From Butyrivibrio hungatei NK4A153 (lineage in GTDB: Bacteria; Bacillota; Clostridia; Lachnospirales; Lachnospiraceae), in assembly GCF_000424465.1 (NCBI RefSeq), contig NZ_KE384198.1, positions 1 to 64,000 of the forward strand: 64,000 nt of DNA. Direction: 5' to 3'. Both the position numbers and the translations under genes were made by a program. The notes under the pieces are model-generated. The model was given only the letters and a program-made list of their open reading frames with translations. It was not told the origin of the DNA and did not search any database. Within the stretch, counting starts at the first letter, position 1. The number at the start of each line of letters is the position of its first letter. Positions 1 through 64,000 of the stretch are shown piece by piece.

Positions 1-342
1 TACTATGGGTTCGGCTGACTTCTCACAGTTCGTTGTTACTAGGCTAATGAAACCCCTGTGAGACCTCCACGCTTAAGGCGCGCGCTCTTTCTCTCCATAT
101 ATCCGCCACATTTACTCTGCTACTACAAAAGTGATAGTTATTAGACTTTGTTGCTTTAAGCCAACTTATCTCTCGTAGCCTAGCCTTATATGTGATTCCT
201 GTCCGTCGGACCAGAGATTTGCTTACAGCTTCCTTCAGATTCCACCTCACGATGGACACCCTTGCTGTTCGGCTATACACTTCCCACTATCTGGGCGTGT
301 TTGGGACTTGCACCCGTTAGAGCGCGCCCATGGCGCGCAAAC
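1..342 (-). mobile_element. group IIC intron, 5' ribozyme part (continues beyond window)
   Basis: Read on the minus strand from 342 leftwards, this matches the conserved domain I layout of bacterial group IIC introns such as the Oceanobacillus iheyensis one. Recognisable blocks in order are CTCTAACGGGTGCAAGTCCC, CAAGGGTGTCC, GAGGTGGAATCTGAAGGAAG, TAAGGCTAGG, GGAGGTCTC and GAAGTCAGCCGAACCCATAG. The predicted 5' end (GTTTG) is at 342, two bases after the T-tract of the rplQ terminator, which is the known target preference of this class. The maturase gene would begin left of the window, so an intact RT cannot be confirmed. The 78-codon open frame at 44-280 lies inside the ribozyme and is not a gene. 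Confidence 0.85.
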
Positions 343-344
343 TT

Positions 345-380
345 AAAAAGAGGTTTCAGAGCATTCGCTCTGAAACCTCT
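345..380 (-). terminator. terminator of the alpha operon (after rplQ)
   Basis: A perfect 14-bp stem (349-362 with 367-380) has a 4-base loop and is followed on the minus strand by TTTTT. It lies 30 bp after the rplQ stop and ends the long ribosomal protein transcript. It is also the insertion target of the neighbouring group IIC intron. Confidence 0.93.
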
Positions 381-409
381 ATATTTATGGTTTAAATAAT
401 CAAAAGCTA

Positions 410-946
410 TTAAACAAGCTCAAGAACAACCATCATAGCTGCATCGCCTTTTCTCTGACCGATCTTGATGATTCTTGTGTAACCACCCTTACGATCTGCG
501 TACTTAGGTCCGTACTCATCGAAAAGCTTTGCTACAAGGTCAACTTCCTTAGTGTTCTTCTTTCTTCCCTTGTTCTCCTGAGGAACATCAACTACAGGGT
601 AAAGAGTCTTAAGAAGCTGTCTTCTTGCATGCATACGTGTAGGAAGATCCTTCTTGATTTCCTTAGTAACAGTTGTGAACTTAGTAACCTTCTTACCGTC
701 AACAACTTCCTTTACTCTCTTTCCGTCCTTATCCTTCTCAGGAATCTTAACTTCAACGGAAACAGTCTCAAAATTGTCCTTTTCCTTAGCAGCAAGAGTG
801 ATCATAGGCTCTACGATCTTCTTGATTTCCTTAGCTCTTGCCTCAGTAGTAACAATCTTTCCATTGTAAAGAAGTGCTGTTACCTGGTTACGAAGAAGTG
901 CTCTTCTGGGCTTTGTTGCTTTTCCAAGCTTTCTGTACATTGCCAT
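410..946 (-). CDS. rplQ: 50S ribosomal protein L17 with lineage insertion
   Basis: Large-subunit protein bL17, located near the polypeptide exit tunnel. The N-terminus [20 protein letters not shown] and the C-terminal [19 protein letters not shown] block are typical. The protein has 178 residues against about 115-130 in most bacteria. The extra length is a Lys/Glu/Val-rich insertion at roughly residues 58-100, before the conserved HARRQ, plus a shorter one at about 120-135. It is the last gene of the alpha operon, after rpoA. The start is the ATG at 946, preceded by AAAGGATG about 10 bases upstream; an in-frame ATG two codons later is possible. Confidence 0.97.
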
Positions 947-1113
947 GTTATTTTACATCCTTTCTCATTTGCGGAGTTCCCTCCGCTGTAGGTACATCAT
1001 AAGATGCGCATCGGTCTTACTCTCACAATGCAGTTTTTTGATCCTATGAGAATCCGCTTCAGTACGCATCGGATTTACCTTCCGCGGACATTCATAATTA
1101 ATAGTTAGTGATA
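947..1113 (-). other. rpoA-rplQ spacer with hairpins
   Basis: This 167-bp spacer is long for this operon. On the minus strand it can fold into several hairpins: ATCCG/CGGAT, TCTCA/TGAGA, and a tight GCGGAG-GGAA-CTCCGC hairpin at 971-986 just before the rplQ ribosome binding site. There is no T-tract, so it is not a plain terminator. A regulatory or RNA-processing role for L17 expression is possible but not shown. Confidence 0.4.
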
Positions 1114-2073
1114 TTACTGTTCGCCATCTGACTTAAGTGAAAGTCCAAGCTCATCAAGCTTAGCAAGGACCTCCTCAAGTGACTTACGTCCAAGATTACG
1201 AACCTTCATCATATCATCAGAAGTCTTGCTTGCAAGCTCCTGAACGGTATTGATGCCTGCTCTCTTAAGGCAGTTGAATGAACGAACTGAAAGTTCAAGC
1301 TCATCAATTGACATTTCGAGAACTTTGCCCTTCTCATCGTCTTCCTTCTCGATCATAACTTCTGCTGTCTTAGCATTCTCAGAAAGGTCGATGAAGAGGC
1401 TCAAATGCTCACTGAGTACCTTTGCTGCAAGGCTTACAGCCTCGTCGGGAGCAAGTGTTCCATCAGTGTGAACATCTAATGTAAGCTTATCGAAATCAGT
1501 TACCTGACCTACACGAGTGTTCTCGATGGTTATATTTACTCTCTCTACAGGTGTGTAGATAGAATCGATTGCGATAACTCCGATTGGAAGATCGCCTGTC
1601 TTATTCTTGTCAGAGCTTACATAACCTCTTCCCTTTGTGATGGTGAGCTCCATGTAGAGCTTAGCATCCTTTCCGGAAAGTGTAGCGATAACCTGATCAG
1701 GATTCATGATCTCAATATCCTGGTCCACCTGAATATCTGATGCTCTTACTACTCCTTCGCCGTTGAACTCGATATAAGCTGTCTTAGGTTCGTTAGTATC
1801 AGAGGAATTCTTTATAGAAAGATTCTTGATATTCATAATGATCTCAGTTACGTCTTCCTTTACTCCGGGAATAGAACTGAATTCATGCAGCACGCCTTCA
1901 ATCTTGACCTGACTTACTGCTGCACCAGGTAATGATGAGAGCATAATCCTACGAAGGGAATTGCCCAGTGTAATACCGTAACCTCTTTCAAGAGGCTCTA
2001 CTACGAATTTACCATATTTCTTATCATCTGAGATTTCAGCAACTTCAATATTTGGTCTTTCAAAATCAAACAC
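1114..2073 (-). CDS. rpoA: DNA-directed RNA polymerase subunit alpha
   Basis: Scaffold subunit of RNA polymerase. It dimerises to recruit beta and beta', and contacts UP elements and activators with its C-terminal domain. The N-terminal domain (about 1-230) carries the assembly motif [20 protein letters not shown]. After an acidic linker rich in Glu/Asp/Lys, the C-terminal domain (about 250-315) contains the helix-hairpin-helix segment [14 protein letters not shown] and [13 protein letters not shown]. The length of 319 residues is normal. It lies between rpsD and rplQ as in other Firmicutes. Confidence 0.99.
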
Positions 2074-2121
2074 TGATATACCCTCCTTATGTGACTAGTT
2101 AACAAGTTTCTATTTAATAGA

Positions 2122-2715
2122 TTACTTAGAATACAACTCGACGATAAGCATCTCATCAACAGGAACGTCGATTACTTCTCTTGAAGGAAGTTCCTTTATT
2201 GTACCCTTAAGTCCTTCCTTGTTAACGTCAAGCCACTCAGGAACAAGTCTGCTTGCAGTGATTTCTGAAATATCCTTAAATCTCTGAATGTTCTTAGCTG
2301 CCTCTTTAACTTCGATGACATCACCGGCCTTAATGAGGTATGAAGGAATGTTGATTACCTTACCATTTACAGTGATGAACTTGTGAAGAACAACCTGTCT
2401 AGCTTCTCTTCTTGTTCTTGCAAAGCCCATTCTGAAGATAACGTTATCAAGTCTTGTCTCAAGAATAGTCATAAGGTTGGAACCTGTCTGACCCTTCATT
2501 CTGTCTGCTCTGTCGTAGTAATTTCTAAAAGGCTTCTCAAGGACGCCATATATGAATTTAGCCTTCTGCTTCTCGCGGAGCTGAAGTCCATACTCACTCA
2601 TTTTCTTACCAGCGTTAGCTGATGTTCTCTTAGACTTTTTGTCATATCCAAGAAATGTAGGATCCAGATCAAGTGATCTGCATCTTTTTAATACGGGAAC
2701 TCTGTTTACTGCCAT
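2122..2715 (-). CDS. rpsD: 30S ribosomal protein S4
   Basis: Primary 16S rRNA-binding protein uS4, which nucleates 30S assembly and sits at the mRNA entry channel. The S4 RNA-binding domain is clear at about residues 88-150 (RLDNVIFRMGFARTRREARQ, then HKFITVNGKVINIPSYLIK). The N-terminus lacks the cysteine zinc motif found in one S4 subtype (C- form). The length of 197 residues is normal. It lies in the alpha operon between rpsK and rpoA, with AAAGGAG before the ATG at 2715. Being inside the operon differs from Bacillus subtilis, where rpsD is separate. Confidence 0.98.
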   Translation of the reverse strand: MAVNRVPVLKRCRSLDLDPTFLGYDKKSKRTSANAGKKMSEYGLQLREKQKAKFIYGVLEKPFRNYYDRADRMKGQTGSNLMTILETRLDNVIFRMGFARTRREARQVVLHKFITVNGKVINIPSYLIKAGDVIEVKEAAKNIQRFKDISEITASRLVPEWLDVNKEGLKGTIKELPSREVIDVPVDEMLIVELYSK

Positions 2716-2854
2716 TTTAGGCTCCTTTCTTTTACTCAGACAACATTCTGTTATCTGATGTTGTTTACAGTGTCATGCACCTTCATCCAACGCGTTAAAT
2801 ACATATATATTTGCACATGTATTCTGCAATGAGAGTAACGCGATATAAAATCGA

Positions 2855-3262
2855 TTATACTCTACGACGCTTGGGAGGTCTGCATCCGTTGTGCGGTACA
2901 GGTGTTACATCTGTGATAGATGTAACTGTGAGTCCACTTGCAGCAAGAGCTCTGATAGCAGCTTCTCTTCCTGATCCTGGTCCCTTAACGAATACATCAA
3001 CAGTCTTAAGGCCGTGAATAAGTGCAGCCTTTGTTGCTGTCTCTGCAGCTACCTGTGCAGCATAAGGAGTAGATTTCCTTGAACCTTTAAATCCGAGACC
3101 GCCGGCACTTGCCCAGCTAAGAGCGTTTCCTGCTGCATCTGTCAAAGTAACGATAGTGTTATTGAAAGATGACTGGATGTGCGCCTGTCCGTGTTCAACG
3201 TTTTTCTTGACACGTTTCTTTGCAGCTGACTTTTTAGCTGCAGTTGATTTCTGATTTGCCAT
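2855..3262 (-). CDS. rpsK: 30S ribosomal protein S11
   Basis: Platform protein uS11, which helps form the E-site region with S7. The basic N-terminal tail (residues 1-20, Ala/Lys-rich) is followed by the typical core [26 protein letters not shown] and the C-terminal [18 protein letters not shown]. It has 135 residues. It is preceded by rpsM and followed after 139 bp by rpsD. That spacer contains a 7-bp stem (CGCGTTA/TAACGCG) and a CAACAT/ATGTTG hairpin, possibly a control region for rpsD. Confidence 0.98.
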
Positions 3263-3345
3263 TTTAAACTAACCTACTTTCTTCCTAATAATTACTGGTT
3301 ATAATGTTACATCACTGATCTGCCATGCTCAGACATCAAGAAAAA

Positions 3346-3714
3346 TTATTTCTTCTTGTTAGCGATTGTTCTCTTAGGTCCTTTTCTAGTTCTTGCATTT
3401 GTCTTAGTTCTCTGACCACGGCAAGGAAGTCCTCTTCTATGACGCATGCCTCTGAAACATCCGATCTCTGTGAGTCTCTTGATGTTCATAGCGATTTCTC
3501 TTCTGAGGTCACCTTCTACATCGTAGTCGTTACCGATAATCTCGGCAATTTTCTTTACTTCTTCGTCTGTAAGATCACGAACACGTGTGTCCGGACTTAC
3601 TTTTGCTGCTTCAAGAATCTTGTTTGAGCTTGTTCTACCAATTCCGTAGATGTATGTCAAACCGATCTCTACTCGCTTATCTCTAGGTAAATCTACACCT
3701 GCAATACGAGCCAT
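3346..3714 (-). CDS. rpsM: 30S ribosomal protein S13
   Basis: Head protein uS13, which contacts the P-site tRNA and forms bridges to the large subunit. Signature [24 protein letters not shown] at the start, then [20 protein letters not shown] near the C-terminus, with a basic tail ending NKKK that reaches the P site. It has 122 residues. The gene follows rpmJ in the alpha operon and is followed by rpsK. Confidence 0.98.
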
Positions 3715-3851
3715 TTTTTATTCCTCCATAACTTATAAATAATATTACTTGTTTGATTGGGGCCATGATTCACAGCCCAACCGGACAAAGAATGATCCGA
3801 TCTTTCCAATACACATTGGTATCAAAAAGTAATCCACCTAAACGGCTCGGA

Positions 3852-3965
3852 TTATCCCTGTCTCTGTTTGTGCTTAGGGTTGTCACAGATAACTCTGATA
3901 ACGCCCTTTCTCTTAATAACCTTGCACTTTTCGCACATAGGCTTAACAGAAGACCTTACTTTCAT
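3852..3965 (-). CDS. rpmJ: 50S ribosomal protein L36
   Basis: A 37-residue zinc-ribbon protein, bL36, found by translating the minus strand. It begins [20 protein letters not shown] and ends NPKHKQRQG. The zinc ligands CxxC, C and H (C11, C14, C27, H33) are all present, so this is the zinc-binding C+ form. It lies between the diguanylate cyclase gene and rpsM. The ATG at 3965 follows AAAGGAG. It is the first gene after the internal promoter at 4047-4075. Confidence 0.96.
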
Positions 3966-4046
3966 TGTTACTCCTTTCCTGCATGGTAAACAGATAATGC
4001 TTAAAGAAGGGCATAATAACCCCTCTACCTAAAAAGACCATTTGAT

Positions 4047-4075
4047 ATCATAACATATCCAAAGTCAATAATCAA
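4047..4075 (-). promoter_or_regulatory. sigma-A type promoter for rpmJ and the alpha operon
   Basis: On the minus strand TTGATT, a 17-bp spacer and TATGAT sit about 80 bp upstream of rpmJ and just downstream of the diguanylate cyclase stop codon. It would give the alpha operon its own start after the inserted signalling gene. This is inferred from consensus only. Confidence 0.6.
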
Positions 4076-4117
4076 GCAGTTTTTTCAGCTTTTTCATAAG
4101 GGTTTTTCATAAGATTG

Positions 4118-5230
4118 TTACGACAATTTTGAATTTCTTTCTTTTTCTTCCTCATGAAGATTAAATGTGGCTTTTCCGCTCTCTTTTGCCTCATAAAGAG
4201 CTTCATCCGCCTTCTTATAAAGCTCACTGAAGCTTGCGCAGTCGTTGTCACTGACAATACCGATACTGCATGTAAGACCTGATACCTGATTGATACGTGC
4301 AGTCTTAAACTCGTGAAGAATACTTCTGCATCTCTTTTCCGCAAATCCTTCCGGCATCTCGCCCATCACGAGTACCATAAATTCATCGCCGCCAATCCTT
4401 CCCATAATGTCATAGGGATGGAAATAGCTCTGAAGTATCTCAGAGAACTTCTTAAGCACGTTATCACCCGTCTGATGGCCGTATGTATCATTTACTTCCT
4501 TGAAATTATCAAGGTCAAAGATAAACAGAATGCATCTTGCACCGGGTTTTCTTTTCTTAAGGTATTCATTACATTTCTCTTCAAAAGAAAGCTTGTTGTA
4601 AATACCCGTAAGAAGATCTGTAGTACTCTTTCTTTCGAGGATACGTCTGTCTTCACCTTTATTTATCGCTAGATCGACTATCTCAAAATAGCTGAACAGC
4701 GACGCGATGATGGCAACGCCCGCAACAAACAGATCTCTTTTTACACCATAATGGGGACGGATCATAGAATCCATTATGCAATATATGATGGTAAGTACGA
4801 TCTTGTACACCGTAGTGGCCAAAAAAGTATCCATATATACCGCAGTTATCACGATAATGGCACAAGGGAACACAATACACCTTGATGTCATGTTCATAAT
4901 AATATCAGCATAGGAGTAAGCAAGAATCATCACTCCATAAAAAAAGAAGGAATACATTCTAGATAATTTGAAGCTCTCAGATATATTACTAAGAAAAACT
5001 TTCTGTACTAAATGTATTCCAACAAGAACAAACAATATTGCAATTAGAAAAAAACAAAAATAATAACTTCCCGAAAACAGTAAAATAAGAAATAGCAGGA
5101 ACGCGCTAACACCGGATAAAAACATCACAGTGTCAGCAGTGTTTCGGATATTATCCTCCGCTATCTTATTCTTGTTATAATGTATGAACGAAATACTATC
5201 GAAATGCCTATCCAGAATTTTTTGTATCAT
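4118..5230 (-). CDS. membrane diguanylate cyclase (GGDEF) inside the ribosomal cluster
   Basis: Predicted to make cyclic di-GMP from two GTP. The N-terminal half (about 35-190) holds around six hydrophobic segments without a recognised named sensor domain. The GGDEF domain follows (about 205-365), with TDLLTGIYNKLSFEE at its start, FDLDNFKEVNDTYGH, the intact signature RIGGDEF near residue 290, and YKKADEALYEAKESGK at the end. The RxxD product-inhibition site reads HPYD, so feedback inhibition may be lost. There is no EAL or HD-GYP partner nearby. I chose the ATG at 5230 (GAGGG just upstream) over a GTG at 5245. It sits between infA and rpmJ, an unusual place for a signalling enzyme; co-transcription with the spc operon is likely, since no terminator precedes it. 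Confidence 0.93.
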   Translation of the reverse strand: MIQKILDRHFDSISFIHYNKNKIAEDNIRNTADTVMFLSGVSAFLLFLILLFSGSYYFCFFLIAILFVLVGIHLVQKVFLSNISESFKLSRMYSFFFYGVMILAYSYADIIMNMTSRCIVFPCAIIVITAVYMDTFLATTVYKIVLTIIYCIMDSMIRPHYGVKRDLFVAGVAIIASLFSYFEIVDLAINKGEDRRILERKSTTDLLTGIYNKLSFEEKCNEYLKKRKPGARCILFIFDLDNFKEVNDTYGHQTGDNVLKKFSEILQSYFHPYDIMGRIGGDEFMVLVMGEMPEGFAEKRCRSILHEFKTARINQVSGLTCSIGIVSDNDCASFSELYKKADEALYEAKESGKATFNLHEEEKERNSKLS

Positions 5231-5267
5231 AAATCCCTCACACACGTACCGTTATTAGATTATTATA

Positions 5268-5486
5268 TTACTTGTCTCTCCAAATAATTCTTCCTTTTGT
5301 AAGATCATATGGTGATAACTCAAGTGTTACCTTATCACCGGGTAAAATTCTGATAAAGTTCTGGCGAAGCTTACCGCTTATATGTGCCAACACAACGTGT
5401 CCGTTTTCAAGTTCAACCTGGAACATTGTATTGGGAAGCTTCTCAATTACCTTTCCTTCAATTTCAATTACATCAGCCTTTGACAT
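5268..5486 (-). CDS. infA: translation initiation factor IF-1
   Basis: A small OB-fold factor that binds the 30S A site during initiation. The sequence [39 protein letters not shown] and the end GRIIWRDK are standard, and the 72-residue length is exact for the family. It follows map by 23 bp. The next gene downstream is the diguanylate cyclase rather than rpmJ, so the usual infA-rpmJ pair is interrupted. Confidence 0.98.
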
Positions 5487-5509
5487 CTACATCTCCTCTT
5501 AATTTACAA

Positions 5510-6262
5510 CTATATTAAAGTTAATATCTCCGGTTCACCATCCGTGATGGCTATTGTATTCTCATAATGTGCTGCAAGTGACCCGTCAAGTGTGACAACA
5601 GTCCAGTCATCCTCAAGCCAGCCTATCTTGCGGCTTCCCATTGTTATCATGGGCTCGACGCATATGGTCATACCTTTTTGAAGTTTCACACCTCTTGTCA
5701 GTTTCCTGAAGTTAGGCACCATGGGATCTTCATGTAAACTTGTTCCGATCCCGTGACCTGTAAGTTCCCTTACAATGCCGTAACCGTGTGGTCTGATATA
5801 TTTATCGATAGCAGCGGAAATATCGTGAAGTCTGTTTCCCGCTTTAGCTTTCTTAATTCCTTCAAAAAAGCTTTCTCTGGTGACATCGATAAGTTTCTGC
5901 GCTTCATCGCTTATCTTACCGACGCCCCATGTTCTCGCCGCATCAGAATGAAAACCTTTATATATGAGTCCTGTGTCGAAAGAAACAATGTCTCCTTCCT
6001 GCAGGATTCGCTCACTGCTAGGTATTCCGTGAACTACTTCATTGTTCACCGAAATGCACACAGAAGCAGGAAATCCTTCGTAATCTTTGCAATTCGGAAT
6101 CCCGCCCAGAGCACGGATAGTTCTCTCACCAATCTCATCAAGCTCAAGAGTTGATATACCGGGTCTGAGAGCAGCATGCAGTTCTTCATGAACCTTTGCC
6201 AATAGATGCCCTGACTGTCGCATAAGATTGATTTCTTCATCTGTTTTGATACTTATAGCCAT
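5510..6262 (-). CDS. map: type I methionine aminopeptidase
   Basis: Removes the initiator methionine from nascent proteins. It is the short type Ia form (250 residues) without an N-terminal zinc extension. The metal ligands are visible: D in SFDTGL, D in HSDAARTWG, H in GHGIGTSLHEDP, E in CVEPM and E in HYENTIAI. The substrate His lies in VVHGIPS. It sits in the spc operon between adk and infA, the normal Firmicutes arrangement, with 14 bp to adk. Confidence 0.97.
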   Translation of the reverse strand: MAISIKTDEEINLMRQSGHLLAKVHEELHAALRPGISTLELDEIGERTIRALGGIPNCKDYEGFPASVCISVNNEVVHGIPSSERILQEGDIVSFDTGLIYKGFHSDAARTWGVGKISDEAQKLIDVTRESFFEGIKKAKAGNRLHDISAAIDKYIRPHGYGIVRELTGHGIGTSLHEDPMVPNFRKLTRGVKLQKGMTICVEPMITMGSRKIGWLEDDWTVVTLDGSLAAHYENTIAITDGEPEILTLI

Positions 6263-6276
6263 TTTAACACACCAGA

Positions 6277-6921
6277 TTATGCATTCAATATGCTAACAAT
6301 ATCACTGAAGACTTCCTGCATATCCTTTGTTCCGTCTACAGTCTTCAAAATACTCTTTTTCTCATAGTAATCAATAAGCGGCTGAGTCTGCTCATGATAA
6401 ACCTTAAGTCTGTTCTGAACTGTCTCAGGCTTGTCATCATCTCTCTGAACAAGCTCGCTACCGCACTTATCACAGATTCCGTCTTTCTGTGGTTTAATAT
6501 GTTCAATATGATAGGTTGCGCCACACTTCAGACAAGCTCTTCTGCCTGACATTCTGCGAACGATATTCTCATCGGGAACGTCAACATTGATAGCGTAATC
6601 AACCTTATCACCAAGCTTTGTAAGTTCTGAATCAAGAACATCAGCCTGGGGAATTGTGCGAGGAAAACCATCAAGTACGTATCCGTTCTTGCAGTCATCA
6701 TTTGCTACTCTGTCAAGAAGAAGCTCAACTGTAAGCTCATCGGGAACAAGCTGTCCCTTATCCATGAATTCCTTGGCTTTCTTACCAAGTTCTGTTCCGT
6801 TCTTGATGTTGGCTCTGAAAATATCTCCTGTTGAGATATGCGGAATGTTGAACTTTTCCGCGATCATCTGAGCCTGTGTGCCTTTTCCCGCACCGGGTGC
6901 ACCCAACATAATAATCTTCAT
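6277..6921 (-). CDS. adk: adenylate kinase (zinc-lid form)
   Basis: Interconverts ATP + AMP and 2 ADP. The P-loop [10 protein letters not shown] is at residues 7-16, the AMP-binding [10 protein letters not shown] follows, and DRVANDDC lies near residue 90. The lid carries two CxxC pairs (CLKCG and CDKCG, about residues 130-153), which bind structural zinc in Gram-positive enzymes. It has 214 residues. It lies between secY and map. Confidence 0.98.
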
Positions 6922-6950
6922 ACTCTAATCCCTTCCATAAAGTAGAAACA

Positions 6951-6993
6951 AGAGGTTGCAGGGCCCACTGCGAGAGTAGGTCCCTGTACCTCT
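6951..6993 (-). other. strong hairpin between secY and adk
   Basis: On the minus strand AGAGGTACAGGGACC pairs with GGGCCCTGCAACCTCT around a short loop, giving a stem of about 14 pairs in the 88-bp secY-adk spacer. It is followed by TTGTTTC rather than a solid T-tract. It may be a weak attenuator or an RNase processing site that sets the secY:adk ratio. Confidence 0.5.
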
Positions 6994-7009
6994 TTCATTA
7001 ATTTTTTAA

Positions 7010-8329
7010 TCAGTCTTCCAAAAATCCCTTGTAATTACGTACAAGCATCTGTGACTCAATCTGTTTTATAGTTTCAAGTATAACACTTACCACGATGATA
7101 AGGCTAGTACCACCGAATGAAACACTTGCCTTGAACATACCACTGAAGAAGTAAGGAATTATTGCAATAAGAATAAGTCCGCATGCTCCGATAAAGATGA
7201 TATAGTTCAAAATGCTTGTAAGATAATCGCTTGTAGGCTTTCCGGGTCTGATTCCCGGTATGAAACCGCCCTGCTTCTTCATATTATCTGCAATCTCAAT
7301 AGGATTGAAGGTAATTGATGTATAGAAATACGCGAAGAAGATAAGCAATAATATGTATACTACAAGACCAATGGAATACTCCCAATGGTTTGGATCAAAC
7401 CAATTGTCCTGTCTTAAATATTCCAATATCGTTGCCCAAACGCCCGGTCCCTTATAACCTGTGAAATAAGTTATAACGCTGGGGAACTGGAACAATGACA
7501 TTGCAAAAATGATAGGCATAACGCCCGCTGTGCTGACCTTAAGCGGAATCTCCGAACGATTTCCACCATAAGTTCTTCTACCCTGAATCTTCTTTGCATA
7601 CTGAACAGGGATTCTGCGCTCTGCGCCGTTAAGAACTACGATCAGTACTACCAATGCAATAATAACCGCTATAATTATTACAGCTGATACTACTCCCCTT
7701 GCAATAGGCTTCCCACTCACAAAACGCTCGAAAAGCGAATGAAGATCTGACGGAATTCTTGAAAGAATGTTGATCGTCAGAACTATAGAAATACCATTCC
7801 CAACACCGTTTTCCGTGATTCGTTCACCAATCCACATGAGGAATGCACTACCTGCTGTAAATGCAACTACAACCTGAATTGCCAAGAAGATTGATTTATC
7901 TGCAAGGGAATCGCCTTTGTAGAAATTAACAGCCATTGCAATGGACTCGATAAGTGCCAAAACTACAGTAATGTATCTTGTCATTGCTGTAAGTTTCTTT
8001 CTTCCGTCCTCTCCGTCCTTCTGCCACTCCTCAAATTTGGGAATAGCAATAGTAAGAAGCTGAACAATAATGGAAGATGTGATGTAAGGTGTGATGTTGA
8101 GAGCCAGGATTGAAGCATGCTCAAACGATCCACCAGTAAATCGATCCACAAAGCCAAAAGCATCATTTCCGCTCTTTAAACCTTCAAACCAGCTCTTAAA
8201 ACGCTGGACATCGATTCCGGGAACCGGAATTGTTGTTCCAAATCTGATAACAGCAAGCATTGCAAGAGTAAAGAGAAGTTTCAATCTGATTTCTTTGACT
8301 TTTAATGCATTCATTAGGGACTTAAACAT
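7010..8329 (-). CDS. secY: preprotein translocase subunit SecY
   Basis: The central pore of the Sec translocon in the plasma membrane. It has 439 residues with ten hydrophobic segments. Typical blocks are IRFGTTIPVPGID near the N-terminus, the plug region around residue 65 (GGSFEHASILALNITPYI), the cytoplasmic loop with ERRIPVQYAKKIQGRR, and PGIRPGKPTSDYL. Its ATG at 8329 shares one base with the rplO stop (TAATG), so the two are translationally coupled. Followed by adk. Confidence 0.99.
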   Translation of the reverse strand: MFKSLMNALKVKEIRLKLLFTLAMLAVIRFGTTIPVPGIDVQRFKSWFEGLKSGNDAFGFVDRFTGGSFEHASILALNITPYITSSIIVQLLTIAIPKFEEWQKDGEDGRKKLTAMTRYITVVLALIESIAMAVNFYKGDSLADKSIFLAIQVVVAFTAGSAFLMWIGERITENGVGNGISIVLTINILSRIPSDLHSLFERFVSGKPIARGVVSAVIIIAVIIALVVLIVVLNGAERRIPVQYAKKIQGRRTYGGNRSEIPLKVSTAGVMPIIFAMSLFQFPSVITYFTGYKGPGVWATILEYLRQDNWFDPNHWEYSIGLVVYILLLIFFAYFYTSITFNPIEIADNMKKQGGFIPGIRPGKPTSDYLTSILNYIIFIGACGLILIAIIPYFFSGMFKASVSFGGTSLIIVVSVILETIKQIESQMLVRNYKGFLED

Positions 8330-8769
8330 TAGATCACCTCTGTTGTTCCACCAAGTGCCTCGATTTTCTCTTTTGCTGCTGCGCTGAACGCATTTGCTTT
8401 AACCGTAAGCTTCTTGGTAAATTCTCCGTTTCCAAGAATCTTTACACCATCAAGCTCTTTCTTGATGATTCCCTGATCCTTGAGTGCCTGAACATCTACA
8501 ACTGCTCCGTTATCAAATACTTCAAGAGCGCTTACGTTAATTCCTACGATGTTTTTATGATTGATATTCTTGAAGCCTCTCTTAGGAAGTCTTCTGAAAA
8601 GTGGCATCTGTCCACCTTCGAAGCCAAGTCTGGGAGCACCTGAACGAGCCTTCTGACCCTTGTGTCCCTTACCTGCGGTCTTGCCGTTTCCTGAAGCATG
8701 ACCACGGCCTCTTCTAAAATTATCGCTCTGTACAGAACCTTCAGCAGGTCTTAAGTTTGATAATTCCAT
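8329..8769 (-). CDS. rplO: 50S ribosomal protein L15
   Basis: uL15, a 23S rRNA-binding assembly protein. The basic, glycine-rich N-terminus [19 protein letters not shown] and the [17 protein letters not shown] block are diagnostic. It has 146 residues. It is preceded by rpmD across a highly structured 117-bp spacer and overlaps secY by one base. Confidence 0.98.
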
Positions 8770-8790
8770 GATAATCCTCCTTTATTTAAC

Positions 8791-8862
8791 TCCGGAGCTT
8801 ATACCGCTACACGCAATAAGCATCGCTGCTTATCACTCGCGCATACATACTGCAGCTCCGGA
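8791..8862 (-). promoter_or_regulatory. structured RNA element upstream of rplO
   Basis: On the minus strand TCCGGAGCT and AGCTCCGGA form a perfect 9-bp outer stem. Inside is a second hairpin, GATAAGCA-GCGA-TGCTTAT, with a GCGA tetraloop extended by CGC/GCG. The element sits about 20 bp before the rplO ATG and overlaps no gene. It resembles an autoregulatory ribosomal-protein leader in position, but I do not recognise it as a named family. Confidence 0.55.
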
Positions 8863-8886
8863 TACCATTTACTTTTGCTTTTGAGA

Positions 8887-9075
8887 TTAGATCTCTTCTA
8901 CCTTTACAAGGTGTCTGATCTGCTGAATCTGTCCTCTTGTTGCGGAATTATCAGGAAGTTCAACAGAGCTGTTAAGTTTCTTAAATCCCATTGATTTTAC
9001 TGTTGCCACCTGCTTAGGAATAGCACCGATAGTGGACTTAACCAATGTGATCTTAAGCTTTTTCTCGTTTGCCAT
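8887..9075 (-). CDS. rpmD: 50S ribosomal protein L30
   Basis: uL30, a small large-subunit protein of 62 residues. Recognised by LKITLVKSTIGAIPKQ near the N-terminus and the final RHLVKVEEI. It lies between rpsE and rplO in standard spc order, with AAGGAG before the ATG. Confidence 0.97.
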   Translation of the reverse strand: MANEKKLKITLVKSTIGAIPKQVATVKSMGFKKLNSSVELPDNSATRGQIQQIRHLVKVEEI

Positions 9076-9102
9076 TGATTTATACTCCTTATTTACTAAA
9101 CC

Positions 9103-9612
9103 TTAAGCTGTTACTTCAGCAACGGACTTACCGCGCTTAGCAGCAACTTCTTCAGGTGTCTTCAACTGAGCAAGACCGCTGATTGTTGCATAAACAACGT
9201 TCTGCTTGTTGTTTGAACCAAGTGACTTTGTTCTGATGTTTCTGATACCTGCATACTCACATACCAAACGAGCAGGACCTCCTGCGATGATACCGGTACC
9301 TTCAGGTGATCTCTTAAGTAATACTTCAGCAGAGCCGAACTTACCTACGAAATCGTGTGTAATACTGTTGTTCTCATCAAGAGGAACAGTAATGAGGTTC
9401 TTAGTAGCATCTTCCTTACCCTTACGGATTGCATCCGGGATTTCAGTAGACTTACCAAGACCTACGCCAACGTGTCCGTTCTTATCACCAACTACTACAA
9501 GTGCTGTGAACTTCATGTTACGTCCACCCTTAACGACCTTAGTAACGCGCTTGATGGTAACAACTTTATCTGTCAATTCGAGCTGACTTGCATCAACTAT
9601 TGTACGCTTCAT
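9103..9612 (-). CDS. rpsE: 30S ribosomal protein S5
   Basis: uS5, at the mRNA entrance and decoding site, important for accuracy. The double-stranded-RNA-binding-like N-domain contains [20 protein letters not shown] and [20 protein letters not shown]. The C-domain has [19 protein letters not shown]. The length of 169 residues is normal. It lies between rplR and rpmD. Confidence 0.99.
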
Positions 9613-9629
9613 TTGTGTTTTCTCCCTTC

Positions 9630-9998
9630 TTAGAATTCAAGGCCAGCTTCTCTGGCAGCATCAGCAAGAGCTTTAACTTTTCCGTGGTAGATATAACCAC
9701 CTCTGTCAAATACAACAGCCTTGATGCCCTTTTCCAATGCTCTCTTTGCTACAATATCACCAACTTTTGTAGCAGCTTCAATATCGTCTGTATTCTTGAG
9801 TTCTGCCTTGATGTCTTTTTCAAGAGTAGAAGCAGATACAATTGTCTTGCCGGCTACATCATCAATAACCTGTGCATATACATGACTATTGCTTCTAAAT
9901 ACTGCTAAACGTGGTCTCTCAGCTGTACCGCTGAAACGATTACGAATCTTCATATGCTTCTTAGCACGAATTTTCTGTCTTGATTCTTTACTAACCAT
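9630..9998 (-). CDS. rplR: 50S ribosomal protein L18
   Basis: uL18, which binds 5S rRNA with L5 and L25-type proteins in the central protuberance. Conserved sequences are [26 protein letters not shown] and [18 protein letters not shown]. It has 122 residues with a basic N-terminus. It lies between rplF and rpsE. Confidence 0.98.
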
Positions 9999-10018
9999 TT
10001 TGCACTCTCCTTATCTTA

Positions 10019-10558
10019 TTACTTCTTACCTGTCTTACCAACCTTACGCTTGATAACTTCATCAACATACTTGATTCCCTTGCCCTTATAAGGTTCAGGA
10101 GCTCTCTTCTCTCTGATGATTGCAGCGTGCTGGCCAACAGCCTCTTTGTCGATTCCCTTAACAGTGATTATCTGTCCCTCAACTACTGTCTCTACTCCTT
10201 CAGGATCAGCAAGTTCTACGGGGTGAGAATAACCAAGTGTAAGAGAGAGTGTCTTGCCATTCTTAGCAGCTCTGTAACCTACACCGTTAACCTCGAGCTT
10301 CTTCTCGAAACCATCTGTAACACCAACTACCATGTTGTTAAGAAGGCTTCTTGAAAGACCGTGTAATGCTCTTGTCTTCTTCTGATCGTCAGGTCTCTTA
10401 ACTTCGATCTGACCATCTGCCTGTGAGAAAGAAATCTCAGCAGGGAAAACTCTTGTAAGGGTTCCCTTAGGTCCCTTAACAGTCACCTTATTATTTTCTG
10501 CAACTTCTACTGTTACTCCAGCAGGAACTGCGATTGGCATTTTTCCAATTCGTGACAT
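10019..10558 (-). CDS. rplF: 50S ribosomal protein L6
   Basis: uL6, near the sarcin-ricin loop and the factor-binding site. Starts [19 protein letters not shown]; the C-terminal repeat contains [20 protein letters not shown]. It has 179 residues, normal for the family. It follows rpsH by 15 bp and precedes rplR. Confidence 0.99.
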
Positions 10559-10573
10559 GCCCGTACCTCCAAT

Positions 10574-10975
10574 TTACCAAATGAATGCAAGAACTTCGCC
10601 ACCAACCTGCAGCTCTCTTGCTTTTTTGTCAGTTACAACTCCCTGGTTTGTTGAAATGATTGCGATACCAAGTCCGCCCAATACTCTGGGAAGCTCGTCC
10701 TTGCCTGCGTATACACGAAGACCGGGCTTTGAGATTCTCTTAAGACCTGTAATTACCTTGTCATTTCTATCAGCGCCATACTTAAGAGTGATGTGAAGAT
10801 TCTTAAAAGCTCCGTCCTCAACAACATCAAGCTTCTTAATATAACCTTCGTCAAGAAGAATGTTTGCAATTGCAAGCTTCATCTTTGAAGAAGGAACGTC
10901 AACTGTGTCATGCTTTGCAGCGTTTGCGTTACGAATTCTTGTAAGCATATCTGCAATAGGATCGTTCATTGCCAT
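10574..10975 (-). CDS. rpsH: 30S ribosomal protein S8
   Basis: uS8, a primary 16S rRNA-binding protein that in other bacteria represses the spc operon. Starts [20 protein letters not shown] and contains [19 protein letters not shown] near the C-terminus. It has 133 residues. It is separated from rpsN by 191 bp, which hold an internal promoter candidate. Confidence 0.98.
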
Positions 10976-11077
10976 TTTAAATTGCCTCCTTAATTATTTT
11001 TGCTTCGCCTTACTACTCCCCGAATTGAGCAGAGACACGAAGCCGCAATGCGCGCTTATGTGTTTCTCTATTTTTTA

Positions 11078-11105
11078 ATTATACGAAGAATAATAACTTT
11101 GTAAA
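11078..11105 (-). promoter_or_regulatory. internal promoter candidate upstream of rpsH
   Basis: On the minus strand TTTACA, a 16-bp spacer and TATAAT lie in the long rpsN-rpsH spacer. Just upstream are a GCGGTT/AACCGC hairpin and a CCCCC-TTTT-GGGGG hairpin right after rpsN. The -10 is a perfect consensus. It would support a separate transcript for rpsH-rplF and beyond. Confidence 0.55.
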
Positions 11106-11166
11106 TATGCGGTTTCCATCCTGAACCGCTTATATTACATCCCCCAAAAGGGGGAATTCTACAGAA

Positions 11167-11352
11167 TTACCAAGATGCTTTACGTACTCCCGGAATTTCG
11201 CCCTTGTATGCAAGCTCACGGAAGCAAATTCTGCAGATTCCGTACTTTCTAAGATAAGCATGAGGACGACCACAGATCTTACAACGATTGTACTCACGTG
11301 TAGAGAACTTGGGCTTCATCTGCTGTTTCAACTTCATGGATAATTTAGCCAT
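11167..11352 (-). CDS. rpsN: 30S ribosomal protein S14 (zinc type, rpsZ form)
   Basis: uS14, a head protein. This is the short 61-residue zinc form: two CxxC pairs are seen in [20 protein letters not shown]. The type is typical of Firmicutes. It lies between rplE and rpsH. The short loop 11142-11155 (CCCCC-TTTT-GGGGG) follows its stop codon. Confidence 0.98.
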
Positions 11353-11373
11353 GTGTGCATTTCCCTCCTATTA

Positions 11374-11913
11374 TTACTTTGCAAAAGGCATATTGAACAG
11401 TGTGAGAAGCTCACGAGCCTCTTCATCTGTCTTAGCTGTTGTTGTGAAAATGATATCCATACCTCTTGTCTTGTCAATCTTATCATACTCGATTTCAGGG
11501 AAGATAAGCTGCTCCTTGATACCAAGTGCATAGTTTCCTCTTCCGTCGAATGAGTTAGGGTTGATTCCTCTAAAGTCACGTACACGAGGAAGTGCGAGGT
11601 TTACAAGACGATCAAGGAAATCGTACATCTTGTCGCCACGAAGTGTAACCTTACATCCGATAGGCATACCCTCTCTCAATTTGAAGTTAGCGATTGACTT
11701 CTTAGCCTTTGTGTAAACAGGCTTCTGACCAGAAATAATAGCCATATCATTTGCAGCGTTCTCGAGAAGCTTAGCGTTTTCCTTAGCTTCACCAACTGCC
11801 ATATTGATAACGATCTTGTCAAGCTTAGGCACCTGCATTACGTTCTTGTAACCGAACTTCTTTGTCATAGCATCAACGATCTCGTTTTTGTATAAATCCT
11901 TATATCTACTCAA
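11374..11913 (-). CDS. rplE: 50S ribosomal protein L5
   Basis: uL5, which binds 5S rRNA and bridges to the small subunit. Conserved stretches are [40 protein letters not shown] and [20 protein letters not shown]. It has 179 residues. It follows rplX by 22 bp with AAGGAGG before the ATG. Confidence 0.99.
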
Positions 11914-11935
11914 CGTTAAATACCTCCTTCCTTAA

Positions 11936-12265
11936 TTAGTCGATAACCTCACCGGTCTTTTTTGCGATGCGGTTCTTCTTTACAACCTTACCATTCTCGT
12001 CCTTCTCCACCTTGAATCCGATTCTGGTAGGTTTTCCTTTGTGAAGATACATAACGTTGGAGATATCAAGAGCTGCTTCGCTCTCTACAATTCCGCCATT
12101 GGGGTTCTTAGCAGAAGGCTTCTCATGCTTAGTTACCTTGTTGAGACCCTCTACAACAACCTTTCCGTTCTTTGTATCAACAGAAAGGACTTTTCCTTCC
12201 TTGTCGATTTCTCTTCCGGCGATAACCTTAACCATATCGCCCTTCTTAATCTTACTTGTTGACAT
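11936..12265 (-). CDS. rplX: 50S ribosomal protein L24
   Basis: uL24, an assembly initiator with a KOW motif (KKGDMVKVIAGREIDKEGKV) that sits by the exit tunnel. It has 109 residues. The N-terminal MSTSK replaces the longer basic tail of some homologues. It lies between rplN and rplE. Confidence 0.97.
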   Translation of the reverse strand: MSTSKIKKGDMVKVIAGREIDKEGKVLSVDTKNGKVVVEGLNKVTKHEKPSAKNPNGGIVESEAALDISNVMYLHKGKPTRIGFKVEKDENGKVVKKNRIAKKTGEVID

Positions 12266-12277
12266 CTGGGCGCCTCC

Positions 12278-12646
12278 TTATAATACTTCCGGAGCAAGAG
12301 AAAGAATCTTCATGAACTTTTTCTCACGAAGCTCTCTGGCTACGGGTCCAAAAATACGTGTTCCCTTAGGCGTACCATCTTCATTGATAACAACAGCAGC
12401 GTTTTCATCAAATCTGATGTAGGAACCGTCCTTACGACGTGTCTCTTTTACAGTACGAACGACAACAGCCTTAACAACATCACCCTTCTTTACAACTCCA
12501 CCGGGTGTTGCTTCTTTTACAGATGCAACGATTGTGTCGCCGATTCTCGCATATCTTCTTGTAGATCCACCCATAACACGGATTGTAAGAAGCTCTTTTG
12601 CACCAGTGTTATCAGCGACTCTAAGTCTACTTTCCTGCTGAATCAT
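12278..12646 (-). CDS. rplN: 50S ribosomal protein L14
   Basis: uL14, at the subunit interface. Starts [20 protein letters not shown] and contains [27 protein letters not shown] and [12 protein letters not shown]. It has 122 residues, exact for the family. Located between rpsQ and rplX. Confidence 0.99.
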
Positions 12647-12667
12647 GATATTTCTCCTTTTTTTGTA

Positions 12668-12928
12668 TTACTTTGCACGTTCAATAATGGATACAAGTCT
12701 CCATCTCTTATCCTTGGAGATAGGCTTTGTCTCCATGACTTTAACTGTGTCACCAATACGGCACTCATTATTCTCGTCATGAGCCTTAAGCTTATATGTT
12801 CTCTTCACGATCTTCTTGTAAAGAGGATGCTTCACATGGTCCTCAATGGAAACTGTGATGGTCTTGTCCATCTTATCGCTTGTTACTTTTCCAACACGCG
12901 TTTTTCTTAAATTTCTTTCCACGATCAT
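12668..12928 (-). CDS. rpsQ: 30S ribosomal protein S17
   Basis: uS17, a primary 16S rRNA-binding OB-fold protein. Has [19 protein letters not shown] and [19 protein letters not shown]. It has 86 residues. It lies between rpmC and rplN; AAAGGAG precedes the ATG. Confidence 0.98.
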
Positions 12929-12955
12929 TTCTCCTTTTTAAACCAAGCAAAAGGC

Positions 12956-13165
12956 TTAGTTAGCAGCCTTAGCATTCTGTGTGATTACAGTCTGGATTCT
13001 TGCAATATTTCTTCTTACTTCTTTAATTCTTGCTGTATTATCCAGCTGGTTTGTAGCGTTCTGGAATTTTAAATTGAAAAGTTCCTTTTTAGCTGATACA
13101 AGCTCAGTCTGAAGTTCATCAGCAGTCTTAGCTTTCAGCTCGTCTACATACTTATTAGTTTTCAT
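12956..13165 (-). CDS. rpmC: 50S ribosomal protein L29
   Basis: uL29, a two-helix protein near the exit tunnel that contributes to the SRP and trigger-factor docking area. The frame is open further upstream, but the real start is the ATG at 13165: it follows GGAAGG inside rplP and gives the expected 69 residues beginning [13 protein letters not shown]. The start overlaps the end of rplP by 11 bases (ATGAAAACTAA), so translation is coupled. [20 protein letters not shown] is the family core. Confidence 0.97.
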
Positions 13166-13592
13166 TAGATACACCGCCTTCCAAATCAGCCTTTGAAACG
13201 ATCTTGCACTTGCAAGGAAGCTTATGTGTTGCAAGACGAAGAGCTTCTCTTGCGTCGGCCTCGGCAACTCCACCGATTTCGAACATTACACGACCGGGCT
13301 TAACAACAGCTACCCATCTATCAACAGCACCCTTACCGGATCCCATACGAGTTCCGAGAGGCTTTAATGTGATAGGCTTGTCAGGGAAAATCTTAATCCA
13401 AACCTGACCACCACGCTTGATGAAACGTGTCATAGCAACACGGGCTGCCTCAATCTGGTTTGAATTGATCCAGCAAGGCTCAAGCGCAACAATTCCAAAT
13501 TCACCGTAAGTGATCTTTGTACCACGAGTAATTTTATGAGCCATTGAACCGCGGAACTGCTTGCGGTGCTTAACTCTCTTCGGCATTAACAT
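13155..13592 (-). CDS. rplP: 50S ribosomal protein L16
   Basis: uL16, which positions tRNAs between the A and P sites. Begins [15 protein letters not shown] and contains [20 protein letters not shown] and KLPCKCKIV. It has 145 residues. The ATG at 13592 shares one base with the rpsC stop (TAATG); an ATG two codons later is possible. It overlaps rpmC by 11 bases. Confidence 0.99.
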
Positions 13593-14263
13593 TATTTATC
13601 GCTCCCTTCCTTATCTGAATTCTCACCTGCTTTGGTCGGAAGTACTTCACCCTTGTAGATCCATACCTTAACACCAACCTTACCGTAGGTTGTATCTGCT
13701 TCTGCAAATCCATAATCAATATCTGCTCTGAGTGTCTGAAGAGGAATAGTTCCCTCGCTGTAGAACTCTGAACGAGCGATATCTGCTCCGCCAAGACGGC
13801 CTGAGCAGCAAGCCTTGATACCAAGAGCATCTGTCTTCATTGTTCTGCTCATGCAAGACTTCATAGCTCTTCTGAATGATACACGGTTCTCAAGCTGCTG
13901 AGCAATGTTCTCTGCAACAAGCTGTGCATCCTTATCGGGCTTCTTGATCTCTTTGATATCAACAAGAACCTTCTTATCTGTAAGCTTTGAAAGTTCCTTC
14001 TTAGTTACCTCGATCTCAGCACCACCCTTACCGATAACAACACCGGGCTTAGCTGTGTAAACGATAACTTTTACTCTATCTGATGCTCTCTCGATCTCGA
14101 TCTTAGAAACACCAGCTGCATATAACTTCTTCTTCAGAAATTTTCTGATATTGTAATCTTCTACAAGATTATTGGCGAAATCGCCAGATTCAGCGTACCA
14201 CTTGGAATCCCAATCAGCGATAACACCGACTCTGAGTCCATGAGGATTAACTTTCTGTCCCAT
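13592..14263 (-). CDS. rpsC: 30S ribosomal protein S3
   Basis: uS3, head protein with mRNA helicase activity at the entry channel. The KH domain is present ([20 protein letters not shown]), as is the C-terminal domain ([39 protein letters not shown]). It has 223 residues and starts [13 protein letters not shown]. It follows rplV and overlaps rplP by one base. Confidence 0.99.
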
Positions 14264-14282
14264 TCTTCGCTTCTCCTTTCAA

Positions 14283-14678
14283 TTATCTCTCGTCCAAAAT
14301 AACAGTCAGATGACTCATTCTCTTGTTGATTCTGTATGCTCTGCCCTGTGCTCTAGGCTGAATTCTCTTCATGATAGGGCCATTGCTTGCAGTACATTCA
14401 GCAACGAAAAGATTTGCTCTGTTCATTCCCTTGTTGTTCTCAGCGTTTGCTACTGCGCTGCTAAGGAGCTTGTAGATTACGCTTGAAGCATATCTGGGAT
14501 TATACTGAAGGATTGCGAGTGCTGACTCAACATCCTTACCTCTGATAGCATCCATGACAAAGCATGCCTTCTGAACAGGTATTCTTGCGTAAGATAACTT
14601 TGCAAAAGGTCTTGTTTCTTTATTGTCACGATTTCTTTCTCTTTTAATTTTAGATCTATGCTTGATTTCCATTTCCAT
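14283..14678 (-). CDS. rplV: 50S ribosomal protein L22
   Basis: uL22, whose hairpin lines the exit tunnel. Core blocks are YARIPVQKACFVMDAIRGKD, ALAILQYNPRYAS and the hairpin RIQPRAQGRAYRI. It has 131 residues because of a basic N-terminal extension of about 20 residues (KHRSKIKRERNRD). The first ATG at 14678 follows GGAGG closely, supporting the extended start. Confidence 0.97.
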   Translation of the reverse strand: MEMEIKHRSKIKRERNRDNKETRPFAKLSYARIPVQKACFVMDAIRGKDVESALAILQYNPRYASSVIYKLLSSAVANAENNKGMNRANLFVAECTASNGPIMKRIQPRAQGRAYRINKRMSHLTVILDER

Positions 14679-14706
14679 GGATTTGACCTCCTTTCATTGG
14701 CACTTC

Positions 14707-14997
14707 TTAGTGAACGCTGCTCTTTCTCTCAACGGGAGAACTTCCAGCATGTCCTCTGAATGTTCTTGTGGGAACAAACTCACCAAGCTTGTGTCCAACC
14801 ATATCTTCAGTAACATATACAGGAATATGCTTTCTTCCGTCATGAACAGCGATTGTGTGTCCAACAAAAGACGGGAAAATTGTAGAACGACGTGACCAAG
14901 TTTTAACTATCTGCTTCTGGCCCTCAGCGTTCATAGCATCTATCTTCTTGAGCAGGCTTGCGTCTGCAAAAGGTCCCTTTTTAAGTGATCTAGACAT
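14707..14997 (-). CDS. rpsS: 30S ribosomal protein S19
   Basis: uS19, a head protein that contacts S13 and the A-site finger. Starts [20 protein letters not shown], with [20 protein letters not shown] and [13 protein letters not shown]. It has 96 residues. Located between rplB and rplV. Confidence 0.98.
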
Positions 14998-15008
14998 TTT
15001 ATTCCTCC

Positions 15009-15851
15009 TTATTTGATGGCCTTACCGTTTCTTCTTCTTACGATCAGCTTGTTAGAAGCCTTCTTAGCTTTACGTGTCTTATAACCAAGAGCAGGCTTAC
15101 CCCAAGGTGTGCAAGGGCCTGAACGTCCAATAGGTGCTCTACCTTCACCACCACCGTGAGGATGGTCGTTGGGGTTCATAACAGAACCACGAACTGTAGG
15201 GCGGATACCCATGTGACGAATTCTTCCGGCTTTACCATAGTTAATAAGGTTGTGATCGCCATTTCCTACAACACCGATTGTAGCTCTGCACTCAATGGGA
15301 ACCATTCTCATCTCGCCTGAAGGAAGACGAAGTGTTGCATACTTTCCTTCCTTAGCCATGAGCTGTGCAGCGTTTCCGGCTGAACGAACCATCTGGCCGC
15401 CCTTTCCGGGATAAAGCTCAATGTTGTGTACGTTTTCACCGACAGGAATAGCTGAAAGAGGGAGGCAGTTACCAACACGGATTTCTGCGTTAGCACCGTT
15501 CATAACTGTCATACCGTCTGTCAATCCATTAGGTGCAAGGATGTAAGCCTTTGTGCCATCCTCGTACTGGATAAGTGCGATATTTGCTGATCTGTTAGGA
15601 TCATACTCAATTCCGATAACCTTTGCAGGCATATCGTCCTTATTTCTTCTGAAGTCTACGATTCTGTACTTAACTCTGCCGCCGCATCCGCGATGTCTTA
15701 CTGTGATCTTACCCTGGTTGTTACGACCAGCCTTGCTGTTCTTAGAAACAACGAGTGACTTCTCGGGAGTCTTCTTTGTGATCTCTGAGAAATCTGATCC
15801 AGTCATGTTTCTTCTGGATGGGGTATATGGGCCGTACTTCTTAATTCCCAT
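15009..15851 (-). CDS. rplB: 50S ribosomal protein L2
   Basis: uL2, needed for subunit association and peptidyl transfer. The start [17 protein letters not shown] is at 15851, directly after AAGGAG; nine upstream in-frame codons are unlikely to be used. The conserved [14 protein letters not shown] with the functionally important His lies near residue 230. It has 280 residues. It is separated from rplW by about 185 bp containing two small palindromic repeats. Confidence 0.98.
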
Positions 15852-15953
15852 GATTATTTCTCCTTTTTTGTTTATCACGTGACTAGTGTAAAAAACACTT
15901 GAATCCCGGACTTTTTATTGGATTCAGCACGTATATTTTTAGTGGTAATGCAA

Positions 15954-16041
15954 ACTTCACTAAACTCGAAAGAACCTCGTTAAGTGAATTCGCATGGCTC
16001 ACACTAAGCTCGGAACTACCTCGCTAAGTGTTCTGCTCAAA
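15954..16041. repeat. two small palindromic repeats between rplW and rplB
   Basis: Two copies of the same inverted repeat: CACTAAACTCG (15958-15968) with CTCGTTAAGTG (15976-15986), and CACTAAGCTCG (16002-16012) with CTCGCTAAGTG (16020-16030). The second is followed by TTCTGCTCAAA, which contains the rplW stop codon on the minus strand. The same unit recurs at 62411-62456 and as a half copy at 27931-27950, so it is a dispersed repeat of the genome. Confidence 0.75.
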
Positions 16042-16336
16042 GTCCCTGGAAAATCTCAATATCTTTGCTGTCTTCTGTAAGCTGAACGATTGCTTTCTTA
16101 GTCTTAGCTGTGAAGCCGATTGTCATTCCACGTCTCTTCTTTCTGCCGTTGGCATTAAGAGTGTTAACCTTAGCAACCTTAGCTCCTTCAAACATTTTCT
16201 CTACAGCTTCCTTGATCTGTGTCTTGTTAGCTTCAGGATTAACAAGGAAAGTGTACTTTTTCTCGCCCATGCCGGCCATGCTCTTCTCTGTAAGAACAGG
16301 CTTAAGGATTACGTCATAATACTGTAATGCTGCCAT
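16037..16336 (-). CDS. rplW: 50S ribosomal protein L23
   Basis: uL23, the exit-tunnel protein that docks trigger factor and SRP. Core [34 protein letters not shown] and [14 protein letters not shown]. The start is the ATG at 16336, which shares one base with the rplD stop and follows GAGGAGG; the frame opens two codons earlier only with TTG. It has 99 residues. Its stop codon lies in a dispersed palindromic repeat, so the last residues (DIEIFQGL) may have been set by the repeat. Confidence 0.97.
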
Positions 16337-16959
16337 TAGCAATACACCTCCTCTATCTTTGTAACTGCGTCCTTTGTAAGAACGAGTGTCTTAGCGTTTA
16401 CGATATCATACACGTTAAGTGTGTTTGTAAGTGTTGTGCTTGCTTCTGCAAGATTTCTTGCTGAAAGAACAACGTTCTTATCATTGTCTGCAAGAACAAC
16501 AAGAGCCTTACGTGTAGCCTTGAGGTTGTTCATAACCTCTGCGAACTTCTTAGTCTTGATTTCATCAAACTTGAGCTCGTCAACAACGATGAGGTTGTTA
16601 CTCTGAGCCTTGTCTGTAAGTGCAGACTTAAGAGCAGCTCTCTTCTCTTTCTTGTTCATCTTGAAAGAGTAATCTCTCGGAACGGGAGCAAATACAACTC
16701 CGCCGCCCTTCCACTGAGGAGCTCTGATAGAACCCTGTCTTGCATGACCTGTTCCCTTCTGTCTCCAAGGCTTTCTTCCGCCTCCTGAAACTTCAGAACG
16801 TGTCTTAGCTTTCTGTGTACCCTGACGTTTGTCAGCAAGCTGCTGAAGAACTGCCATGTGTACGAGATGTTCGTTTATTTCAACACCGAAGATAGCATCG
16901 CTTAAATCAAGCTTACCAACTTCTTTGCCTTCCATATTATAAACAGATACGTTTGCCAT
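16336..16959 (-). CDS. rplD: 50S ribosomal protein L4
   Basis: uL4, which lines the exit tunnel and in many bacteria represses its own S10 operon. Core [40 protein letters not shown] and [13 protein letters not shown]. It has 207 residues. Lies between rplC and rplW; overlaps rplW by one base. Confidence 0.99.
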
Positions 16960-16985
16960 CTGTTTGGTCCTCCTTTCGCGTTCTA

Positions 16986-17669
16986 TTAACCGATAACCTT
17001 AACGGTTTCCTTGATTGTAACAAGTCCCTTCTTAGGTCCCGGAATAGCGCCCTTTACAAGAATAAGATTCTTGTCTGCATCTACTCTTACAACCTCGAGA
17101 TTCTGAACTGTTACCTTAACACTACCCATGTGTCCGGGCATTCCCTTACCTTTAAATACACGGCTGGGATCTGAACTTGAACCATTAGAACCCTGATGAC
17201 GGTGGAACTTGGAACCGTGAGCCATAGGTCCTCTATGCTGACCATTCTTCTTAATAGCGCCCTGGAATCCTTTTCCCTTTGAAATAGCTGTTGCGTCAAT
17301 CTTGTCGCCTTCAGCGAAAACGTCAGCCTTGATCTCTGCACCAAGTGCATACTCAGAAGCATTCTCAAGCTTGAATTCTCTTACATATCTCTTGCAAGAA
17401 ACTCCTGCCTTCTTGAAATGTCCCTGCTCAGCCTTTGTTGCTCCATGGCGATGAATAATTGTCTTGTTTCCGTTTTTGTCCTTGTTAACGATTTTTTCCT
17501 TCTTGTCAACAAAGCCAACCTGTACGGCACTGTATCCGTCGTTCTCAACAGTCTTGATCTGTGTTACTACACAAGGTCCTGCCTGAAGAACTGTTACAGG
17601 AATAAGTGATCCGTCCTCTTTGAAGATCTGAGTCATTCCGACTTTAGTAGCTAAAATAGCCTTCTTCAT
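16986..17669 (-). CDS. rplC: 50S ribosomal protein L3
   Basis: uL3, one of the earliest assembly proteins, reaching the peptidyl transferase centre. Starts [20 protein letters not shown] and contains [30 protein letters not shown] and [10 protein letters not shown]. It has 227 residues, about 18 longer than usual; the extra part is a charged segment near residues 55-75 ([20 protein letters not shown]). Confidence 0.98.
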
Positions 17670-17866
17670 GTTTCTACCTCCTTATTACATCTACAGCGGA
17701 TGCGTACTACGTTCGCAATGTCGTTTAATTACCTGCAACGTTTTGGTAATTCTCCAGTTATCACGGCATCATGCGCCTTGCATCATACTAGTAGAGGTGT
17801 GAATAGTTACCTGTTTTATATTTGATAAATTGATACGGATTGCTCTATGTCTTATGACACCTTGTA
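17670..17866 (-). other. structured rpsJ-rplC spacer
   Basis: A 197-bp gap inside the S10 operon. On the minus strand it can form AATTACC/GGTAATT around a 10-base loop and GCATGATGCC-type inverted repeats. No consensus promoter or terminator is evident. It could carry control of rplC or rplD, but I see nothing decisive. Confidence 0.3.
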
Positions 17867-18178
17867 TCACTTCATCTTGATATTGATATTTACACCTGCA
17901 GGCATCTCGAGTCTCTGAAGAGCCTCAACTGTCTTTGATGTAGGTGTGATGATATCGATAAGTCTCTTGTGTGTTCTCTGCTCGAACTGTTCTCTGGAAT
18001 CTTTGTATTTGTGAACCGCTCTTAAGATAGTAACAACTTCCTTCTTAGTAGGAAGGGGTACCGGTCCGCTTACCTGAGATCCGTTCTTCTTGACTGTCTC
18101 GATAATCTTCTTGGCTGATGCATCAACAAGCTGGTGATCATAAGCCTTAAGTGTAATTCTCATTACCTGATTTGCCAT
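17867..18178 (-). CDS. rpsJ: 30S ribosomal protein S10
   Basis: uS10 (NusE), a head protein that also joins the NusB antitermination complex. Core [40 protein letters not shown] and [20 protein letters not shown]. It has 103 residues. First gene of the S10 operon after a long leader; AAAAGGAGG precedes the ATG. Confidence 0.99.
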
Positions 18179-18458
18179 AAAAAAAGTCGCCTCCTTTTCG
18201 CACTTTTATATACAAGTACGACAAGCGGTGACTGTACACTCTCCCGTGTGTGTCCTACGACTTAACACAAATTAAGGCCATAGAATCCCTACACGTCGTT
18301 TCTGCCTTGGGTTAGTCGGCAGACTTAATTGTCTGTACAGTGACTTGTCGTCAGTTTGTTTGACCACATCAGTGGTCTCTAGACATTCGCTCCACGGAAA
18401 ACCTGCTTAACTGGATGAAAGCAGCAACCTCACGCTTCATAGCTATCATGTCACAGCG
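18179..18458 (-). promoter_or_regulatory. S10 operon leader RNA
   Basis: About 280 nt are transcribed before rpsJ. Foldable parts on the minus strand: GACCAC-TGAT-GTGGTC near the 5' end; TCTGCC/GGCAGA; and a long-range pairing of ACGACAAG with CTTGTCGT reinforced by ACTGTACA with TGTACAGT, which would enclose most of the leader. In gamma-proteobacteria and some Firmicutes the S10 leader is an L4 target; here L4 control is an inference from position. Confidence 0.55.
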
Positions 18459-18464
18459 TTTATG

Positions 18465-18493
18465 ATTGTAAAACATTTTAAAAGTATATGCAA
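18465..18493 (-). promoter_or_regulatory. S10 operon promoter
   Basis: On the minus strand TTGCAT, a 17-bp spacer and TACAAT. It is the only good sigma-A match between the divergent methyltransferase gene and rpsJ, and would start the whole rpsJ-to-secY transcript. Confidence 0.75.
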
Positions 18494-18655
18494 CCACTTT
18501 TTATAAATTAATCACTTTTATGCAAAAATAGGTGTTTTTAGCCAGTCTTTCTTGATGTTTTTTAACATCATTTCCTATCTCTCGATTTCTGTATCATATA
18601 GAAGCTTCTTTATATTATAATAGGCAATGAAAATTTTAGTCAGAAGGAAAAAAAT

Positions 18656-19522
18656 ATGTGGATTGCAAACGGATGGAAAGATTATGAGGTAATTGATACC
18701 TCTTCAGGTGAAAAGCTTGAACGCTGGGGCGACTACATGCTGGTAAGACCCGACCCTCAGGTAATATGGAAAACGGACAAAAAACATTTCGGCTGGAAGA
18801 AATGGAACGGCCACTACCACCGCAGCAACAAAGGCGGTGGCGAATGGGAATTCAGAAATCTTCCCGAAGAATGGACTATTAATTATAAGGAACTTACTTT
18901 TAATCTGAAGCCCTTCAGTTTCAAGCACACAGGGCTTTTCCCCGAGCAGGCTGCAAACTGGGACTGGTTCTCTTCATTAATAAAGGAAGCGAATCGTGAG
19001 ATCAAAGTCTTAAACCTTTTTGCCTACACAGGCGGAGCCACTGTTTCTGCCGCTAAGGCCGGTGCTAAGGTTACACACGTAGACGCAGCCAAGGGTATGG
19101 TAGCTTGGGCAAAAGAAAATGCTGCATCTTCAGGCCTTGCAGATGCACCTATAAGATATCTCGTAGACGACTGTGTAAAATTTGTCGAGCGCGAGATCAG
19201 ACGAGGAAACAAGTACGACGGAATAATCATGGATCCGCCTTCCTACGGAAGAGGCCCCAAGGGTGAGATATGGAAGATTGAAGACTCGGTATTTCCGTTT
19301 ATCGAGCTGACATCGAAGCTTCTGTCGGATAAACCTCTTTTCTTCCTTATAAATTCATACACAACAGGTCTTCAGCCTGCGGTGCTGTCATATATGCTGC
19401 ACACGGTACTCGATCCGATTCATCCGGGTACCATAGAAGCCAATGAGATCGGACTTCCCGTAAAGTCAAACGGACTTGTCCTTCCCTGCGGCGCAAGCGG
19501 ACGTTGGACAGCAAAAAACTAA
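18656..19522 (+). CDS. class I SAM-dependent methyltransferase, RlmI/RlmK-like
   Basis: A 288-residue Rossmann-fold methyltransferase. The SAM-binding motif is VLNLFAYTGGATVSAAKAGA (about 118-137), followed by THVDAAKGMVAWAKENA and the catalytic-type motif IIMDPPSYGRGPKGE (about 190-204). This DPPSYG form is shared with the RlmI/RlmK group of 23S rRNA methyltransferases, but the N-terminal PUA domain of RlmI is missing, so the true target is unknown. It is divergent from rpsJ, with AGAAGGA before the ATG and a TATAAT at 18616-18621. No terminator with a plus-strand T-tract follows. Confidence 0.85.
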   Translation: MWIANGWKDYEVIDTSSGEKLERWGDYMLVRPDPQVIWKTDKKHFGWKKWNGHYHRSNKGGGEWEFRNLPEEWTINYKELTFNLKPFSFKHTGLFPEQAANWDWFSSLIKEANREIKVLNLFAYTGGATVSAAKAGAKVTHVDAAKGMVAWAKENAASSGLADAPIRYLVDDCVKFVEREIRRGNKYDGIIMDPPSYGRGPKGEIWKIEDSVFPFIELTSKLLSDKPLFFLINSYTTGLQPAVLSYMLHTVLDPIHPGTIEANEIGLPVKSNGLVLPCGASGRWTAKN

Positions 19523-19565
19523 GAATCTTACGCAAAGAGTCGCTAAAGTTTTCCGCAAAATACAT

Positions 19566-19618
19566 ATAAAAAGCCACAACCCCCGTAAATGCTCATTTTA
19601 CAAGCGTTACGGGGGTTG
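19566..19618 (-). terminator. terminator after the RelQ-type gene
   Basis: A 12-bp stem CAACCCCCGTAA/TTACGGGGGTTG (19577-19588 with 19607-19618) is followed on the minus strand by TGGCTTTTTA. It separates two convergent genes and may also stop the plus-strand methyltransferase transcript, though the T-tract is on the minus side. Confidence 0.8.
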
Positions 19619-19644
19619 CTATATAAATAAAATCTCCTACTAAA

Positions 19645-20355
19645 TTATTCTTCTTCGCCGTCTATCTTCCGGCGAATCTGTTGCATCCTTAAATCAAGCT
19701 GATTTATCAGATCTGCGCTGAACTTAAGATCGTCGGAAATAACTTCCTGATTGATATTGTCTTTTTTATACTTCATCTTGTGTTCAAGGCTTGCCCAGAA
19801 ATCCATGGCTATTGTCCTGAACTGCACCTCAACTTTCATGTACTCTTTTTCCTGAACAAGAAAGATCGGGACTTCTATTATAAGATGCAGGCTACGGTAG
19901 CCACTCTTCTTAGGCTTGTCGATATAGTCTTTTCTCTGGATCACCCTGATGTCATCCTGATTTGCAAGGCAGTCCGCCAACATATAGATATCGTCCACAA
20001 ACGAGCACACAACTCGTATTCCCGCAACATCAGATATGTACTTATCAATATTTTCAATCGAAAAATCCACGCCCTTGCTGATCAGTTTCTTATATATGCT
20101 AAGAGGTGTCTTGATCCTCATCTTTATCGCTTCAAACGGATTTCTGTTATTCCTCAGAGCCAATTCCTTATTTAATACATCAAGTTTAGTTCGAACTTCC
20201 AATAATGCGCTGTCATACTTCATCATAAGAATTCGAAATTCCTTGACCTGACCTTTCATCTGAAGAAGATTCTCAAGATCTATCAAGCTTACATCATCCC
20301 AATCATCGTTTTTATTGTAGCTGATCTTTGAATAGTCAAAATGCTCTGCTGCCAT
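19645..20355 (-). CDS. relQ: small alarmone synthetase, RelQ/YjbM family
   Basis: Predicted GTP pyrophosphokinase making (p)ppGpp. It is a stand-alone synthetase domain without hydrolase, TGS or ACT domains. Family motifs are ISDVAGIRVVCSFVDDIY, RKDYIDKPKKSGYRSLHLII and VEVQFRTIAMDFWASLEHK. A C-terminal helix (LINQLDLRMQQIRRKI) fits the tetramerising tail of RelQ. The start at 20355 has GTGAG upstream; an ATG at 20373 is also open (242 residues). Single gene with its own terminator; upstream TTGATA, 18 bp, TATAAC on the minus strand is a possible promoter. Confidence 0.92.
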   Translation of the reverse strand: MAAEHFDYSKISYNKNDDWDDVSLIDLENLLQMKGQVKEFRILMMKYDSALLEVRTKLDVLNKELALRNNRNPFEAIKMRIKTPLSIYKKLISKGVDFSIENIDKYISDVAGIRVVCSFVDDIYMLADCLANQDDIRVIQRKDYIDKPKKSGYRSLHLIIEVPIFLVQEKEYMKVEVQFRTIAMDFWASLEHKMKYKKDNINQEVISDDLKFSADLINQLDLRMQQIRRKIDGEEE

Positions 20356-20567
20356 AAAAAAACTCACTTTCATGTAATTCTTATATTGTTAGTATATCAG
20401 CATCCGTTAAACGTTATATGAACGAATTATAAAAATTATCAAAATCTTGTACTTGATTTTTTTATTTGTATTCAAGCGTTTTTACAGGTTTTTTAGAAAA
20501 AAAGAAAAAGTCCCTGCTCCACATTATATCATGAAGCAAAGACTCATAAATCAAAGAAGTTTGCTAT

Positions 20568-20858
20568 TTACATGAGCTCCCGTATCACGCATTTATCCCA
20601 ACATGCCATAAACATTGCAAATCCTACCATTAAAAACATGATCAATATGGCCGCCTTGTCATAAACCACTTTATTCTTCTCAAAGCTCGAGACAAGTATC
20701 TCAACACCTACCCCTATAAGTATGATAGGCCACAGCCTTATTATCGTCGTTATATCAAAAAAGTTCCAAAATACATTCAGTATAAATGCGACTCCAAAAA
20801 CTATAAGAGTAATACCTGCAGTTATAGTACCAACTCTATGCATGCTTGCTGTCTCCAT
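20568..20858 (-). CDS. small membrane protein, LiaI/LiaF-type transmembrane domain
   Basis: A 96-residue protein with three to four hydrophobic helices. The sequence HRVGTITAGITLIVFGVAFI, RLWPIILIGVGVEILV resembles the LiaI-LiaF/DUF5668 membrane domain found in envelope-stress operons. It is the last gene of a four-gene operon headed by an ECF sigma factor, which fits a role in the same stress response. Function is not established. Confidence 0.7.
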   Translation of the reverse strand: METASMHRVGTITAGITLIVFGVAFILNVFWNFFDITTIIRLWPIILIGVGVEILVSSFEKNKVVYDKAAILIMFLMVGFAMFMACWDKCVIRELM

Positions 20859-20901
20859 CTTTTACCTCCCACTCAGAATAATCTCCATCTTCAAAATCAG
20901 G

Positions 20902-21465
20902 TTATTCCTGCTCTGCATCAGACGTAATTCCAAGTTCTTTCTTTTTTCCTTTGATAAGTTTAATTCCCGCATAAATGAATATCACCGCAATAGCCAATCT
21001 AGGTATGCTATTCATCACACTTCGAAAGCTAAACCAAAATTCCTCAGAGAAATAGCGAATGAAAATTTTCCGAAGAAGTTCTAACAAACTGTCCCATATT
21101 GTACATGCTCCTATCAATATAAGCGCTATTGCCGTAGCTCTGCGAAGTTTTTCTTCTTTGATCGTGAATTCTTTTGGAAGTCCAAATTCCGTCCAAATGT
21201 ATTTGTCTTCCAACTTCATCAGTATATCCCCGTTTAATCTGTACAAGTTCCAAGCATGAAAAAAAGCATAAAACCAGATTACTACCAACAATCCATATGC
21301 AACTGCCGAAATGAATGAATAATCATACATTGAAACCAAACATACCATTACAAACGTTGCCAGTAAAGACACTCCGTTCTTCATAAATCCCATATACATC
21401 TCTACCGCCCCGGGTATAAACGAAAAGCAAAAAACAAAAAAGCCGTTTCTTTTCTTATATTCCAT
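20902..21465 (-). CDS. polytopic membrane protein of the ECF operon
   Basis: About 188 residues with four to five hydrophobic segments. The first part (residues 8-60) is a pair of helices, then a charged cytoplasmic stretch (LEDKYIWTEFGLPKEFTIKE), then two more helices with GACTIWDSLLELL and IPRLAIAVIFIYAGIKLIKG. I do not recognise a family. The start is taken at the second of two adjacent ATGs (21465), spaced correctly from GGAGG and overlapping the anti-sigma gene by 11 bases; the frame is open from 21486. Confidence 0.75.
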   Translation of the reverse strand: MEYKKRNGFFVFCFSFIPGAVEMYMGFMKNGVSLLATFVMVCLVSMYDYSFISAVAYGLLVVIWFYAFFHAWNLYRLNGDILMKLEDKYIWTEFGLPKEFTIKEEKLRRATAIALILIGACTIWDSLLELLRKIFIRYFSEEFWFSFRSVMNSIPRLAIAVIFIYAGIKLIKGKKKELGITSDAEQE

Positions 21466-21919
21466 CATCTTCCTCCATATCACCAATAAAAATGTTGTTT
21501 ATTTTTCTTTCTATCTTTTCTTTTTTCTGTATCAAATGTTCACGAAAACCTTTTTCGTTTAACTCCTCATCGCAGTTCTTGCTTTCTTTTCTCACAAAAA
21601 GCTCTTCTTTCAAAGATATATCTCTTTGAGAAACGATCTTTTCCATAAAAGAAACATATCTATTTGCAGCAGAAACGCAAGGAACTATGAACATTACCGC
21701 TATTGCTGCAGCAACGGCGAGAGCCACTTTCAGGCTGTATAATCTGTATTCGATTATCTTTTGTTTTTTGGTTTTCGCGATGTTGCCGGACTTACTTAAA
21801 GCACTGATCTCATCAAGCACTTTTTTCTGAAGATCCACGGGCGCTTCAGCCATGTCATTAAGCTCAACATCGGAAATAAGCTTTTGTAATTCTTCATCAC
21901 TCAGATATTCATGACTCAT
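21455..21919 (-). CDS. putative anti-sigma factor, single-span membrane protein
   Basis: A 154-residue protein. The N-terminal cytoplasmic part begins MSHEYLSDEELQKLISDVEL, an acidic helical opening common in anti-sigma proteins. One membrane helix is at about 69-85 (LKVALAVAAAIAVMFIVPCV). The extracytoplasmic part is highly charged (KKEKIERKI). It overlaps the sigma gene by four bases (ATGA), the classical coupling for a sigma/anti-sigma pair. No zinc HxxxCxxC motif is seen. The role is inferred from context. Confidence 0.7.
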   Translation of the reverse strand: MSHEYLSDEELQKLISDVELNDMAEAPVDLQKKVLDEISALSKSGNIAKTKKQKIIEYRLYSLKVALAVAAAIAVMFIVPCVSAANRYVSFMEKIVSQRDISLKEELFVRKESKNCDEELNEKGFREHLIQKKEKIERKINNIFIGDMEEDDGI

Positions 21920-22467
21920 GTCAGCAGTTCCTCCTTCCTGATTATTTTCTTTAGCATCTCGCGGGCTCTGTAGATGTGGGACTGTGTCGTCTTAAGAGGT
22001 ATCCCTTTCTCAAGACTTATCTCTTTTGCAGTCTTTCCTTGAATAAAATGCCCGACTGCCGCAGATCTGTACGGCTCATCAAGTTCATTACACCGGTCAA
22101 AAAATCTTTTCTCCACATCCCGTGCTATATACGTTTCAAGCGGCCCGTCCCTGCCGGCGTCCATGGAAGCTTCAAGCTCATCGTCGGTCGAAGCCACCTC
22201 GCGCATCTTGCTACTTCTTAGGTAGTCGATGCATTTGTTACTCGCGATCCTGCATATCCACGCTTTTTCATCGCATCCGTCAAAATCCTCAAGATGCCGA
22301 TATGCGGAAATAAACGTTTCCTGCGTAATATCCTCCGCAGTAAAGTGGTCACCGGTAAGCTTAAGGCACACCGAAAAGACCAGATTCTTGTACCGGTCCA
22401 TGAGCTGTATTAACTTTTCTCTCGAATCGATCTTCCCCAAACTTTTCTCCTGTTTTTCTCTCTTCAT
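21916..22467 (-). CDS. ECF-type RNA polymerase sigma factor
   Basis: A 183-residue sigma-70 family member. Region 2 contains LIQLMDRYKNLVFSVCLKLT, DITQETFISAYRHL and WICRIASNKCIDYLR. Region 4 is a helix-turn-helix: GKTAKEISLEKGIPLKTTQS then HIYRAREMLKKII. Regions 1.1 and 3 are missing, as expected for an extracytoplasmic function factor. It heads the operon with its anti-sigma and two membrane proteins, so it probably controls a cell-envelope response and itself. Confidence 0.93.
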   Translation of the reverse strand: MKREKQEKSLGKIDSREKLIQLMDRYKNLVFSVCLKLTGDHFTAEDITQETFISAYRHLEDFDGCDEKAWICRIASNKCIDYLRSSKMREVASTDDELEASMDAGRDGPLETYIARDVEKRFFDRCNELDEPYRSAAVGHFIQGKTAKEISLEKGIPLKTTQSHIYRAREMLKKIIRKEELLT

Positions 22468-22488
22468 TTAATATAACGATACGCATGC

Positions 22489-22532
22489 AAAAAAGTCTGC
22501 AAAAAAATATAAAAATTTTGCAGACTTTTTTT
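22489..22532 (-). terminator. terminator after the solute-binding lipoprotein
   Basis: A 15-bp stem (AAAAAGTCTGCAAAA with TTTTGCAGACTTTTT) with T-tracts on both sides; on the minus strand TTTTTT follows the arm. It lies 25 bp from the lipoprotein stop and only 22 bp before the ECF sigma start, so the sigma promoter must overlap or sit inside it. Confidence 0.88.
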
Positions 22533-22556
22533 AAACTTCTAAATCAAGTTCTCAGA

Positions 22557-24800
22557 TCAACTGTTTTCGGCAATATAATTGCTGATTCTGTTCTGTATGA
22601 TATCTCCGACTTGTTCCGCCGTTTTCTTTCCCTTAAAGAATGCTGAAGCCTCTTCTAAAATTATATCCGAAACCTGCATATCATATCCGACGTTTGTATT
22701 TATTGAAACAGCATAATCATAGAACTTCTTTATATCCTCCTCTGACAGCGGTTCTAATTTTACATCTTTGCCGCTCAAAGGATCGTACGTTTGCGCATTG
22801 GTGTTGCTATCGCTTATCTCACCTGTAGCTTCCCGTAACTCTTCTTCAAACTTGGGCTTTACCGTAGAGAAGCCTCCACTTGATTCTTTATCCGAAGTCA
22901 TAAGTTCCCTGATAAGATCGTAGATAACATCCGCATGCTCCGTCTTGCTGTTTACGCCAAATGTAGTTGTGCTTACCGCAGCCATGTTTTTACCAAGGTT
23001 ATTTGGACATCCGACCAATTCAACATCATCTCTGAATATATACTGCTTGAGCTTTGCATATTCCCATATATTTCTAAAATCTGTGGCGTAGAAAATCCCT
23101 TTTCCTCCGGCATATTCTGCCTCAAGCTCGTCCTCCATTACAACATCAACCGGTTCATCATCGGGAAACTTATTTGCAAAATTCAAAAACTCTGCAAACT
23201 CAGGCGTATTGAAATTACACTTTTTATTCTTGAGGTCAAAAAACTCATCTCCGTAGAGCATCCAGAAATATGAGCAGACGTATGTTCTGTTTTGATATGA
23301 ACCAAACGCTGTTTTATAATCCACGCCTTTACTATTTATCAGCTCGTCGCAGTCCTTGTATGTCAAAGATTTTTTTCCCTTCGCGTACTCGGATTTAACT
23401 GCATATGTACTAATTTTGAACGTTGGCATAAATGTATAGGTCTTGCCATTGAACTTCATCATCTCCGCTATGTTCGGAAGGATTTCTATATCGCTCAAAG
23501 GGCCTCCGTTTTCAAAAGCAGGAGTTAAATCAAGAAGTATTCCTTTATCGGCATATTTTCTGACAGATGCTTCGCTTCCCGAAAAGCAGATGATATCGGC
23601 CGCTTTGCCTGCTGTAATATCAAGATTAAACTGCTTTTCACATTGTTTATAGTCATCGTAAAACTCGCTGTAATCCAATATCTTTATCGCATACTTATCG
23701 CTTGATCTGTTAAATTTCATGATCTGGCTCGCAATATCACAATCCACATACATACCGGATAAGGTAATAACGGTCTTATCTGCAACATCTTCAGGATTTA
23801 CTTTGGATAGTTTCACAAGAGTGTTTACCCCACTGTCACCTTCTACAGTATCAGCGATTATTTCTTTTTCATTTACTGCAACAAAACCCTCCTGTGACAT
23901 CATATCGTCGCTATTGATTGATGAATCCCTGTAATCAAGAAGTTTTACAAGCTTGTCCGCCCCGGTATCACATTTATATACCCCATAGGAATCACCCGCA
24001 TACAGATTACCGTTTTCATCGTCAAAAAAGTTATAGTAACTGTGCTCCTGGAAATCTCCAAGCTTCTTTTCCACTTTCTTGCTGTCTACGTCAACTATCA
24101 CAAATGACTGGGCGTAAAGCTTATTATAATAATTTATAAACAGCTTATTGTCCGCAAGTTCGACCATATTTAAGATTCCACCCATACCACTCATGACTTT
24201 TTTATCAACAAGCTCTTTCAGACCATTCTGCTCATCATAGGTCTTAACGCCGTCCTCTGTTCCGCATAAAAGTCCGTATTTGTCACTCCACTCAAGGCAT
24301 CTAAAGTAGAACGGATCGTCCGCAAACTCTTCGGAAAGGTCGAACTTGTAAGCTATTTCACCTGTGGGAGTGATTTTTTCAAGGAACGCGCTATAATCAT
24401 CCCCACCTTTGTGTTCTTTATAAACAAGATATGCATTTCCTTCATTATCAAAAGTGCCAATAGTTATGTAATCTTCCTTTTTGCCACCGAAATCGCAGGA
24501 ATTAACCTCAGATCCGTCAGGGTTAAAAGAAAGATATTTAAACCCTCTGTCTCCGATTTCCGCTTCGCAGATAGCCACTACCTTGCCTTCGCTTCGGCCG
24601 AGAACACACACCTTTTCTCCTTCGCCAAGGATTCCCGGAAAATCTTCCTGCTTAAAGATGCAGTTCTTATCAATCTGTTTTACCTGCGCAAAATCCTCTT
24701 CCGTGATCTTCTTTTTGCCGCAACCGGTAAATGATGTTATGCAAAGAGTAAACGCAAGAATTATGCTTGTTGTTTTCCCTATAATATTTCTTTTTCTCAT
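22557..24800 (-). CDS. large lipoprotein with extracellular solute-binding domain
   Basis: A 747-residue predicted lipoprotein: signal peptide with basic start (MRKRN), hydrophobic core and lipobox TSFTGC (Cys at about 27). The first 330 residues look like repeated beta strands of a propeller-like domain (GRSEGKVVAICEAEIGDRGF, GTFDNEGNAYLVYKEHKGG). The second half resembles family 1 ABC solute-binding proteins: QFNLDITAGKAADIICFSG, YADKGILLDLTPAFENGG, MKFNGKTYTFMPTFKISTYA. No permease or ATPase gene is adjacent, so it is an orphan binding protein or acts with a distant transporter. It is preceded by an unusual long leader and followed by its own terminator. Confidence 0.8.
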   Translation of the reverse strand: MRKRNIIGKTTSIILAFTLCITSFTGCGKKKITEEDFAQVKQIDKNCIFKQEDFPGILGEGEKVCVLGRSEGKVVAICEAEIGDRGFKYLSFNPDGSEVNSCDFGGKKEDYITIGTFDNEGNAYLVYKEHKGGDDYSAFLEKITPTGEIAYKFDLSEEFADDPFYFRCLEWSDKYGLLCGTEDGVKTYDEQNGLKELVDKKVMSGMGGILNMVELADNKLFINYYNKLYAQSFVIVDVDSKKVEKKLGDFQEHSYYNFFDDENGNLYAGDSYGVYKCDTGADKLVKLLDYRDSSINSDDMMSQEGFVAVNEKEIIADTVEGDSGVNTLVKLSKVNPEDVADKTVITLSGMYVDCDIASQIMKFNRSSDKYAIKILDYSEFYDDYKQCEKQFNLDITAGKAADIICFSGSEASVRKYADKGILLDLTPAFENGGPLSDIEILPNIAEMMKFNGKTYTFMPTFKISTYAVKSEYAKGKKSLTYKDCDELINSKGVDYKTAFGSYQNRTYVCSYFWMLYGDEFFDLKNKKCNFNTPEFAEFLNFANKFPDDEPVDVVMEDELEAEYAGGKGIFYATDFRNIWEYAKLKQYIFRDDVELVGCPNNLGKNMAAVSTTTFGVNSKTEHADVIYDLIRELMTSDKESSGGFSTVKPKFEEELREATGEISDSNTNAQTYDPLSGKDVKLEPLSEEDIKKFYDYAVSINTNVGYDMQVSDIILEEASAFFKGKKTAEQVGDIIQNRISNYIAENS

Positions 24801-25090
24801 CTTTTCTCTCCATTCTGTCGACGATTCGCATCATCTTATATGTGCCCGCCGCAACCTATGGGCTGCGGTGTGTGGGCGGTTATTGTTCTATGTGGTTGTA
24901 CGTTGTGGTGAAGTAACACGTGGCGTGATGCAGTCCATTGTAGTGGTGTGCTTGCGATGTAGTCGCATGTAACGGTATGCTGCGTGTTGTTGCATCGCTA
25001 TACGTGACATAATGTCACTCGCCGGTGCATAGCTGCATATAGCGTAATGTCGCACGCTGTATTACTGTATTAGTCGCTTAGTACAATAAT
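24801..25090 (-). promoter_or_regulatory. long GC-skewed leader of the lipoprotein gene
   Basis: A roughly 290-bp stretch without a coding frame, different in texture from its surroundings (many GTG/TGC-type short words). On the minus strand it has several small hairpins: GTGACAT/TATGTCAC, TGCGA/TCGCA, and CCGCAGCC-CATA-GGTTGCGG close to the gene. A 5' untranslated control region is likely; I do not recognise a riboswitch class. Confidence 0.4.
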
Positions 25091-25120
25091 ACAATAACTC
25101 CGGAGAGAGGGATTTGTCAA
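25091..25120 (-). promoter_or_regulatory. promoter candidate for the solute-binding lipoprotein
   Basis: On the minus strand TTGACA (25115-25120), an 18-bp spacer and TATTGT. The -35 is perfect and the -10 is weak. It lies between the 74-bp repeat array and the long leader. Confidence 0.4.
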
Positions 25121-25186
25121 TATGTGAATTGTGAAATTATGTGGAAAGGGGATTGGGGACGGGAAGCTATGGAGAGGTGTTGCCAG

Positions 25187-25606
25187 AGATGTATGGCCCA
25201 AATGCAATGTTTTACTTTATGGGACTATGATTGAGTGTTTTATCAGGATTGACTTTTCGAAGATGAATGGCCCAAAAGGGATATTTTATCTTGTAGGGCC
25301 ATGCTGAAATGTTTTATTTTATTCAAATATTTTAAAAAACATAGTCCCAGTGGTTGATTCTATCTTGTAGGACCATGCTGATATATATTATTGGATTCAA
25401 ATATTATAAAAAGCATAGTCCCAGTGGTTGATTCTATCCTGTAGGACCATGCTGATATATATTATTGGATTCAAATATTATAAAAAGCATGGTCCCAGTG
25501 GTTGATTCTATCCTGTAGGACCATGCTGATATATATTATTGGATTCAAATATTATAAAAAGCATGGTCCCAGTGGTTGATTCTATCCTGTAGGACCATGC
25601 AGGCAG
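25187..25606. repeat. tandem array of 74-bp palindromic units
   Basis: Anchors (GGACCATGC or variants) recur exactly every 74 bp at 25222, 25296, 25370, 25444, 25518 and 25592, with a partial unit before 25222. The units starting at 25370, 25444 and 25518 differ by a single base; the two on the left are more diverged. Each late unit holds an inverted repeat GGACCATGCT ... AGCATGGTCC (10 bp, loop about 32 bp), and the junction between units gives a second GGTCC ... GGACC pairing. There is no open reading frame across the units and no variable spacers. The array fills the space between a HAD-protein stop codon and the lipoprotein promoter. Confidence 0.95.
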
Positions 25607-25619
25607 ATTTATTCTGCAT

Positions 25620-26189
25620 TTAAAGCTTTAAAATGTTCAGGGCTCTTCTTACATCTTCATGTGTGAGCCCAACGTTTGGATCAGGCTTTACCTGATGCCT
25701 TGCTATCAAGCCGTTATGAAGTTCCAGGTCATCAAGAACAAGCCAATTTGCCGGAAAATCTGCATCTTTAGAAGTTTCATCGATTTTGAAAGTTTCATCA
25801 TTTGATGAGAAGTCACTATTTGCGGAAGCTATGTTCTCTTTCAGCCATAGGAGGATTTCTTCAGCCTTAACAAGGCTGAACTTCTTGCTCTTTCTTATTT
25901 CTTCGGTGGTAAGATCGGGTGTTACGCCGTCAAGCCTGATGCCCTCTTGAGCCATCACTGTGATCAAGTGCTCTGCTTCAGGCCTTAGTGGTTTAAGATT
26001 CTCGTCGAACCAGAAACGCCATCCTGAGTGAAGGATCAGCTTTGCATCCGCCTTCTTTATAAGCTCCGCCAAGAGCCTCACCGCGCCTGCATCTACAAGC
26101 CTTCCGTCACTTATTTCGCGCTGATGCTCCTCATCCCAGAACTTTGAATTCAAGACTCCGTCTATATCAAGAAATATTATGTTTTGCAT
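25620..26189 (-). CDS. HAD-like phosphatase domain protein
   Basis: A 189-residue protein resembling the HAD domain family found alone or in 'Swiss Army Knife' RNA-repair proteins. The catalytic loop is FLDIDGVLNS (DxD at residues 7-9), motif II-like Ser in LILHSGWRFW, and the late acidic motif in WLVLDDLELHNGL. The middle segment (about 118-145, Ser/Asp/Glu-rich) looks like a low-complexity insertion. It could be a nucleotidase or end-healing phosphatase; the substrate is unknown. Single gene with TATAAT upstream at 26313-26318 on the minus strand; the 74-bp repeat array begins right after its stop. Confidence 0.75.
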   Translation of the reverse strand: MQNIIFLDIDGVLNSKFWDEEHQREISDGRLVDAGAVRLLAELIKKADAKLILHSGWRFWFDENLKPLRPEAEHLITVMAQEGIRLDGVTPDLTTEEIRKSKKFSLVKAEEILLWLKENIASANSDFSSNDETFKIDETSKDADFPANWLVLDDLELHNGLIARHQVKPDPNVGLTHEDVRRALNILKL

Positions 26190-26493
26190 GATGTTCCTCC
26201 GTTATGTGGGTTGTGATTCTGTTATTTGTTTGGCAGGTTTTTGGGTTAATGAGCGCTCGCCATAACTTTCCTAATAGGAAACTTTTCTTTTCTCAGCACA
26301 TACAAACGGTGTATTATACTCTCCCGCGCATTCCCTTACACTGAAACTATAGATAAGGGCACATGTATGTTGCATACTTGCTGAATAACCGCGCAACTAA
26401 CTAAACAACAGAACAAGGCTTGCAATCAATTCTACTTCAATACACATTAAGCCAACAGTCAGCAAAACAATGCGTCACAAGGGAGAACCAATA
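26190..26493. other. divergent intergenic region, HAD gene / MFS gene
   Basis: About 300 bp between two divergent genes. It contains a TTTCCT-AAT-AGGAAA palindrome near 26266 and a minus-strand TATAAT at 26313-26318. I see no convincing plus-strand promoter for the exporter and no RNA gene. Confidence 0.4.
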
Positions 26494-27945
26494 ATGAAAA
26501 GTAATAGCACCACCGACATCAGAAAAAAAGCCAAATACAATAACACAACCGGCAAAAAAACCGGAATAAAAAACAAAGCAAAAACCAATAACACCACTAA
26601 TTATAAATCCATATTAAGCGAAAGCACATACAGAAAGCTTCTTTTTGCAAATCTGGTCAACAGGTTCGGGGATTCGATAGAATCAATTGCCTTTACATGG
26701 ATTGTATATCAGATTACAGGAAGCGCAGCGTGGTCTGCGATAATATTTGCATTTATCATGTTGCCAAACGTTGTTGTTCAGCCGATTGCAGGAGCCATTG
26801 TTGAGAAGATGGATAAAAAAAATGTTGTCATCACAACTCATTTTCTCAGAGCACTTCTGATTGCACTCTTCATCTTTCTGTTTAAGCTTGAACTGGTAAC
26901 TCCAGTGCTCCTTTCGGTATTTGCGCTGACAATAACGAGCGTAGAGTCTTTCTACCTTCCTGCGACGAGCGCACTTAGTGCGCAGGTGTTTAAAAGAGAT
27001 GACATAAGCGCCGGAGTGGGCCTTGATTCTGTTTTCAGCAACGCTGCCACCCTTGCAGGAAGCGGAATTGCAGGATTTATAATTGCAAAACTCGGCGTTG
27101 AAGCAGCAATGTTCACAGATCTCTCGACATTCATAGCAGCCGCAGTACTGATTGGCATGCTCAAAACTGCAGCAGGGTCCGCTTCTGAAGTCGGTAGCAC
27201 CGGCATTGTCAACGAAGCTGAAAGCATACACTCATTTTACGAAGACAAAATTAAAGACTCACTACATGAAGCCGATAGCACCGACGCCACCTCCGAGCCC
27301 GGCTACATCTCCATGCTCAGAGACGGCATATCATATGTATTTATCACTCCGGTTGTACGAAACTTCTGTATCATCTGCATACTGCTCAACGGAATGCTGA
27401 TTCCATTGAACGCTCTTCAAGTTCCTATAGTATCCGAAATTTACGGAATGGGCAGCGAGCTTATAAGCATCTCCGGCATATTCTCATCAATAGGCGGAAT
27501 CTTGGGCGCGGTGGTATTGCCGAATTTGTCAAAGAAACTATCGCCCCTTAAGATCACTGTCCTTGGAACCGCCCTGTTAGCCGGCGCAATGGCCTGTATT
27601 CCTTACGGAAGATTTGTAAAAGAAAACTCATTTCTCGCATACACGTTGCTGTGTGCATGCTACTTCGTCATAATGGCAGCCGTTTCGCTGGTCAGCGGAA
27701 TTCTCCATATCCAGATCATGAAATGTGTTGACCATAAGTATATGGCCCGCGCATCAGCTGTATTTAATTCATCTGCGGCCGCCGTGACTCCCATCGGGTC
27801 ACTTGCAATCGGTTTGCTGGTTTCCCACGTAAGCATTGCCCAAGTATTGAGCATCAACGCCGCTTTCGCTGCAATCGTATTGCTATTGATCTTAATCAAG
27901 CGACCTGTACTTGAAAAAGTTCCCTATTGTTGGGATTCTCACTAA
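26494..27945 (+). CDS. MFS transporter, macrolide-efflux-like
   Basis: A major facilitator permease of about 483 residues with 12 predicted membrane helices, similar in style to the Mef/'enterobactin exporter' branch (NRFGDSIESIAFTWIVYQIT, VEKMDKKNVVITTHFLRA, ESFYLPATSALSAQVFKRDD). Residues 1-40 form a hydrophilic Asn/Thr/Lys-rich tail that is unusual for the group. The central loop (about 215-265) is long and acidic. The ATG at 26494 follows AAGGGAG; an upstream ATG at 26470 lacks a good site. The C-terminus CWDSH and the stop codon lie in a half copy of the dispersed palindromic repeat, so the original end may have been different. Substrate unknown. Confidence 0.85.
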   Translation: MKSNSTTDIRKKAKYNNTTGKKTGIKNKAKTNNTTNYKSILSESTYRKLLFANLVNRFGDSIESIAFTWIVYQITGSAAWSAIIFAFIMLPNVVVQPIAGAIVEKMDKKNVVITTHFLRALLIALFIFLFKLELVTPVLLSVFALTITSVESFYLPATSALSAQVFKRDDISAGVGLDSVFSNAATLAGSGIAGFIIAKLGVEAAMFTDLSTFIAAAVLIGMLKTAAGSASEVGSTGIVNEAESIHSFYEDKIKDSLHEADSTDATSEPGYISMLRDGISYVFITPVVRNFCIICILLNGMLIPLNALQVPIVSEIYGMGSELISISGIFSSIGGILGAVVLPNLSKKLSPLKITVLGTALLAGAMACIPYGRFVKENSFLAYTLLCACYFVIMAAVSLVSGILHIQIMKCVDHKYMARASAVFNSSAAAVTPIGSLAIGLLVSHVSIAQVLSINAAFAAIVLLLILIKRPVLEKVPYCWDSH

Positions 27946-27950
27946 ACTCG
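27931..27950. repeat. half copy of the dispersed palindromic repeat
   Basis: TGGGATTCTCACTAAACTCG here matches TGGGATTCTCACTAAGCTCG at 62411-62430 with one difference. It supplies the last codons and stop of the MFS gene. The second arm (CTCGCTAAGTG) is missing. Confidence 0.65.
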
Positions 27951-27955
27951 TAAAT

Positions 27956-27992
27956 AAGGAGCCTCACCTCAAATCAAGGTGAAAGCTCCTTT
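27956..27992. terminator. bidirectional terminator, MFS gene / DUF3048 gene
   Basis: AGGAGC and GCTCCT (27957-27962 with 27985-27990) enclose an inner CACCT/AGGTG stem. It lies between two convergent genes, 11 bp after the MFS stop and 20 bp after the DUF3048 stop. T-tracts on both sides are weak. Confidence 0.7.
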
Positions 27993-28010
27993 CTGCATTA
28001 AAAAACTCTA

Positions 28011-29141
28011 TTATTTCATTGTCACTGAATCCCATGTATCTGACGGAACAAGTGTGATATATGTCTTACCTGTGTTGATCTGAATCTCCTCACCCTTGTC
28101 ATCATAAAATCTGGTCAGATGAGTTGCATCATCCTTAACCCATGTGATACTTTTGGCAACACCGTTTGTGATATACCATCCGGGCTGTCCTGCTGCGATA
28201 CAGTTGTAAATAAGATAACCGTGATCATCAAGCTGATTGAAATCACATTTCTGGATAAGTACATTCTTAAAGCTAAGAGGCTCTCCGTCCTCTGCATCTT
28301 CATGACGTGATCCGTACTCGTAATACTCATACTGCTTAGTTTCGGCATTATACTTAAGTGTAGAAGTATTGTGCCAGAAAGGAAGTCCGATCTCCGTTAC
28401 GGGATATGTCTTGTCATAAACCTTTGTAAGGTCAACTTCTTTGCCGTAAGGAGCAAAGTTGAAATGACTTCCCTCGTTTCTGTACTCGGTATAAGTTGTT
28501 GAATATGCGGGATCCTTTTTCATGCTTGAGAAGTTACTCTCCATATCACCCGAACAGACATACTCTGTAAACTCTTTAGGTTTTCCGTTTTTAACTCTGG
28601 AAAAAGTTCCGGAGAAATGCTGTGCCCATGGATTCTTAAAATATGCAGTAATATGAGCTATAGGTCCTCCGTCATGGCAGAGCACCGCATCCCACTCGGC
28701 TGCAAGAAGAATATTTGTCGGACGTGTACTTCTGATACTGCCCATCTGTTCAATCTTGCCCCAGTCTTTTACAATGCACATAAGTCTTGTTACTCTGTCA
28801 TTCAATGTACTGTTCATAATTTCATAAACAACATCCGCTTCTGCTATTCCAAAGTGTGGAAGCGCAATTTTTTCATTGTCAACCATTACAGCGATAGGAC
28901 GCTGATCTTTAATATCTTCGCTTATTGGCTCACCTGTGATCTCGCTAAGGTACATTCCTTCCGGAATCTCGAAATTCTTCACTCCATCCGATGAAGCTTC
29001 CGCAGCAGTATCACCGGTAACTACATCTTCGACAGAAATTGAAAGAGAAGAATCATCCGCTTCCTTTTTGCCACAGGCAACATCTGAAAGCACCATTAGC
29101 ATGCACATTGCAAGCGCAACGATCTTTTTACTTTTTGTCAT
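28011..29141 (-). CDS. DUF3048 domain lipoprotein (YerB-like)
   Basis: A 376-residue predicted lipoprotein; the lipobox LSDVAC is at about residues 18-23, followed by a Ser/Asp-rich linker. The DUF3048 pattern is clear: RPIAVMVDNEKIALPHFGIA, EADVVYEIMNSTLNDRVTRL, GSIRSTRPTNILLAAEWDAV, LCHDGGP and a C-terminal domain with GKTYITLVPSDTW. The biochemical function of this family is not known. It overlaps the last gene of the HAAS/SEDS-like array by 14 bases and has GGGAGAA before the ATG, so it is translationally coupled and probably functionally linked to that array. Confidence 0.88.
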   Translation of the reverse strand: MTKSKKIVALAMCMLMVLSDVACGKKEADDSSLSISVEDVVTGDTAAEASSDGVKNFEIPEGMYLSEITGEPISEDIKDQRPIAVMVDNEKIALPHFGIAEADVVYEIMNSTLNDRVTRLMCIVKDWGKIEQMGSIRSTRPTNILLAAEWDAVLCHDGGPIAHITAYFKNPWAQHFSGTFSRVKNGKPKEFTEYVCSGDMESNFSSMKKDPAYSTTYTEYRNEGSHFNFAPYGKEVDLTKVYDKTYPVTEIGLPFWHNTSTLKYNAETKQYEYYEYGSRHEDAEDGEPLSFKNVLIQKCDFNQLDDHGYLIYNCIAAGQPGWYITNGVAKSITWVKDDATHLTRFYDDKGEEIQINTGKTYITLVPSDTWDSVTMK

Positions 29142-30543
29142 AGATAATTTCTCCCATTTTTTGTTTTATTAAAGCCTTTTTTTCTTCCTTCACCTCCTTA
29201 CGTAGTCTGATGTCAAGCTCATAATTCAAAAGTTTCAGTTGAACTCCCGATTGAGCTTTAATGTCTACATGCTGTGAATAAGCATTCTTGTATTTATATA
29301 TACTGAGAATTATCCCCAGGAAGACATACGATACTATAACATTGCTGTCTGATATAAAAGGAAAAAAAGTATCGCCTACATATGTCGTAGAAAATAATCC
29401 AAATCCCACAAGTAAATTTGCAACAGCATTTGCCGTAAGCCAAATGAGACAACCGCTTCCCATTGCGATTCCCACTTGATTCTTTATCTTAGATAAAGCG
29501 ATAAATCCAAAAACAATCAATCCGACAACGCTTAAAATAACTGTTAATCCTATAAGCCATCCCCAATCTGAACATATATACAGAAGGACTTGCTCTCCTG
29601 TCTTTACACCAAAATAACTGCTTGCGGCCATAGTCACATTTTCGCCAAGATTAAGATATACTACCCCGCATCCAAGCGGCTTAAGTCTATCCATAACATG
29701 TCTTACATTTATTAATTTACTGCTGGGAAAACAATTCCTTAGTTCAATCATCAAATTCGCAGGAAAAATCGCAAACGCAGCCCACAAAGATGCAATCACC
29801 TTCTTTTGTGGAATTTCAAACCAGCCCTTCTTTATTGCTATTGTAAGCTGAGCCAGCAAACTTAATGCGATCATCATAACATGCAAGGCCGCATGCCCCT
29901 CCAGTCGCGAACTCATATACATGCACGGAATAACAATCCAAAGAACCGCCTTGATCAGCCCTTTATACGCCTGCCCTCTATACCTATAGATTATTCCGGA
30001 ATATAGAGGAATAAATAAGACAAACAACGTTGTAAAAACAACCCTCGTAATGGAATATGGCTGCCAGAAAAAGTTTCCTTCCGGTCCATGTGAGTAAATA
30101 GCCTGATTAAGTACCATTCCCACTATCAATACAGCCGCCAGCAACTTAGAATATTTTAATATAGTCGTATAATCCACAAGAAATGCAAGTAGCATCAAGG
30201 AAATACCAAAAAAAGCATTAATAGCAATTACGAAGTCATCATACTCAGAATATGCTACCGTCATCCTGATCATCGCTCCGACAGCTCCAATGGTCATTGC
30301 CGCGATTATCAAGCCCCATGCAATTTGCGGCCTGTGAACCCTGTCAAGCGACATTCCGACTTCCATGGGATCCCCCATGTCCTCGACAGCTTTTTTCTCC
30401 GCGGTCACACGGTCCATTCCGTCTGAAACATTCGCTTCTATCTGCTCTTCTATATGCGCCCTGATCTCATCACCTATAGCCTTGTGCGCCTTCTCAAAAC
30501 GCACCTGCTCCAGTAACATTTTGATATATTCTTCCATACTCAT
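29128..30543 (-). CDS. HAAS-SEDS-like membrane protein, copy F
   Basis: A 471-residue protein: N-terminal HAAS/permease-prefix domain (about 1-75, MEEYIKMLLEQVRFEKAHKA ... VEDMGDPMEVGMSLD), then around ten membrane helices. The last third resembles FtsW/RodA/SpoVE proteins: ALSKIKNQVGIAMGSGC, LTANAVANLLVGFGLF and FFPFISDSNVIVSYVFLGI. At the place of the SEDS catalytic Asp this copy has Glu (EQVLLYICSDWG). It overlaps the upstream PadR gene by four bases (ATGA); an ATG two codons on is possible. Its C-terminus is longer and basic (EVKEEKKALIKQKMGE) and overlaps the DUF3048 gene. It is the last membrane gene of the array. Confidence 0.75.
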   Translation of the reverse strand: MSMEEYIKMLLEQVRFEKAHKAIGDEIRAHIEEQIEANVSDGMDRVTAEKKAVEDMGDPMEVGMSLDRVHRPQIAWGLIIAAMTIGAVGAMIRMTVAYSEYDDFVIAINAFFGISLMLLAFLVDYTTILKYSKLLAAVLIVGMVLNQAIYSHGPEGNFFWQPYSITRVVFTTLFVLFIPLYSGIIYRYRGQAYKGLIKAVLWIVIPCMYMSSRLEGHAALHVMMIALSLLAQLTIAIKKGWFEIPQKKVIASLWAAFAIFPANLMIELRNCFPSSKLINVRHVMDRLKPLGCGVVYLNLGENVTMAASSYFGVKTGEQVLLYICSDWGWLIGLTVILSVVGLIVFGFIALSKIKNQVGIAMGSGCLIWLTANAVANLLVGFGLFSTTYVGDTFFPFISDSNVIVSYVFLGIILSIYKYKNAYSQHVDIKAQSGVQLKLLNYELDIRLRKEVKEEKKALIKQKMGEIIYDKK

Positions 30544-30869
30544 ACCCCGTAGGCCAGAACGTTTGCTATCGCGCCGGAATAAACCTCCCACTCCTGTGTC
30601 TTTTCCTTTAATAGCTTTCTGCCCTCTTTCGTTATGCTGTAATATTTTCTTGTCTTGCCGAGATAATCCTGCTCGTAAACCTTGAGAACACCTTTCTCCT
30701 CCAGTCCGTGAAGAAGCGGATAAAGTGTTCCCGCCTTAAATTCAAAGACATTCTGTGATCTCTTTCTTAATGTGTCGATCATTTCATACCCATACATGTC
30801 TTTTTCCGAAAGTAACTTCAGAACCAACATTGTACTGCTGCCTGTTAAAAGAGATTTATCTACTGCCAT
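30540..30869 (-). CDS. PadR-family transcriptional regulator, copy 4
   Basis: A 109-residue winged-helix regulator. GSSTMLVLKLLSEKDMYGYE and FKAGTLYPLLHGLEEKGVLK are the PadR signature; the C-terminal helix ends SGAIANVLAYGV. Start chosen at 30869 after AAGGAGG; the frame opens eight codons earlier. It is nearly identical to the other PadR copies in this array. There is no good promoter upstream, only a AGCGC/GCGCT hairpin after copy E, so it is probably expressed from further upstream. Confidence 0.92.
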   Translation of the reverse strand: MAVDKSLLTGSSTMLVLKLLSEKDMYGYEMIDTLRKRSQNVFEFKAGTLYPLLHGLEEKGVLKVYEQDYLGKTRKYYSITKEGRKLLKEKTQEWEVYSGAIANVLAYGV

Positions 30870-30924
30870 TTTATCCTCCTTGAAGCGCGACAACGGCGCT
30901 AACTTATCTATACTAAACCTTTCC

Positions 30925-32328
30925 CTAATTATCTTTTAAGGATTGCAATCTTTTTTCCTTATTGCTCCGAGTCTTAATATCAACATGCTGCGGATAGGCG
31001 TCCTTATATTTGTACACGCTTATCAGTATCCCCAAGAATACATACGAGATCACAATATTGTTATTAGATATGAATGGAAAAAAAGATGCATAAAACTCCG
31101 GAACAATTCCGAATCCCACAACGATATTGGCAATAGCATTTACCGCGATCCACATCATGCAACCGCATCCCATAATCTGTCCGAGCTGGTTCTTTGACTT
31201 TGCCATACTTACAAATCCAAAAACAATCAGCGCTGCAACTATCATAACAACCGCAAGTCCTATAACCAGTCCCCAGGTCGCCGAGATATAAGTCAAAACA
31301 TAACTCCCCGCAGGAGAATTTACACATCCCCTTGACTGCATTGATGCTGCGCCGCCCCAAGTATATATTTTCCCTTCTCCGAATATCTTCATTGAATCCA
31401 TGATTGTTTTTATATCATTACTGCCACTTCTTATGAATCCGCCAACCTCAGTCCGGATAAAGTAGATCAGATAAAATACATAAGCCAGCCATATAGATAT
31501 GATTGAAGGAATCTTTCGCACTTTTATCCAACCTTTTTTTATTGCATAAGTAAGCTGAACAAGCATGCTGCCTACAACTATAAAGGCACGCATATTATAA
31601 TATCTTGTTGATACAAACGGTATGAGCCTTGGCACAAAAACCCAAAGAAGAGCCTTTATAAGCCCCCCATACGATTGTCCTCTGTATTTGTAGAGAATTC
31701 CCGCATATAGAGGAATCAGCAAAAACATCAATGCAAAAGAAACGCTGACACAACCATTTAAAACCCCCATCAGTGATTCCAGTTGGTCATAATTTAACGC
31801 TTCTCCGTTTAATTCACTCTTATCCGCTATCAGTCTATAAAACTTATAACTTCCGTAGTATGCAATCAGATATCCCGCCACCAATACAGTTGCGATCACT
31901 TTGGAATACTTGGCAACAGTTGTGTAATCCACAAGATACATGAAAAACATTGCGCCAATCCCCAAAACAGTAAAAAGGATATAATATCTGTCATCGGCTG
32001 CAAAAGGCGGCTCACTTATAGAATCGATCAGTAGTTTGTCCTTCGCAATATAGGTATGGATTATTATTCCTATAACGCCGACAAGCACCGCCGCGATTAT
32101 AACGCCCCACGCTATCTGCGGTCTGTGAACCCTGTCAAGTTCAATACCGGTGGCAACCGGATCTCCCATATCTTCTACAGCTTTTTTCTCCGCAGTATCT
32201 TCATCCATTCCGTCTGAAATATTCGCTTCTATCTGATCTTCAATGTGAGACTTAAGCTCATCGTGTATCCCCTGATGAGCCTCACGAAACCTCACTTGTT
32301 CCAATAGCTTTTTTATATATTCTTCCAT
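30925..32328 (-). CDS. HAAS-SEDS-like membrane protein, copy E
   Basis: A 467-residue protein: HAAS domain at 1-75 (LEQVRFREAHQGIHDELKSH, VEDMGDPVATGIELDRVHRP), then about ten membrane helices. The SEDS-like portion includes LIPLYAGILYKYRGQSYGGL, AKSKNQLGQIMGCGCMMWIA and FFPFISNNNIVISYVFLGIL. The residue aligned with the catalytic Asp is Ser (GSYVLTYISATWG). The HAAS domain is the most diverged of the family. The PadR gene normally found upstream is only a C-terminal scar (32371-32477). Confidence 0.75.
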   Translation of the reverse strand: MEEYIKKLLEQVRFREAHQGIHDELKSHIEDQIEANISDGMDEDTAEKKAVEDMGDPVATGIELDRVHRPQIAWGVIIAAVLVGVIGIIIHTYIAKDKLLIDSISEPPFAADDRYYILFTVLGIGAMFFMYLVDYTTVAKYSKVIATVLVAGYLIAYYGSYKFYRLIADKSELNGEALNYDQLESLMGVLNGCVSVSFALMFLLIPLYAGILYKYRGQSYGGLIKALLWVFVPRLIPFVSTRYYNMRAFIVVGSMLVQLTYAIKKGWIKVRKIPSIISIWLAYVFYLIYFIRTEVGGFIRSGSNDIKTIMDSMKIFGEGKIYTWGGAASMQSRGCVNSPAGSYVLTYISATWGLVIGLAVVMIVAALIVFGFVSMAKSKNQLGQIMGCGCMMWIAVNAIANIVVGFGIVPEFYASFFPFISNNNIVISYVFLGILISVYKYKDAYPQHVDIKTRSNKEKRLQSLKDN

Positions 32329-32370
32329 TGTTACAACCTCTGTACCCCTGTAAATCCAACAATACTTATA

Positions 32371-32477
32371 TCATACACCGTATGCCAATACACTTACGAT
32401 AGCGCCCGAATACTCGTTCCACTCATCGGTCTTAGCCTTTAAGAGCTTTCGTCCCTCTTTTGTTATGCTGTAATATT
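32371..32477 (-). pseudogene. padR remnant (C-terminal fragment)
   Basis: About 34 codons encoding YYSITKEGRKLLKAKTDEWN and ending SGAIVSVLAYGV, essentially identical to the end of PadR copy 3 (34017-34346). The DNA-binding half is missing. The fragment is joined directly to a membrane-gene tail at an AATATT microhomology (32472-32477). Confidence 0.9.
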
Positions 32478-32580
32478 CTGTCCTGTATTTCCTGATTCGA
32501 ATTTTTTTGACTTACTGCAAAATTTTATATCTATGCGCTGTAGGTAAGCGTTTTTATATATGCCAAGCACCACAAACATC
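32472..32580 (-). pseudogene. remnant of a seventh HAAS-SEDS-like gene (C-terminal tail)
   Basis: Minus-strand translation gives VVLGIYKNAYLQRIDIKFC and SKSKKFES, matching the tail ALLGIILSIYKYKDAYPQHI and TKSKDLES of copy A. It begins immediately after the copy D stop and runs into the padR remnant. Read together, the two remnants show a deletion that removed most of a padR gene and everything between it and the tail of a lost membrane copy. Confidence 0.8.
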
Positions 32581-32583
32581 CTT

Positions 32584-33969
32584 TTACAGATTCAAATCTT
32601 TTAATAAATTTCTTATCCCAAAACGCTCAATTTCCACATCTTGTGAATATGCATCCTTATACTTATATATGCTGAGCAGTATTCCGAGCGCCGCATATGC
32701 ATAAATAAGAGAATCAGAATTATCAGTTGATACAAACGGCAAAAAAGCACCAACGAAAAACCATTCCGGAAAAACTCCAAATGCAGTGAACACATTAACA
32801 ATAGTATTTACTGCAAGCCACATCATACACCCCATACCCATAACATGTCCCAACTGATTCTTTGACTTAAATAAATTCATAAATCCCAATACGATTATTC
32901 CAACTACAATGGCAATAATCACTATTCCCCAAAACGCTCCGTAAGTCGATGAAATATATGTCAAAAAATATGTTCCAAATGGCCGATCTATAAAGCAACT
33001 TGAAGGTTTTTGAAAACCATCGTGTCCGTAATATATTCCTGAGCCAAACAAATATATTGAATCAACAACTTTTTTTAATATCTCCTCTTGCACACTATCT
33101 CCATAGCATTTAAACATACGTCCGTAAGACAATGATGTGATTATTATAAATCCCCCATATAGGTGTACCAGTACCTTCTTTTGTAACTTTATCCATCCTT
33201 TCATTATTGCAACTGTAAGCTCTGCAAGCATACATATCGCGATTATTGTAGCATCACCCCTTATCAGGTAATCTCCAAAATATATGTAAAAAACAGGAAT
33301 AAAAATCCACAAAAGCGCCTTCGAAAAAGTCTTTTTTCGTTCCTTATACTCATAAAGAATTCCGGCGTAGAGAGGCACCAATATGAGCATCTTGTCAGAA
33401 AGCCTCCATGCAATCTCATTTAAAATACCAATTCCAAATGGCGTTTGCTTAAACGTCAATACTCCTGTATTGATCAATAAAGCATCCGGCAACGATGTAA
33501 TCAAATAACCTGATGCCCATACAATCCCTATAATTCTGGAATACTTTGCAATAACCGTAAAATCCAAAAAATAAAAAAGGAGCATCAAACATATCCCCAT
33601 AATGGTATATGAAAAAAAGTTATTAACAATATAATTTCTATCTGGGTTATAATACTGCCCATCTTTTATCAAAACCTGATCATTCCGCAAAAGAAACTGG
33701 AATATTGCGCCAACAATCGCAACAGCTAATACTGCTACGATTACCCCCCACGCCATCTGAGGTCTGTGAACCTTATCAAGTGCAATTCCCGTCTCAACGG
33801 GATCTCCCATATCTTCGACAGCTTTTTTCTCCGCTGTCTCTTTGTCCATTCCCTCGGAAATATTTGCTTCCGCCTGATCTTCTATATGTGCTCTTATTTC
33901 ATCCCCGATAGCCTTATGCGCTTTCTCAAATCGGATCTGCTCAAGTAATTTTTTAATGTACTCTTCCAT
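32584..33969 (-). CDS. HAAS-SEDS-like membrane protein, copy D
   Basis: A 461-residue protein: HAAS domain (MEEYIKKLLEQIRFEKAHKA, AEANISEGMDKETAEKKAVE), then about ten helices with LVPLYAGILYEYKERKKTFS, LFKSKNQLGHVMGMGCMMWL and AFLPFVSTDNSDSLIYAYAA. The catalytic-Asp position is Thr (GTYFLTYISSTYG). The start at 33969 is chosen because it aligns with the other copies and follows AGGT; the frame opens seven codons earlier. It follows PadR copy 3 by about 48 bp. Confidence 0.75.
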   Translation of the reverse strand: MEEYIKKLLEQIRFEKAHKAIGDEIRAHIEDQAEANISEGMDKETAEKKAVEDMGDPVETGIALDKVHRPQMAWGVIVAVLAVAIVGAIFQFLLRNDQVLIKDGQYYNPDRNYIVNNFFSYTIMGICLMLLFYFLDFTVIAKYSRIIGIVWASGYLITSLPDALLINTGVLTFKQTPFGIGILNEIAWRLSDKMLILVPLYAGILYEYKERKKTFSKALLWIFIPVFYIYFGDYLIRGDATIIAICMLAELTVAIMKGWIKLQKKVLVHLYGGFIIITSLSYGRMFKCYGDSVQEEILKKVVDSIYLFGSGIYYGHDGFQKPSSCFIDRPFGTYFLTYISSTYGAFWGIVIIAIVVGIIVLGFMNLFKSKNQLGHVMGMGCMMWLAVNTIVNVFTAFGVFPEWFFVGAFLPFVSTDNSDSLIYAYAALGILLSIYKYKDAYSQDVEIERFGIRNLLKDLNL

Positions 33970-34016
33970 TTTGTAAAACCTATCTGTCATTTTTATTTAA
34001 TGTATTGCTTAGTCTG

Positions 34017-34346
34017 TCATACACCGTATGCCAATACGCTTACGATAGCGCCCGAATACTCGTTCCACTCATCGGTCTTAGCCTTTAAGAGCTTTCGTCC
34101 CTCTTTTGTTATGCTGTAATATTTTCTGGTCTTACCGAGGTATTCCTGCTCGTATGATTTGAGCATTCCTTTTTCTTCAAGTCCATGTAAAAGAGGATAA
34201 AGAGTCCCTGCCTTGAATTCGAAGACGTTCTGCGACTTCTTCCTCAAGGTGTCTATCATCTCATATCCATACATATCTTTTTCCGAAAGTAATTTTAGAA
34301 CCAGCATTGTACTGCTGCCGGTTAAAAGAGATTTATCTACTGCCAT
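34017..34346 (-). CDS. PadR-family transcriptional regulator, copy 3
   Basis: A 109-residue PadR regulator with the same start (MAVDKSLLTGSSTMLVLKLL) as copies 1 and 4. It differs from copy 1 at only about four residues, all near the C-terminus (KAKTDEWNE against KSKTEEWKE). Its ATG lies four bases after the copy C stop, so it is translated from an operon message. It precedes copy D. Confidence 0.93.
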   Translation of the reverse strand: MAVDKSLLTGSSTMLVLKLLSEKDMYGYEMIDTLRKKSQNVFEFKAGTLYPLLHGLEEKGMLKSYEQEYLGKTRKYYSITKEGRKLLKAKTDEWNEYSGAIVSVLAYGV

Positions 34347-34350
34347 TTCT

Positions 34351-35691
34351 TTATACCCCCATATCCTTGGATCTTGCGCGGAGACTTATGTCTACGTGTT
34401 CTGCATATGCATTCTTATATTTATATATACTCAATATTATTCCAAACATGGCGTATGACGCTAACAATCCATCAAATCGTAGTCCCCCTGAAATAAACGG
34501 TAGAAAGGATGCACTACTATAGTCAAAGAATAATCCAAATCCAAATGTCATATTAAAAATGACTTTTTCTATAAGCCACATCATGCAACCGATCCCCATA
34601 ACAAGACCCAATTGATTCTTAGTCTTAGCTGTTACTATCAGTCCGTAAATAATAAGACCAAGTATAGCAGCTATAACTGCTATTGCGATACCTATTCCCA
34701 TTGTCGTTGATATATATGTCAAAATGTTAATATCTTCAACACAATCAATACTGTCTCCGGATACCTGCCCTCTTCCGAATAGCTTTGCCGATCTGATGAT
34801 TGGCCTTATTGTTATTTCCTCATACCAAAAATCATATAAGCTAAAAGTTTTGATAACGCTTATAATCGGAAGTACAAGCAATGACCATATAAAAATAATA
34901 GCAGGTGCCTTACGTACCTTTATCCACTCTTTTTTTATTGCAATTGTCAGCTGCGCTAGCATACATACCATTGTTATTGCCATTGTCTCAAAACTATATT
35001 TTCCGTCATAAAACGATAATAGGAAAGTACATATAAAAATCCACATTACTGCTTTTATAAGTCCGCCGTACTTCTGTCCTCTATATTTATAAAGTATTCC
35101 TGCAAAAATCGGGATCATCAAAAACATAAGTGAATCCACCCTTGAATTTAAATCATTAAAAAGCCTCGCAATCTCATAATCTACTGAATCCGGATTCGGC
35201 ATCCAGACCCAATAAAGTGAAGCAAAATAAGATATTAACAAGATAATCCCTGCAATCTTAGAATACTTGGCAATCGTTGTGAAATCCATAAGATATAGGA
35301 GTAACATTAAAGCCACTCCAAGTATAGAATAGAAAACAAACATTGTCCCCTCTTGAACAATATGCCCCTTAGATATCTGAAAAGCCAGGCCCCAGTTTAA
35401 CTGTTTTGTCATAAAAATATGAAGTATAATGCTAAAAACTGTCACAGCCAAAGTTGCAACAACAAACTCCCACGCCAGTTGCGGTCTGTGAACCTTATCA
35501 AGCGCAATTCCCGTCTCAACGGGATCACCCATATCTTCAACAGCTTTTTTCTCCGCTGTAGCTTTATCCATTCCCTCGAAAATATTTGCTTCCGCCTGAT
35601 CTTCTATATGTGCTCTTATTTCATCCCCGATAGCCTTATGCGCTTTCTCAAATCGGATCTGCTCAAGTAATATTTTGATGTATTCTTCCAT
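34351..35691 (-). CDS. HAAS-SEDS-like membrane protein, copy C
   Basis: A 446-residue protein, the shortest copy. HAAS domain nearly identical to copy D at DNA level (MEEYIKILLEQIRFEKAHKA, AEANIFEGMDKATAEKKAVE). Membrane part with LMIPIFAGILYKYRGQKYGG, TAKTKNQLGLVMGIGCMMWL and SFLPFISGGLRFDGLLASYA. At the catalytic site DINILTYISTTMG has an Asp one residue away from the expected place. There is no PadR gene between copies B and C. Confidence 0.75.
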   Translation of the reverse strand: MEEYIKILLEQIRFEKAHKAIGDEIRAHIEDQAEANIFEGMDKATAEKKAVEDMGDPVETGIALDKVHRPQLAWEFVVATLAVTVFSIILHIFMTKQLNWGLAFQISKGHIVQEGTMFVFYSILGVALMLLLYLMDFTTIAKYSKIAGIILLISYFASLYWVWMPNPDSVDYEIARLFNDLNSRVDSLMFLMIPIFAGILYKYRGQKYGGLIKAVMWIFICTFLLSFYDGKYSFETMAITMVCMLAQLTIAIKKEWIKVRKAPAIIFIWSLLVLPIISVIKTFSLYDFWYEEITIRPIIRSAKLFGRGQVSGDSIDCVEDINILTYISTTMGIGIAIAVIAAILGLIIYGLIVTAKTKNQLGLVMGIGCMMWLIEKVIFNMTFGFGLFFDYSSASFLPFISGGLRFDGLLASYAMFGIILSIYKYKNAYAEHVDISLRARSKDMGV

Positions 35692-35742
35692 ACAATCCTC
35701 CTTAGTACAACCACTTGCTGTCGTGACAAAATATAATTCACA

Positions 35743-37191
35743 CTACTTTAGTTTTTTTAATCTCAGTTTCTTAAAATCAATGCGAAGATTTATATCTATA
35801 TGCTGTGAATAAGCATTCTTATACTTATAAATGCTGAGTAATATTCCAAGTAATGCATATGACTCAACCAACTTATCATTTGAAACAAACGGCAAAAATG
35901 CCCCTCCGCCTTGATCATCGATAATTCCTGTTCCAACAAGAATATTAACAACGGTATTTGAAATAAGCCACATCATACAGCCGATTCCGATTACCATTCC
36001 CAGTTGATTCTTAGTCTTTAAAACTGTAACAAGTCCATACACAATAAGTCCGACTACAGTAGCTATAACCACTATTCCAACAATCAGTCCGCCTGTCGTC
36101 AGAATATATGTAAGGATCATACTGGTTCCGGAATCTGAAATACTATACTGGGCAGGCGAATATGATTTTCCTCCCAAACTGCTTAACAATGCATTTCCAA
36201 ACAGCTTTACCTGCTTCATATATGCCCTGACTATATCTATATTTGCATTAATGGTTGGTCGTTCATACAGATTTCCATCCTCGCCGACCCATCTAAGAAC
36301 AGTTCCGCTTGCGCGCTCATATTCTTTTTTAGCAACAAATCCCAAAAACACCGAGAAGGTAGTCCATAACGTTATAAGTACAGGTATCTTTGATACTTTC
36401 AGCCATTCTTTTTTTATTGCAAACGTGAGCTGAACAAGCATGCTGAGCACAAATATCAAACATATTACATAGTTATGTCTATAACTAACAATATAACTTG
36501 GAATAATTAACCAAAGAACTGATTTTATAAGTCCATCATACTTTTGTCCTTTGTACTTATAGATTATACCTGCATAGAGCGGAATAAGTAACAGCATAGG
36601 CGGATTCATAAAAGATGAGGTTGAATCCAGCACTTTTATCGGTAACGGAAAGTCTGCGTTTTCCCATCCCGTCCTATGCCCCGTCTTATCGAGCCACTCC
36701 AGTTGCATGAAGTAAACTTTATCACGCAAAAAAATTCCAAGCATATACAAGGCTATCATACATGTTGCTACTACCTTAGAATACTTTGCAACTGTTATAT
36801 AATCCAAAAGATAAAGCAGCAACATTACAGCTATTCCGCTGACAGTAAACATGATAAATGAACCGATATCATTACGATACTTTAAATACTCTAAAGCCGG
36901 ATCTTTTGCCATAAGGACATGAATCAATGTTCCCACGATTGCAACAAAAAAAGCTACGATTACAACTCCCCATGCCATCTGTGGTCTGTGAACCTTATCA
37001 AGTGCAATTCCCGTTTCAACGGGATCTCCCATATCTTCGACAGCTTTTTTCTCCGCTGTTTCTTTGTCCATTCCGTCTAAAACATTCGCTTCTATCTGAT
37101 TTTCTATATGTGCTCTTATTTCATCCCCAATAGCCTTGTGCGCTTTCTCAAAACGCACCTGCTCAAGCAGTTTTTTAATATACTCTTCCAT
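35743..37191 (-). CDS. HAAS-SEDS-like membrane protein, copy B
   Basis: A 482-residue protein with the HAAS domain (VLDGMDKETAEKKAVEDMGD), about ten helices and the longest extracytoplasmic loop (about 295-360). SEDS-like blocks are LIPLYAGIIYKYKGQKYDGL, LKTKNQLGMVIGIGCMMWLI and AFLPFVSNDKLVESYALLGI. The catalytic-Asp position is Ser (TSMILTYILTTGG). It follows the shortened PadR copy 2. Confidence 0.75.
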   Translation of the reverse strand: MEEYIKKLLEQVRFEKAHKAIGDEIRAHIENQIEANVLDGMDKETAEKKAVEDMGDPVETGIALDKVHRPQMAWGVVIVAFFVAIVGTLIHVLMAKDPALEYLKYRNDIGSFIMFTVSGIAVMLLLYLLDYITVAKYSKVVATCMIALYMLGIFLRDKVYFMQLEWLDKTGHRTGWENADFPLPIKVLDSTSSFMNPPMLLLIPLYAGIIYKYKGQKYDGLIKSVLWLIIPSYIVSYRHNYVICLIFVLSMLVQLTFAIKKEWLKVSKIPVLITLWTTFSVFLGFVAKKEYERASGTVLRWVGEDGNLYERPTINANIDIVRAYMKQVKLFGNALLSSLGGKSYSPAQYSISDSGTSMILTYILTTGGLIVGIVVIATVVGLIVYGLVTVLKTKNQLGMVIGIGCMMWLISNTVVNILVGTGIIDDQGGGAFLPFVSNDKLVESYALLGILLSIYKYKNAYSQHIDINLRIDFKKLRLKKLK

Positions 37192-37217
37192 CTTAAAAAC
37201 CTATCTGTAACGCCTTA

Positions 37218-37481
37218 TTACTCTTCTTGTTTTTCCTCTTTGGCTATGCTGTAATACTTTCTCATCTTCCCGCGGCAATATTGCTCATATGAGTTAAGAG
37301 TCCCGTCGCTCTCAAGCCCATGAAGCAGAGGATATATCATTCCAGCCTTCTTTTCAAAAACGTTCTGCGCTCTCTTTCTAAGAGTTTTTATCATCTCATA
37401 TCCGTACATATCTTTTTCCGAAAGTAATTTTAGTACCAATGATTCGTTATTTTCATTTTCATGAGACAGTTCTTCAGCCAT
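37218..37481 (-). CDS. PadR-like regulator, copy 2 (C-terminally shortened)
   Basis: An 87-residue PadR-like protein (97 if the earlier ATG at 37511 is used). The winged-helix core is recognisable (LVLKLLSEKDMYGYEMIKTL, KKAGMIYPLLHGLESDGTLN), but the N-terminus is unlike the other copies and the protein stops after YYSIAKEEKQEE. It lacks the last 24 or so residues that form the dimerising helix in the others. It may be inactive, altered in dimerisation, or decaying. Confidence 0.8.
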   Translation of the reverse strand: MAEELSHENENNESLVLKLLSEKDMYGYEMIKTLRKRAQNVFEKKAGMIYPLLHGLESDGTLNSYEQYCRGKMRKYYSIAKEEKQEE

Positions 37482-37545
37482 TTCTTCCTTATCCTCCTTG
37501 TATCGTGCCATTTGTCATTGTGCCTTAAATATTCTGTCTTATATT

Positions 37546-38973
37546 TCACGATTCGAGATCTTTTGACTTGGTTCGAATTGTTATGTCGATATGCTGCGGG
37601 TAAGCGTCTTTATATTTGTATATGCTAAGTATTATTCCAAGGAGGGCATATGATGCGACTACCTTATGGTTTGATATGAATGGGAAAAAAGATGTGTACT
37701 GATACGCCGGCAACATTCCAAAACTTATAAACATATTTAGGATTGCATTTATTGCAAGCCATAACATGCATCCGCTTCCCATTACCATTCCAAGCTGGTT
37801 CTTTGTCTTTGCTGTGCTGACAAATCCAAAAACAATCAAAGCTGCAACAACTGTGATAATTGCAAATGCCAAAGCTCCTCCAAAAACTACAGCAACTTTG
37901 GTTATCATATAGCATTCTCCGCTGCCTATTCGCGAACTGATAAGATTTAATGTCGATACGGTGATCTTTCCGCCCATATAGCTTACAGAACCGCTTCCAA
38001 AAGTCTTTACTCCACTCAATAATTCTTTTGCTCTGCTTTTGGAAGTAGCCGGGCCAAAGAGTGATCTGACAAAATTCATTTTAGTCAAACTTAAAATCTT
38101 GTTGTCATACATGAATCTGATCAAAACTATCGGAATCACCGTAAATAATAACCATATCGCCGTAATTGACTGTACCTTGGGAACTTTTATCCATTCTTTT
38201 TCTATAGCGATTGTAAGCTCAACAAGTAAGCAGATCACAATTACAAGTGCGCGAAATTCCTGATTGTTTATTCCCGTTGCAACCAAGCCGCTAACTATTA
38301 TCCAGATAAGCGATTTTATCAGGCCTTTATATTTCTGTCCCTTGTACTTATAGAGTATTCCGGCAAAAAGCGGAACAAGTAAAAAAATACATGGCCCCGA
38401 CCAGCTAAAGAAACTCTCTATAGATGTGTACACACTTGGAATTTGATTCCAATATTCCGGATCAAAATTCTCAATTCTTTTATAAAATGCAAAGTTCTTT
38501 ATTGTGTATGAAATCAACAGTAAAGCCGCTACTACCTTGGAATACTTTGCAACCATCATATAGTCTATAAGATACATCCCCAGCATTATGACAATTCCGC
38601 ATACGACGTTGTATAAGTAGTAACCGGCATTATCTAAAGTAATATTTCCGATTATGTTAATTCCGCAGTCGGACGACGATGGCAATTTCTCCAATAAGAA
38701 ATGAATTATTGCTCCGAAAAGTCCTACACCTATTGCTGCAACTATGACTCCCCACGCAACTTGCGGTCTGTGCACTTTATCAAGCGCTATTCCCGTTTCA
38801 ACCGGGTCTCCCATGTCTTCAACAGCTCTTTTCTCCGCTGTCTCTCTGTCCATTCCTTCCGAAATATTTGTTTCTATCTGGTCTTCAATATGTGATCTAA
38901 GTTCATCACCGATTGCCTTGTGAGCTTTTTGAAACCTCACTTGCTCAAGTAACTTCTTAATATACTCTTCCAT
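37546..38973 (-). CDS. HAAS-SEDS-like membrane protein, copy A
   Basis: A 475-residue protein: HAAS domain (LEQVRFQKAHKAIGDELRSH), about ten membrane helices, and SEDS-like blocks LVPLFAGILYKYKGQKYKGL, AKTKNQLGMVMGSGCMLWLA and FFPFISNHKVVASYALLGII. The catalytic-Asp position reads Cys (ECYMITKVAVVFG) and the neighbouring TY found in other copies is lost too. It is the first membrane gene after the PadR copy 1 promoter, two bases after a small membrane-anchored protein gene. Confidence 0.75.
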   Translation of the reverse strand: MEEYIKKLLEQVRFQKAHKAIGDELRSHIEDQIETNISEGMDRETAEKRAVEDMGDPVETGIALDKVHRPQVAWGVIVAAIGVGLFGAIIHFLLEKLPSSSDCGINIIGNITLDNAGYYLYNVVCGIVIMLGMYLIDYMMVAKYSKVVAALLLISYTIKNFAFYKRIENFDPEYWNQIPSVYTSIESFFSWSGPCIFLLVPLFAGILYKYKGQKYKGLIKSLIWIIVSGLVATGINNQEFRALVIVICLLVELTIAIEKEWIKVPKVQSITAIWLLFTVIPIVLIRFMYDNKILSLTKMNFVRSLFGPATSKSRAKELLSGVKTFGSGSVSYMGGKITVSTLNLISSRIGSGECYMITKVAVVFGGALAFAIITVVAALIVFGFVSTAKTKNQLGMVMGSGCMLWLAINAILNMFISFGMLPAYQYTSFFPFISNHKVVASYALLGIILSIYKYKDAYPQHIDITIRTKSKDLES

Positions 38974-38974
38974 A

Positions 38975-39277
38975 TCAGACTGCTCTTTTCTCTACCTTTT
39001 CCCTATCACTTTCGTGTTCCGTTTCCTGTTTTTTCCCTGAAATATCATCTTTACAGTCGATGCATTTCTCTGTATTATCCTCTATGATATTCTCTTCTTT
39101 TCTGTCATGTTTATCATTACTGTTTTCTGCGATGCTCGCAAGAACGTCGTTTCTCATATCGTAACCATCGCCCGTAATGAAAAACACACATAACCACACC
39201 AACAAAATAGCCACCAAGAACAAATGATACAAACCTATGCTATTGCCAAACACAATTATTGAAATTAATGCTGACAT
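38975..39277 (-). CDS. small membrane-anchored charged protein
   Basis: A 100-residue protein with one or two N-terminal hydrophobic segments (FLVAILLVWLCVFFITGDG at about 20-38) and a long cytoplasmic tail rich in Glu, Asp and Lys with a CIDCKDD motif. I do not recognise it. It lies between PadR copy 1 and membrane copy A and is present only once in the array. Its stop codon is almost fused to the copy A start (TGATATGG), so the two are coupled. Confidence 0.65.
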   Translation of the reverse strand: MSALISIIVFGNSIGLYHLFLVAILLVWLCVFFITGDGYDMRNDVLASIAENSNDKHDRKEENIIEDNTEKCIDCKDDISGKKQETEHESDREKVEKRAV

Positions 39278-39325
39278 GATTCTCGCTCCTCCTTAATATT
39301 CTTAGTACGTCTCTTTTTCTATATC

Positions 39326-39655
39326 TTAAACACCGTAAGCCAATACGCTCACAATTGCACCGGAGTATTCCTTCCACTCCTCTGTCTTACTCTTTAAGAG
39401 TTTCCTTCCTTCCTTGGTGATGCTGTAATACTTTCTTGTTTTACCAAGGTATTCCTGCTCATATGATTTGAGCATTCCTTTCTCCTCAAGTCCATGGAGA
39501 AGGGGGTAAAGAGTGCCCGCCTTAAACTCAAAGACGTTCTGGGATTTTTTTCTTAAAGTGTCTATCATTTCATATCCATACATATCTTTTTCCGAGAGTA
39601 GTTTTAGCACCAACATTGTGCTACTACCTGTCAGAAGGGACTTATCTACAGCCAT
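39326..39655 (-). CDS. PadR-family transcriptional regulator, copy 1
   Basis: A 109-residue PadR regulator (MAVDKSLLTGSSTMLVLKLL, FKAGTLYPLLHGLEEKGMLK, SGAIVSVLAYGV). It is the first gene of the array, with AAGGAGG before the ATG. Its own promoter overlaps a perfect palindrome and a row of half-sites, so autorepression is very likely. PadR repressors usually sense envelope-active or aromatic compounds; the ligand here is unknown. Confidence 0.94.
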   Translation of the reverse strand: MAVDKSLLTGSSTMLVLKLLSEKDMYGYEMIDTLRKKSQNVFEFKAGTLYPLLHGLEEKGMLKSYEQEYLGKTRKYYSITKEGRKLLKSKTEEWKEYSGAIVSVLAYGV

Positions 39656-39666
39656 ATTGACCTCCT

Positions 39667-39743
39667 TATATCGTGCATCTATATATCGTAAGTCTATATA
39701 TATCGTTCATCTACATACTATATCGGTTGCCGATATATGTCAA
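39667..39743 (-). promoter_or_regulatory. promoter and probable PadR operator of the array
   Basis: On the minus strand: TTGACA (39738-39743), 17-bp spacer, TAGTAT (39715-39720). The spacer is almost filled by a perfect palindrome TATATCGG-CAA-CCGATATA (39719-39737). Three further half-sites ACGATATA follow at 39699-39706, 39682-39689 and 39667-39674, between the -10 and the ribosome binding site. Binding at the palindrome would block RNA polymerase. This is the only clear promoter of the whole 39.7-28 kb block. Confidence 0.8.
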
Positions 39744-39744
39744 G

Positions 39745-39783
39745 AAAAAAGAAGCTTGCCTCAGATTTACTGAAACAAGCTTC
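39745..39783 (-). terminator. terminator after the SGNH gene
   Basis: GAAGCTTG/CAAGCTTC (39751-39758 with 39776-39783) is followed by TTTTTT on the minus strand, ending the MBOAT-SGNH transcript. The -35 of the PadR promoter begins one base past this T-tract. Confidence 0.85.
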
Positions 39784-39787
39784 CTAT

Positions 39788-40801
39788 TTATCCGGCGTTT
39801 ATGCTATTTTTTATCTCACGGCTGTTGGCATCCCATGACTTGTATCTCTTCTCGCCTCTGTGGTCGGGAAAATCAAATCTGCTTGTGATTTCTTTTCCGA
39901 GATATTCTGTAAATTTCTCGGCGCCGTAGTAATTAAGGTGTGATTCATCCATGAAGTCTTTTTCAAAATCAAGGCCTATGGCGTCGTAGTCATGGTTTGC
40001 ATTGGTAAATCCGATTCCGTTTTCCTGAGCAATTTCTTTTAACCGGTTAAAAACAAGTTCCTGCTCATCAGTGAAGACGTACGGAGTTACTATCATGTGC
40101 AGCTCTATGCCGTTCTGTTTGGTATAGTCGATTATCTTGCGAAGATAGAGCTCGGACTTTTCGGTCAAGCCGCCACTGCTTTCTTGCGTAATCTGCGGCC
40201 TGAGCTGTGGCGTAACCTTGGTCATTGGCTTAAAGCCCTTGAAATTCCTAAGATACGTGAATTTCCTGATAGGATATGTGAAATCGTCCTTGGTAAGTCC
40301 GTTGAGTCTGCCGTGGTAAACGGCAAAGCTCGGAAAGTATTCGGAAAAATGTTCTTTTTCAACGCTCACTTTTAACATTTGCATTTTATTAAGTGAAAAG
40401 CGCATTCCAAGAGCGTTTGGAAGCATCCACTTATACTGGTAATCGTCTTTTTGAAATGCCGGCGAATACACATCGAGCACAACGAGCTTTGGCTTCTGCG
40501 TCTTGCATACTTCTTTAAGGTAATGGTATGTGATCCACAGTGGCTGTTCCGCAGCGCTGTAATCGTATGCCGCCATCCCATAGTCGTCCCAGAGCTTGCC
40601 CGTATCTATCGCGTAGTGTACATGACTTGAGCCCATCATAACGACATCAACGGTGTTGCGCGGCTGATAATAAAGGGCCGCCGCCTGCATGACCCCGTCA
40701 TCGTTTTTTATACTCAAAACACCATCCCAATACCATATCGAAAGGATTGTGACGATCGCAAATATTATGCTGAACCTATTGTTATAAAACCTCTTTAACA
40801 T
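39788..40801 (-). CDS. SGNH-type esterase/acyltransferase partner (DltD/AlgX-like)
   Basis: A 337-residue protein with one N-terminal membrane anchor (about 10-30) and an extracytoplasmic SGNH fold. The nucleophile motif VVMMGSSHVHYAID is at about 53-66 and the Asp/His pair is in FMDESHLNYYGAEKF near residue 292. Such proteins work with an MBOAT acyltransferase to acetylate or otherwise acylate an envelope polymer. It follows the MBOAT gene directly, which strongly supports this role. The acceptor (teichoic acid, exopolysaccharide or peptidoglycan) cannot be told. Confidence 0.85.
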   Translation of the reverse strand: MLKRFYNNRFSIIFAIVTILSIWYWDGVLSIKNDDGVMQAAALYYQPRNTVDVVMMGSSHVHYAIDTGKLWDDYGMAAYDYSAAEQPLWITYHYLKEVCKTQKPKLVVLDVYSPAFQKDDYQYKWMLPNALGMRFSLNKMQMLKVSVEKEHFSEYFPSFAVYHGRLNGLTKDDFTYPIRKFTYLRNFKGFKPMTKVTPQLRPQITQESSGGLTEKSELYLRKIIDYTKQNGIELHMIVTPYVFTDEQELVFNRLKEIAQENGIGFTNANHDYDAIGLDFEKDFMDESHLNYYGAEKFTEYLGKEITSRFDFPDHRGEKRYKSWDANSREIKNSINAG

Positions 40802-40837
40802 CTAATCCCACCAACTAATTTTTTCTGCGCACTTTTT

Positions 40838-42289
40838 TTAAAAACTTACATACATAAAGCTGCTCGCATTGTACCCCGGTCCATATATCCCAAGCAGCAA
40901 AAGCGCCATGATCATTCCATACAAAACAACATATCGCAGTGCACACGGAAGGCTGTCCATTGCTCTTCCGATTCTCTTGTTTTTCCTTGCTATCAAAAGA
41001 TCGAGTGCAAGAACTATGCAGCCGTAGATTGGAATTATAATATCTCGTCTCGATGCGCCTATATCGGCCGCCTGTGCCGCGAAAGAGTCGACTCCCGGCG
41101 TAAATGACAGCATTCTTCCGACATATCCGAGAGCACTGCTCATATTTGTCGCTCCGAAAAAGATCCATGCAAAAGAAACAAGCAAAAAAGTGATCACTCC
41201 GGAGACTATATTTGAGATAAATGCCGGCTCTTTTGTCGGTTCTTTTCCTTGTGCCTTCTTTATCTTTATCCCCGAAATTATTCCAAATGCCATTGTATAA
41301 ATGCCGTGAAGCAGTCCCCATGCAAGAAAACTTGCATCTGCTCCATGCCAGATTCCACATATGATAAATACGATTGCTGTGTTAAGGAACCTGCGCGCGT
41401 TTCCCTTCCTGCTTCCTCCAAGCGGTATATAGATATAGTCTCGCAGCCATCTTGAAAGCGATATGTGCCATCTCCTCCAGAATTCGTTTATATTCTTCGA
41501 AAGGTACGGTGCATGGAAGTTCTCGGTAAGCTCCACTCCGAAGAGATTGGACACACCTATCGCAACCGCACTGTATCCCGCAAAGTCGCAATATATCTGG
41601 ATCGAATACATGAGCATTCCAAAAAACAGCCACATTGCCCCAAATCTGGACAAGTCATTAAATAATCTTGTTGTGAAAAAAGCAAGCCTGTCCGCCACTA
41701 CCACTTTCATGAAGTATCCGTAAAGGATGGTCGTGAAAGAAATCGAAAGGCGCTTGTTCTCTAACATTTTGACGTTAGGCAGCTCTTTTATCCGGTGTAA
41801 AAAGTTATCGGATCTCTCAATCGGTCCGCTGATAAACTTCGGAAAATAGCACATGTAAAGCGCAAAATGTATCGGGTTCTTTTCCGCTTTAGCTTCTCCC
41901 TTATACACATCCACGATGTAGGATATTGCCTGGAATATGTAGTACGAAAATCCAATCGGCATCAGGATCTTTATAAGCGTGTCGTCACGCTGTCCCCATC
42001 TTGCTACATTCTTTAGGGTAAAAAGAAGTACTGCACTCAGCACAACGCCCGCTATTGTCACTATCTTCAGCGCTTTGGTGTGCTTTTTTTCTTTGAGCTT
42101 GTCTTCCAAAATGCCAATGCCGTAAACTACCGCCGTTACCGACACAATCCACATGAGGGAATTAATGCCAAGGTGATAGATGAACGCCAAACTTGCAGCG
42201 AGTAAAATTAATGCTCTGGCTCTTTTCAGCAAATAAAAAAATATGAAAATCATTGTAACAAACAAAAAAGTACTTATGGAAAAGGACAT
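40838..42289 (-). CDS. MBOAT family O-acyltransferase (AlgI/DltB/PatA group)
   Basis: A 483-residue polytopic enzyme that moves acyl groups across the plasma membrane. Recognised by FPKFISGPIERSDNFLHRI, FNDLSRFGAMWLFFGMLMYS, NINEFWRRWHISLSRWLRDY and ICGIWHGADASFLAWGLLHG; the last includes the essential His. It has about ten to eleven helices. It is paired with the SGNH protein downstream. Its ATG shares a base with the stop of an upstream 54-codon frame. Confidence 0.93.
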   Translation of the reverse strand: MSFSISTFLFVTMIFIFFYLLKRARALILLAASLAFIYHLGINSLMWIVSVTAVVYGIGILEDKLKEKKHTKALKIVTIAGVVLSAVLLFTLKNVARWGQRDDTLIKILMPIGFSYYIFQAISYIVDVYKGEAKAEKNPIHFALYMCYFPKFISGPIERSDNFLHRIKELPNVKMLENKRLSISFTTILYGYFMKVVVADRLAFFTTRLFNDLSRFGAMWLFFGMLMYSIQIYCDFAGYSAVAIGVSNLFGVELTENFHAPYLSKNINEFWRRWHISLSRWLRDYIYIPLGGSRKGNARRFLNTAIVFIICGIWHGADASFLAWGLLHGIYTMAFGIISGIKIKKAQGKEPTKEPAFISNIVSGVITFLLVSFAWIFFGATNMSSALGYVGRMLSFTPGVDSFAAQAADIGASRRDIIIPIYGCIVLALDLLIARKNKRIGRAMDSLPCALRYVVLYGMIMALLLLGIYGPGYNASSFMYVSF

Positions 42290-42453
42290 TATAAACTCCG
42301 CCTTTTTATATTAAATATTGCAATAAAAAATGACAGAATACGAAAAATAAGGCATAGACTGCCCCCCTCTTCATATTCTGTCACATATATAAATTTCTTT
42401 TCACGATGCGAAATACTCGTTATTCTATAAAAATCCGACGTAAACCGCTTCAT
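42289..42453 (-). CDS. possible 54-codon leader ORF coupled to the MBOAT gene
   Basis: Starts ATG at 42453 after AAAGG, encodes MKRFTSDFYRITSISHREKK and ends RRSL with TAA sharing a base with the MBOAT ATG. A full terminator hairpin lies inside it, so translation would run through the stem. It could be a leader peptide or coincidence; no homologue is recognised. Confidence 0.3.
   Translation of the reverse strand: MKRFTSDFYRITSISHREKKFIYVTEYEEGGSLCLIFRILSFFIAIFNIKRRSL
42325..42383 (-). terminator. terminator or attenuator between RNase J and MBOAT genes
   Basis: A perfect 10-bp stem TGACAGAATA/TATTCTGTCA, a 33-base loop containing GGCA/TGCC, then TTTTTT on the minus strand. It is about 120 bp after the RNase J stop and 35 bp before the MBOAT start. 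A promoter-like TTGTGT, 16 bp, TACAAT lies between the RNase J stop and this hairpin (about 42475-42505), so it may act as an attenuator for the MBOAT operon. Confidence 0.7.
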
Positions 42454-42506
42454 AAAAGCATTGCCTTTCAGCTATATATTGTAACAAATTCTATTTTATA
42501 CACAAA

Positions 42507-44159
42507 TTATAGCACAGTATTTGTTACAAAAGCAATAACTATTGGTGTTTTTCCGGACTTGAATTTAATAAAATTTTCCGCAACCGAGGTAACGCCTTTA
42601 CTGATGCGATCATCTCTTACCCCCTGCCCCAAAAGCCTTGATATTTCTTTCATTGAAAGGTCTTTTAGCTCATCTGAGATCTCATTAAATTTCTCTTCGT
42701 CAAGAAAGCCTCTGCACCTGATATTTAAGTCTGATACGCATCGTCCTGTCTTCTTATCAATGCAGATCTCGATTATGACAACGCCCGACTCGGATAATAG
42801 CACTCTGTCACGAATAACGTTATTATCAATCTTGCTCTTTTCCCGTCCGTCAATAAGTATCTCGCTTAAGGTGATCTTACCGGCAGCACTGCAGGTATTT
42901 TCCGTTAGTTCGACTATATCGCCGTTCTTTATGAGAAAGACATTTTCAGCCGGAATGCCTACTTCTGTCGCAATTTTCTTTGCTTCTCTTCTGTATCTGT
43001 ACTCTCCGTGCGCAGGGATCACGAACTTTGGGCGAAGCATGATAAACAGTAACTTGAGTTCTTCGGCGCAAGCGTGTCCCGTAGCGTGAAGATCCTGAAA
43101 TTCTATCTTTGCCCCATGCTCCTCGAGGCTGTTTATTGTTTGGCTAAATTCCAGCTCACTACCATGAATCGTGACTGAGCTGAACAGGACCACGTCATTT
43201 TTCTTTATCCTGATGACGGGATTGTTTCCTGCGGCAATCTCGGCGATACACTTTACAGATTCTCCGTGATTACCCGTCGTGAGGAAAATAAGTTCCTCAT
43301 CCTTATACTCATCAAGCATATCGTTTTCAACGAGCATATCGTCAGAGATTTCAATATATCCAAGTTTTCGCGCCGATGAAAAGACATCGAGAAGAAGGTC
43401 GCCCTCAAGTGCGATCTTTCGCCCGTATTTTTGCCCAAGCTTTATTATCTGCTGGATTCTGTCCATGTTGGTCGCAAATGTCACGATGATAAGCCTGTTC
43501 TCACGATACATGTTCATGAATCTGTCGAGCTGTTCGTTGACATATCTCTCCGACCGAGAAAAACCGCTATGCATGGCGTTTGTACTGTCAGACAAAACTG
43601 CAAGCACGCCTTTTGTTCCGAGTGCGGAAAGTCTCGCAAGATCTGCAGTTTTGCTCATTACAGGCGACATGTCAAATTTGAAATCGCCTGTATCAAATAT
43701 TATTCCCTGAGAGGTATAGATCGCGAGCATGGCTGAATCGGGTATGCTGTGATTGCCTCTTATAAATTCAATCTTAAAATTGCCGACAACTATGGTGCTT
43801 CCGAATTTTATTGCCTTTGTCCTGATTTTTTTTATCCCGAAATCCTGAAATTTCTTTTCCACCATCGCGATGGTAAGCGGAGTTCCGTAAACGGGCACGT
43901 TGATTCCGTCAAAAATGTACGGAAGAGCTCCTATATGGTCCTCATGCCCGTGTGTAAGGATTATCCCCTTAAATCTATCGATATTCTCTTTAATATAGCT
44001 TATATCAGGTATTATCGCCGCAACGCCGGGCAGATTGTTGGGTGGAAAAGACGTCCCGCAGTCAATTGCGATAATGCTGTCTGAAGACTCTATAAGAGTC
44101 ATATTCATACCGATCTTGTCGAATCCGCCAAGCGGAATGATCTTAATACTGTCTCCCAT
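42507..44159 (-). CDS. rnj: ribonuclease J
   Basis: A 550-residue metallo-beta-lactamase/beta-CASP exo- and endoribonuclease for mRNA decay and rRNA maturation. Metal ligands: HGHEDHIG (about 75-82), NHSIPDS, DTGDFKFD; beta-CASP motifs: SDSTNA, FATNMDRIQQII, HATGHACAEE and the C-terminal HGEY. The usual TGSQGE reads TGNHGE. The C-terminal domain is shorter and diverged. It is separated from the asparaginase gene by 57 bp and probably co-transcribed. Another rnj copy may exist elsewhere. Confidence 0.93.
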   Translation of the reverse strand: MGDSIKIIPLGGFDKIGMNMTLIESSDSIIAIDCGTSFPPNNLPGVAAIIPDISYIKENIDRFKGIILTHGHEDHIGALPYIFDGINVPVYGTPLTIAMVEKKFQDFGIKKIRTKAIKFGSTIVVGNFKIEFIRGNHSIPDSAMLAIYTSQGIIFDTGDFKFDMSPVMSKTADLARLSALGTKGVLAVLSDSTNAMHSGFSRSERYVNEQLDRFMNMYRENRLIIVTFATNMDRIQQIIKLGQKYGRKIALEGDLLLDVFSSARKLGYIEISDDMLVENDMLDEYKDEELIFLTTGNHGESVKCIAEIAAGNNPVIRIKKNDVVLFSSVTIHGSELEFSQTINSLEEHGAKIEFQDLHATGHACAEELKLLFIMLRPKFVIPAHGEYRYRREAKKIATEVGIPAENVFLIKNGDIVELTENTCSAAGKITLSEILIDGREKSKIDNNVIRDRVLLSESGVVIIEICIDKKTGRCVSDLNIRCRGFLDEEKFNEISDELKDLSMKEISRLLGQGVRDDRISKGVTSVAENFIKFKSGKTPIVIAFVTNTVL

Positions 44160-44216
44160 CTAACCTCGTAATCCTTCCGTTATGCTCAATGTTTTTTATC
44201 ACATATTAACATTTTA

Positions 44217-45218
44217 TCATTTTCTTACAGTCATTTCCCCGATCATGTTTATGGAATAATAATCACGTATTTCCGAGAGATTATCTGTTATTCCAAGTAT
44301 CCACATGAGCTTTGTAAGCGCCGCCTCTGCTGTCATGTCATGGGCTTCCATCGCTCCGATAGCGAGAGTTCTTTTGCCCGTCTCATATACATCCATCTTG
44401 GTGCCTTCATATCTGCACTGCGTACCTACAACAACCGCCATTCCGCCTGAAATAAGCTTATCAAGCGTTCCTATGAAGTCATGCTTTAAGAACGGCATTC
44501 CTCCGATTCCGTAACCTTCAATATATAGCCCTTTATATCCTTGGTCGGCAATTGATTCTATAAAGCTTCTATGCATGCCCGGGAACATCTTAACCATGCA
44601 TACTTTATCAGAGTAGTTGTTTGAAAGAGTGAAAATACCTGTCCTTTCAGGCACGGCTGAAGTATCAATCTTCATTCCGAGAGAACTTATCGTCGCAATA
44701 TTGGGGTAATTGATACTCTCAAAAGCATCAAAACTAAGTGCTCTTACTTTAGACGCCCTGCATCCAAGCATGACTTTTCTGTTGAACGCAACAAACACTC
44801 CGGGAATATTGCTTGCTGCCATATGTATCGCACATCTGCAGTTCTCCATAGCATCTGCAACGGGATTTGTTATTGATAACTGCGATCCCGTGATAACAAC
44901 AGGAATTGCGATGTTTCTCAGCATAAAAGAAAGCATCGAAGACGTATATGCAAGCGTATCCGTTCCATGTATCACAACTATTCCGTCATAGTCATTCCTG
45001 CATTCGCTGATGCGCTGCGCAAGTGCCGACCAATCATCCGGAAAAATATTTGCACTGTCCAAAGAACAGAAATCTTCTATCTCAATATCCGTATCCCCCG
45101 AAACCATCTTCAGCTCTTTCTGCATATCATAGATTGACAAGCCCGGTATAAGGCCGTTCTTCTTCATAACCGAAGATAATGTTCCGCCTGTGTTGATTAT
45201 AAGTATTCTCTTACTCAT
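44217..45218 (-). CDS. ansA: type I (cytoplasmic) L-asparaginase
   Basis: Hydrolyses asparagine to aspartate and ammonia. The N-terminal nucleophile loop is LIINTGGTLSS and the second catalytic motif is VIHGTDTLAYTSSML (Thr, Asp). It has 333 residues without a signal peptide, which points to the cytoplasmic low-affinity form. Upstream is a strong terminator, so it has its own start within 45219-45290; AAAGGAAAG precedes the ATG. Confidence 0.95.
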   Translation of the reverse strand: MSKRILIINTGGTLSSVMKKNGLIPGLSIYDMQKELKMVSGDTDIEIEDFCSLDSANIFPDDWSALAQRISECRNDYDGIVVIHGTDTLAYTSSMLSFMLRNIAIPVVITGSQLSITNPVADAMENCRCAIHMAASNIPGVFVAFNRKVMLGCRASKVRALSFDAFESINYPNIATISSLGMKIDTSAVPERTGIFTLSNNYSDKVCMVKMFPGMHRSFIESIADQGYKGLYIEGYGIGGMPFLKHDFIGTLDKLISGGMAVVVGTQCRYEGTKMDVYETGKRTLAIGAMEAHDMTAEAALTKLMWILGITDNLSEIRDYYSINMIGEMTVRK

Positions 45219-45290
45219 TGTTCTTTCCTTTTATTTCTACTTCAATTTCAAAAGTTGTGGATTCGCTTATGGAATCCTCCTATGTAAGAA

Positions 45291-45334
45291 TAAAAAAGAG
45301 CTTGGAAAAGTGCAAGCACTTTCCAAGCTCTTTA
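45291..45334 (-). terminator. terminator of the cassette downstream of tuf
   Basis: AGAGCTTGGAAAAGTGC and GCACTTTCCAAGCTCT form a stem of about 16 pairs, followed by TTTTTTATT on the minus strand. It closes the methyltransferase cassette and sits 30 bp from the tuf 3' fragment. Confidence 0.93.
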
Positions 45335-45364
45335 TAAAATCAGTGTTTATGCAATCCGATAAGA

Positions 45365-45420
45365 ATTACTCAACGATTGTAGCAACCTTACCTGATCCAA
45401 CTGTACATCTACCCTCACGG
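45365..45420 (-). pseudogene. duplicated 3' end of tuf
   Basis: Fifty-six bases match tuf positions 47284-47339 with two differences. Translated, the fragment ends [13 protein letters not shown] and stop. The rest of tuf is absent: beyond 45420 the sequence is unrelated. It lies between the methyltransferase stop and a strong terminator, about 1.9 kb from the end of the intact tuf. Confidence 0.95.
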
Positions 45421-45490
45421 CTTAACGTTAATTATATCTATTTTAAAAGCCTTGATTTTACGTGGTTTCTATTCGCACATATCTCATGTA

Positions 45491-46264
45491 TTATCTTTTT
45501 ATATACCAAGTATAGCCATCGAAAACTAGTTCTTGCTCCTTATCTTTAAAAATCGGAGATAAAGTATCCTTCATCCAGCTTCTAACCTGCGATTCAGCCA
45601 TCTCACCACTTTCAATCTTGGCATTAACGTTGGATTGTATCATCATAAAGTCTATAAAGTCTTCCAAACTAAAAGAATGAATGAGTTCATAATTGATCTG
45701 CTTATACATTTTCAGGCCACTTATTAAGTCTGCATCCGTCCAAATATTCTCTTTACGCGGCGGCTTAGGGAATCGTTTCAAATACTCATCCTGATACCAA
45801 CTTGTATATTCGGGAACATTCTTCATTTTATCTGTAATCCAGAAATCATAAATTATAATAAAACACTCATCTTTGGTCACTTTGATGAGATTTTCCATAA
45901 ATTTATTTTCATCAACCCAATTGACCATCCCTGCTGCTGATACCACATCATACTTTTCATCAGGTATCAAAGTATCTTCTGCTTTGGCAGTATAAAAACT
46001 ATAGGCTTCGTCTGATCCATATAATTCATTGCAGACCTCTACCATTGATTCTGCAATATCTGTACCTGTCACATGCCTGCATATAAGCTTCAGCGCTTTA
46101 GTTGACAGCCCTGCACCACAGCCAACATCAAGTCCATTACTGAACATATAATCTTCGGGCAAATCACAATCTTTTCTAAACCTGTCAATTACACCTTTAT
46201 GTAACCATGGTCTTTTTGCGTACCCCTCGGCAATTCTTTTTGAATTAAATGATTCATTGTTCAT
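45491..46264 (-). CDS. class I SAM-dependent methyltransferase
   Basis: A 257-residue methyltransferase with motif I GLDVGCGAGLSTKALKLICR (about 44-63), motif II TGTDIAESMVEVC, and YDVVSAAGMVNWVDENKF. The C-terminal half has FWITDKMKNVPEYTSWYQDE and an aromatic end DGYTWYIKR. It resembles the ubiquinone/biotin-type small molecule methyltransferases, but the substrate is not clear. It overlaps the truncated acetyltransferase frame by 11 bases. It belongs to the cassette bounded by the tuf duplication. Confidence 0.85.
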   Translation of the reverse strand: MNNESFNSKRIAEGYAKRPWLHKGVIDRFRKDCDLPEDYMFSNGLDVGCGAGLSTKALKLICRHVTGTDIAESMVEVCNELYGSDEAYSFYTAKAEDTLIPDEKYDVVSAAGMVNWVDENKFMENLIKVTKDECFIIIYDFWITDKMKNVPEYTSWYQDEYLKRFPKPPRKENIWTDADLISGLKMYKQINYELIHSFSLEDFIDFMMIQSNVNAKIESGEMAESQVRSWMKDTLSPIFKDKEQELVFDGYTWYIKR

Positions 46265-46484
46265 TATTCATCCTCTGTTTTTTTAACACTGTAGTTTCAA
46301 AACCCACAAGTGTATCATCATCATAAATCCCAAATGGAAATGCATAACCATTATTGGTAATAGTCGTGTAAGCCTCTATGATACTAACCTCATTAGAAGC
46401 GACGAATTCTCTCTGGCCTTCATTAACAGATAGTTTTAATATATCCCAAACATTTTTACCATTTATCTTCTCAAGTCTTAACAT
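46254..46484 (-). CDS. N-terminal fragment of a GNAT acetyltransferase
   Basis: A 76-residue product, MLRLEKINGKNVWDILKLSV ... GFETTVLKKQR. The first 60 residues look like the start of a spermidine-type GNAT acetyltransferase (QREFVASNEVSIIEAYTTI, FPFGIYDDDTLVGF). The acetyl-CoA-binding part is absent and the end is a short unrelated tail. It is either a decayed gene or a shortened protein. The ATG at 46484 follows GGAAGAG; the frame is open from 46550. Confidence 0.6.
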   Translation of the reverse strand: MLRLEKINGKNVWDILKLSVNEGQREFVASNEVSIIEAYTTITNNGYAFPFGIYDDDTLVGFETTVLKKQRMNNEQ

Positions 46485-47010
46485 ATAGTCTCTTCCCCAA
46501 GTAATTTTGAACGAGCATTGTGACATTGTTTTCCGTTTCAGCACGTCCATCTATATAAATCACAGGACAAGATAAATCAATTAGCCATTTCTTAGCATGA
46601 TCATCAGACCTGGCCTCCACCATTTTAAAGAAACGTTCTTCACTCTCGTACAGGTCTCCTCCAGGTAGCATGCGATTTCCAAACTTATCATTGGAACGTT
46701 TTCTTACTCTTGCCATTCGTATTTCTTTTGGTATATCTATGTATACTGCCAGATCAAATAGTTTTTCTATCTTCTTACTGTAATTTCCACGAACTGAAGC
46801 AAGAACAACATCATCATTCTCTTCCAAGTCCTTTAACAACAGAGCTGCTACTTCTTCATCTGTTCTCTGAATACTGTATTCATATTTATCATCTATCTTA
46901 GGAAAATAATAATCTTCTATATCTCTGAATTCATAATTAAGCCGTCCTGCCAATGCTTTCCCCAAAGTACTTTTTCCTGCTCCATTTAGTCCACAAATAA
47001 TAATGCGCAT
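46471..47010 (-). CDS. P-loop small-molecule or nucleoside kinase
   Basis: A 179-residue P-loop protein. Walker A GLNGAGKSTLGKALAGRL (about 7-24), RDIEDYYFPK as a base- or substrate-binding acidic stretch, VVLASVRGNYSKK, VYIDIPKEIRMARVRKRS as a lid-type region. It resembles shikimate-kinase-like or AAA-type kinases of unclear substrate. It is the first gene of the three-gene cassette after tuf, and overlaps the acetyltransferase fragment by 14 bases. Confidence 0.75.
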   Translation of the reverse strand: MRIIICGLNGAGKSTLGKALAGRLNYEFRDIEDYYFPKIDDKYEYSIQRTDEEVAALLLKDLEENDDVVLASVRGNYSKKIEKLFDLAVYIDIPKEIRMARVRKRSNDKFGNRMLPGGDLYESEERFFKMVEARSDDHAKKWLIDLSCPVIYIDGRAETENNVTMLVQNYLGKRLYVKT

Positions 47011-47059
47011 AGTGATTTACTTCCCCCAATTATGCTCAAATACGTTCTTTTATTGTACG

Positions 47060-47083
47060 AAAAAAGAACACCGAAGTGTTCTT
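47060..47083 (-). terminator. second terminator downstream of tuf
   Basis: A 7-bp stem AGAACAC/GTGTTCT closed by the stable TTCG tetraloop, followed by TTTTTT on the minus strand. It would stop anything transcribed between tuf and the cassette. Confidence 0.88.
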
Positions 47084-47228
47084 GGTAAATCTTCACGTTC
47101 ACCGCCTTCCATCGCGGATTCCGATTCACAGGCAAATAAAGCATTTTTATGAGTGTGCTTCTCAAGAAGTTTCCTTCTACCATCATAATACATATTCCAG
47201 TCATGATAGTCAATCAAAAAACTATACA

Positions 47229-47257
47229 AAAAAACAGCTTCCAGAGAAACTCTGGAA
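47229..47257 (-). terminator. tuf terminator
   Basis: CAGCTTCCAGAG and CTCTGGAAGCTG pair perfectly around a 3-base loop, followed by TTTTTTT on the minus strand, 28 bp after the tuf stop codon. Confidence 0.95.
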
Positions 47258-47284
47258 GCTGCATAAAATCTAGATTTGTTAAGA

Positions 47285-48475
47285 TTACTCAACGATTGTA
47301 GCAACCTTACCTGATCCAACTGTACGTCCACCCTCACGGATAGCGAACTTAAGACCCTGCTCCATAGCGATAGGGTGAATAAGCTCGATTGACATTGTTA
47401 CGTGGTCACCAGGCATGCACATCTCAACACCATCGGGAAGGTTGCAGACACCTGTAACGTCAGTTGTTCTGAAGTAGAACTGAGGTCTGTAGTTTGTGAA
47501 GAAAGGTGTATGACGGCCACCCTCGTCCTTTGTAAGAACGTAAACCTCAGCAGTGAACTTTGTGTGGCAAGTTACTGTGCCGGGCTTTGTGATAACCTGA
47601 CCTCTCTGGATTCCATCACGGTCAACACCACGAAGAAGAAGACCAACGTTGTCACCAGCTTCGCAGTAATCCATTGTCTTACGGAACATCTCGATACCTG
47701 TTACAACAGACTTAGATGTCTCTTCCTTGATACCAACGATTTCGATTTCGTCGTTGAGGTTAAGAGCACCTCTCTCTACTCTACCAGTAGCAACTGTTCC
47801 ACGTCCTGTGATTGTGAATACGTCCTCAACAGGCATAAGGAAAGGCTTATCTGTCTCACGAGTAGGTTCAGGGATATACTCATCAACTGTGTTCATGAGC
47901 TCGATGATCTTGTCGCCCCACTCGCTCTTAGGATCCTCAAGAGCCTTAAGAGCTGATCCACGGATGATAGGTGTATCATCTCCAGGGAACTCATACTCTG
48001 TAAGAAGGTCTCTGATCTCCATCTCTACGAGGTCAAGGAGCTCTTCATCATCAACCATATCGCACTTGTTCATGAATACGATGATGTAAGGAACACCTAC
48101 CTGACGAGCAAGAAGAACGTGCTCCTTTGTCTGAGCCATAACACCGTCAGTAGCAGCAACAACAAGGATTGATCCATCCATCTGAGCTGCACCTGTGATC
48201 ATGTTCTTTACATAGTCAGCGTGGCCAGGGCAGTCAACGTGAGCATAGTGTCTCTTCTCTGTCTCATACTCGATATGAGCTGAGTTGATTGTGATTCCAC
48301 GCTCTTTCTCTTCAGGAGCCTTATCGATCTGATCGAATGCTACTGCAGGGCTGAATCCTCTATCAGCAAGTACTGCTGTGATTGCAGCTGTAAGTGTTGT
48401 CTTACCATGGTCAACGTGTCCGATTGTTCCAATGTTAACGTGCGGTTTGCTTCTGTCAAATTTAGCTTTTGCCAT
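47285..48475 (-). CDS. tuf: elongation factor Tu
   Basis: GTPase delivering aminoacyl-tRNA to the ribosome. G1 [15 protein letters not shown]3 [14 protein letters not shown]4 [11 protein letters not shown]5 GSALKAL; domains 2 and 3 follow with [12 protein letters not shown] and [19 protein letters not shown]. The length of 396 residues is normal. It follows fusA but has its own strong promoter at 48546-48574. Its last 56 bases are duplicated at 45365-45420. Confidence 0.99.
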
Positions 48476-48545
48476 TTCTAAATATCCTCCTTAAGGTTAA
48501 ATGTTAAGAGTAACATTTACATACATAATTTCACATACTATATCG

Positions 48546-48574
48546 ATTATAGCCAAACTTTAGCGTTTAATCAA
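48546..48574 (-). promoter_or_regulatory. tuf promoter
   Basis: On the minus strand TTGATT, a 17-bp spacer and TATAAT, starting just after the fusA stop codon. The leader of about 65 bp contains an AAATGTTA/TAACATTT hairpin. It allows tuf to be made in excess of the str operon. Confidence 0.85.
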
Positions 48575-48577
48575 TAT

Positions 48578-50695
48578 TTATTTTCCCTTATTCGAAAGAA
48601 CTTTCTCCTGAACGTTCTTCGGAACGGGCTCATATTTTTCAAAGAACATTGAGTAGTTACCACGACCCTGTGTTCTTGAACGAAGATCTGTAGCGTATCC
48701 GAACATCTCAGCAAGAGGAACATAAGCTCTTACGATCTTTCCGCCGCCAAGATCATCCATTCCTTCTACACGTCCACGACGAGAGTTAACGTCACCGATA
48801 ACATCTCCCATGTACTCTTCAGGCATTGTAACTTCAACCTTCATGATAGGCTCAAGAAGTACAGGTGATCCCTTAGCCATAGCATCCTTGAACGCCATTG
48901 ATCCGGCAATGTGGAATGCCATTTCTGATGAATCGACTTCGTGATATGATCCGTCGTATACAGTAGCATGTACACCTACAACAGGATATCCACCAAGTGT
49001 TCCGGCCTTCATAGCCTCTTCGATACCTTCGCTGATAGGCTGGATGAATTCCTTAGGAATAGCACCACCGACAACTTCGCTATCAAACTGGTAAAGGTTA
49101 TCTCCGTTGGCATCCATGGGCTCGAAACGAACTTTACAGTGTCCGTACTGACCACGTCCACCGGACTGCTTAGCATACTTAGACTCGATATCAACAGCCT
49201 TTGTAAGAGCCTCTCTGTAAGCAACCTGAGGTGCACCAACGTTAGCCTCAACTTTATACTCACGAAGAAGTCTGTCTACGATGATATCAAGGTGAAGCTC
49301 ACCCATTCCGGCAATAATTGTCTGACCTGTCTCAGAGTTTGTATGAGCTCTGAATGTAGGATCTTCTTCAGCAAGCTTCTGAAGAGCCTCATCAAGCTTC
49401 TGCTGGCCGGCCTTAGTCTTAGGCTCGATAGCAAGCTCGATAACGGGATCAGGGAATTCCATAGACTCAAGGATAACAGGATTCTTCTCATCGCAAAGTG
49501 TATCACCTGTTACAGTGTTCTTAAGACCAACTGCTGCAGCGATATCACCGGAGAATACCTTATCAAGGTCAGATCTCTTGTTAGCGTGCATCTGAAGAAT
49601 ACGTCCAAGACGTTCCTTATTATCTTTTGAGCTGTTAAGTACGTATGAACCTGAGTTTGCAGTACCACGATATACACGGAAGAATGCAAGCTTTCCTACG
49701 AAAGGATCGCTGACAATCTTAAATGCAAGAGCTGCAAACGGGCCATCGTCTGTTGACTCAATCTCGATCTCATTGCCATCCATGTCTGTACCCTTACAAG
49801 CAGGGATATCAACAGGTGAAGGCATGAATTCGATAACTGCGTCAATAAGTTTCTGAATACCTCTGTTTCTGTGTGCTGATCCGCAGCATACAGGGAAAGC
49901 CTTACATTCGCAAGTTGCCTTACGAAGTGCAGCCTTAAGAGCTTCCTTAGAAGGCTCGTTACCCTCAAGGTATTCCATCATAAGATCCTCATCAAGATCA
50001 CAGATCTTCTCAACGAGTTCGCTGTGATAAAGCTCAGCATCATCCTTGAGGTCTGCAGGAATCTCACCGATTGTGATATCCTCACCCTTATCATCATTGT
50101 AGATGTATGCCTGCATCTCGAAAAGGTCGATAACACCCTGGAACTGATCCTCAGCTCCGATAGGGATTTCGATCATAATAGCATTTTTCTTAAGTCTGTT
50201 ACGAATCTGCTCTACAGCTCCGTAATAGTCTGCTCCGATGATATCCATCTTGTTGATGAATGCCATACGTGGAACATTAAATCCATCAGCCTGACGCCAA
50301 ACATTTTCAGACTGAGGCTCAACGCCTTCCTTAGCACTGAATACGCCTACAGCGCCATCGAGTACTCTAAGTGAACGCTCAACCTCAACGGTAAAGTCTA
50401 CGTGACCGGGAGTATCAATGATATTGATACGATGCTCAAGAGCACCGGGCTTAGTCTTTCCGTTTTCCTGAAGTGTCCAGTGGCATGTTGTAGCTGCGGA
50501 TGTGATAGTGATACCTCTCTCCTGCTCCTGTTCCATCCAGTCCATGGTAGCAGTACCTTCATAGGTCTCACCAATCTTATAATTTACACCGGTATAGTAA
50601 AGAATACGCTCTGTAAGTGTAGTCTTACCTGCGTCGATATGCGCCATAATACCGATGTTCCTGGTTCTCTCCAATGGGTATTGTCTATCAGCCAA
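48578..50695 (-). CDS. fusA: elongation factor G
   Basis: GTPase driving translocation. G1 [20 protein letters not shown]2/G3 [11 protein letters not shown] and [18 protein letters not shown]4 [10 protein letters not shown], then domains II-V ([33 protein letters not shown]). The length of 705 residues is typical. It follows rpsG by 37 bp in the str operon. Confidence 0.99.
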
Positions 50696-50732
50696 AGGTT
50701 CTTCCTCCTAAAAAATCTGAAATCTCACCAGA

Positions 50733-51203
50733 TTAGAATCTGTAATGTGAGAATGCCTTGTTTGCTTCTGCCATCTTGTGCATGTCTTCTTTTCTCTTTA
50801 CAGCTGCACCAGTGTTATTGTATGCATCCATAATCTCTGAAGCGAGTCTGTCAACCATAGTCTTCTCGCCTCTTGCACGTGAAAATGTGACAAGCCAACG
50901 AAGTGCAAGCGCCTGACGTCTATCGGGTCTAACCTCGATAGGAACCTGGTAAGTAGCACCACCAATACGTCTAGCCTTAACCTCGAGTGCGGGCATGATG
51001 TTATTCATTGCTCCCTCGAAAATTTCAAGAGCGGGCTTTCCACCCTTCTCTTCTACCTGTGCAAATGCACCATATACGATCTTCTGAGCAACACCCTTTT
51101 TACCATCAAGCATTACCTGATTAACAAGCTTAGTAACAACCTTGTTATCGTATAAAGGATCTGCTAATACGTCACGTTTTACAATATGTCCTTTACGCGG
51201 CAC
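50733..51203 (-). CDS. rpsG: 30S ribosomal protein S7
   Basis: uS7, which nucleates assembly of the head and lines the E site. [48 protein letters not shown] and [20 protein letters not shown] are standard. It has 156 residues. A hairpin AGTGAAG/CTTCACT lies in the 195-bp rpsL-rpsG spacer about 15 bp before its ribosome binding site. Confidence 0.99.
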
Positions 51204-51398
51204 GGTTCTTCCCTCCTTTAGAATCGCTAGTGAAGAAATATCTTCACTGCTTACTATAAATCATCGGTACTCACTAATTTAGTGTACGTGCGGTTTTCTA
51301 ACTTTAGAACAATAATACTGCCCGTAATACAGGCGTGTTACTACTATATCTATACAGAATAGAATCCCAACACTTAAAAAATTAGATCAATTAATAAA

Positions 51399-51818
51399 TT
51401 ACTTGGCAGCCTTAGGTCTCTTAGCGCCATACTTAGAACGAGCCTGTTTTCTGTCGGCTACGCCTGCAGTATCAAGAGTACCTCTGATGATGTGATACCT
51501 TGTACCAGGCAAATCCTTAACTCTTCCACCACGGATGAGAACTACGCTATGCTCCTGAAGGTTGTGACCTTCTCCGGGAATGTAGCTTGTTACCTCGATA
51601 CCGTTAGAAAGACGTACTCTGGCGATTTTTCTCAGAGCAGAGTTAGGCTTCTTAGGGGTTGCTGTCTTAACTGCTGTGCAAACACCACGCTTCTGAGGAG
51701 AAGCTGTTGCAGTTGCTTTCTTATGAAGAGAGTTAAAACCCTTCTGCAACGCAGGTGCTGTAGACTTCTTAACAGATGTCTGACGACCCTTTCTAACTAA
51801 CTGGTTAAATGTTGGCAT
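51399..51818 (-). CDS. rpsL: 30S ribosomal protein S12
   Basis: uS12, at the decoding centre. The start [20 protein letters not shown] is at 51818 after GGAGGTGAAAGG; 26 upstream in-frame codons are not used. The streptomycin-relevant loops are [17 protein letters not shown] and [15 protein letters not shown], both with the Lys of sensitive strains. It has 139 residues. First gene of the str operon. Confidence 0.98.
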
Positions 51819-51861
51819 TCCTTTCACCTCCTGTTTTGATGTAAAACATATATGCATACAA

Positions 51862-51935
51862 CAAAGGGGTAAAAAATCACCCCTTTGAAAGTACACGCAA
51901 TTATAAAGTATAAGTATAAATCAAAATAATGTCAA
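51862..51935 (-). promoter_or_regulatory. str operon promoter and leader hairpin
   Basis: On the minus strand TTGACA (51930-51935), 17-bp spacer, TATACT (51907-51912), directly after the rpoC stop. The leader then has CAAAGGGGT/ACCCCTTTG (51862-51887) followed by TTGTTGT. The hairpin may end leftover rpoBC transcripts or act as an attenuator for rpsL. Confidence 0.85.
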
Positions 51936-51943
51936 CTTTTTTA

Positions 51944-54900
51944 TTATTCGTCTTCGGATACAGAAACTTCCTCGTCGAAATCATCATCACTGACAATTAC
52001 TTCGTCATCTAAATCTCTCTTCTTTTTCTTAAGAATGAGCTTCTCAGAATCTGCAAAGTTTGCGTCGGTATTAAGAGGAGTATTTCTATATCTCTTCATA
52101 CCTGTACCTGCAGGGATCAACTTACCGATAATAACGTTCTCTTTAAGTCCGATAAGTGGATCAACCTTTCCTTTGATAGCAGCATCCGTAAGAACCTTAG
52201 TTGTTTCCTGGAAGGAAGCAGCTGACAAGAATGAGTTTGTTGCAAGAGCTGCCTTTGTAATACCAAGTATTACCTGCTTGCCCTCTGCAGGTCTCTTTCC
52301 TTCAGATATAAGTGCTTCATTGCTGTCCTCAAAGTCAAGCACATCTACAAGTGTTCCGGGAAGGAAATCTGTATCTCCGCTCTCGTCGATTCTTACCTTC
52401 TTGAGCATCTGACGAACGATAACCTCGATATGCTTATCGCAGATATCAACACCCTGTAAGCGGTAAACTCTCTGAACCTCTCTTAAGAGGTAATCCTGTA
52501 CTGCACGGATTCCCTTGATCTTAAGAAGATCGTGAGGGTTAACTGAACCTTCAGTAAGTTCATCACCGGCTTCAATTGTTGTTCCGTCCTGAACCTTGAT
52601 ACGTGATCCGTAAGGGATGAGGTAAGCTTTTGACTCGCCGGTCTCATCATTTGTTACGATAACTTCACGCTTCTTCTTTGTATCTCTGATCTCAGCTCTT
52701 CCGTCAAGTTCTGAGATGATTGCAAGTCCCTTAGGCTTTCTTGCCTCGAACAACTCCTCTACACGGGGAAGACCCTGTGTGATATCGCCACCGGCAACAC
52801 CACCTGTATGGAATGTTCTCATGGTAAGCTGTGTACCGGGCTCACCGATTGACTGAGCAGCTATGATACCAACTGCCTCACCAACCTGTACTGCCTCACC
52901 TGTTGCCATGTTAGCACCGTAGCACTTAGCACAGATTCCGTTGTGTGACCGGCAAGTAAGGATTGTACGAATCTTAACTGCCTCAACAGGCTGTCCCTTA
53001 GCATTAACACCTACTGAAAGGATCTTAGCGGCACGGGAAGGAGTAATCATATGATTCTTCTTAACGATTACGTTTCCGTCCTTGTCCTTGATAGTCTCAC
53101 ATGAATATCTTCCTGTGATTCTGTCCTTCAAAGGCTCAATTGTCTCCTTACCATCCATGAATGCCTTAACTGTCATTCCGGGGATAACATCCTTATCGGC
53201 GCAGCAGTCAATGTCACGAATAATAAGTTCCTGTGATACGTCAACCATTCGACGTGTAAGGTATCCTGAATCGGCTGTTCTAAGAGCTGTATCTGACAGA
53301 CCCTTACGAGCACCGTGAGCTGACATAAAGTATTCCAAAACGTCAAGACCTTCACGGAAGTTTGACTTGATAGGAAGCTCGATAGTACGACCTGTTGTAT
53401 CAGCCATAAGTCCACGCATACCTGCGAGCTGCTTGATCTGCTGGTTACTACCACGGGCACCTGAGTCAGCCATCATGTAGATATTGTTGTACTTATCAAG
53501 ACCTGCAAGAAGCACATCTGTAAGTTCCTTATCGGTCTCCATCCAAGTATCAACAACTGCACGATAACGCTCTTCATCAGTGATAAGACCACGACGATAG
53601 TTTGTTGCGATCTTATCAACTGTAGCCTGTGCTTCATCAAGCATCTGCTGCTTCTGCGGAGGCACAGTCATATCAGCGATTGAAACGGTCATAGCTGCTC
53701 TTGTTGAGTAGTGATAACCTGTAGCCTTGATATTATCAAGAACCTCTGCTGTCGCGAATGTTCCGTGTGTATTGATCATAGCGGTAACAATCTGCTTAAG
53801 CTGCTTCTTACCAACCATGAAATCTACTTCAAGCTTAAATGCATTCTCAGGATTGCTTCTGTCTACAAATCCAAGATCCTGAGGAATGATCTCGTTAAAG
53901 AGGAATCTTCCGAGAGTTGACTCTACGATTCCGCTCTCAACTGTTCCGTCAGGCTTATTTCTCTCCATCCTGATCTTGATTCTGGTCTGCAATGTGCAGT
54001 ATCCGTTCTCATAAGCAAGAATTGCTTCGTCTACGCTCTTGAAGAACTTGCCTTCACCCATAGCACCGGGTCTTTCCTGTGTAAGATAGTAGATACCAAG
54101 TACCATATCCTGTGTAGGAACGTTTACAGGGCCACCATCTGAAGGCTTAAGCAAGTTATTAGGTGAGAGCATAAGGAATCTACACTCAGCCTGTGCCTCT
54201 ACTGAAAGAGGAAGGTGTACAGCCATCTGGTCACCGTCGAAGTCGGCGTTGAAAGGTGTACATACAAGAGGATGAAGCTTAATAGCCTTACCTTCTACAA
54301 GGATAGGCTCGAAAGCCTGAATACCAAGTCTGTGAAGTGTGGGAGCACGGTTAAGCATAACGGGGTGCTCTTTGATAACATCCTCAAGTACATCCCATAC
54401 CTGCTCATCAAGTCTCTCAACAAGCTTCTTGGCATTCTTTATGTTCTGTGAAATTCCTCTGGAAACAAGTTCTTTCATAACGAAAGGCTTGAAAAGCTCG
54501 ATAGCCATTTCCTTAGGAAGTCCACACTGATAAATCTTAAGTTCAGGTCCTACTACAATAACTGAACGTCCTGAATAGTCAACACGCTTACCGAGGAGGT
54601 TCTGACGGAATCTTCCGGACTTACCCTTAAGCATATCTGAAAGTGACTTAAGCGCTCTGTTTCCGGGTCCTGTAACAGGTCTTCCTCTTCTTCCGTTATC
54701 GATGAGGGCATCAACAGCTTCCTGAAGCATTCTCTTCTCGTTGCGAACGATGATATCAGGTGCACCGAGATCAAGAAGTCTCTTAAGTCTGTTGTTTCTG
54801 TTAATAATTCTTCTGTAAAGATCGTTAAGATCTGATGTAGCAAAACGTCCACCGTCAAGCTGTACCATGGGGCGAAGATCCGGAGGGATTACAGGAATGC

Positions 54901-55678
54901 AATCCATGATCATCCATGCAGGAAGGTTTCCTGACTCTCTGAAGGCTTCTACAACCTCGAGACGCTTGATGATTCTTGTTCTCTTCTGTCCGCTGGAAGT
55001 ATCAAGGCCTTCCTTAAGCTCCTGATACTCTTTTTCAAGATCGATATCAAGGAGAAGCTCTTTTATAGCCTCGGCACCCATTCCTGCACGGAACTTAGGG
55101 CCCCACTCCTCTCTCGCATCCTGATATTCTTTCTCTGAAAGTACCTGCTTGTACTCAAGTGTTGTCTCACCGGGATCAAGCACTATGTAAGAAGCAAAGT
55201 ACAATACCTTCTCAAGTACACGGGGTGAAAGATCAAGAATAAGTCCCATTCTGCTGGGGATACCCTTGAAGTACCAGATATGTGATACAGGAGCTGCAAG
55301 CTCGATGTATCCCATTCTTTCACGACGTACACTGCTCTTTGTGATCTCTACGCCACAACGGTCGCAGACAACACCCTTATATCTAATCTTCTTGTACTTA
55401 CCGCAGTGACATTCCCAATCCTTGGTAGGTCCAAAAATTCTTTCACAGAACAGACCGTCTCTTTCAGGCTTTAATGTTCTGTAGTTAATTGTTTCAGGCT
55501 TGGTAACTTCTCCGCTCTTGGGATCGTTATCAATTCTATGAGCCCAGCTTCTGATCTTCTCAGGAGAAGCAAGACCAATCTTGATTGAGTCGAAAGTCAT
55601 CGGCTGATAGGTCTGCTGCTGGGTTGTTCTTCCACTTGAAGCCTCATTTATTGCTTTATTCATTGTTGAATCAGACAT
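51944..55678 (-). CDS. rpoC: DNA-directed RNA polymerase subunit beta'
   Basis: Catalytic subunit with the clamp and active-site magnesium. The zinc ribbon [20 protein letters not shown] is near residue 75, the catalytic motif [16 protein letters not shown] near residue 470, and the second zinc site uses [13 protein letters not shown]. Trigger-loop region ends with [20 protein letters not shown]. It has 1244 residues; the C-terminus is an acidic tail ([20 protein letters not shown]). It follows rpoB by 38 bp. Confidence 0.99.
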
Positions 55679-55716
55679 TCGTAACCTCTTTTCTTTGCTT
55701 TGTTAGTTACTGCAAA

Positions 55717-58700
55717 TCACTCGTCATCAGATGCATCGCCAAAATCATCAAAACTGTCATCTGAATCAAAGTTTCCGGAATCCTCAACTTCCGATACAAG
55801 TTCACCACTTTCATCGAAACGCTGCTGTGTATATCCGTTTGCCTCAAATGATTCCTGTCCATAGTCACGACCTGCGTTATCGCCTTCGATCTCTGTGCGA
55901 TAATCAGAATCTGTATAATCAACGCTCTCTTTGATTTCAACTTCTGTGTTGTCTTCGCGAAGAACTTTGATGTCAAGTCCGAGTGACTGAAGCTCCTTCA
56001 AGAGAACCTTGAATGACTCAGGTACTCCGGGTTCAGGAATATTGTCACCCTTGATAATAGCTTCATATGTCTTAACACGTCCTACAACATCATCAGACTT
56101 AACTGTAAGAATCTCCTGCAATGTGTATGCAGCACCGTATGCTTCCAGCGCCCAAACTTCCATCTCACCGAAACGCTGTCCACCGAACTGAGCTTTACCA
56201 CCCAGAGGCTGCTGTGTAACAAGTGAGTAAGGACCTGTTGAACGAGCATGGATCTTATCGTCAACCAGGTGATGGAGCTTAAGGTAATGCATGTGTCCGA
56301 TTGTTGTCGGGCTGTCGAACTTCTGACCTGTTCTACCGTCACGAAGCTGAACTTTTCCGTCCGATCTGATCGGAACACCCTTCCAAAGCTCTCTGTGATC
56401 CCTGTTCTCATATAAGTAATCCATGATCTCAGGAACAACAATATCTTTGTACTTAGCTTCAAAGTCTTCCCATGAGCTGTTAACGTAATCGTTAGCCATC
56501 TCAAGAGTATTCTGAATATCTATCTCGTTAGCACCGTCGAAAATAGGTGTTGCGATGTTAAATCCAAGTGCCTTAGCAGCAAGTGAAAGGTGAATCTCGA
56601 GGACCTGTCCGATATTCATACGGGAAGGAACGCCGAGAGGGTTAAGCACGATGTCGAGAGGTCTGCCGTTAGGAAGATAAGGCATATCCTCGATAGGAAG
56701 TACGCGGGAAACGACACCCTTGTTACCGTGACGTCCGGCCATCTTATCACCTACGGAAATCTTTCTCTTCTGTGCTATATAGATACGAACTGCCTGGTTA
56801 ACACCGGGTGAAAGCTCATCTCCGTTCTCTCTTGTAAATACCTTCGCATCAACGATGATACCGTACTCACCGTGAGGAACCTTAAGAGATGTATCCCTTA
56901 CTTCTCTTGCCTTCTCACCGAAGATTGCTCTAAGGAGTCTCTCTTCAGCTGTAAGCTCTGTTTCTCCCTTAGGAGTAACCTTACCCACAAGGATATCACC
57001 TGCACGAACCTCAGCACCGATACGGATAATTCCGCGATCATCAAGATCCTTGAGTGCGTCATCACCGACACCGGGAACGTCTCTTGTAATCTCTTCAGGT
57101 CCAAGCTTGGTCTCACGAGCTTCTGCTTCATATTCTTCGATATGTACAGATGTGAATACATCGTCACGTACAAGTCTCTCTGAAAGAAGAACAGCATCCT
57201 CGTAGTTATAACCTTCCCAAGTCATGAAACCGATAAGAGGGTTCTTACCGAGTCCGAGTTCTCCCTGTGAAGTTGAAGGACCGTCGGCAATAACCTGTCC
57301 TGCTTCAACATGGTCGCCCTTAAATACGATAGGTCTCTGGTTGTAGCAGTTACTCTGGTTAGATCTCTGGAACTTAATAAGATGGAATTCTTCTTTTTCT
57401 CCATCATCATATGTCATCTGAATAAGCTTACTGTCAACAAAGTCAACAGTTCCGGCTTTTCTTGCGACTACGCAGACACCTGAGTCAACAGCTGCCTTAC
57501 GCTCCATTCCTGTTCCTACTGCAGGAGCTTCTGTTGTAAGAAGCGGCACCGCCTGACGCTGCATGTTTGATCCCATGAGGGCACGGTTAGCATCGTCGTT
57601 CTCAAGGAAAGGAATAAGTGCTGTAGCTACTGAGAATACCATTCTCGGAGACACGTCCATGTACTCAAATGCAGTCTTAGGATATGCTGATGTCTCCTCT
57701 CTGTAACGACCGGAAACTGTGTTGTTCTTAAAGTATCCGTTTTCGTCAAGAGGTGTATTAGCCTGAGCTACATGATAATTATCTTCTTCATCTGCTGTAA
57801 GGTATTCAACCTCGTCAGTTACTCTGGGATTTTCAGGATCTGACTGGTCTACTTTACGGTATGGAGCCTCAACGAAACCATAATCATTAACTCTTGCATA
57901 ACTTGCGAGTGAGTTGATAAGACCGATGTTAGGTCCTTCAGGTGTCTCGATAGGGCACATACGTCCATAGTGTGTATAGTGTACGTCTCGAACCTCGAAT
58001 CCGGCTCTGTCTCTTGAAAGACCACCGGGTCCCAAAGCTGAAAGACGTCTCTTATGTGTAAGCTCACCAAGAGGGTTGTTCTGGTCCATGAACTGTGAAA
58101 GCTGTGATGAACCAAAGAATTCCTTAACAGCTGCCTGTACAGGCTTAATGTTGATAAGGATCTGAGGAGAAACTTCCTCTGTATCATGAGTTGTCATTCT
58201 CTCACGAACAACTCTCTCAAGTCTTGAAAGACCGATACGATACTGATTCTGAAGAAGCTCACCTACGCAGCGGATACGTCTGTTGCCCAAGTGATCGATA
58301 TCATCGTCATTACCGATACCGTATTCAAGGTTGATGTTATAGTTGATAGAAGCAATGATGTCTTCTCTTGTAATGTGCTTGGGAACAAGCTCATGCACAC
58401 GCTTCTTGATTGTCTCAGCAAGGCCCTCGGGATCGTTCTTTGCTGTATACTCATCAAGAATTTCTTTAAGAACAGGATAATAAACATCCTCATTGATTCC
58501 GAGTTCAGCGGGGTCGCACTCAATGAAGTGTGTAATATCAACCATCATGTTTGAAAGAACCTTAACATTGCGCTCTTCCTCCTGAAGGTATACATAAGGA
58601 ATAGCACAGTTCTGGATCTCTGTTGCAAGTGCGCGGTCAACCTTAGTACCTGCAGATGCGATCATCTCACCTGTAAGCTCGTCAACTACGTCCTGTGCAA

Positions 58701-59595
58701 GCACATGATCATTAATTCTGTTCTTGAAATGAAGTTTCTTATTAAACTTATATCTTCCTACCTTAGCAAGGTCATATCTTCTTGAATCGAAGAACATTGC
58801 ATTGATAAGACTCTCTGCACTCTCTACTGAAAGAGGCTCGCCGGGACGGATTTTTCTGTACAGTTCAAGAAGGCCGCTCTGATAATCTGATGAAGCGTCC
58901 TTAGAAAAGCTTCCCTGAATCTTGGGCTCATCACCAAAGAGTTCGAGAATTTCTTCATTTGTACCTATTCCGAGAGCTCTGATAAGAACTGTTACGGGAA
59001 CCTTTCTGGTTCTGTCAACTCTCGCGTAGAATACGTCGTTGGAGTCTGTTTCATACTCAAGCCATGCACCTCTGTTAGGAATAACAGTACATGCTATAAG
59101 TTCCTTTCCAACCTTATCGTATGTGATATCGTAGTAGATACCGGGGGAACGTACCAACTGACTGACTATAACTCGCTCGGCTCCGTTGATAACGAACGTG
59201 CCCGTCGCAGTCATAAGAGGAAGGTCGCCCATAAATATTTCATGTTCCGTAAATTCGTTCTTTTCCTTGTTGTGAAGGCGAACCTTTACCTTTAAAGGTG
59301 CAGCAAATGTTGCATCTCTCTCCTTGCACTTCTCAATCGTATTCTTATTTTTGTCAATCTCATCCTCACAAAGCTTGAAATCAACAAATTCCAGACTGAG
59401 TTTGCCACTGTAGTCCTCAATAGGAGAGATATCGTCAAAGACTTCTTTCAAGCCTTCGTCGAGAAACCACTGATAGGAATTCTTCTGAACTTCAATCAGG
59501 TTTGGCATCTCCAGGACTTCCTTCTGGCGCTGGAAGCTCATTCGGATGTTCTTACCAGAGCCGGTAGGATGTAATCTGTTTTTTTCCATTGACAT
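55717..59595 (-). CDS. rpoB: DNA-directed RNA polymerase subunit beta
   Basis: Second catalytic subunit. The rifampicin-binding region is intact: [20 protein letters not shown] then [20 protein letters not shown], with the wild-type Asp, His and Ser. Later blocks are [36 protein letters not shown] and [15 protein letters not shown]. It has 1292 residues because of an acidic C-terminal extension of about 60 residues ([14 protein letters not shown] at the end). It has its own promoter upstream. Confidence 0.99.
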
Positions 59596-59889
59596 TCACC
59601 CCGTTCTTTAAGTTTTTTTGATATTGATAAAGACTCTTACCTGCAAGACAGTATAAAAATGCACAGTAAGACACACTACACCATAATAGTGCATCATCCA
59701 TTGTACTTCTATAGAAACTTCATGTCAAGCAAAATTTAATATTTGCTTTCAGAAATTTTAGAAAATTTAGATTTTATGAAGCCTAAAGATTATCAGCTTC
59801 AGTAACAGAACCCTGAAAGAGCTGATTTAAAGAAAGTAAAAGACGGACTGCTTATAGCAATCCGCCTTTGAATTTGCATAAAAATCAAA
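59596..59889 (-). other. rplL-rpoB intergenic region
   Basis: About 294 bp. From the rplL end it holds a hairpin GGCGGATTGC/GCAGTCCGTC with TTTT on the minus strand (about 59847-59872), likely a partial terminator that lowers read-through from rplJL into rpoBC. The rpoBC promoter at 59700-59728 and a roughly 95-nt AT-rich leader follow. Confidence 0.75.
59700..59728 (-). promoter_or_regulatory. rpoBC promoter
   Basis: On the minus strand TTGACA, a 17-bp spacer and TACAAT, 105 bp upstream of rpoB. It lets rpoBC be transcribed apart from rplJL. Confidence 0.85.
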
Positions 59890-60264
59890 TTACTTAAGAG
59901 TAACCTTAGCGCCTTCAGCCTCAACCTTAGCCTTGATCTCATCAGCCTCAGCCTTTGAAGCGTTCTCCTTGATTACCTTAGGAGCGCCCTCTACGAGATC
60001 CTTTGCTTCCTTAAGTCCAAGACCTGTGATCTCACGAACAACCTTGATAACCTTAACCTTGTTAGCACCAACCTCTGTAAGCTCAACGTTGAACTCAGTC
60101 TTCTCTTCAGCACCTGCTGCGCCAGCGCCTGCTGCTGCAACTACTACTCCAGCTGCTGCAGATACACCGAACTCTTCCTCGCAAGCCTTTACAAGATCAT
60201 TTAATTCAAGAACTGTTAACTCTTTGATAGCATCAATAATTTCTGCTGTAGACAACTTTGCCAT
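59890..60264 (-). CDS. rplL: 50S ribosomal protein L7/L12
   Basis: bL12 stalk protein that recruits translation GTPases. N-terminal dimerisation part ([20 protein letters not shown]), Ala/Gly hinge ([19 protein letters not shown]) and C-terminal domain with [20 protein letters not shown] and [11 protein letters not shown]. It has 124 residues. It follows rplJ by 68 bp. Confidence 0.99.
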
Positions 60265-60332
60265 TTTTATACCTCCGTATAGTTTTATTCATAAATATTA
60301 TATGTTTCGTTTTTTACGAAGCCTTGCACAGA

Positions 60333-60911
60333 TTACTCTGCTGCAGGTGCTTCAGATGCAGCTTCCTCAGCTGCGGGTGCTTCAGCTGTTTCAGCCGGAG
60401 CAGCTTCCTCTGTTGCAGGAGCTTCCTCGCCACCCTTCTCTGCGATCTGCTTGATAACGCGAGCGAAGTTTGTGATAGGTGACTGCATAGAGCCAAGCAA
60501 CTTTGAAAGAAGAACATCCTTTGAAGGGATCTCAGCGATTTCTGTCATTGCTGCTGCGTCATAGAATTTACCTTCTATAACACCACCCTTAATCTCAAGG
60601 GCCTTAGCCTGCTTAGCGAAATCATAAAGGACACGTGCAGGTGCTGCAGGATCTGTTGTAGATACAGCCATTGCACTAGGTCCGTTGAGGAGATCTCCAA
60701 GCTGCTCGAAATCTGTTCCCTTGAACGCGAAGTTCATCATTGTGTTCTTATAAACCTTGTAAGTTACGCCTTCTTCACGAAGTTTCTTACGAAGTTCTGT
60801 ATCCTGCGCAACAGTAAGTCCGCGGTGATCTACAAGAACAACTGCCTGAGCATCTTTGATCTTCTCTGAAATCTCTTCAACTACAGGCTTTTTAAGTTCA
60901 ACCTTTGCCAT
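60333..60911 (-). CDS. rplJ: 50S ribosomal protein L10
   Basis: uL10, base of the stalk that binds L12 dimers and, when free, its own leader. Core VEEISEKIKDAQAVVLVDHR, GLTVAQDTELRKKLREEGV and SKLLGSMQSPITNFARVIK. It has 192 residues; after the core comes an Ala/Glu/Pro-rich tail of about 30 residues (EEAPATEEAAPAETAEAP). The L10 leader and attenuator precede it. Confidence 0.98.
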   Translation of the reverse strand: MAKVELKKPVVEEISEKIKDAQAVVLVDHRGLTVAQDTELRKKLREEGVTYKVYKNTMMNFAFKGTDFEQLGDLLNGPSAMAVSTTDPAAPARVLYDFAKQAKALEIKGGVIEGKFYDAAAMTEIAEIPSKDVLLSKLLGSMQSPITNFARVIKQIAEKGGEEAPATEEAAPAETAEAPAAEEAASEAPAAE

Positions 60912-60940
60912 TTTTTTACCTCCTTTTAGAATAAATTCCG

Positions 60941-60969
60941 AAAAAAAACTCTCGAAGACATCGAGAGTT
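60941..60969 (-). terminator. attenuator in the rplJ leader
   Basis: AACTCTCGA/TCGAGAGTT with TTTTTTTT on the minus strand, about 30 bp before the rplJ ATG. Its position after the L10-binding element fits regulated premature termination. Confidence 0.9.
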
Positions 60970-60974
60970 GAAAA

Positions 60975-61078
60975 GTCTGAAACTTTAACTTTTCCTCGGC
61001 AGGCGCTTGATAAACATTATGTTCTATAAATAGAACACCTGCTGTCTTCGGCTTAGTTCTGCGTTTCTACACAAAACC
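60975..61078 (-). promoter_or_regulatory. L10 leader RNA
   Basis: On the minus strand the pattern CCGAAGACAGCAGGTG, hairpin GTTCTAT-TT-ATAGAAC, AATGTTTATCAAGCG and CCTGCCGAGG matches the known ribosomal L10 leader, where AGCAGG pairs with CCTGC. Free L10(L12)4 is expected to bind it and lower rplJL expression. Confidence 0.88.
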
Positions 61079-61084
61079 TCATAT

Positions 61085-61113
61085 AATTTAACACAGATAA
61101 GCCGTATTGTCAA
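61085..61113 (-). promoter_or_regulatory. rplJL promoter
   Basis: On the minus strand TTGACA, a 17-bp spacer and TAAATT. The -35 begins three bases after the stop codon of the CapA-family gene. Confidence 0.8.
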
Positions 61114-61116
61114 CAC

Positions 61117-62361
61117 TTATTTGGGACTTATATTACCTTTTGCATCCATATTTATTCCGGGCGACATCGAACACATCGAATCCATGATACGTCTCTTCTC
61201 CTCTCCGCTTGCCGCAAAGACCGTACACCCCTGCTGAATTCCGGGGATAAACTGAAGATTGACGTTTCCGTCATTATGAATTGTGGCCTTCACCATGCAT
61301 GTATCCTGCGTTTTGGAAGTAAAAATGTAATTTCCCAAACTGTACACAACCGGAACACCGTTTACATAGTCGATCGGTTGAAGTATATGGGGGTGAGATC
61401 CGATTATAAGATTAGCTCCCGCATCTGCAATCTCTATTGCCTGATCTCTCTGAAGATAGTCTATTTCCGTTGTGCTCTCCGTTCCCCAATGTATAAACAC
61501 GACAACAAATGCATTCTTCTCTCTTGCTTCTCTGATTCTTTCAAGTAAAAGAGAATCATCAAGACATCTGAAAACTCCGGGAGACTCCCCCGTTGCACCC
61601 TTCGTATCGGGATTAGAAAGTCTCTCGATCTGCGTTGCGCAGATAATTGCTATCTTCATTCCGTTCTCAGTCAGATAATATATGGGATGCGAAGCTTCAT
61701 CAATATTTTTTCCCGCTCCGCCATAGATAACTCCCGCGTCATGAAGCGCTGTAAAAGAGTCCAAAAGAGCCTGCTCGCCATAATCATATGCATGATTATT
61801 TGCAAGTGATACCATATCAACGCCCATCTCATTCAAAACTTTTGTTGTCTCAGGCCTTGCCCTGAATGTATAAGTTTTTCCCTGAAGCGGCTCGCCGCCG
61901 TACGAATAAGGGAACTCATTATTGACGAGCATAAGATCAACATTTCTCATCTCGGAAAGAAGCTTTTTTCCAAAAACACCTCTCACAGAATCCCCATGTT
62001 TCTTGAAAGCTTCTCCGACTGCGTAATTGTCGTCAAAGAGAATATCTCCCGCAAAGCCGATAGTCACAGCATCCTTGTCTTTTGTCTTTATAGAATACGA
62101 GTATGCTTCATCGCCTTCGTATACTTCTGCAGCATTTCCTGCATTTTCATCTCCGGCAATTGCAGCATTTTTTGCCTGACCTGCTTCGGGTATAACATCC
62201 CATACCGAAAGAATACTCTCGGTATCACTCGACGATCCGTCGAATAAAGCAACTATTCCGATTACAAAAATCCCACTAAATACCACAATCAGGAATGTTG
62301 CCGCAAATGCGAACGATGCATTTCTTAAAGTTTTTGTGTTTTTAGCAAAATGTTGTTTCAT
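61117..62361 (-). CDS. CapA-family membrane-anchored phosphoesterase-like protein
   Basis: A 414-residue protein of the CapA/PgsA poly-gamma-glutamate group with a calcineurin-like metallophosphoesterase fold. One N-terminal membrane helix (about 18-40) is followed by an acidic linker. Family motifs are IGFAGDILFDDNYAVG, LMLVNNEFPYSYGG, VSLANNHAYDYGE, FIHWGTESTTE and IIGSHPHILQPIDYV. The rest of a pgs/cap operon is absent, so a poly-glutamate role is unproved. It is inserted between rplA and rplJ, which are adjacent in most bacteria, and ends right at the rplJ promoter. Confidence 0.88.
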   Translation of the reverse strand: MKQHFAKNTKTLRNASFAFAATFLIVVFSGIFVIGIVALFDGSSSDTESILSVWDVIPEAGQAKNAAIAGDENAGNAAEVYEGDEAYSYSIKTKDKDAVTIGFAGDILFDDNYAVGEAFKKHGDSVRGVFGKKLLSEMRNVDLMLVNNEFPYSYGGEPLQGKTYTFRARPETTKVLNEMGVDMVSLANNHAYDYGEQALLDSFTALHDAGVIYGGAGKNIDEASHPIYYLTENGMKIAIICATQIERLSNPDTKGATGESPGVFRCLDDSLLLERIREAREKNAFVVVFIHWGTESTTEIDYLQRDQAIEIADAGANLIIGSHPHILQPIDYVNGVPVVYSLGNYIFTSKTQDTCMVKATIHNDGNVNLQFIPGIQQGCTVFAASGEEKRRIMDSMCSMSPGINMDAKGNISPK

Positions 62362-62410
62362 AACAAAGAGTATACCACAATATATTGTTAGAGCAAAATA
62401 TCGAAAAGTC

Positions 62411-62456
62411 TGGGATTCTCACTAAGCTCGCCATGGCTCGCTAAGTGCTCTGCTCA
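62411..62456. repeat. dispersed palindromic repeat downstream of rplA
   Basis: CACTAAGCTCG-CCATGG-CTCGCTAAGTG, flanked by TGGGATTCT on the left and CTCTGCTCAAA on the right. It matches the unit between rplW and rplB and the half copy at the end of the MFS gene. It lies between the rplA terminator and the start of the CapA gene. Confidence 0.75.
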
Positions 62457-62487
62457 AAAAAAGAACGAGTCCTCAGACTCGTTCTTT
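62457..62487 (-). terminator. terminator after rplA
   Basis: AAAGAACGAGTC-TGAG-GACTCGTTCTTT followed by TTTT on the minus strand, 20 bp after the rplA stop. It separates rplKA from the CapA gene. Confidence 0.95.
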
Positions 62488-62506
62488 AATGTATTCAGTA
62501 TGTTTA

Positions 62507-63196
62507 TCAATACTTGTTTGCTACAACCTTTACGCCGGGGCCCATTGTTGTTGCAAGAGTGATGCTCTTGAGGTACTGACCCTTTACGGATGAAGGCTTA
62601 GCCTTTGCGATTGCATCCATAAGTGCGTTGAAGTTCTGCTCAAGCTGTTCCTCTGAGAAAGAAGCCTTTCCAACAGGAACATGAATGATGTTAGCCTTAT
62701 CAAGTCTGTACTCGATCTTACCGGCTTTGATATCATTAACAGCCTTAGTTACATCCATAGTAACTGTGCCTGCCTTAGGGTTAGGCATGAGACCCTTAGG
62801 TCCGAGAACCTTACCGAGACGTCCTACAACACCCATCATATCAGGTGTAGCAACTACAACGTCGAAATCAAGCCATCCTTCGTTCTGGATCTTAGGAATA
62901 AGTTCCTCTCCACCAACGAAATCTGCTCCGGCAGCCTGAGCCTCGTCAAGCTTTGTTCCCTTAGCAAATACAAGAACCTTAACAGTCTTACCTGTTCCGT
63001 TAGGAAGAACAACAGCGCCTCTGATCTGCTGATCAGCGTGACGGCTGTCACAACCTGTCTTGATATGAACTTCTACAGTTTCATCAAATTTAGCAGTTGC
63101 TGATTTCTTAACAAGAGCTATTGCATCAGCGGCTTCATACTGCTGTGTCTTATCAATAAGCTTAGCAGCTTCTAAGTATTTCTTTCCGTGTTTCAT
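62507..63196 (-). CDS. rplA: 50S ribosomal protein L1
   Basis: uL1, the mobile stalk protein that helps release E-site t[62 protein letters not shown] and [14 protein letters not shown] are standard. It has 229 residues. It follows rplK by 13 bp and ends at a strong terminator. Confidence 0.99.
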
Positions 63197-63209
63197 CTCT
63201 CATCCTCCA

Positions 63210-63635
63210 TCAGTCTTCTACTACGATTCCCATACTACGTGCTGTTCCAGCGATCATGCTCATAGCAGCCTCGATATCAACAGCATTAAGGTCAGGCATC
63301 TTTGTCTCTGCAATCTTTCTAACTTCTTCCTTAGAAATAGTTGCAACCTTAGTCTTGTTAGGAACTCCTGAACCCTTCTGGATCTTAGCAGCTTTCTTAA
63401 GAAGAACTGCTGCAGGTGGAGTCTTTGTGATGAATGTGAAACTTCTGTCTGCATATACAGTGATAACTACAGGGATGATAACGTCACCCTTGTCTGCTGT
63501 ACGTGCGTTAAACTGCTTTGTGAATTCACCGATGTTTACACCGTGCTGACCAAGTGCGGGTCCAACCGGTGGTGCTGGTGTTGCTTTACCAGCCTGGATC
63601 TGTAACTTAATGTATCCTTCGACTTTCTTTGCCAT
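63210..63635 (-). CDS. rplK: 50S ribosomal protein L11
   Basis: uL11, at the GTPase-associated centre and the site of stringent response sensing by Rel. [39 protein letters not shown] and a C-terminal RNA-binding domain ending [12 protein letters not shown]. It has 141 residues. A 142-bp spacer separates it from nusG. Confidence 0.99.
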
Positions 63636-63777
63636 TTTGGCACCTCCTGAAAATATGTGGTCGGCGCATCATCTCCTGGAAACGATGCTCCCACTCCAGT
63701 GACATGCCCCAAACAGGGCTATATATCCAAGCGCTCTCGCACTTAAATATCAAAAAATAAATGATCTGCTATACAAA
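63636..63777 (-). promoter_or_regulatory. nusG-rplK spacer, probable L11/L1 control region
   Basis: On the minus strand it contains GCGAGAGCGC, a GCATC/GATGC hairpin and CCTGTTTGGGG. Its position fits a leader for autogenous control of rplKA, but I could not match it to a known motif by eye. Confidence 0.35.
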
Positions 63778-64000
63778 TCAGCTGTCAATTCTTCTTACTT
63801 CAGCGAAACTGATTTCTACAGGTGTCTCACGTCCAAAGAGATCTACGTTAATGGTAGCTGTCTGCTTACCAAAATCCATTCTCTGAACAACACCCGCTGT
63901 ATCCTTCCAAACTCCGGCTACAACTGCAATCTCATCACCAACACCGAAATCAACAGAAACTGTATCTGTCTTGATTCCGAGAGGCTTGATCTCAGCATCT
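63778..64000 (-). CDS. nusG: transcription termination/antitermination protein NusG (C-terminal part)
   Basis: The last 73 codons are in the window, running off the right edge. The KOW domain is seen: VSVDFGVGDEIAVVAGVWKD, TAGVVQRMDFGKQTATINVD and FGRETPVEISFAEVRRID. NusG binds RNA polymerase and couples it to the ribosome. Located directly upstream of rplK, as usual. Confidence 0.95.
   Translation of the reverse strand, partial: DAEIKPLGIKTDTVSVDFGVGDEIAVVAGVWKDTAGVVQRMDFGKQTATINVDLFGRETPVEISFAEVRRIDS

Follow-up and report, generated by a model that had tools for sequence, protein, structure and literature searches.

Tandem HAAS-SEDS proteins without the catalytic aspartate in Butyrivibrio hungatei, a candidate PadR-controlled receptor operon

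The closest described relatives of the locus considered here pair a membrane protein with a PadR repressor. In Listeria monocytogenes, according to the available part of PMC6624303, a PadR gene, lstR, lies directly before that of Lmo0421, a SEDS protein, as in the array below; by eye, its N-terminus resembles HAAS. LstR mainly represses its own operon, Lmo0421 is not interchangeable with FtsW or RodA, and no sensing role is described in that part of the report for this Asp-bearing protein. A HAAS-PadR model has been published (PMC11237479 and PMC12419801, both available in part). The dyad of HAAS and PadR described by Ravi et al. 2024 (PMC11237479) resembles the array in its HAAS, its PadR partner and its FtsW/RodA/SpoVE membrane domain, present as one fusion. 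In Bacillus cereus, the accessible text of PMC2774856 presents BC4206-BC4207 as an operon of PadR and a membrane protein, a make-up again like that of the array; the B. cereus operon is induced by an envelope-acting bacteriocin.

An operon-like block spans positions 39743-27962 of the window, the whole stretch of 64,000 nucleotides of B. hungatei NK4A153 DNA (contig NZ_KE384198.1) that was analysed. All its features lie on the minus strand: six HAAS-SEDS genes, three full-length PadR genes and a truncated one, and genes for a small membrane protein and a DUF3048 lipoprotein. The whole block is probably a single operon. The six paralogues of 446-482 residues announced by a first-pass annotation are all present and intact in the ORF list: copies A (37546-38973, 475 aa), B (35743-37191, 482 aa), C (34351-35691, 446 aa), D (32584-33969, 461 aa from the conserved ATG, used instead of the listed start at 33990), E (30925-32328, 467 aa) and F (29128-30537, 469 aa, likewise from the conserved ATG instead of the listed 30591). 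Copies B-F are 42-50% identical to A. The small membrane-anchored protein (38975-39277, 100 aa) has relatives confined to array loci among the loci examined. The DUF3048 lipoprotein gene (28011-29141, 376 aa), proposed as coupled to the block's end, indeed overlaps the 3' end of copy F by 14 nt; among the loci examined it adjoins HAAS-SEDS in the four array loci only, and a literature search gave no function for DUF3048. Two gene scars had been reported. One is confirmed, at about 32371-32562, where a HAAS-SEDS tail (32472-32562) is joined to a PadR tail (32371-32477) 99% identical to the PadR gene at 34017-34346, and these two pieces may be what was counted as two scars.

The first PadR gene encodes a full-length repressor (39326-39655, 109 aa; Pfam PF03551, 2.6e-22). 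Two more are full length (34017-34346 and 30540-30869), without operators of their own. The fourth (37218-37511, 97 aa), counted before as a PadR like the others, is truncated: it keeps the winged helix and lacks the C-terminal helix. This truncated form is found in all four known arrays (see below), with a dN/dS of 0.05-0.12 between the window's copy and those of the other three. PadR copies in general show few residue differences despite synonymous sites that are saturated or nearly so. PadR adjoins HAAS-SEDS in 111 of 113 loci, some of which are one place fetched twice; of the two others, one is a HAAS-less homologue and one lies at a contig edge. Stand-alone PadR genes adjoining HAAS-SEDS, one feature of the dyad, are found in the window. 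The presence of several near-identical PadR copies in one operon is left unexplained by a receptor reading of the block.

Upstream of the first PadR gene lies a sigma-A-type promoter, TTGACA-17-TAGTAT (39715-39743); the first base of its -35 box is the upper limit that the first-pass annotation had given to the block. Its spacer contains an operator palindrome, TATATCG-N5-CGATATA (39719-39737). An inverted repeat overlapping the operon promoter fits a PadR autorepressor, and this one is presumed to be the PadR operator; the same operator-in-spacer layout precedes PadR in many related loci. Three degenerate operator-like sites (39699-39717, 39682-39700 and 39667-39685, with 2, 1 and 1 mismatches) lie past the -10 box, ahead of the ribosome binding site. 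The exact operator occurs at two places only, before the array and before a solo HAAS-SEDS/PadR pair. Only exact matches are counted, since the pattern at up to two mismatches is not enriched over the control (17 vs 18), and only the operator-bearing promoter is claimed, since the overall scan gave 41 promoter-like sites vs 40.3 in shuffles. An intrinsic-terminator-like hairpin of 16 pairs (39749-39785) ends the upstream MBOAT/acyltransferase unit, and a terminator-like hairpin sequence (27962-27984) follows the last gene. The PadR pairing and the operon-like character proposed for the block are borne out.

The HAAS N-terminus is recognised by NCBIfam perm_prefix_1 (NF038403) above cut-off in 6/6 copies; PF22564 stays under its own cut-off in all six, and MGDP, the GxP motif of HAAS, is invariant across them. 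For the membrane part, hmmscan finds PF01098 (SEDS; Pfam gathering score 26.4 bits) above cut-off in D, whose match is the longest and best of the six, and in E, finds it under cut-off in B, and gives no match at E<=1 for A, C and F; a six-frame genome search also matches A, under cut-off. The model of copy F (pLDDT 81.7; Foldseek match 4.1e-07) reaches Z 28.7 to FtsW 8p1u and 28.3 to RodA 8tj3 over 300-313 residues, vs 13.7 to WaaL and 8.8 for the best row outside SEDS and WaaL. That of copy E has the same top matches (Foldseek 1.3e-05), and copies A-D align in sequence with E and F. Another fold for A, C and F, conceivable given the missing Pfam match, is ruled out for F by its model. The membrane part is predicted to have the FtsW/RodA fold. 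The SEDS-like character first proposed from the letters therefore stands, by profile for D and E and by predicted fold for E and F; a lack of SEDS matches by profile or fold had been named as grounds for dropping it, and copy F, at Z 28 to FtsW/RodA, is such a match.

The catalytic Asp (D262 in RodA, D297 in FtsW) is present in none of the six window copies and in none of the 22 array copies at least 400 aa long. At its position, which hmmsearch identifies by aligning E. coli RodA D262 with the array's variable column (residues numbered by hand count), array copies have Ser, Thr, Cys, Ile, Glu, Arg, Asn or Gly; in the window it is Cys in A, Ser in B and E, Ile in C, Thr in D and Glu in F. The Asp is found in 31/31 canonical Butyrivibrio SEDS, in 24/29 HAAS-SEDS from a phylum-wide draw and in 62/89 other distinct HAAS-SEDS; its loss is not peculiar to arrays, as the other 27/89 also lack it. 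A 28-member clade (SH-aLRT 100) contains every array copy in the tree and no Asp, a loss that represents one event, not 28. Further residues that are invariant or nearly so in the 31 canonical sequences have also gone. The Q, P, E and K of QPxExxK, the ECL4 Arg and EE are each kept in at most 1/19 of the array clade, the counts for the poorly aligned QPxExxK and Arg columns being less sure. The ECL4 Arg is found in 1/19 vs 26/28 of a hand-picked single-copy set, and the first Gly of YGG in 4/19 vs 27/28, with a gap in 13/19 in both cases. The structural Gly, Pro and Ser of canonical SEDS are kept. Being SEDS by fold with a lost active site, the copies are, to judge from sequence, unlikely to be wall polymerases.

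Conservation is inverted across the membrane. Extracellular and cytoplasmic loop identities are 0.50 and 0.32 in canonical SEDS vs 0.19 and 0.66 in the array clade, transmembrane identity being equal in both. Because the first single-copy comparison set was hand-picked (30 loci, mostly Asp-bearing, leaving out Asp-less near relatives such as L067 and L162), the loop comparison was repeated on all 83 other HAAS-SEDS, 81 once near-copies were removed. The inversion persists, with an extracellular/cytoplasmic ratio of 0.29 in the array clade vs 0.63. Among these others the ratio does not differ between the 21 without Asp (0.61) and the 60 with it (0.64); losing the Asp is thus not enough by itself to produce the strong inversion. 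Among the six copies, dN is 0.03-0.17 in HAAS vs 0.48-0.67 in the membrane part. Gene conversion, detected in HAAS among B, C and D, was rejected as the sole cause of HAAS conservation: in most pairs the synonymous HAAS sites have reached saturation or come close to it, and purifying selection therefore dominates. Pooled dN/dS is 0.13-0.37 across all parts, and 0.37 in extracellular loops vs 0.21 in the rest (nine pairs sharing sequences). A search for positive selection on the extracellular loops found none, 0.37 being well under 1.

The tandem array is found in just 4 of 61 Butyrivibrio genomes, all of related strains. The unusually large expansion noted from the first is borne out. Gene order is colinear with that of XBD2006, where the counterpart of copy C has an almost identical HAAS and a different membrane part. 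Recombination has taken place around a HAAS that stays nearly constant, at least one membrane part having been swapped. A search for plasmid copies gave two partial matches only.

The reading favoured here, with moderate confidence, is that the block is a self-repressed operon of catalytically dead SEDS turned membrane receptors for envelope signals, acting via HAAS on a shared PadR. The former substrate pocket, now variable, would bind an envelope signal, either a lipid-linked wall precursor or a wall-acting antimicrobial; the cytoplasmic face would transmit the change of shape to HAAS, which would alter the shared PadR. Lifting of repression would then yield more receptors, small membrane protein and DUF3048 lipoprotein, and six paralogues with interchangeable HAAS may widen the range of signals reaching one switch. 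Extracellular loops that diverge freely beside almost constant cytoplasmic loops, HAAS and PadR argue for this receptor reading. More tentatively, the pseudo-SEDS may form a hypervariable receptor family, with dead substrate pockets that detect a variety of envelope ligands or bacteriocins and with membrane modules exchanged by recombination behind a constant HAAS-PadR core. The "diversified envelope system" of the first-pass annotation fits as receptors or receptor/effectors, and not as synthases, the active site being lost. Against the receptor reading, exact operators stand before nothing but the array and the solo pair, so that no target outside the loop is visible; its output must lie within the operon itself or at weaker operator sites.

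The same restriction of exact operators to the system's own promoters, by which the products must be what matters, also suits a less likely alternative: the pseudo-SEDS might be mainly effectors, PadR-induced, that bind a target, lipid II or the membrane, and shield it from bacteriocins or antibiotics, with HAAS serving autoregulation only. Overproduction of the PadR-linked BC4207 raises resistance to enterocin AS-48 (PMC2774856, in its available part), and FtsW variants thought to be catalysis-defective retain lipid II binding when complexed with FtsI (PMC8765783, likewise). However, the extracellular loops, which would form the shield, are the least conserved part, whereas conservation is among the highest in the cytoplasmic loops and HAAS.

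It is improbable that the copies have kept glycosyltransferase activity, with an active site that has been rearranged and an unusual lipid-linked glycan as substrate. The Glu of copy F at the Asp position and the longer ECL4 in most of the array clade would fit, as would the MBOAT and acyltransferase genes adjoining all four arrays, although this linkage is weak evidence because the upstream acyltransferase has relatives in 37/61 genus genomes. The position itself varies, however, the other active-site residues are mostly gone, and RodA D262A is inactive, as stated in the accessible part of PMC10449877. Slightly less likely again is a dominant-negative regulatory role, in which the copies would compete with FtsW/RodA for class B PBPs or lipid II. 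FtsW D297A, dominant negative in E. coli, provides a precedent, but ECL4, which in FtsW carries the PBP-facing activation residues (both from the available portion of PMC8765783), has an identity of 0.19 in the array clade, and derepression of Lmo0421 left the tested antibiotic susceptibilities and the essentiality of ftsW/rodA unchanged in Listeria, in the text seen of PMC6624303. Least likely of all is a functionless, decaying amplification, as the scar, the broken copies of LB2008 and the internally deleted ones of M55 and SIG344 might suggest, given the low pooled dN/dS in all parts, the strongly conserved cytoplasmic loops, the intact promoter and operator, and the order kept in XBD2006.

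If the receptor reading is true, a bacterial receptor repertoire has been derived from a wall polymerase, and the array is an example from nature of how an essential polymerase fold lost its catalytic residue and apparently turned receptor. Likely intermediates are still alive, as canonical SEDS, single HAAS-SEDS with Asp and arrays without it. Six receptors, one repressor type and one promoter make the HAAS-PadR signalling proposal testable, and the array could reveal what SEDS pockets bind besides lipid II.

Compared with known systems, array copies share with canonical FtsW/RodA/SpoVE the fold, the ECL4/ECL5 layout and the structural Gly, Pro and Ser, but they have lost active-site residues, gained HAAS and conserve the opposite membrane face. 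Unlike the array, Lmo0421 is a single copy with the catalytic Asp (HTDFVF) and an ECF sigma factor alongside. The 5.2 kb examined around its counterpart in strain NCTC7974 hold no array, small protein or DUF3048, unlike the window; the N-terminus of this counterpart looks like HAAS by eye and it is 34% identical to copy E over residues 2-71, while the Pfam HAAS profile gives no match to it at E<=0.01. BC4207 differs from the array copies as a four-helix membrane protein (PMC2774856, available part). The available text of Ravi et al. 2024 (PMC11237479) does not describe tandem expansion, Asp loss, inverted conservation or module swapping. The HAAS-SEDS plus PadR architecture had been published before, for Listeria Lmo0421/LstR and by Ravi et al. 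2024; what is new is the tandem array, the absence of Asp from its copies, the inverted conservation, the recombination around HAAS and the single promoter with its operator palindrome.

The array unit, delineated by ORFs and profile searches, runs on the minus strand from 39743 to 27962. A promoter is followed by PadR, a small membrane protein, copy A, a truncated PadR, and copies B and C, and then by PadR, copy D, a scar, copy E, PadR, copy F, and the DUF3048 lipoprotein (28011-29141). The tandem block of HAAS-SEDS proteins, PadR genes, and DUF3048 lipoprotein described in the first-pass annotation is present, with its six copies in that order; of the four PadR genes announced, three are full-length and the fourth is truncated. 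Copy E shares 98% identity with its Butyrivibrio hungatei XBD2006 counterpart. Hairpins with T-rich tails flank the array, one just 5' of the promoter and one just 3' of the last gene, and the region counts 19 terminator-like sites versus 7.1 in shuffles. The promoter spacer harbors the palindrome TATATCG-N5-CGATATA, followed by three weaker sites reaching the ribosome binding site, while no operator sites were found before the array-internal PadR genes. At the sequence level, the array has a single operator-bearing promoter. The exact palindrome occurs at two places genome-wide, the array promoter and upstream of a solo PadR/HAAS-SEDS pair on contig 5. This solo HAAS-SEDS (locus L058, 5806-7227) keeps the catalytic Asp discussed below and has its own divergent PadR, and its locus holds the genome's only other exact operator copy. 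With up to two mismatches, 17 genome sites are found versus 18 for a control, without excess, so that weaker targets cannot be named. Operators of this kind lie 5' of PadR in 66 of 98 distinct HAAS-SEDS loci and are absent, by our pattern, from 28, several of which possess close variants; two further loci lack PadR, and two have too little upstream sequence.

Taken alone, the profile evidence for SEDS is thin, PF01098 passing the Pfam cut-off in two of the six copies. The predicted fold, however, matches FtsW and RodA, in agreement with the SEDS-like membrane part initially proposed. The copy F model (pLDDT 81.7, built with 57 sequences) superimposes on FtsW and RodA with Z-scores of 28.7 and 28.3 over 300-313 residues; the next structure is WaaL (Z 13.7), and all other rows shown are at or below 8.8. 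The copy E model is poorer (pLDDT 71.6) and returns the same top matches. By the predicted fold of these two copies, the membrane part is of the SEDS type.

Asp262 of E. coli RodA (numbered by our count along the HMMER alignment), identified as catalytic in passages of a study in which its change to Ala inactivates RodA-PBP2 (PMC10449877), faces a variable column in the array. None of the 22 array ORFs of at least 400 residues from the four array-bearing genomes, a set that leaves out the shorter broken or deleted M55 and LB2008 copies, has an Asp there: the column holds S (8), T (5), E (3), C (2), and R, N, G, and I (one each). Asp is found in 31/31 canonical SEDS, the ones fetched out of the 39 that our sorting counts as canonical among 51 matches. 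It is kept in 62 and absent in 27 of 89 other distinct HAAS-SEDS, three canonical proteins being left out, and kept in 24/29 HAAS-SEDS of a phylum-wide draw, taken from the top-scoring of the 45 genomes, out of 398, that gave matches. Once the ECL4 columns are removed from the alignment, tree building groups all array copies into a single 28-member clade (SH-aLRT 100; 22 array copies and six singles) devoid of Asp, so the loss in the array was probably one event; the program flagged long branches between distant sequences of this tree. Adjoining clades keep Asp in 5/6 and 8/10 members, and at least 18 changes over the whole tree indicate repeated loss elsewhere in the family.

Other active-site residues seem to have eroded stepwise, from canonical proteins through single-copy HAAS-SEDS to the array clade, as counted on 31, 28, and 19 sequences, respectively, after removal of near-copies. 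Canonical proteins are invariant (31/31) at the Q, P, E, and K of QPxExxK, the ECL4 Arg, the Asp, the second Glu of EE, and the first Gly of YGG, the first Glu of EE being present in 30/31. The hand-picked single-copy set has 0/28 for each QPxExxK residue, in a poorly aligned region, 0/28 for the first Glu and 1/28 for the second; it keeps the Arg in 26/28, the Gly in 27/28, and the Asp in 25/28, the latter being no frequency since mostly Asp-bearing sequences were chosen. In the array clade, these three drop to 1/19, 4/19, and 0/19, with gaps at the Arg and Gly columns in 13/19, and structural Gly (19/19), Pro (19/19), and Ser (18/19) remain. GG is absent in 22/22 array copies and in 41/89 other HAAS-SEDS of the full set. 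Judged from these alignments, the active site is clearly lost in the array, and the copies are probably no longer enzymes.

Conservation is also inverted across the membrane, as estimated by mean pairwise identity, the loops being taken from the SEDS topology and the model of copy E, with boundaries placed by eye. Extracellular, cytoplasmic, and transmembrane identities are 0.50/0.32/0.38 for canonical SEDS, 0.36/0.56/0.36 for the hand-picked single copies, and 0.19/0.66/0.38 for the array clade; transmembrane identity being equal, the three sets can be compared. The outer minus inner difference passes from +0.18 (bootstrap +0.16 to +0.20) to -0.20 (-0.24 to -0.16) and -0.47 (-0.50 to -0.43). 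Considered separately, three canonical subfamilies (12, 4, and 13 sequences) give +0.23, +0.39, and +0.21, and the window's six copies -0.44; neither the four-sequence subfamily nor the six copies yielded a usable bootstrap. The outer/inner ratio is 0.29 in the array clade, compared with 0.63 across the full non-redundant set of 81 other HAAS-SEDS, a more divergent group (transmembrane identity 0.24). Within that set, the ratio does not differ between sequences without Asp (0.61, n=21) and with Asp (0.64, n=60); Asp loss alone, therefore, does not bring the strong inversion. The shift toward inner-face conservation is thus a HAAS-SEDS trait of which the array clade is the extreme. Such a shift is expected of proteins whose surface under selection is no longer an extracellular active site but a cytoplasmic signaling interface.

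Divergence along the six copies is uneven, with dN of 0.03-0.17 in the HAAS versus 0.48-0.67 in the membrane part, synonymous sites being mostly saturated. The low HAAS dS of pairs C/D (0.23 versus 1.48 in the membrane part) and B/D (0.35 versus 1.59) is a sign of local conversion. Window and XBD2006 copies C differ by a dS of 0.02 in the HAAS and 0.67 in the membrane part, with a sharp change close to the junction, and copies D show the reverse (0.24 and 0.01). These patterns show that the array recombines. Window copy A pairs with M55 copy 1 and the first XBD2006 copy with M55 copy 2, so that copies are also gained and lost. Degenerate copies comprise broken ones in LB2008, an internally deleted one in M55, and one scar in the window. 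Internally deleted ORFs of 149 and 206 residues, with the HAAS fused in frame to the C-terminal part, occur in two Butyrivibrio genomes (array locus L056, 5623-6072; locus L151, 3920-4540). Pooled over nine overlapping pairs, dN/dS is 0.13 in the HAAS, 0.37 in the extracellular loops, and 0.21 elsewhere, so that constraint is weaker on the outer side, positive selection not being proven.

The three full-length PadR proteins are near-identical, with saturated or high synonymous divergence. All four arrays retain, under purifying selection, the truncated PadR, devoid of the usual C-terminal helix (window 37218-37511; L055 5210-5503; L056 5295-5603; L057 9063-9338). Given its dN/dS of 0.05-0.12 when the window's gene is compared with those of the other three arrays, it is probably functional; it might heterodimerize with full-length PadR or antagonize it.

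Matches at E 1e-20 occur in 25/61 Butyrivibrio genomes, and tandem arrays were seen in four (window, XBD2006, M55, LB2008). Further arrays may have escaped notice, since only 35/61 genomes are at least 90% complete with little contamination and short contigs carry some of the single copies. The DUF3048 gene, the small protein, an MBOAT, and an acyltransferase accompany all four arrays and none of the single-copy loci fetched (flanks from below 1 kb to 7 kb). Among these loci, the DUF3048 lipoprotein is tied to the array form; the literature search found no function for it. Each of the four arrays is immediately preceded by the MBOAT acyltransferase and a 337-residue partner (39788-42289 in the window), the latter without a Pfam match at E≤0.01; in the window, a strong terminator-like hairpin stands between this pair and the array. 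Of the 61 genomes of the genus, 37 contain relatives of the partner. On contig 12 of the window's own genome, a SEDS relative lacking both HAAS and PadR neighbor (L059, 5216-6349) keeps the catalytic Asp; it is flanked by two lipoprotein-like genes (by eye) and has matches of the same extent in XBD2006, M55, LB2008, and genome G025.

We infer that these pseudo-SEDS would sense a signal that the HAAS would relay to PadR, leading to derepression. Among the papers in short, ranked listings from the open PMC library, none dealt with tandem HAAS-SEDS arrays or Asp-less SEDS receptors. FtsW variants whose presumed catalytic defect the authors could not confirm in vitro are reported still to bind lipid II (PMC8765783), so a dead SEDS can in principle be a lipid II receptor. 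In Ravi et al., HAAS-PadR is proposed as an alternative to the two-component system, with FtsW/RodA/SpoVE among the HAAS fusions (PMC11237479); in a later paper, that sensor position is occupied by a VanZ domain (PMC12419801). In Listeria, the single-copy Lmo0421, under the PadR protein LstR, cannot replace FtsW or RodA, according to sections of its description (PMC6624303). The Listeria counterpart whose sequence was analyzed keeps the catalytic Asp.
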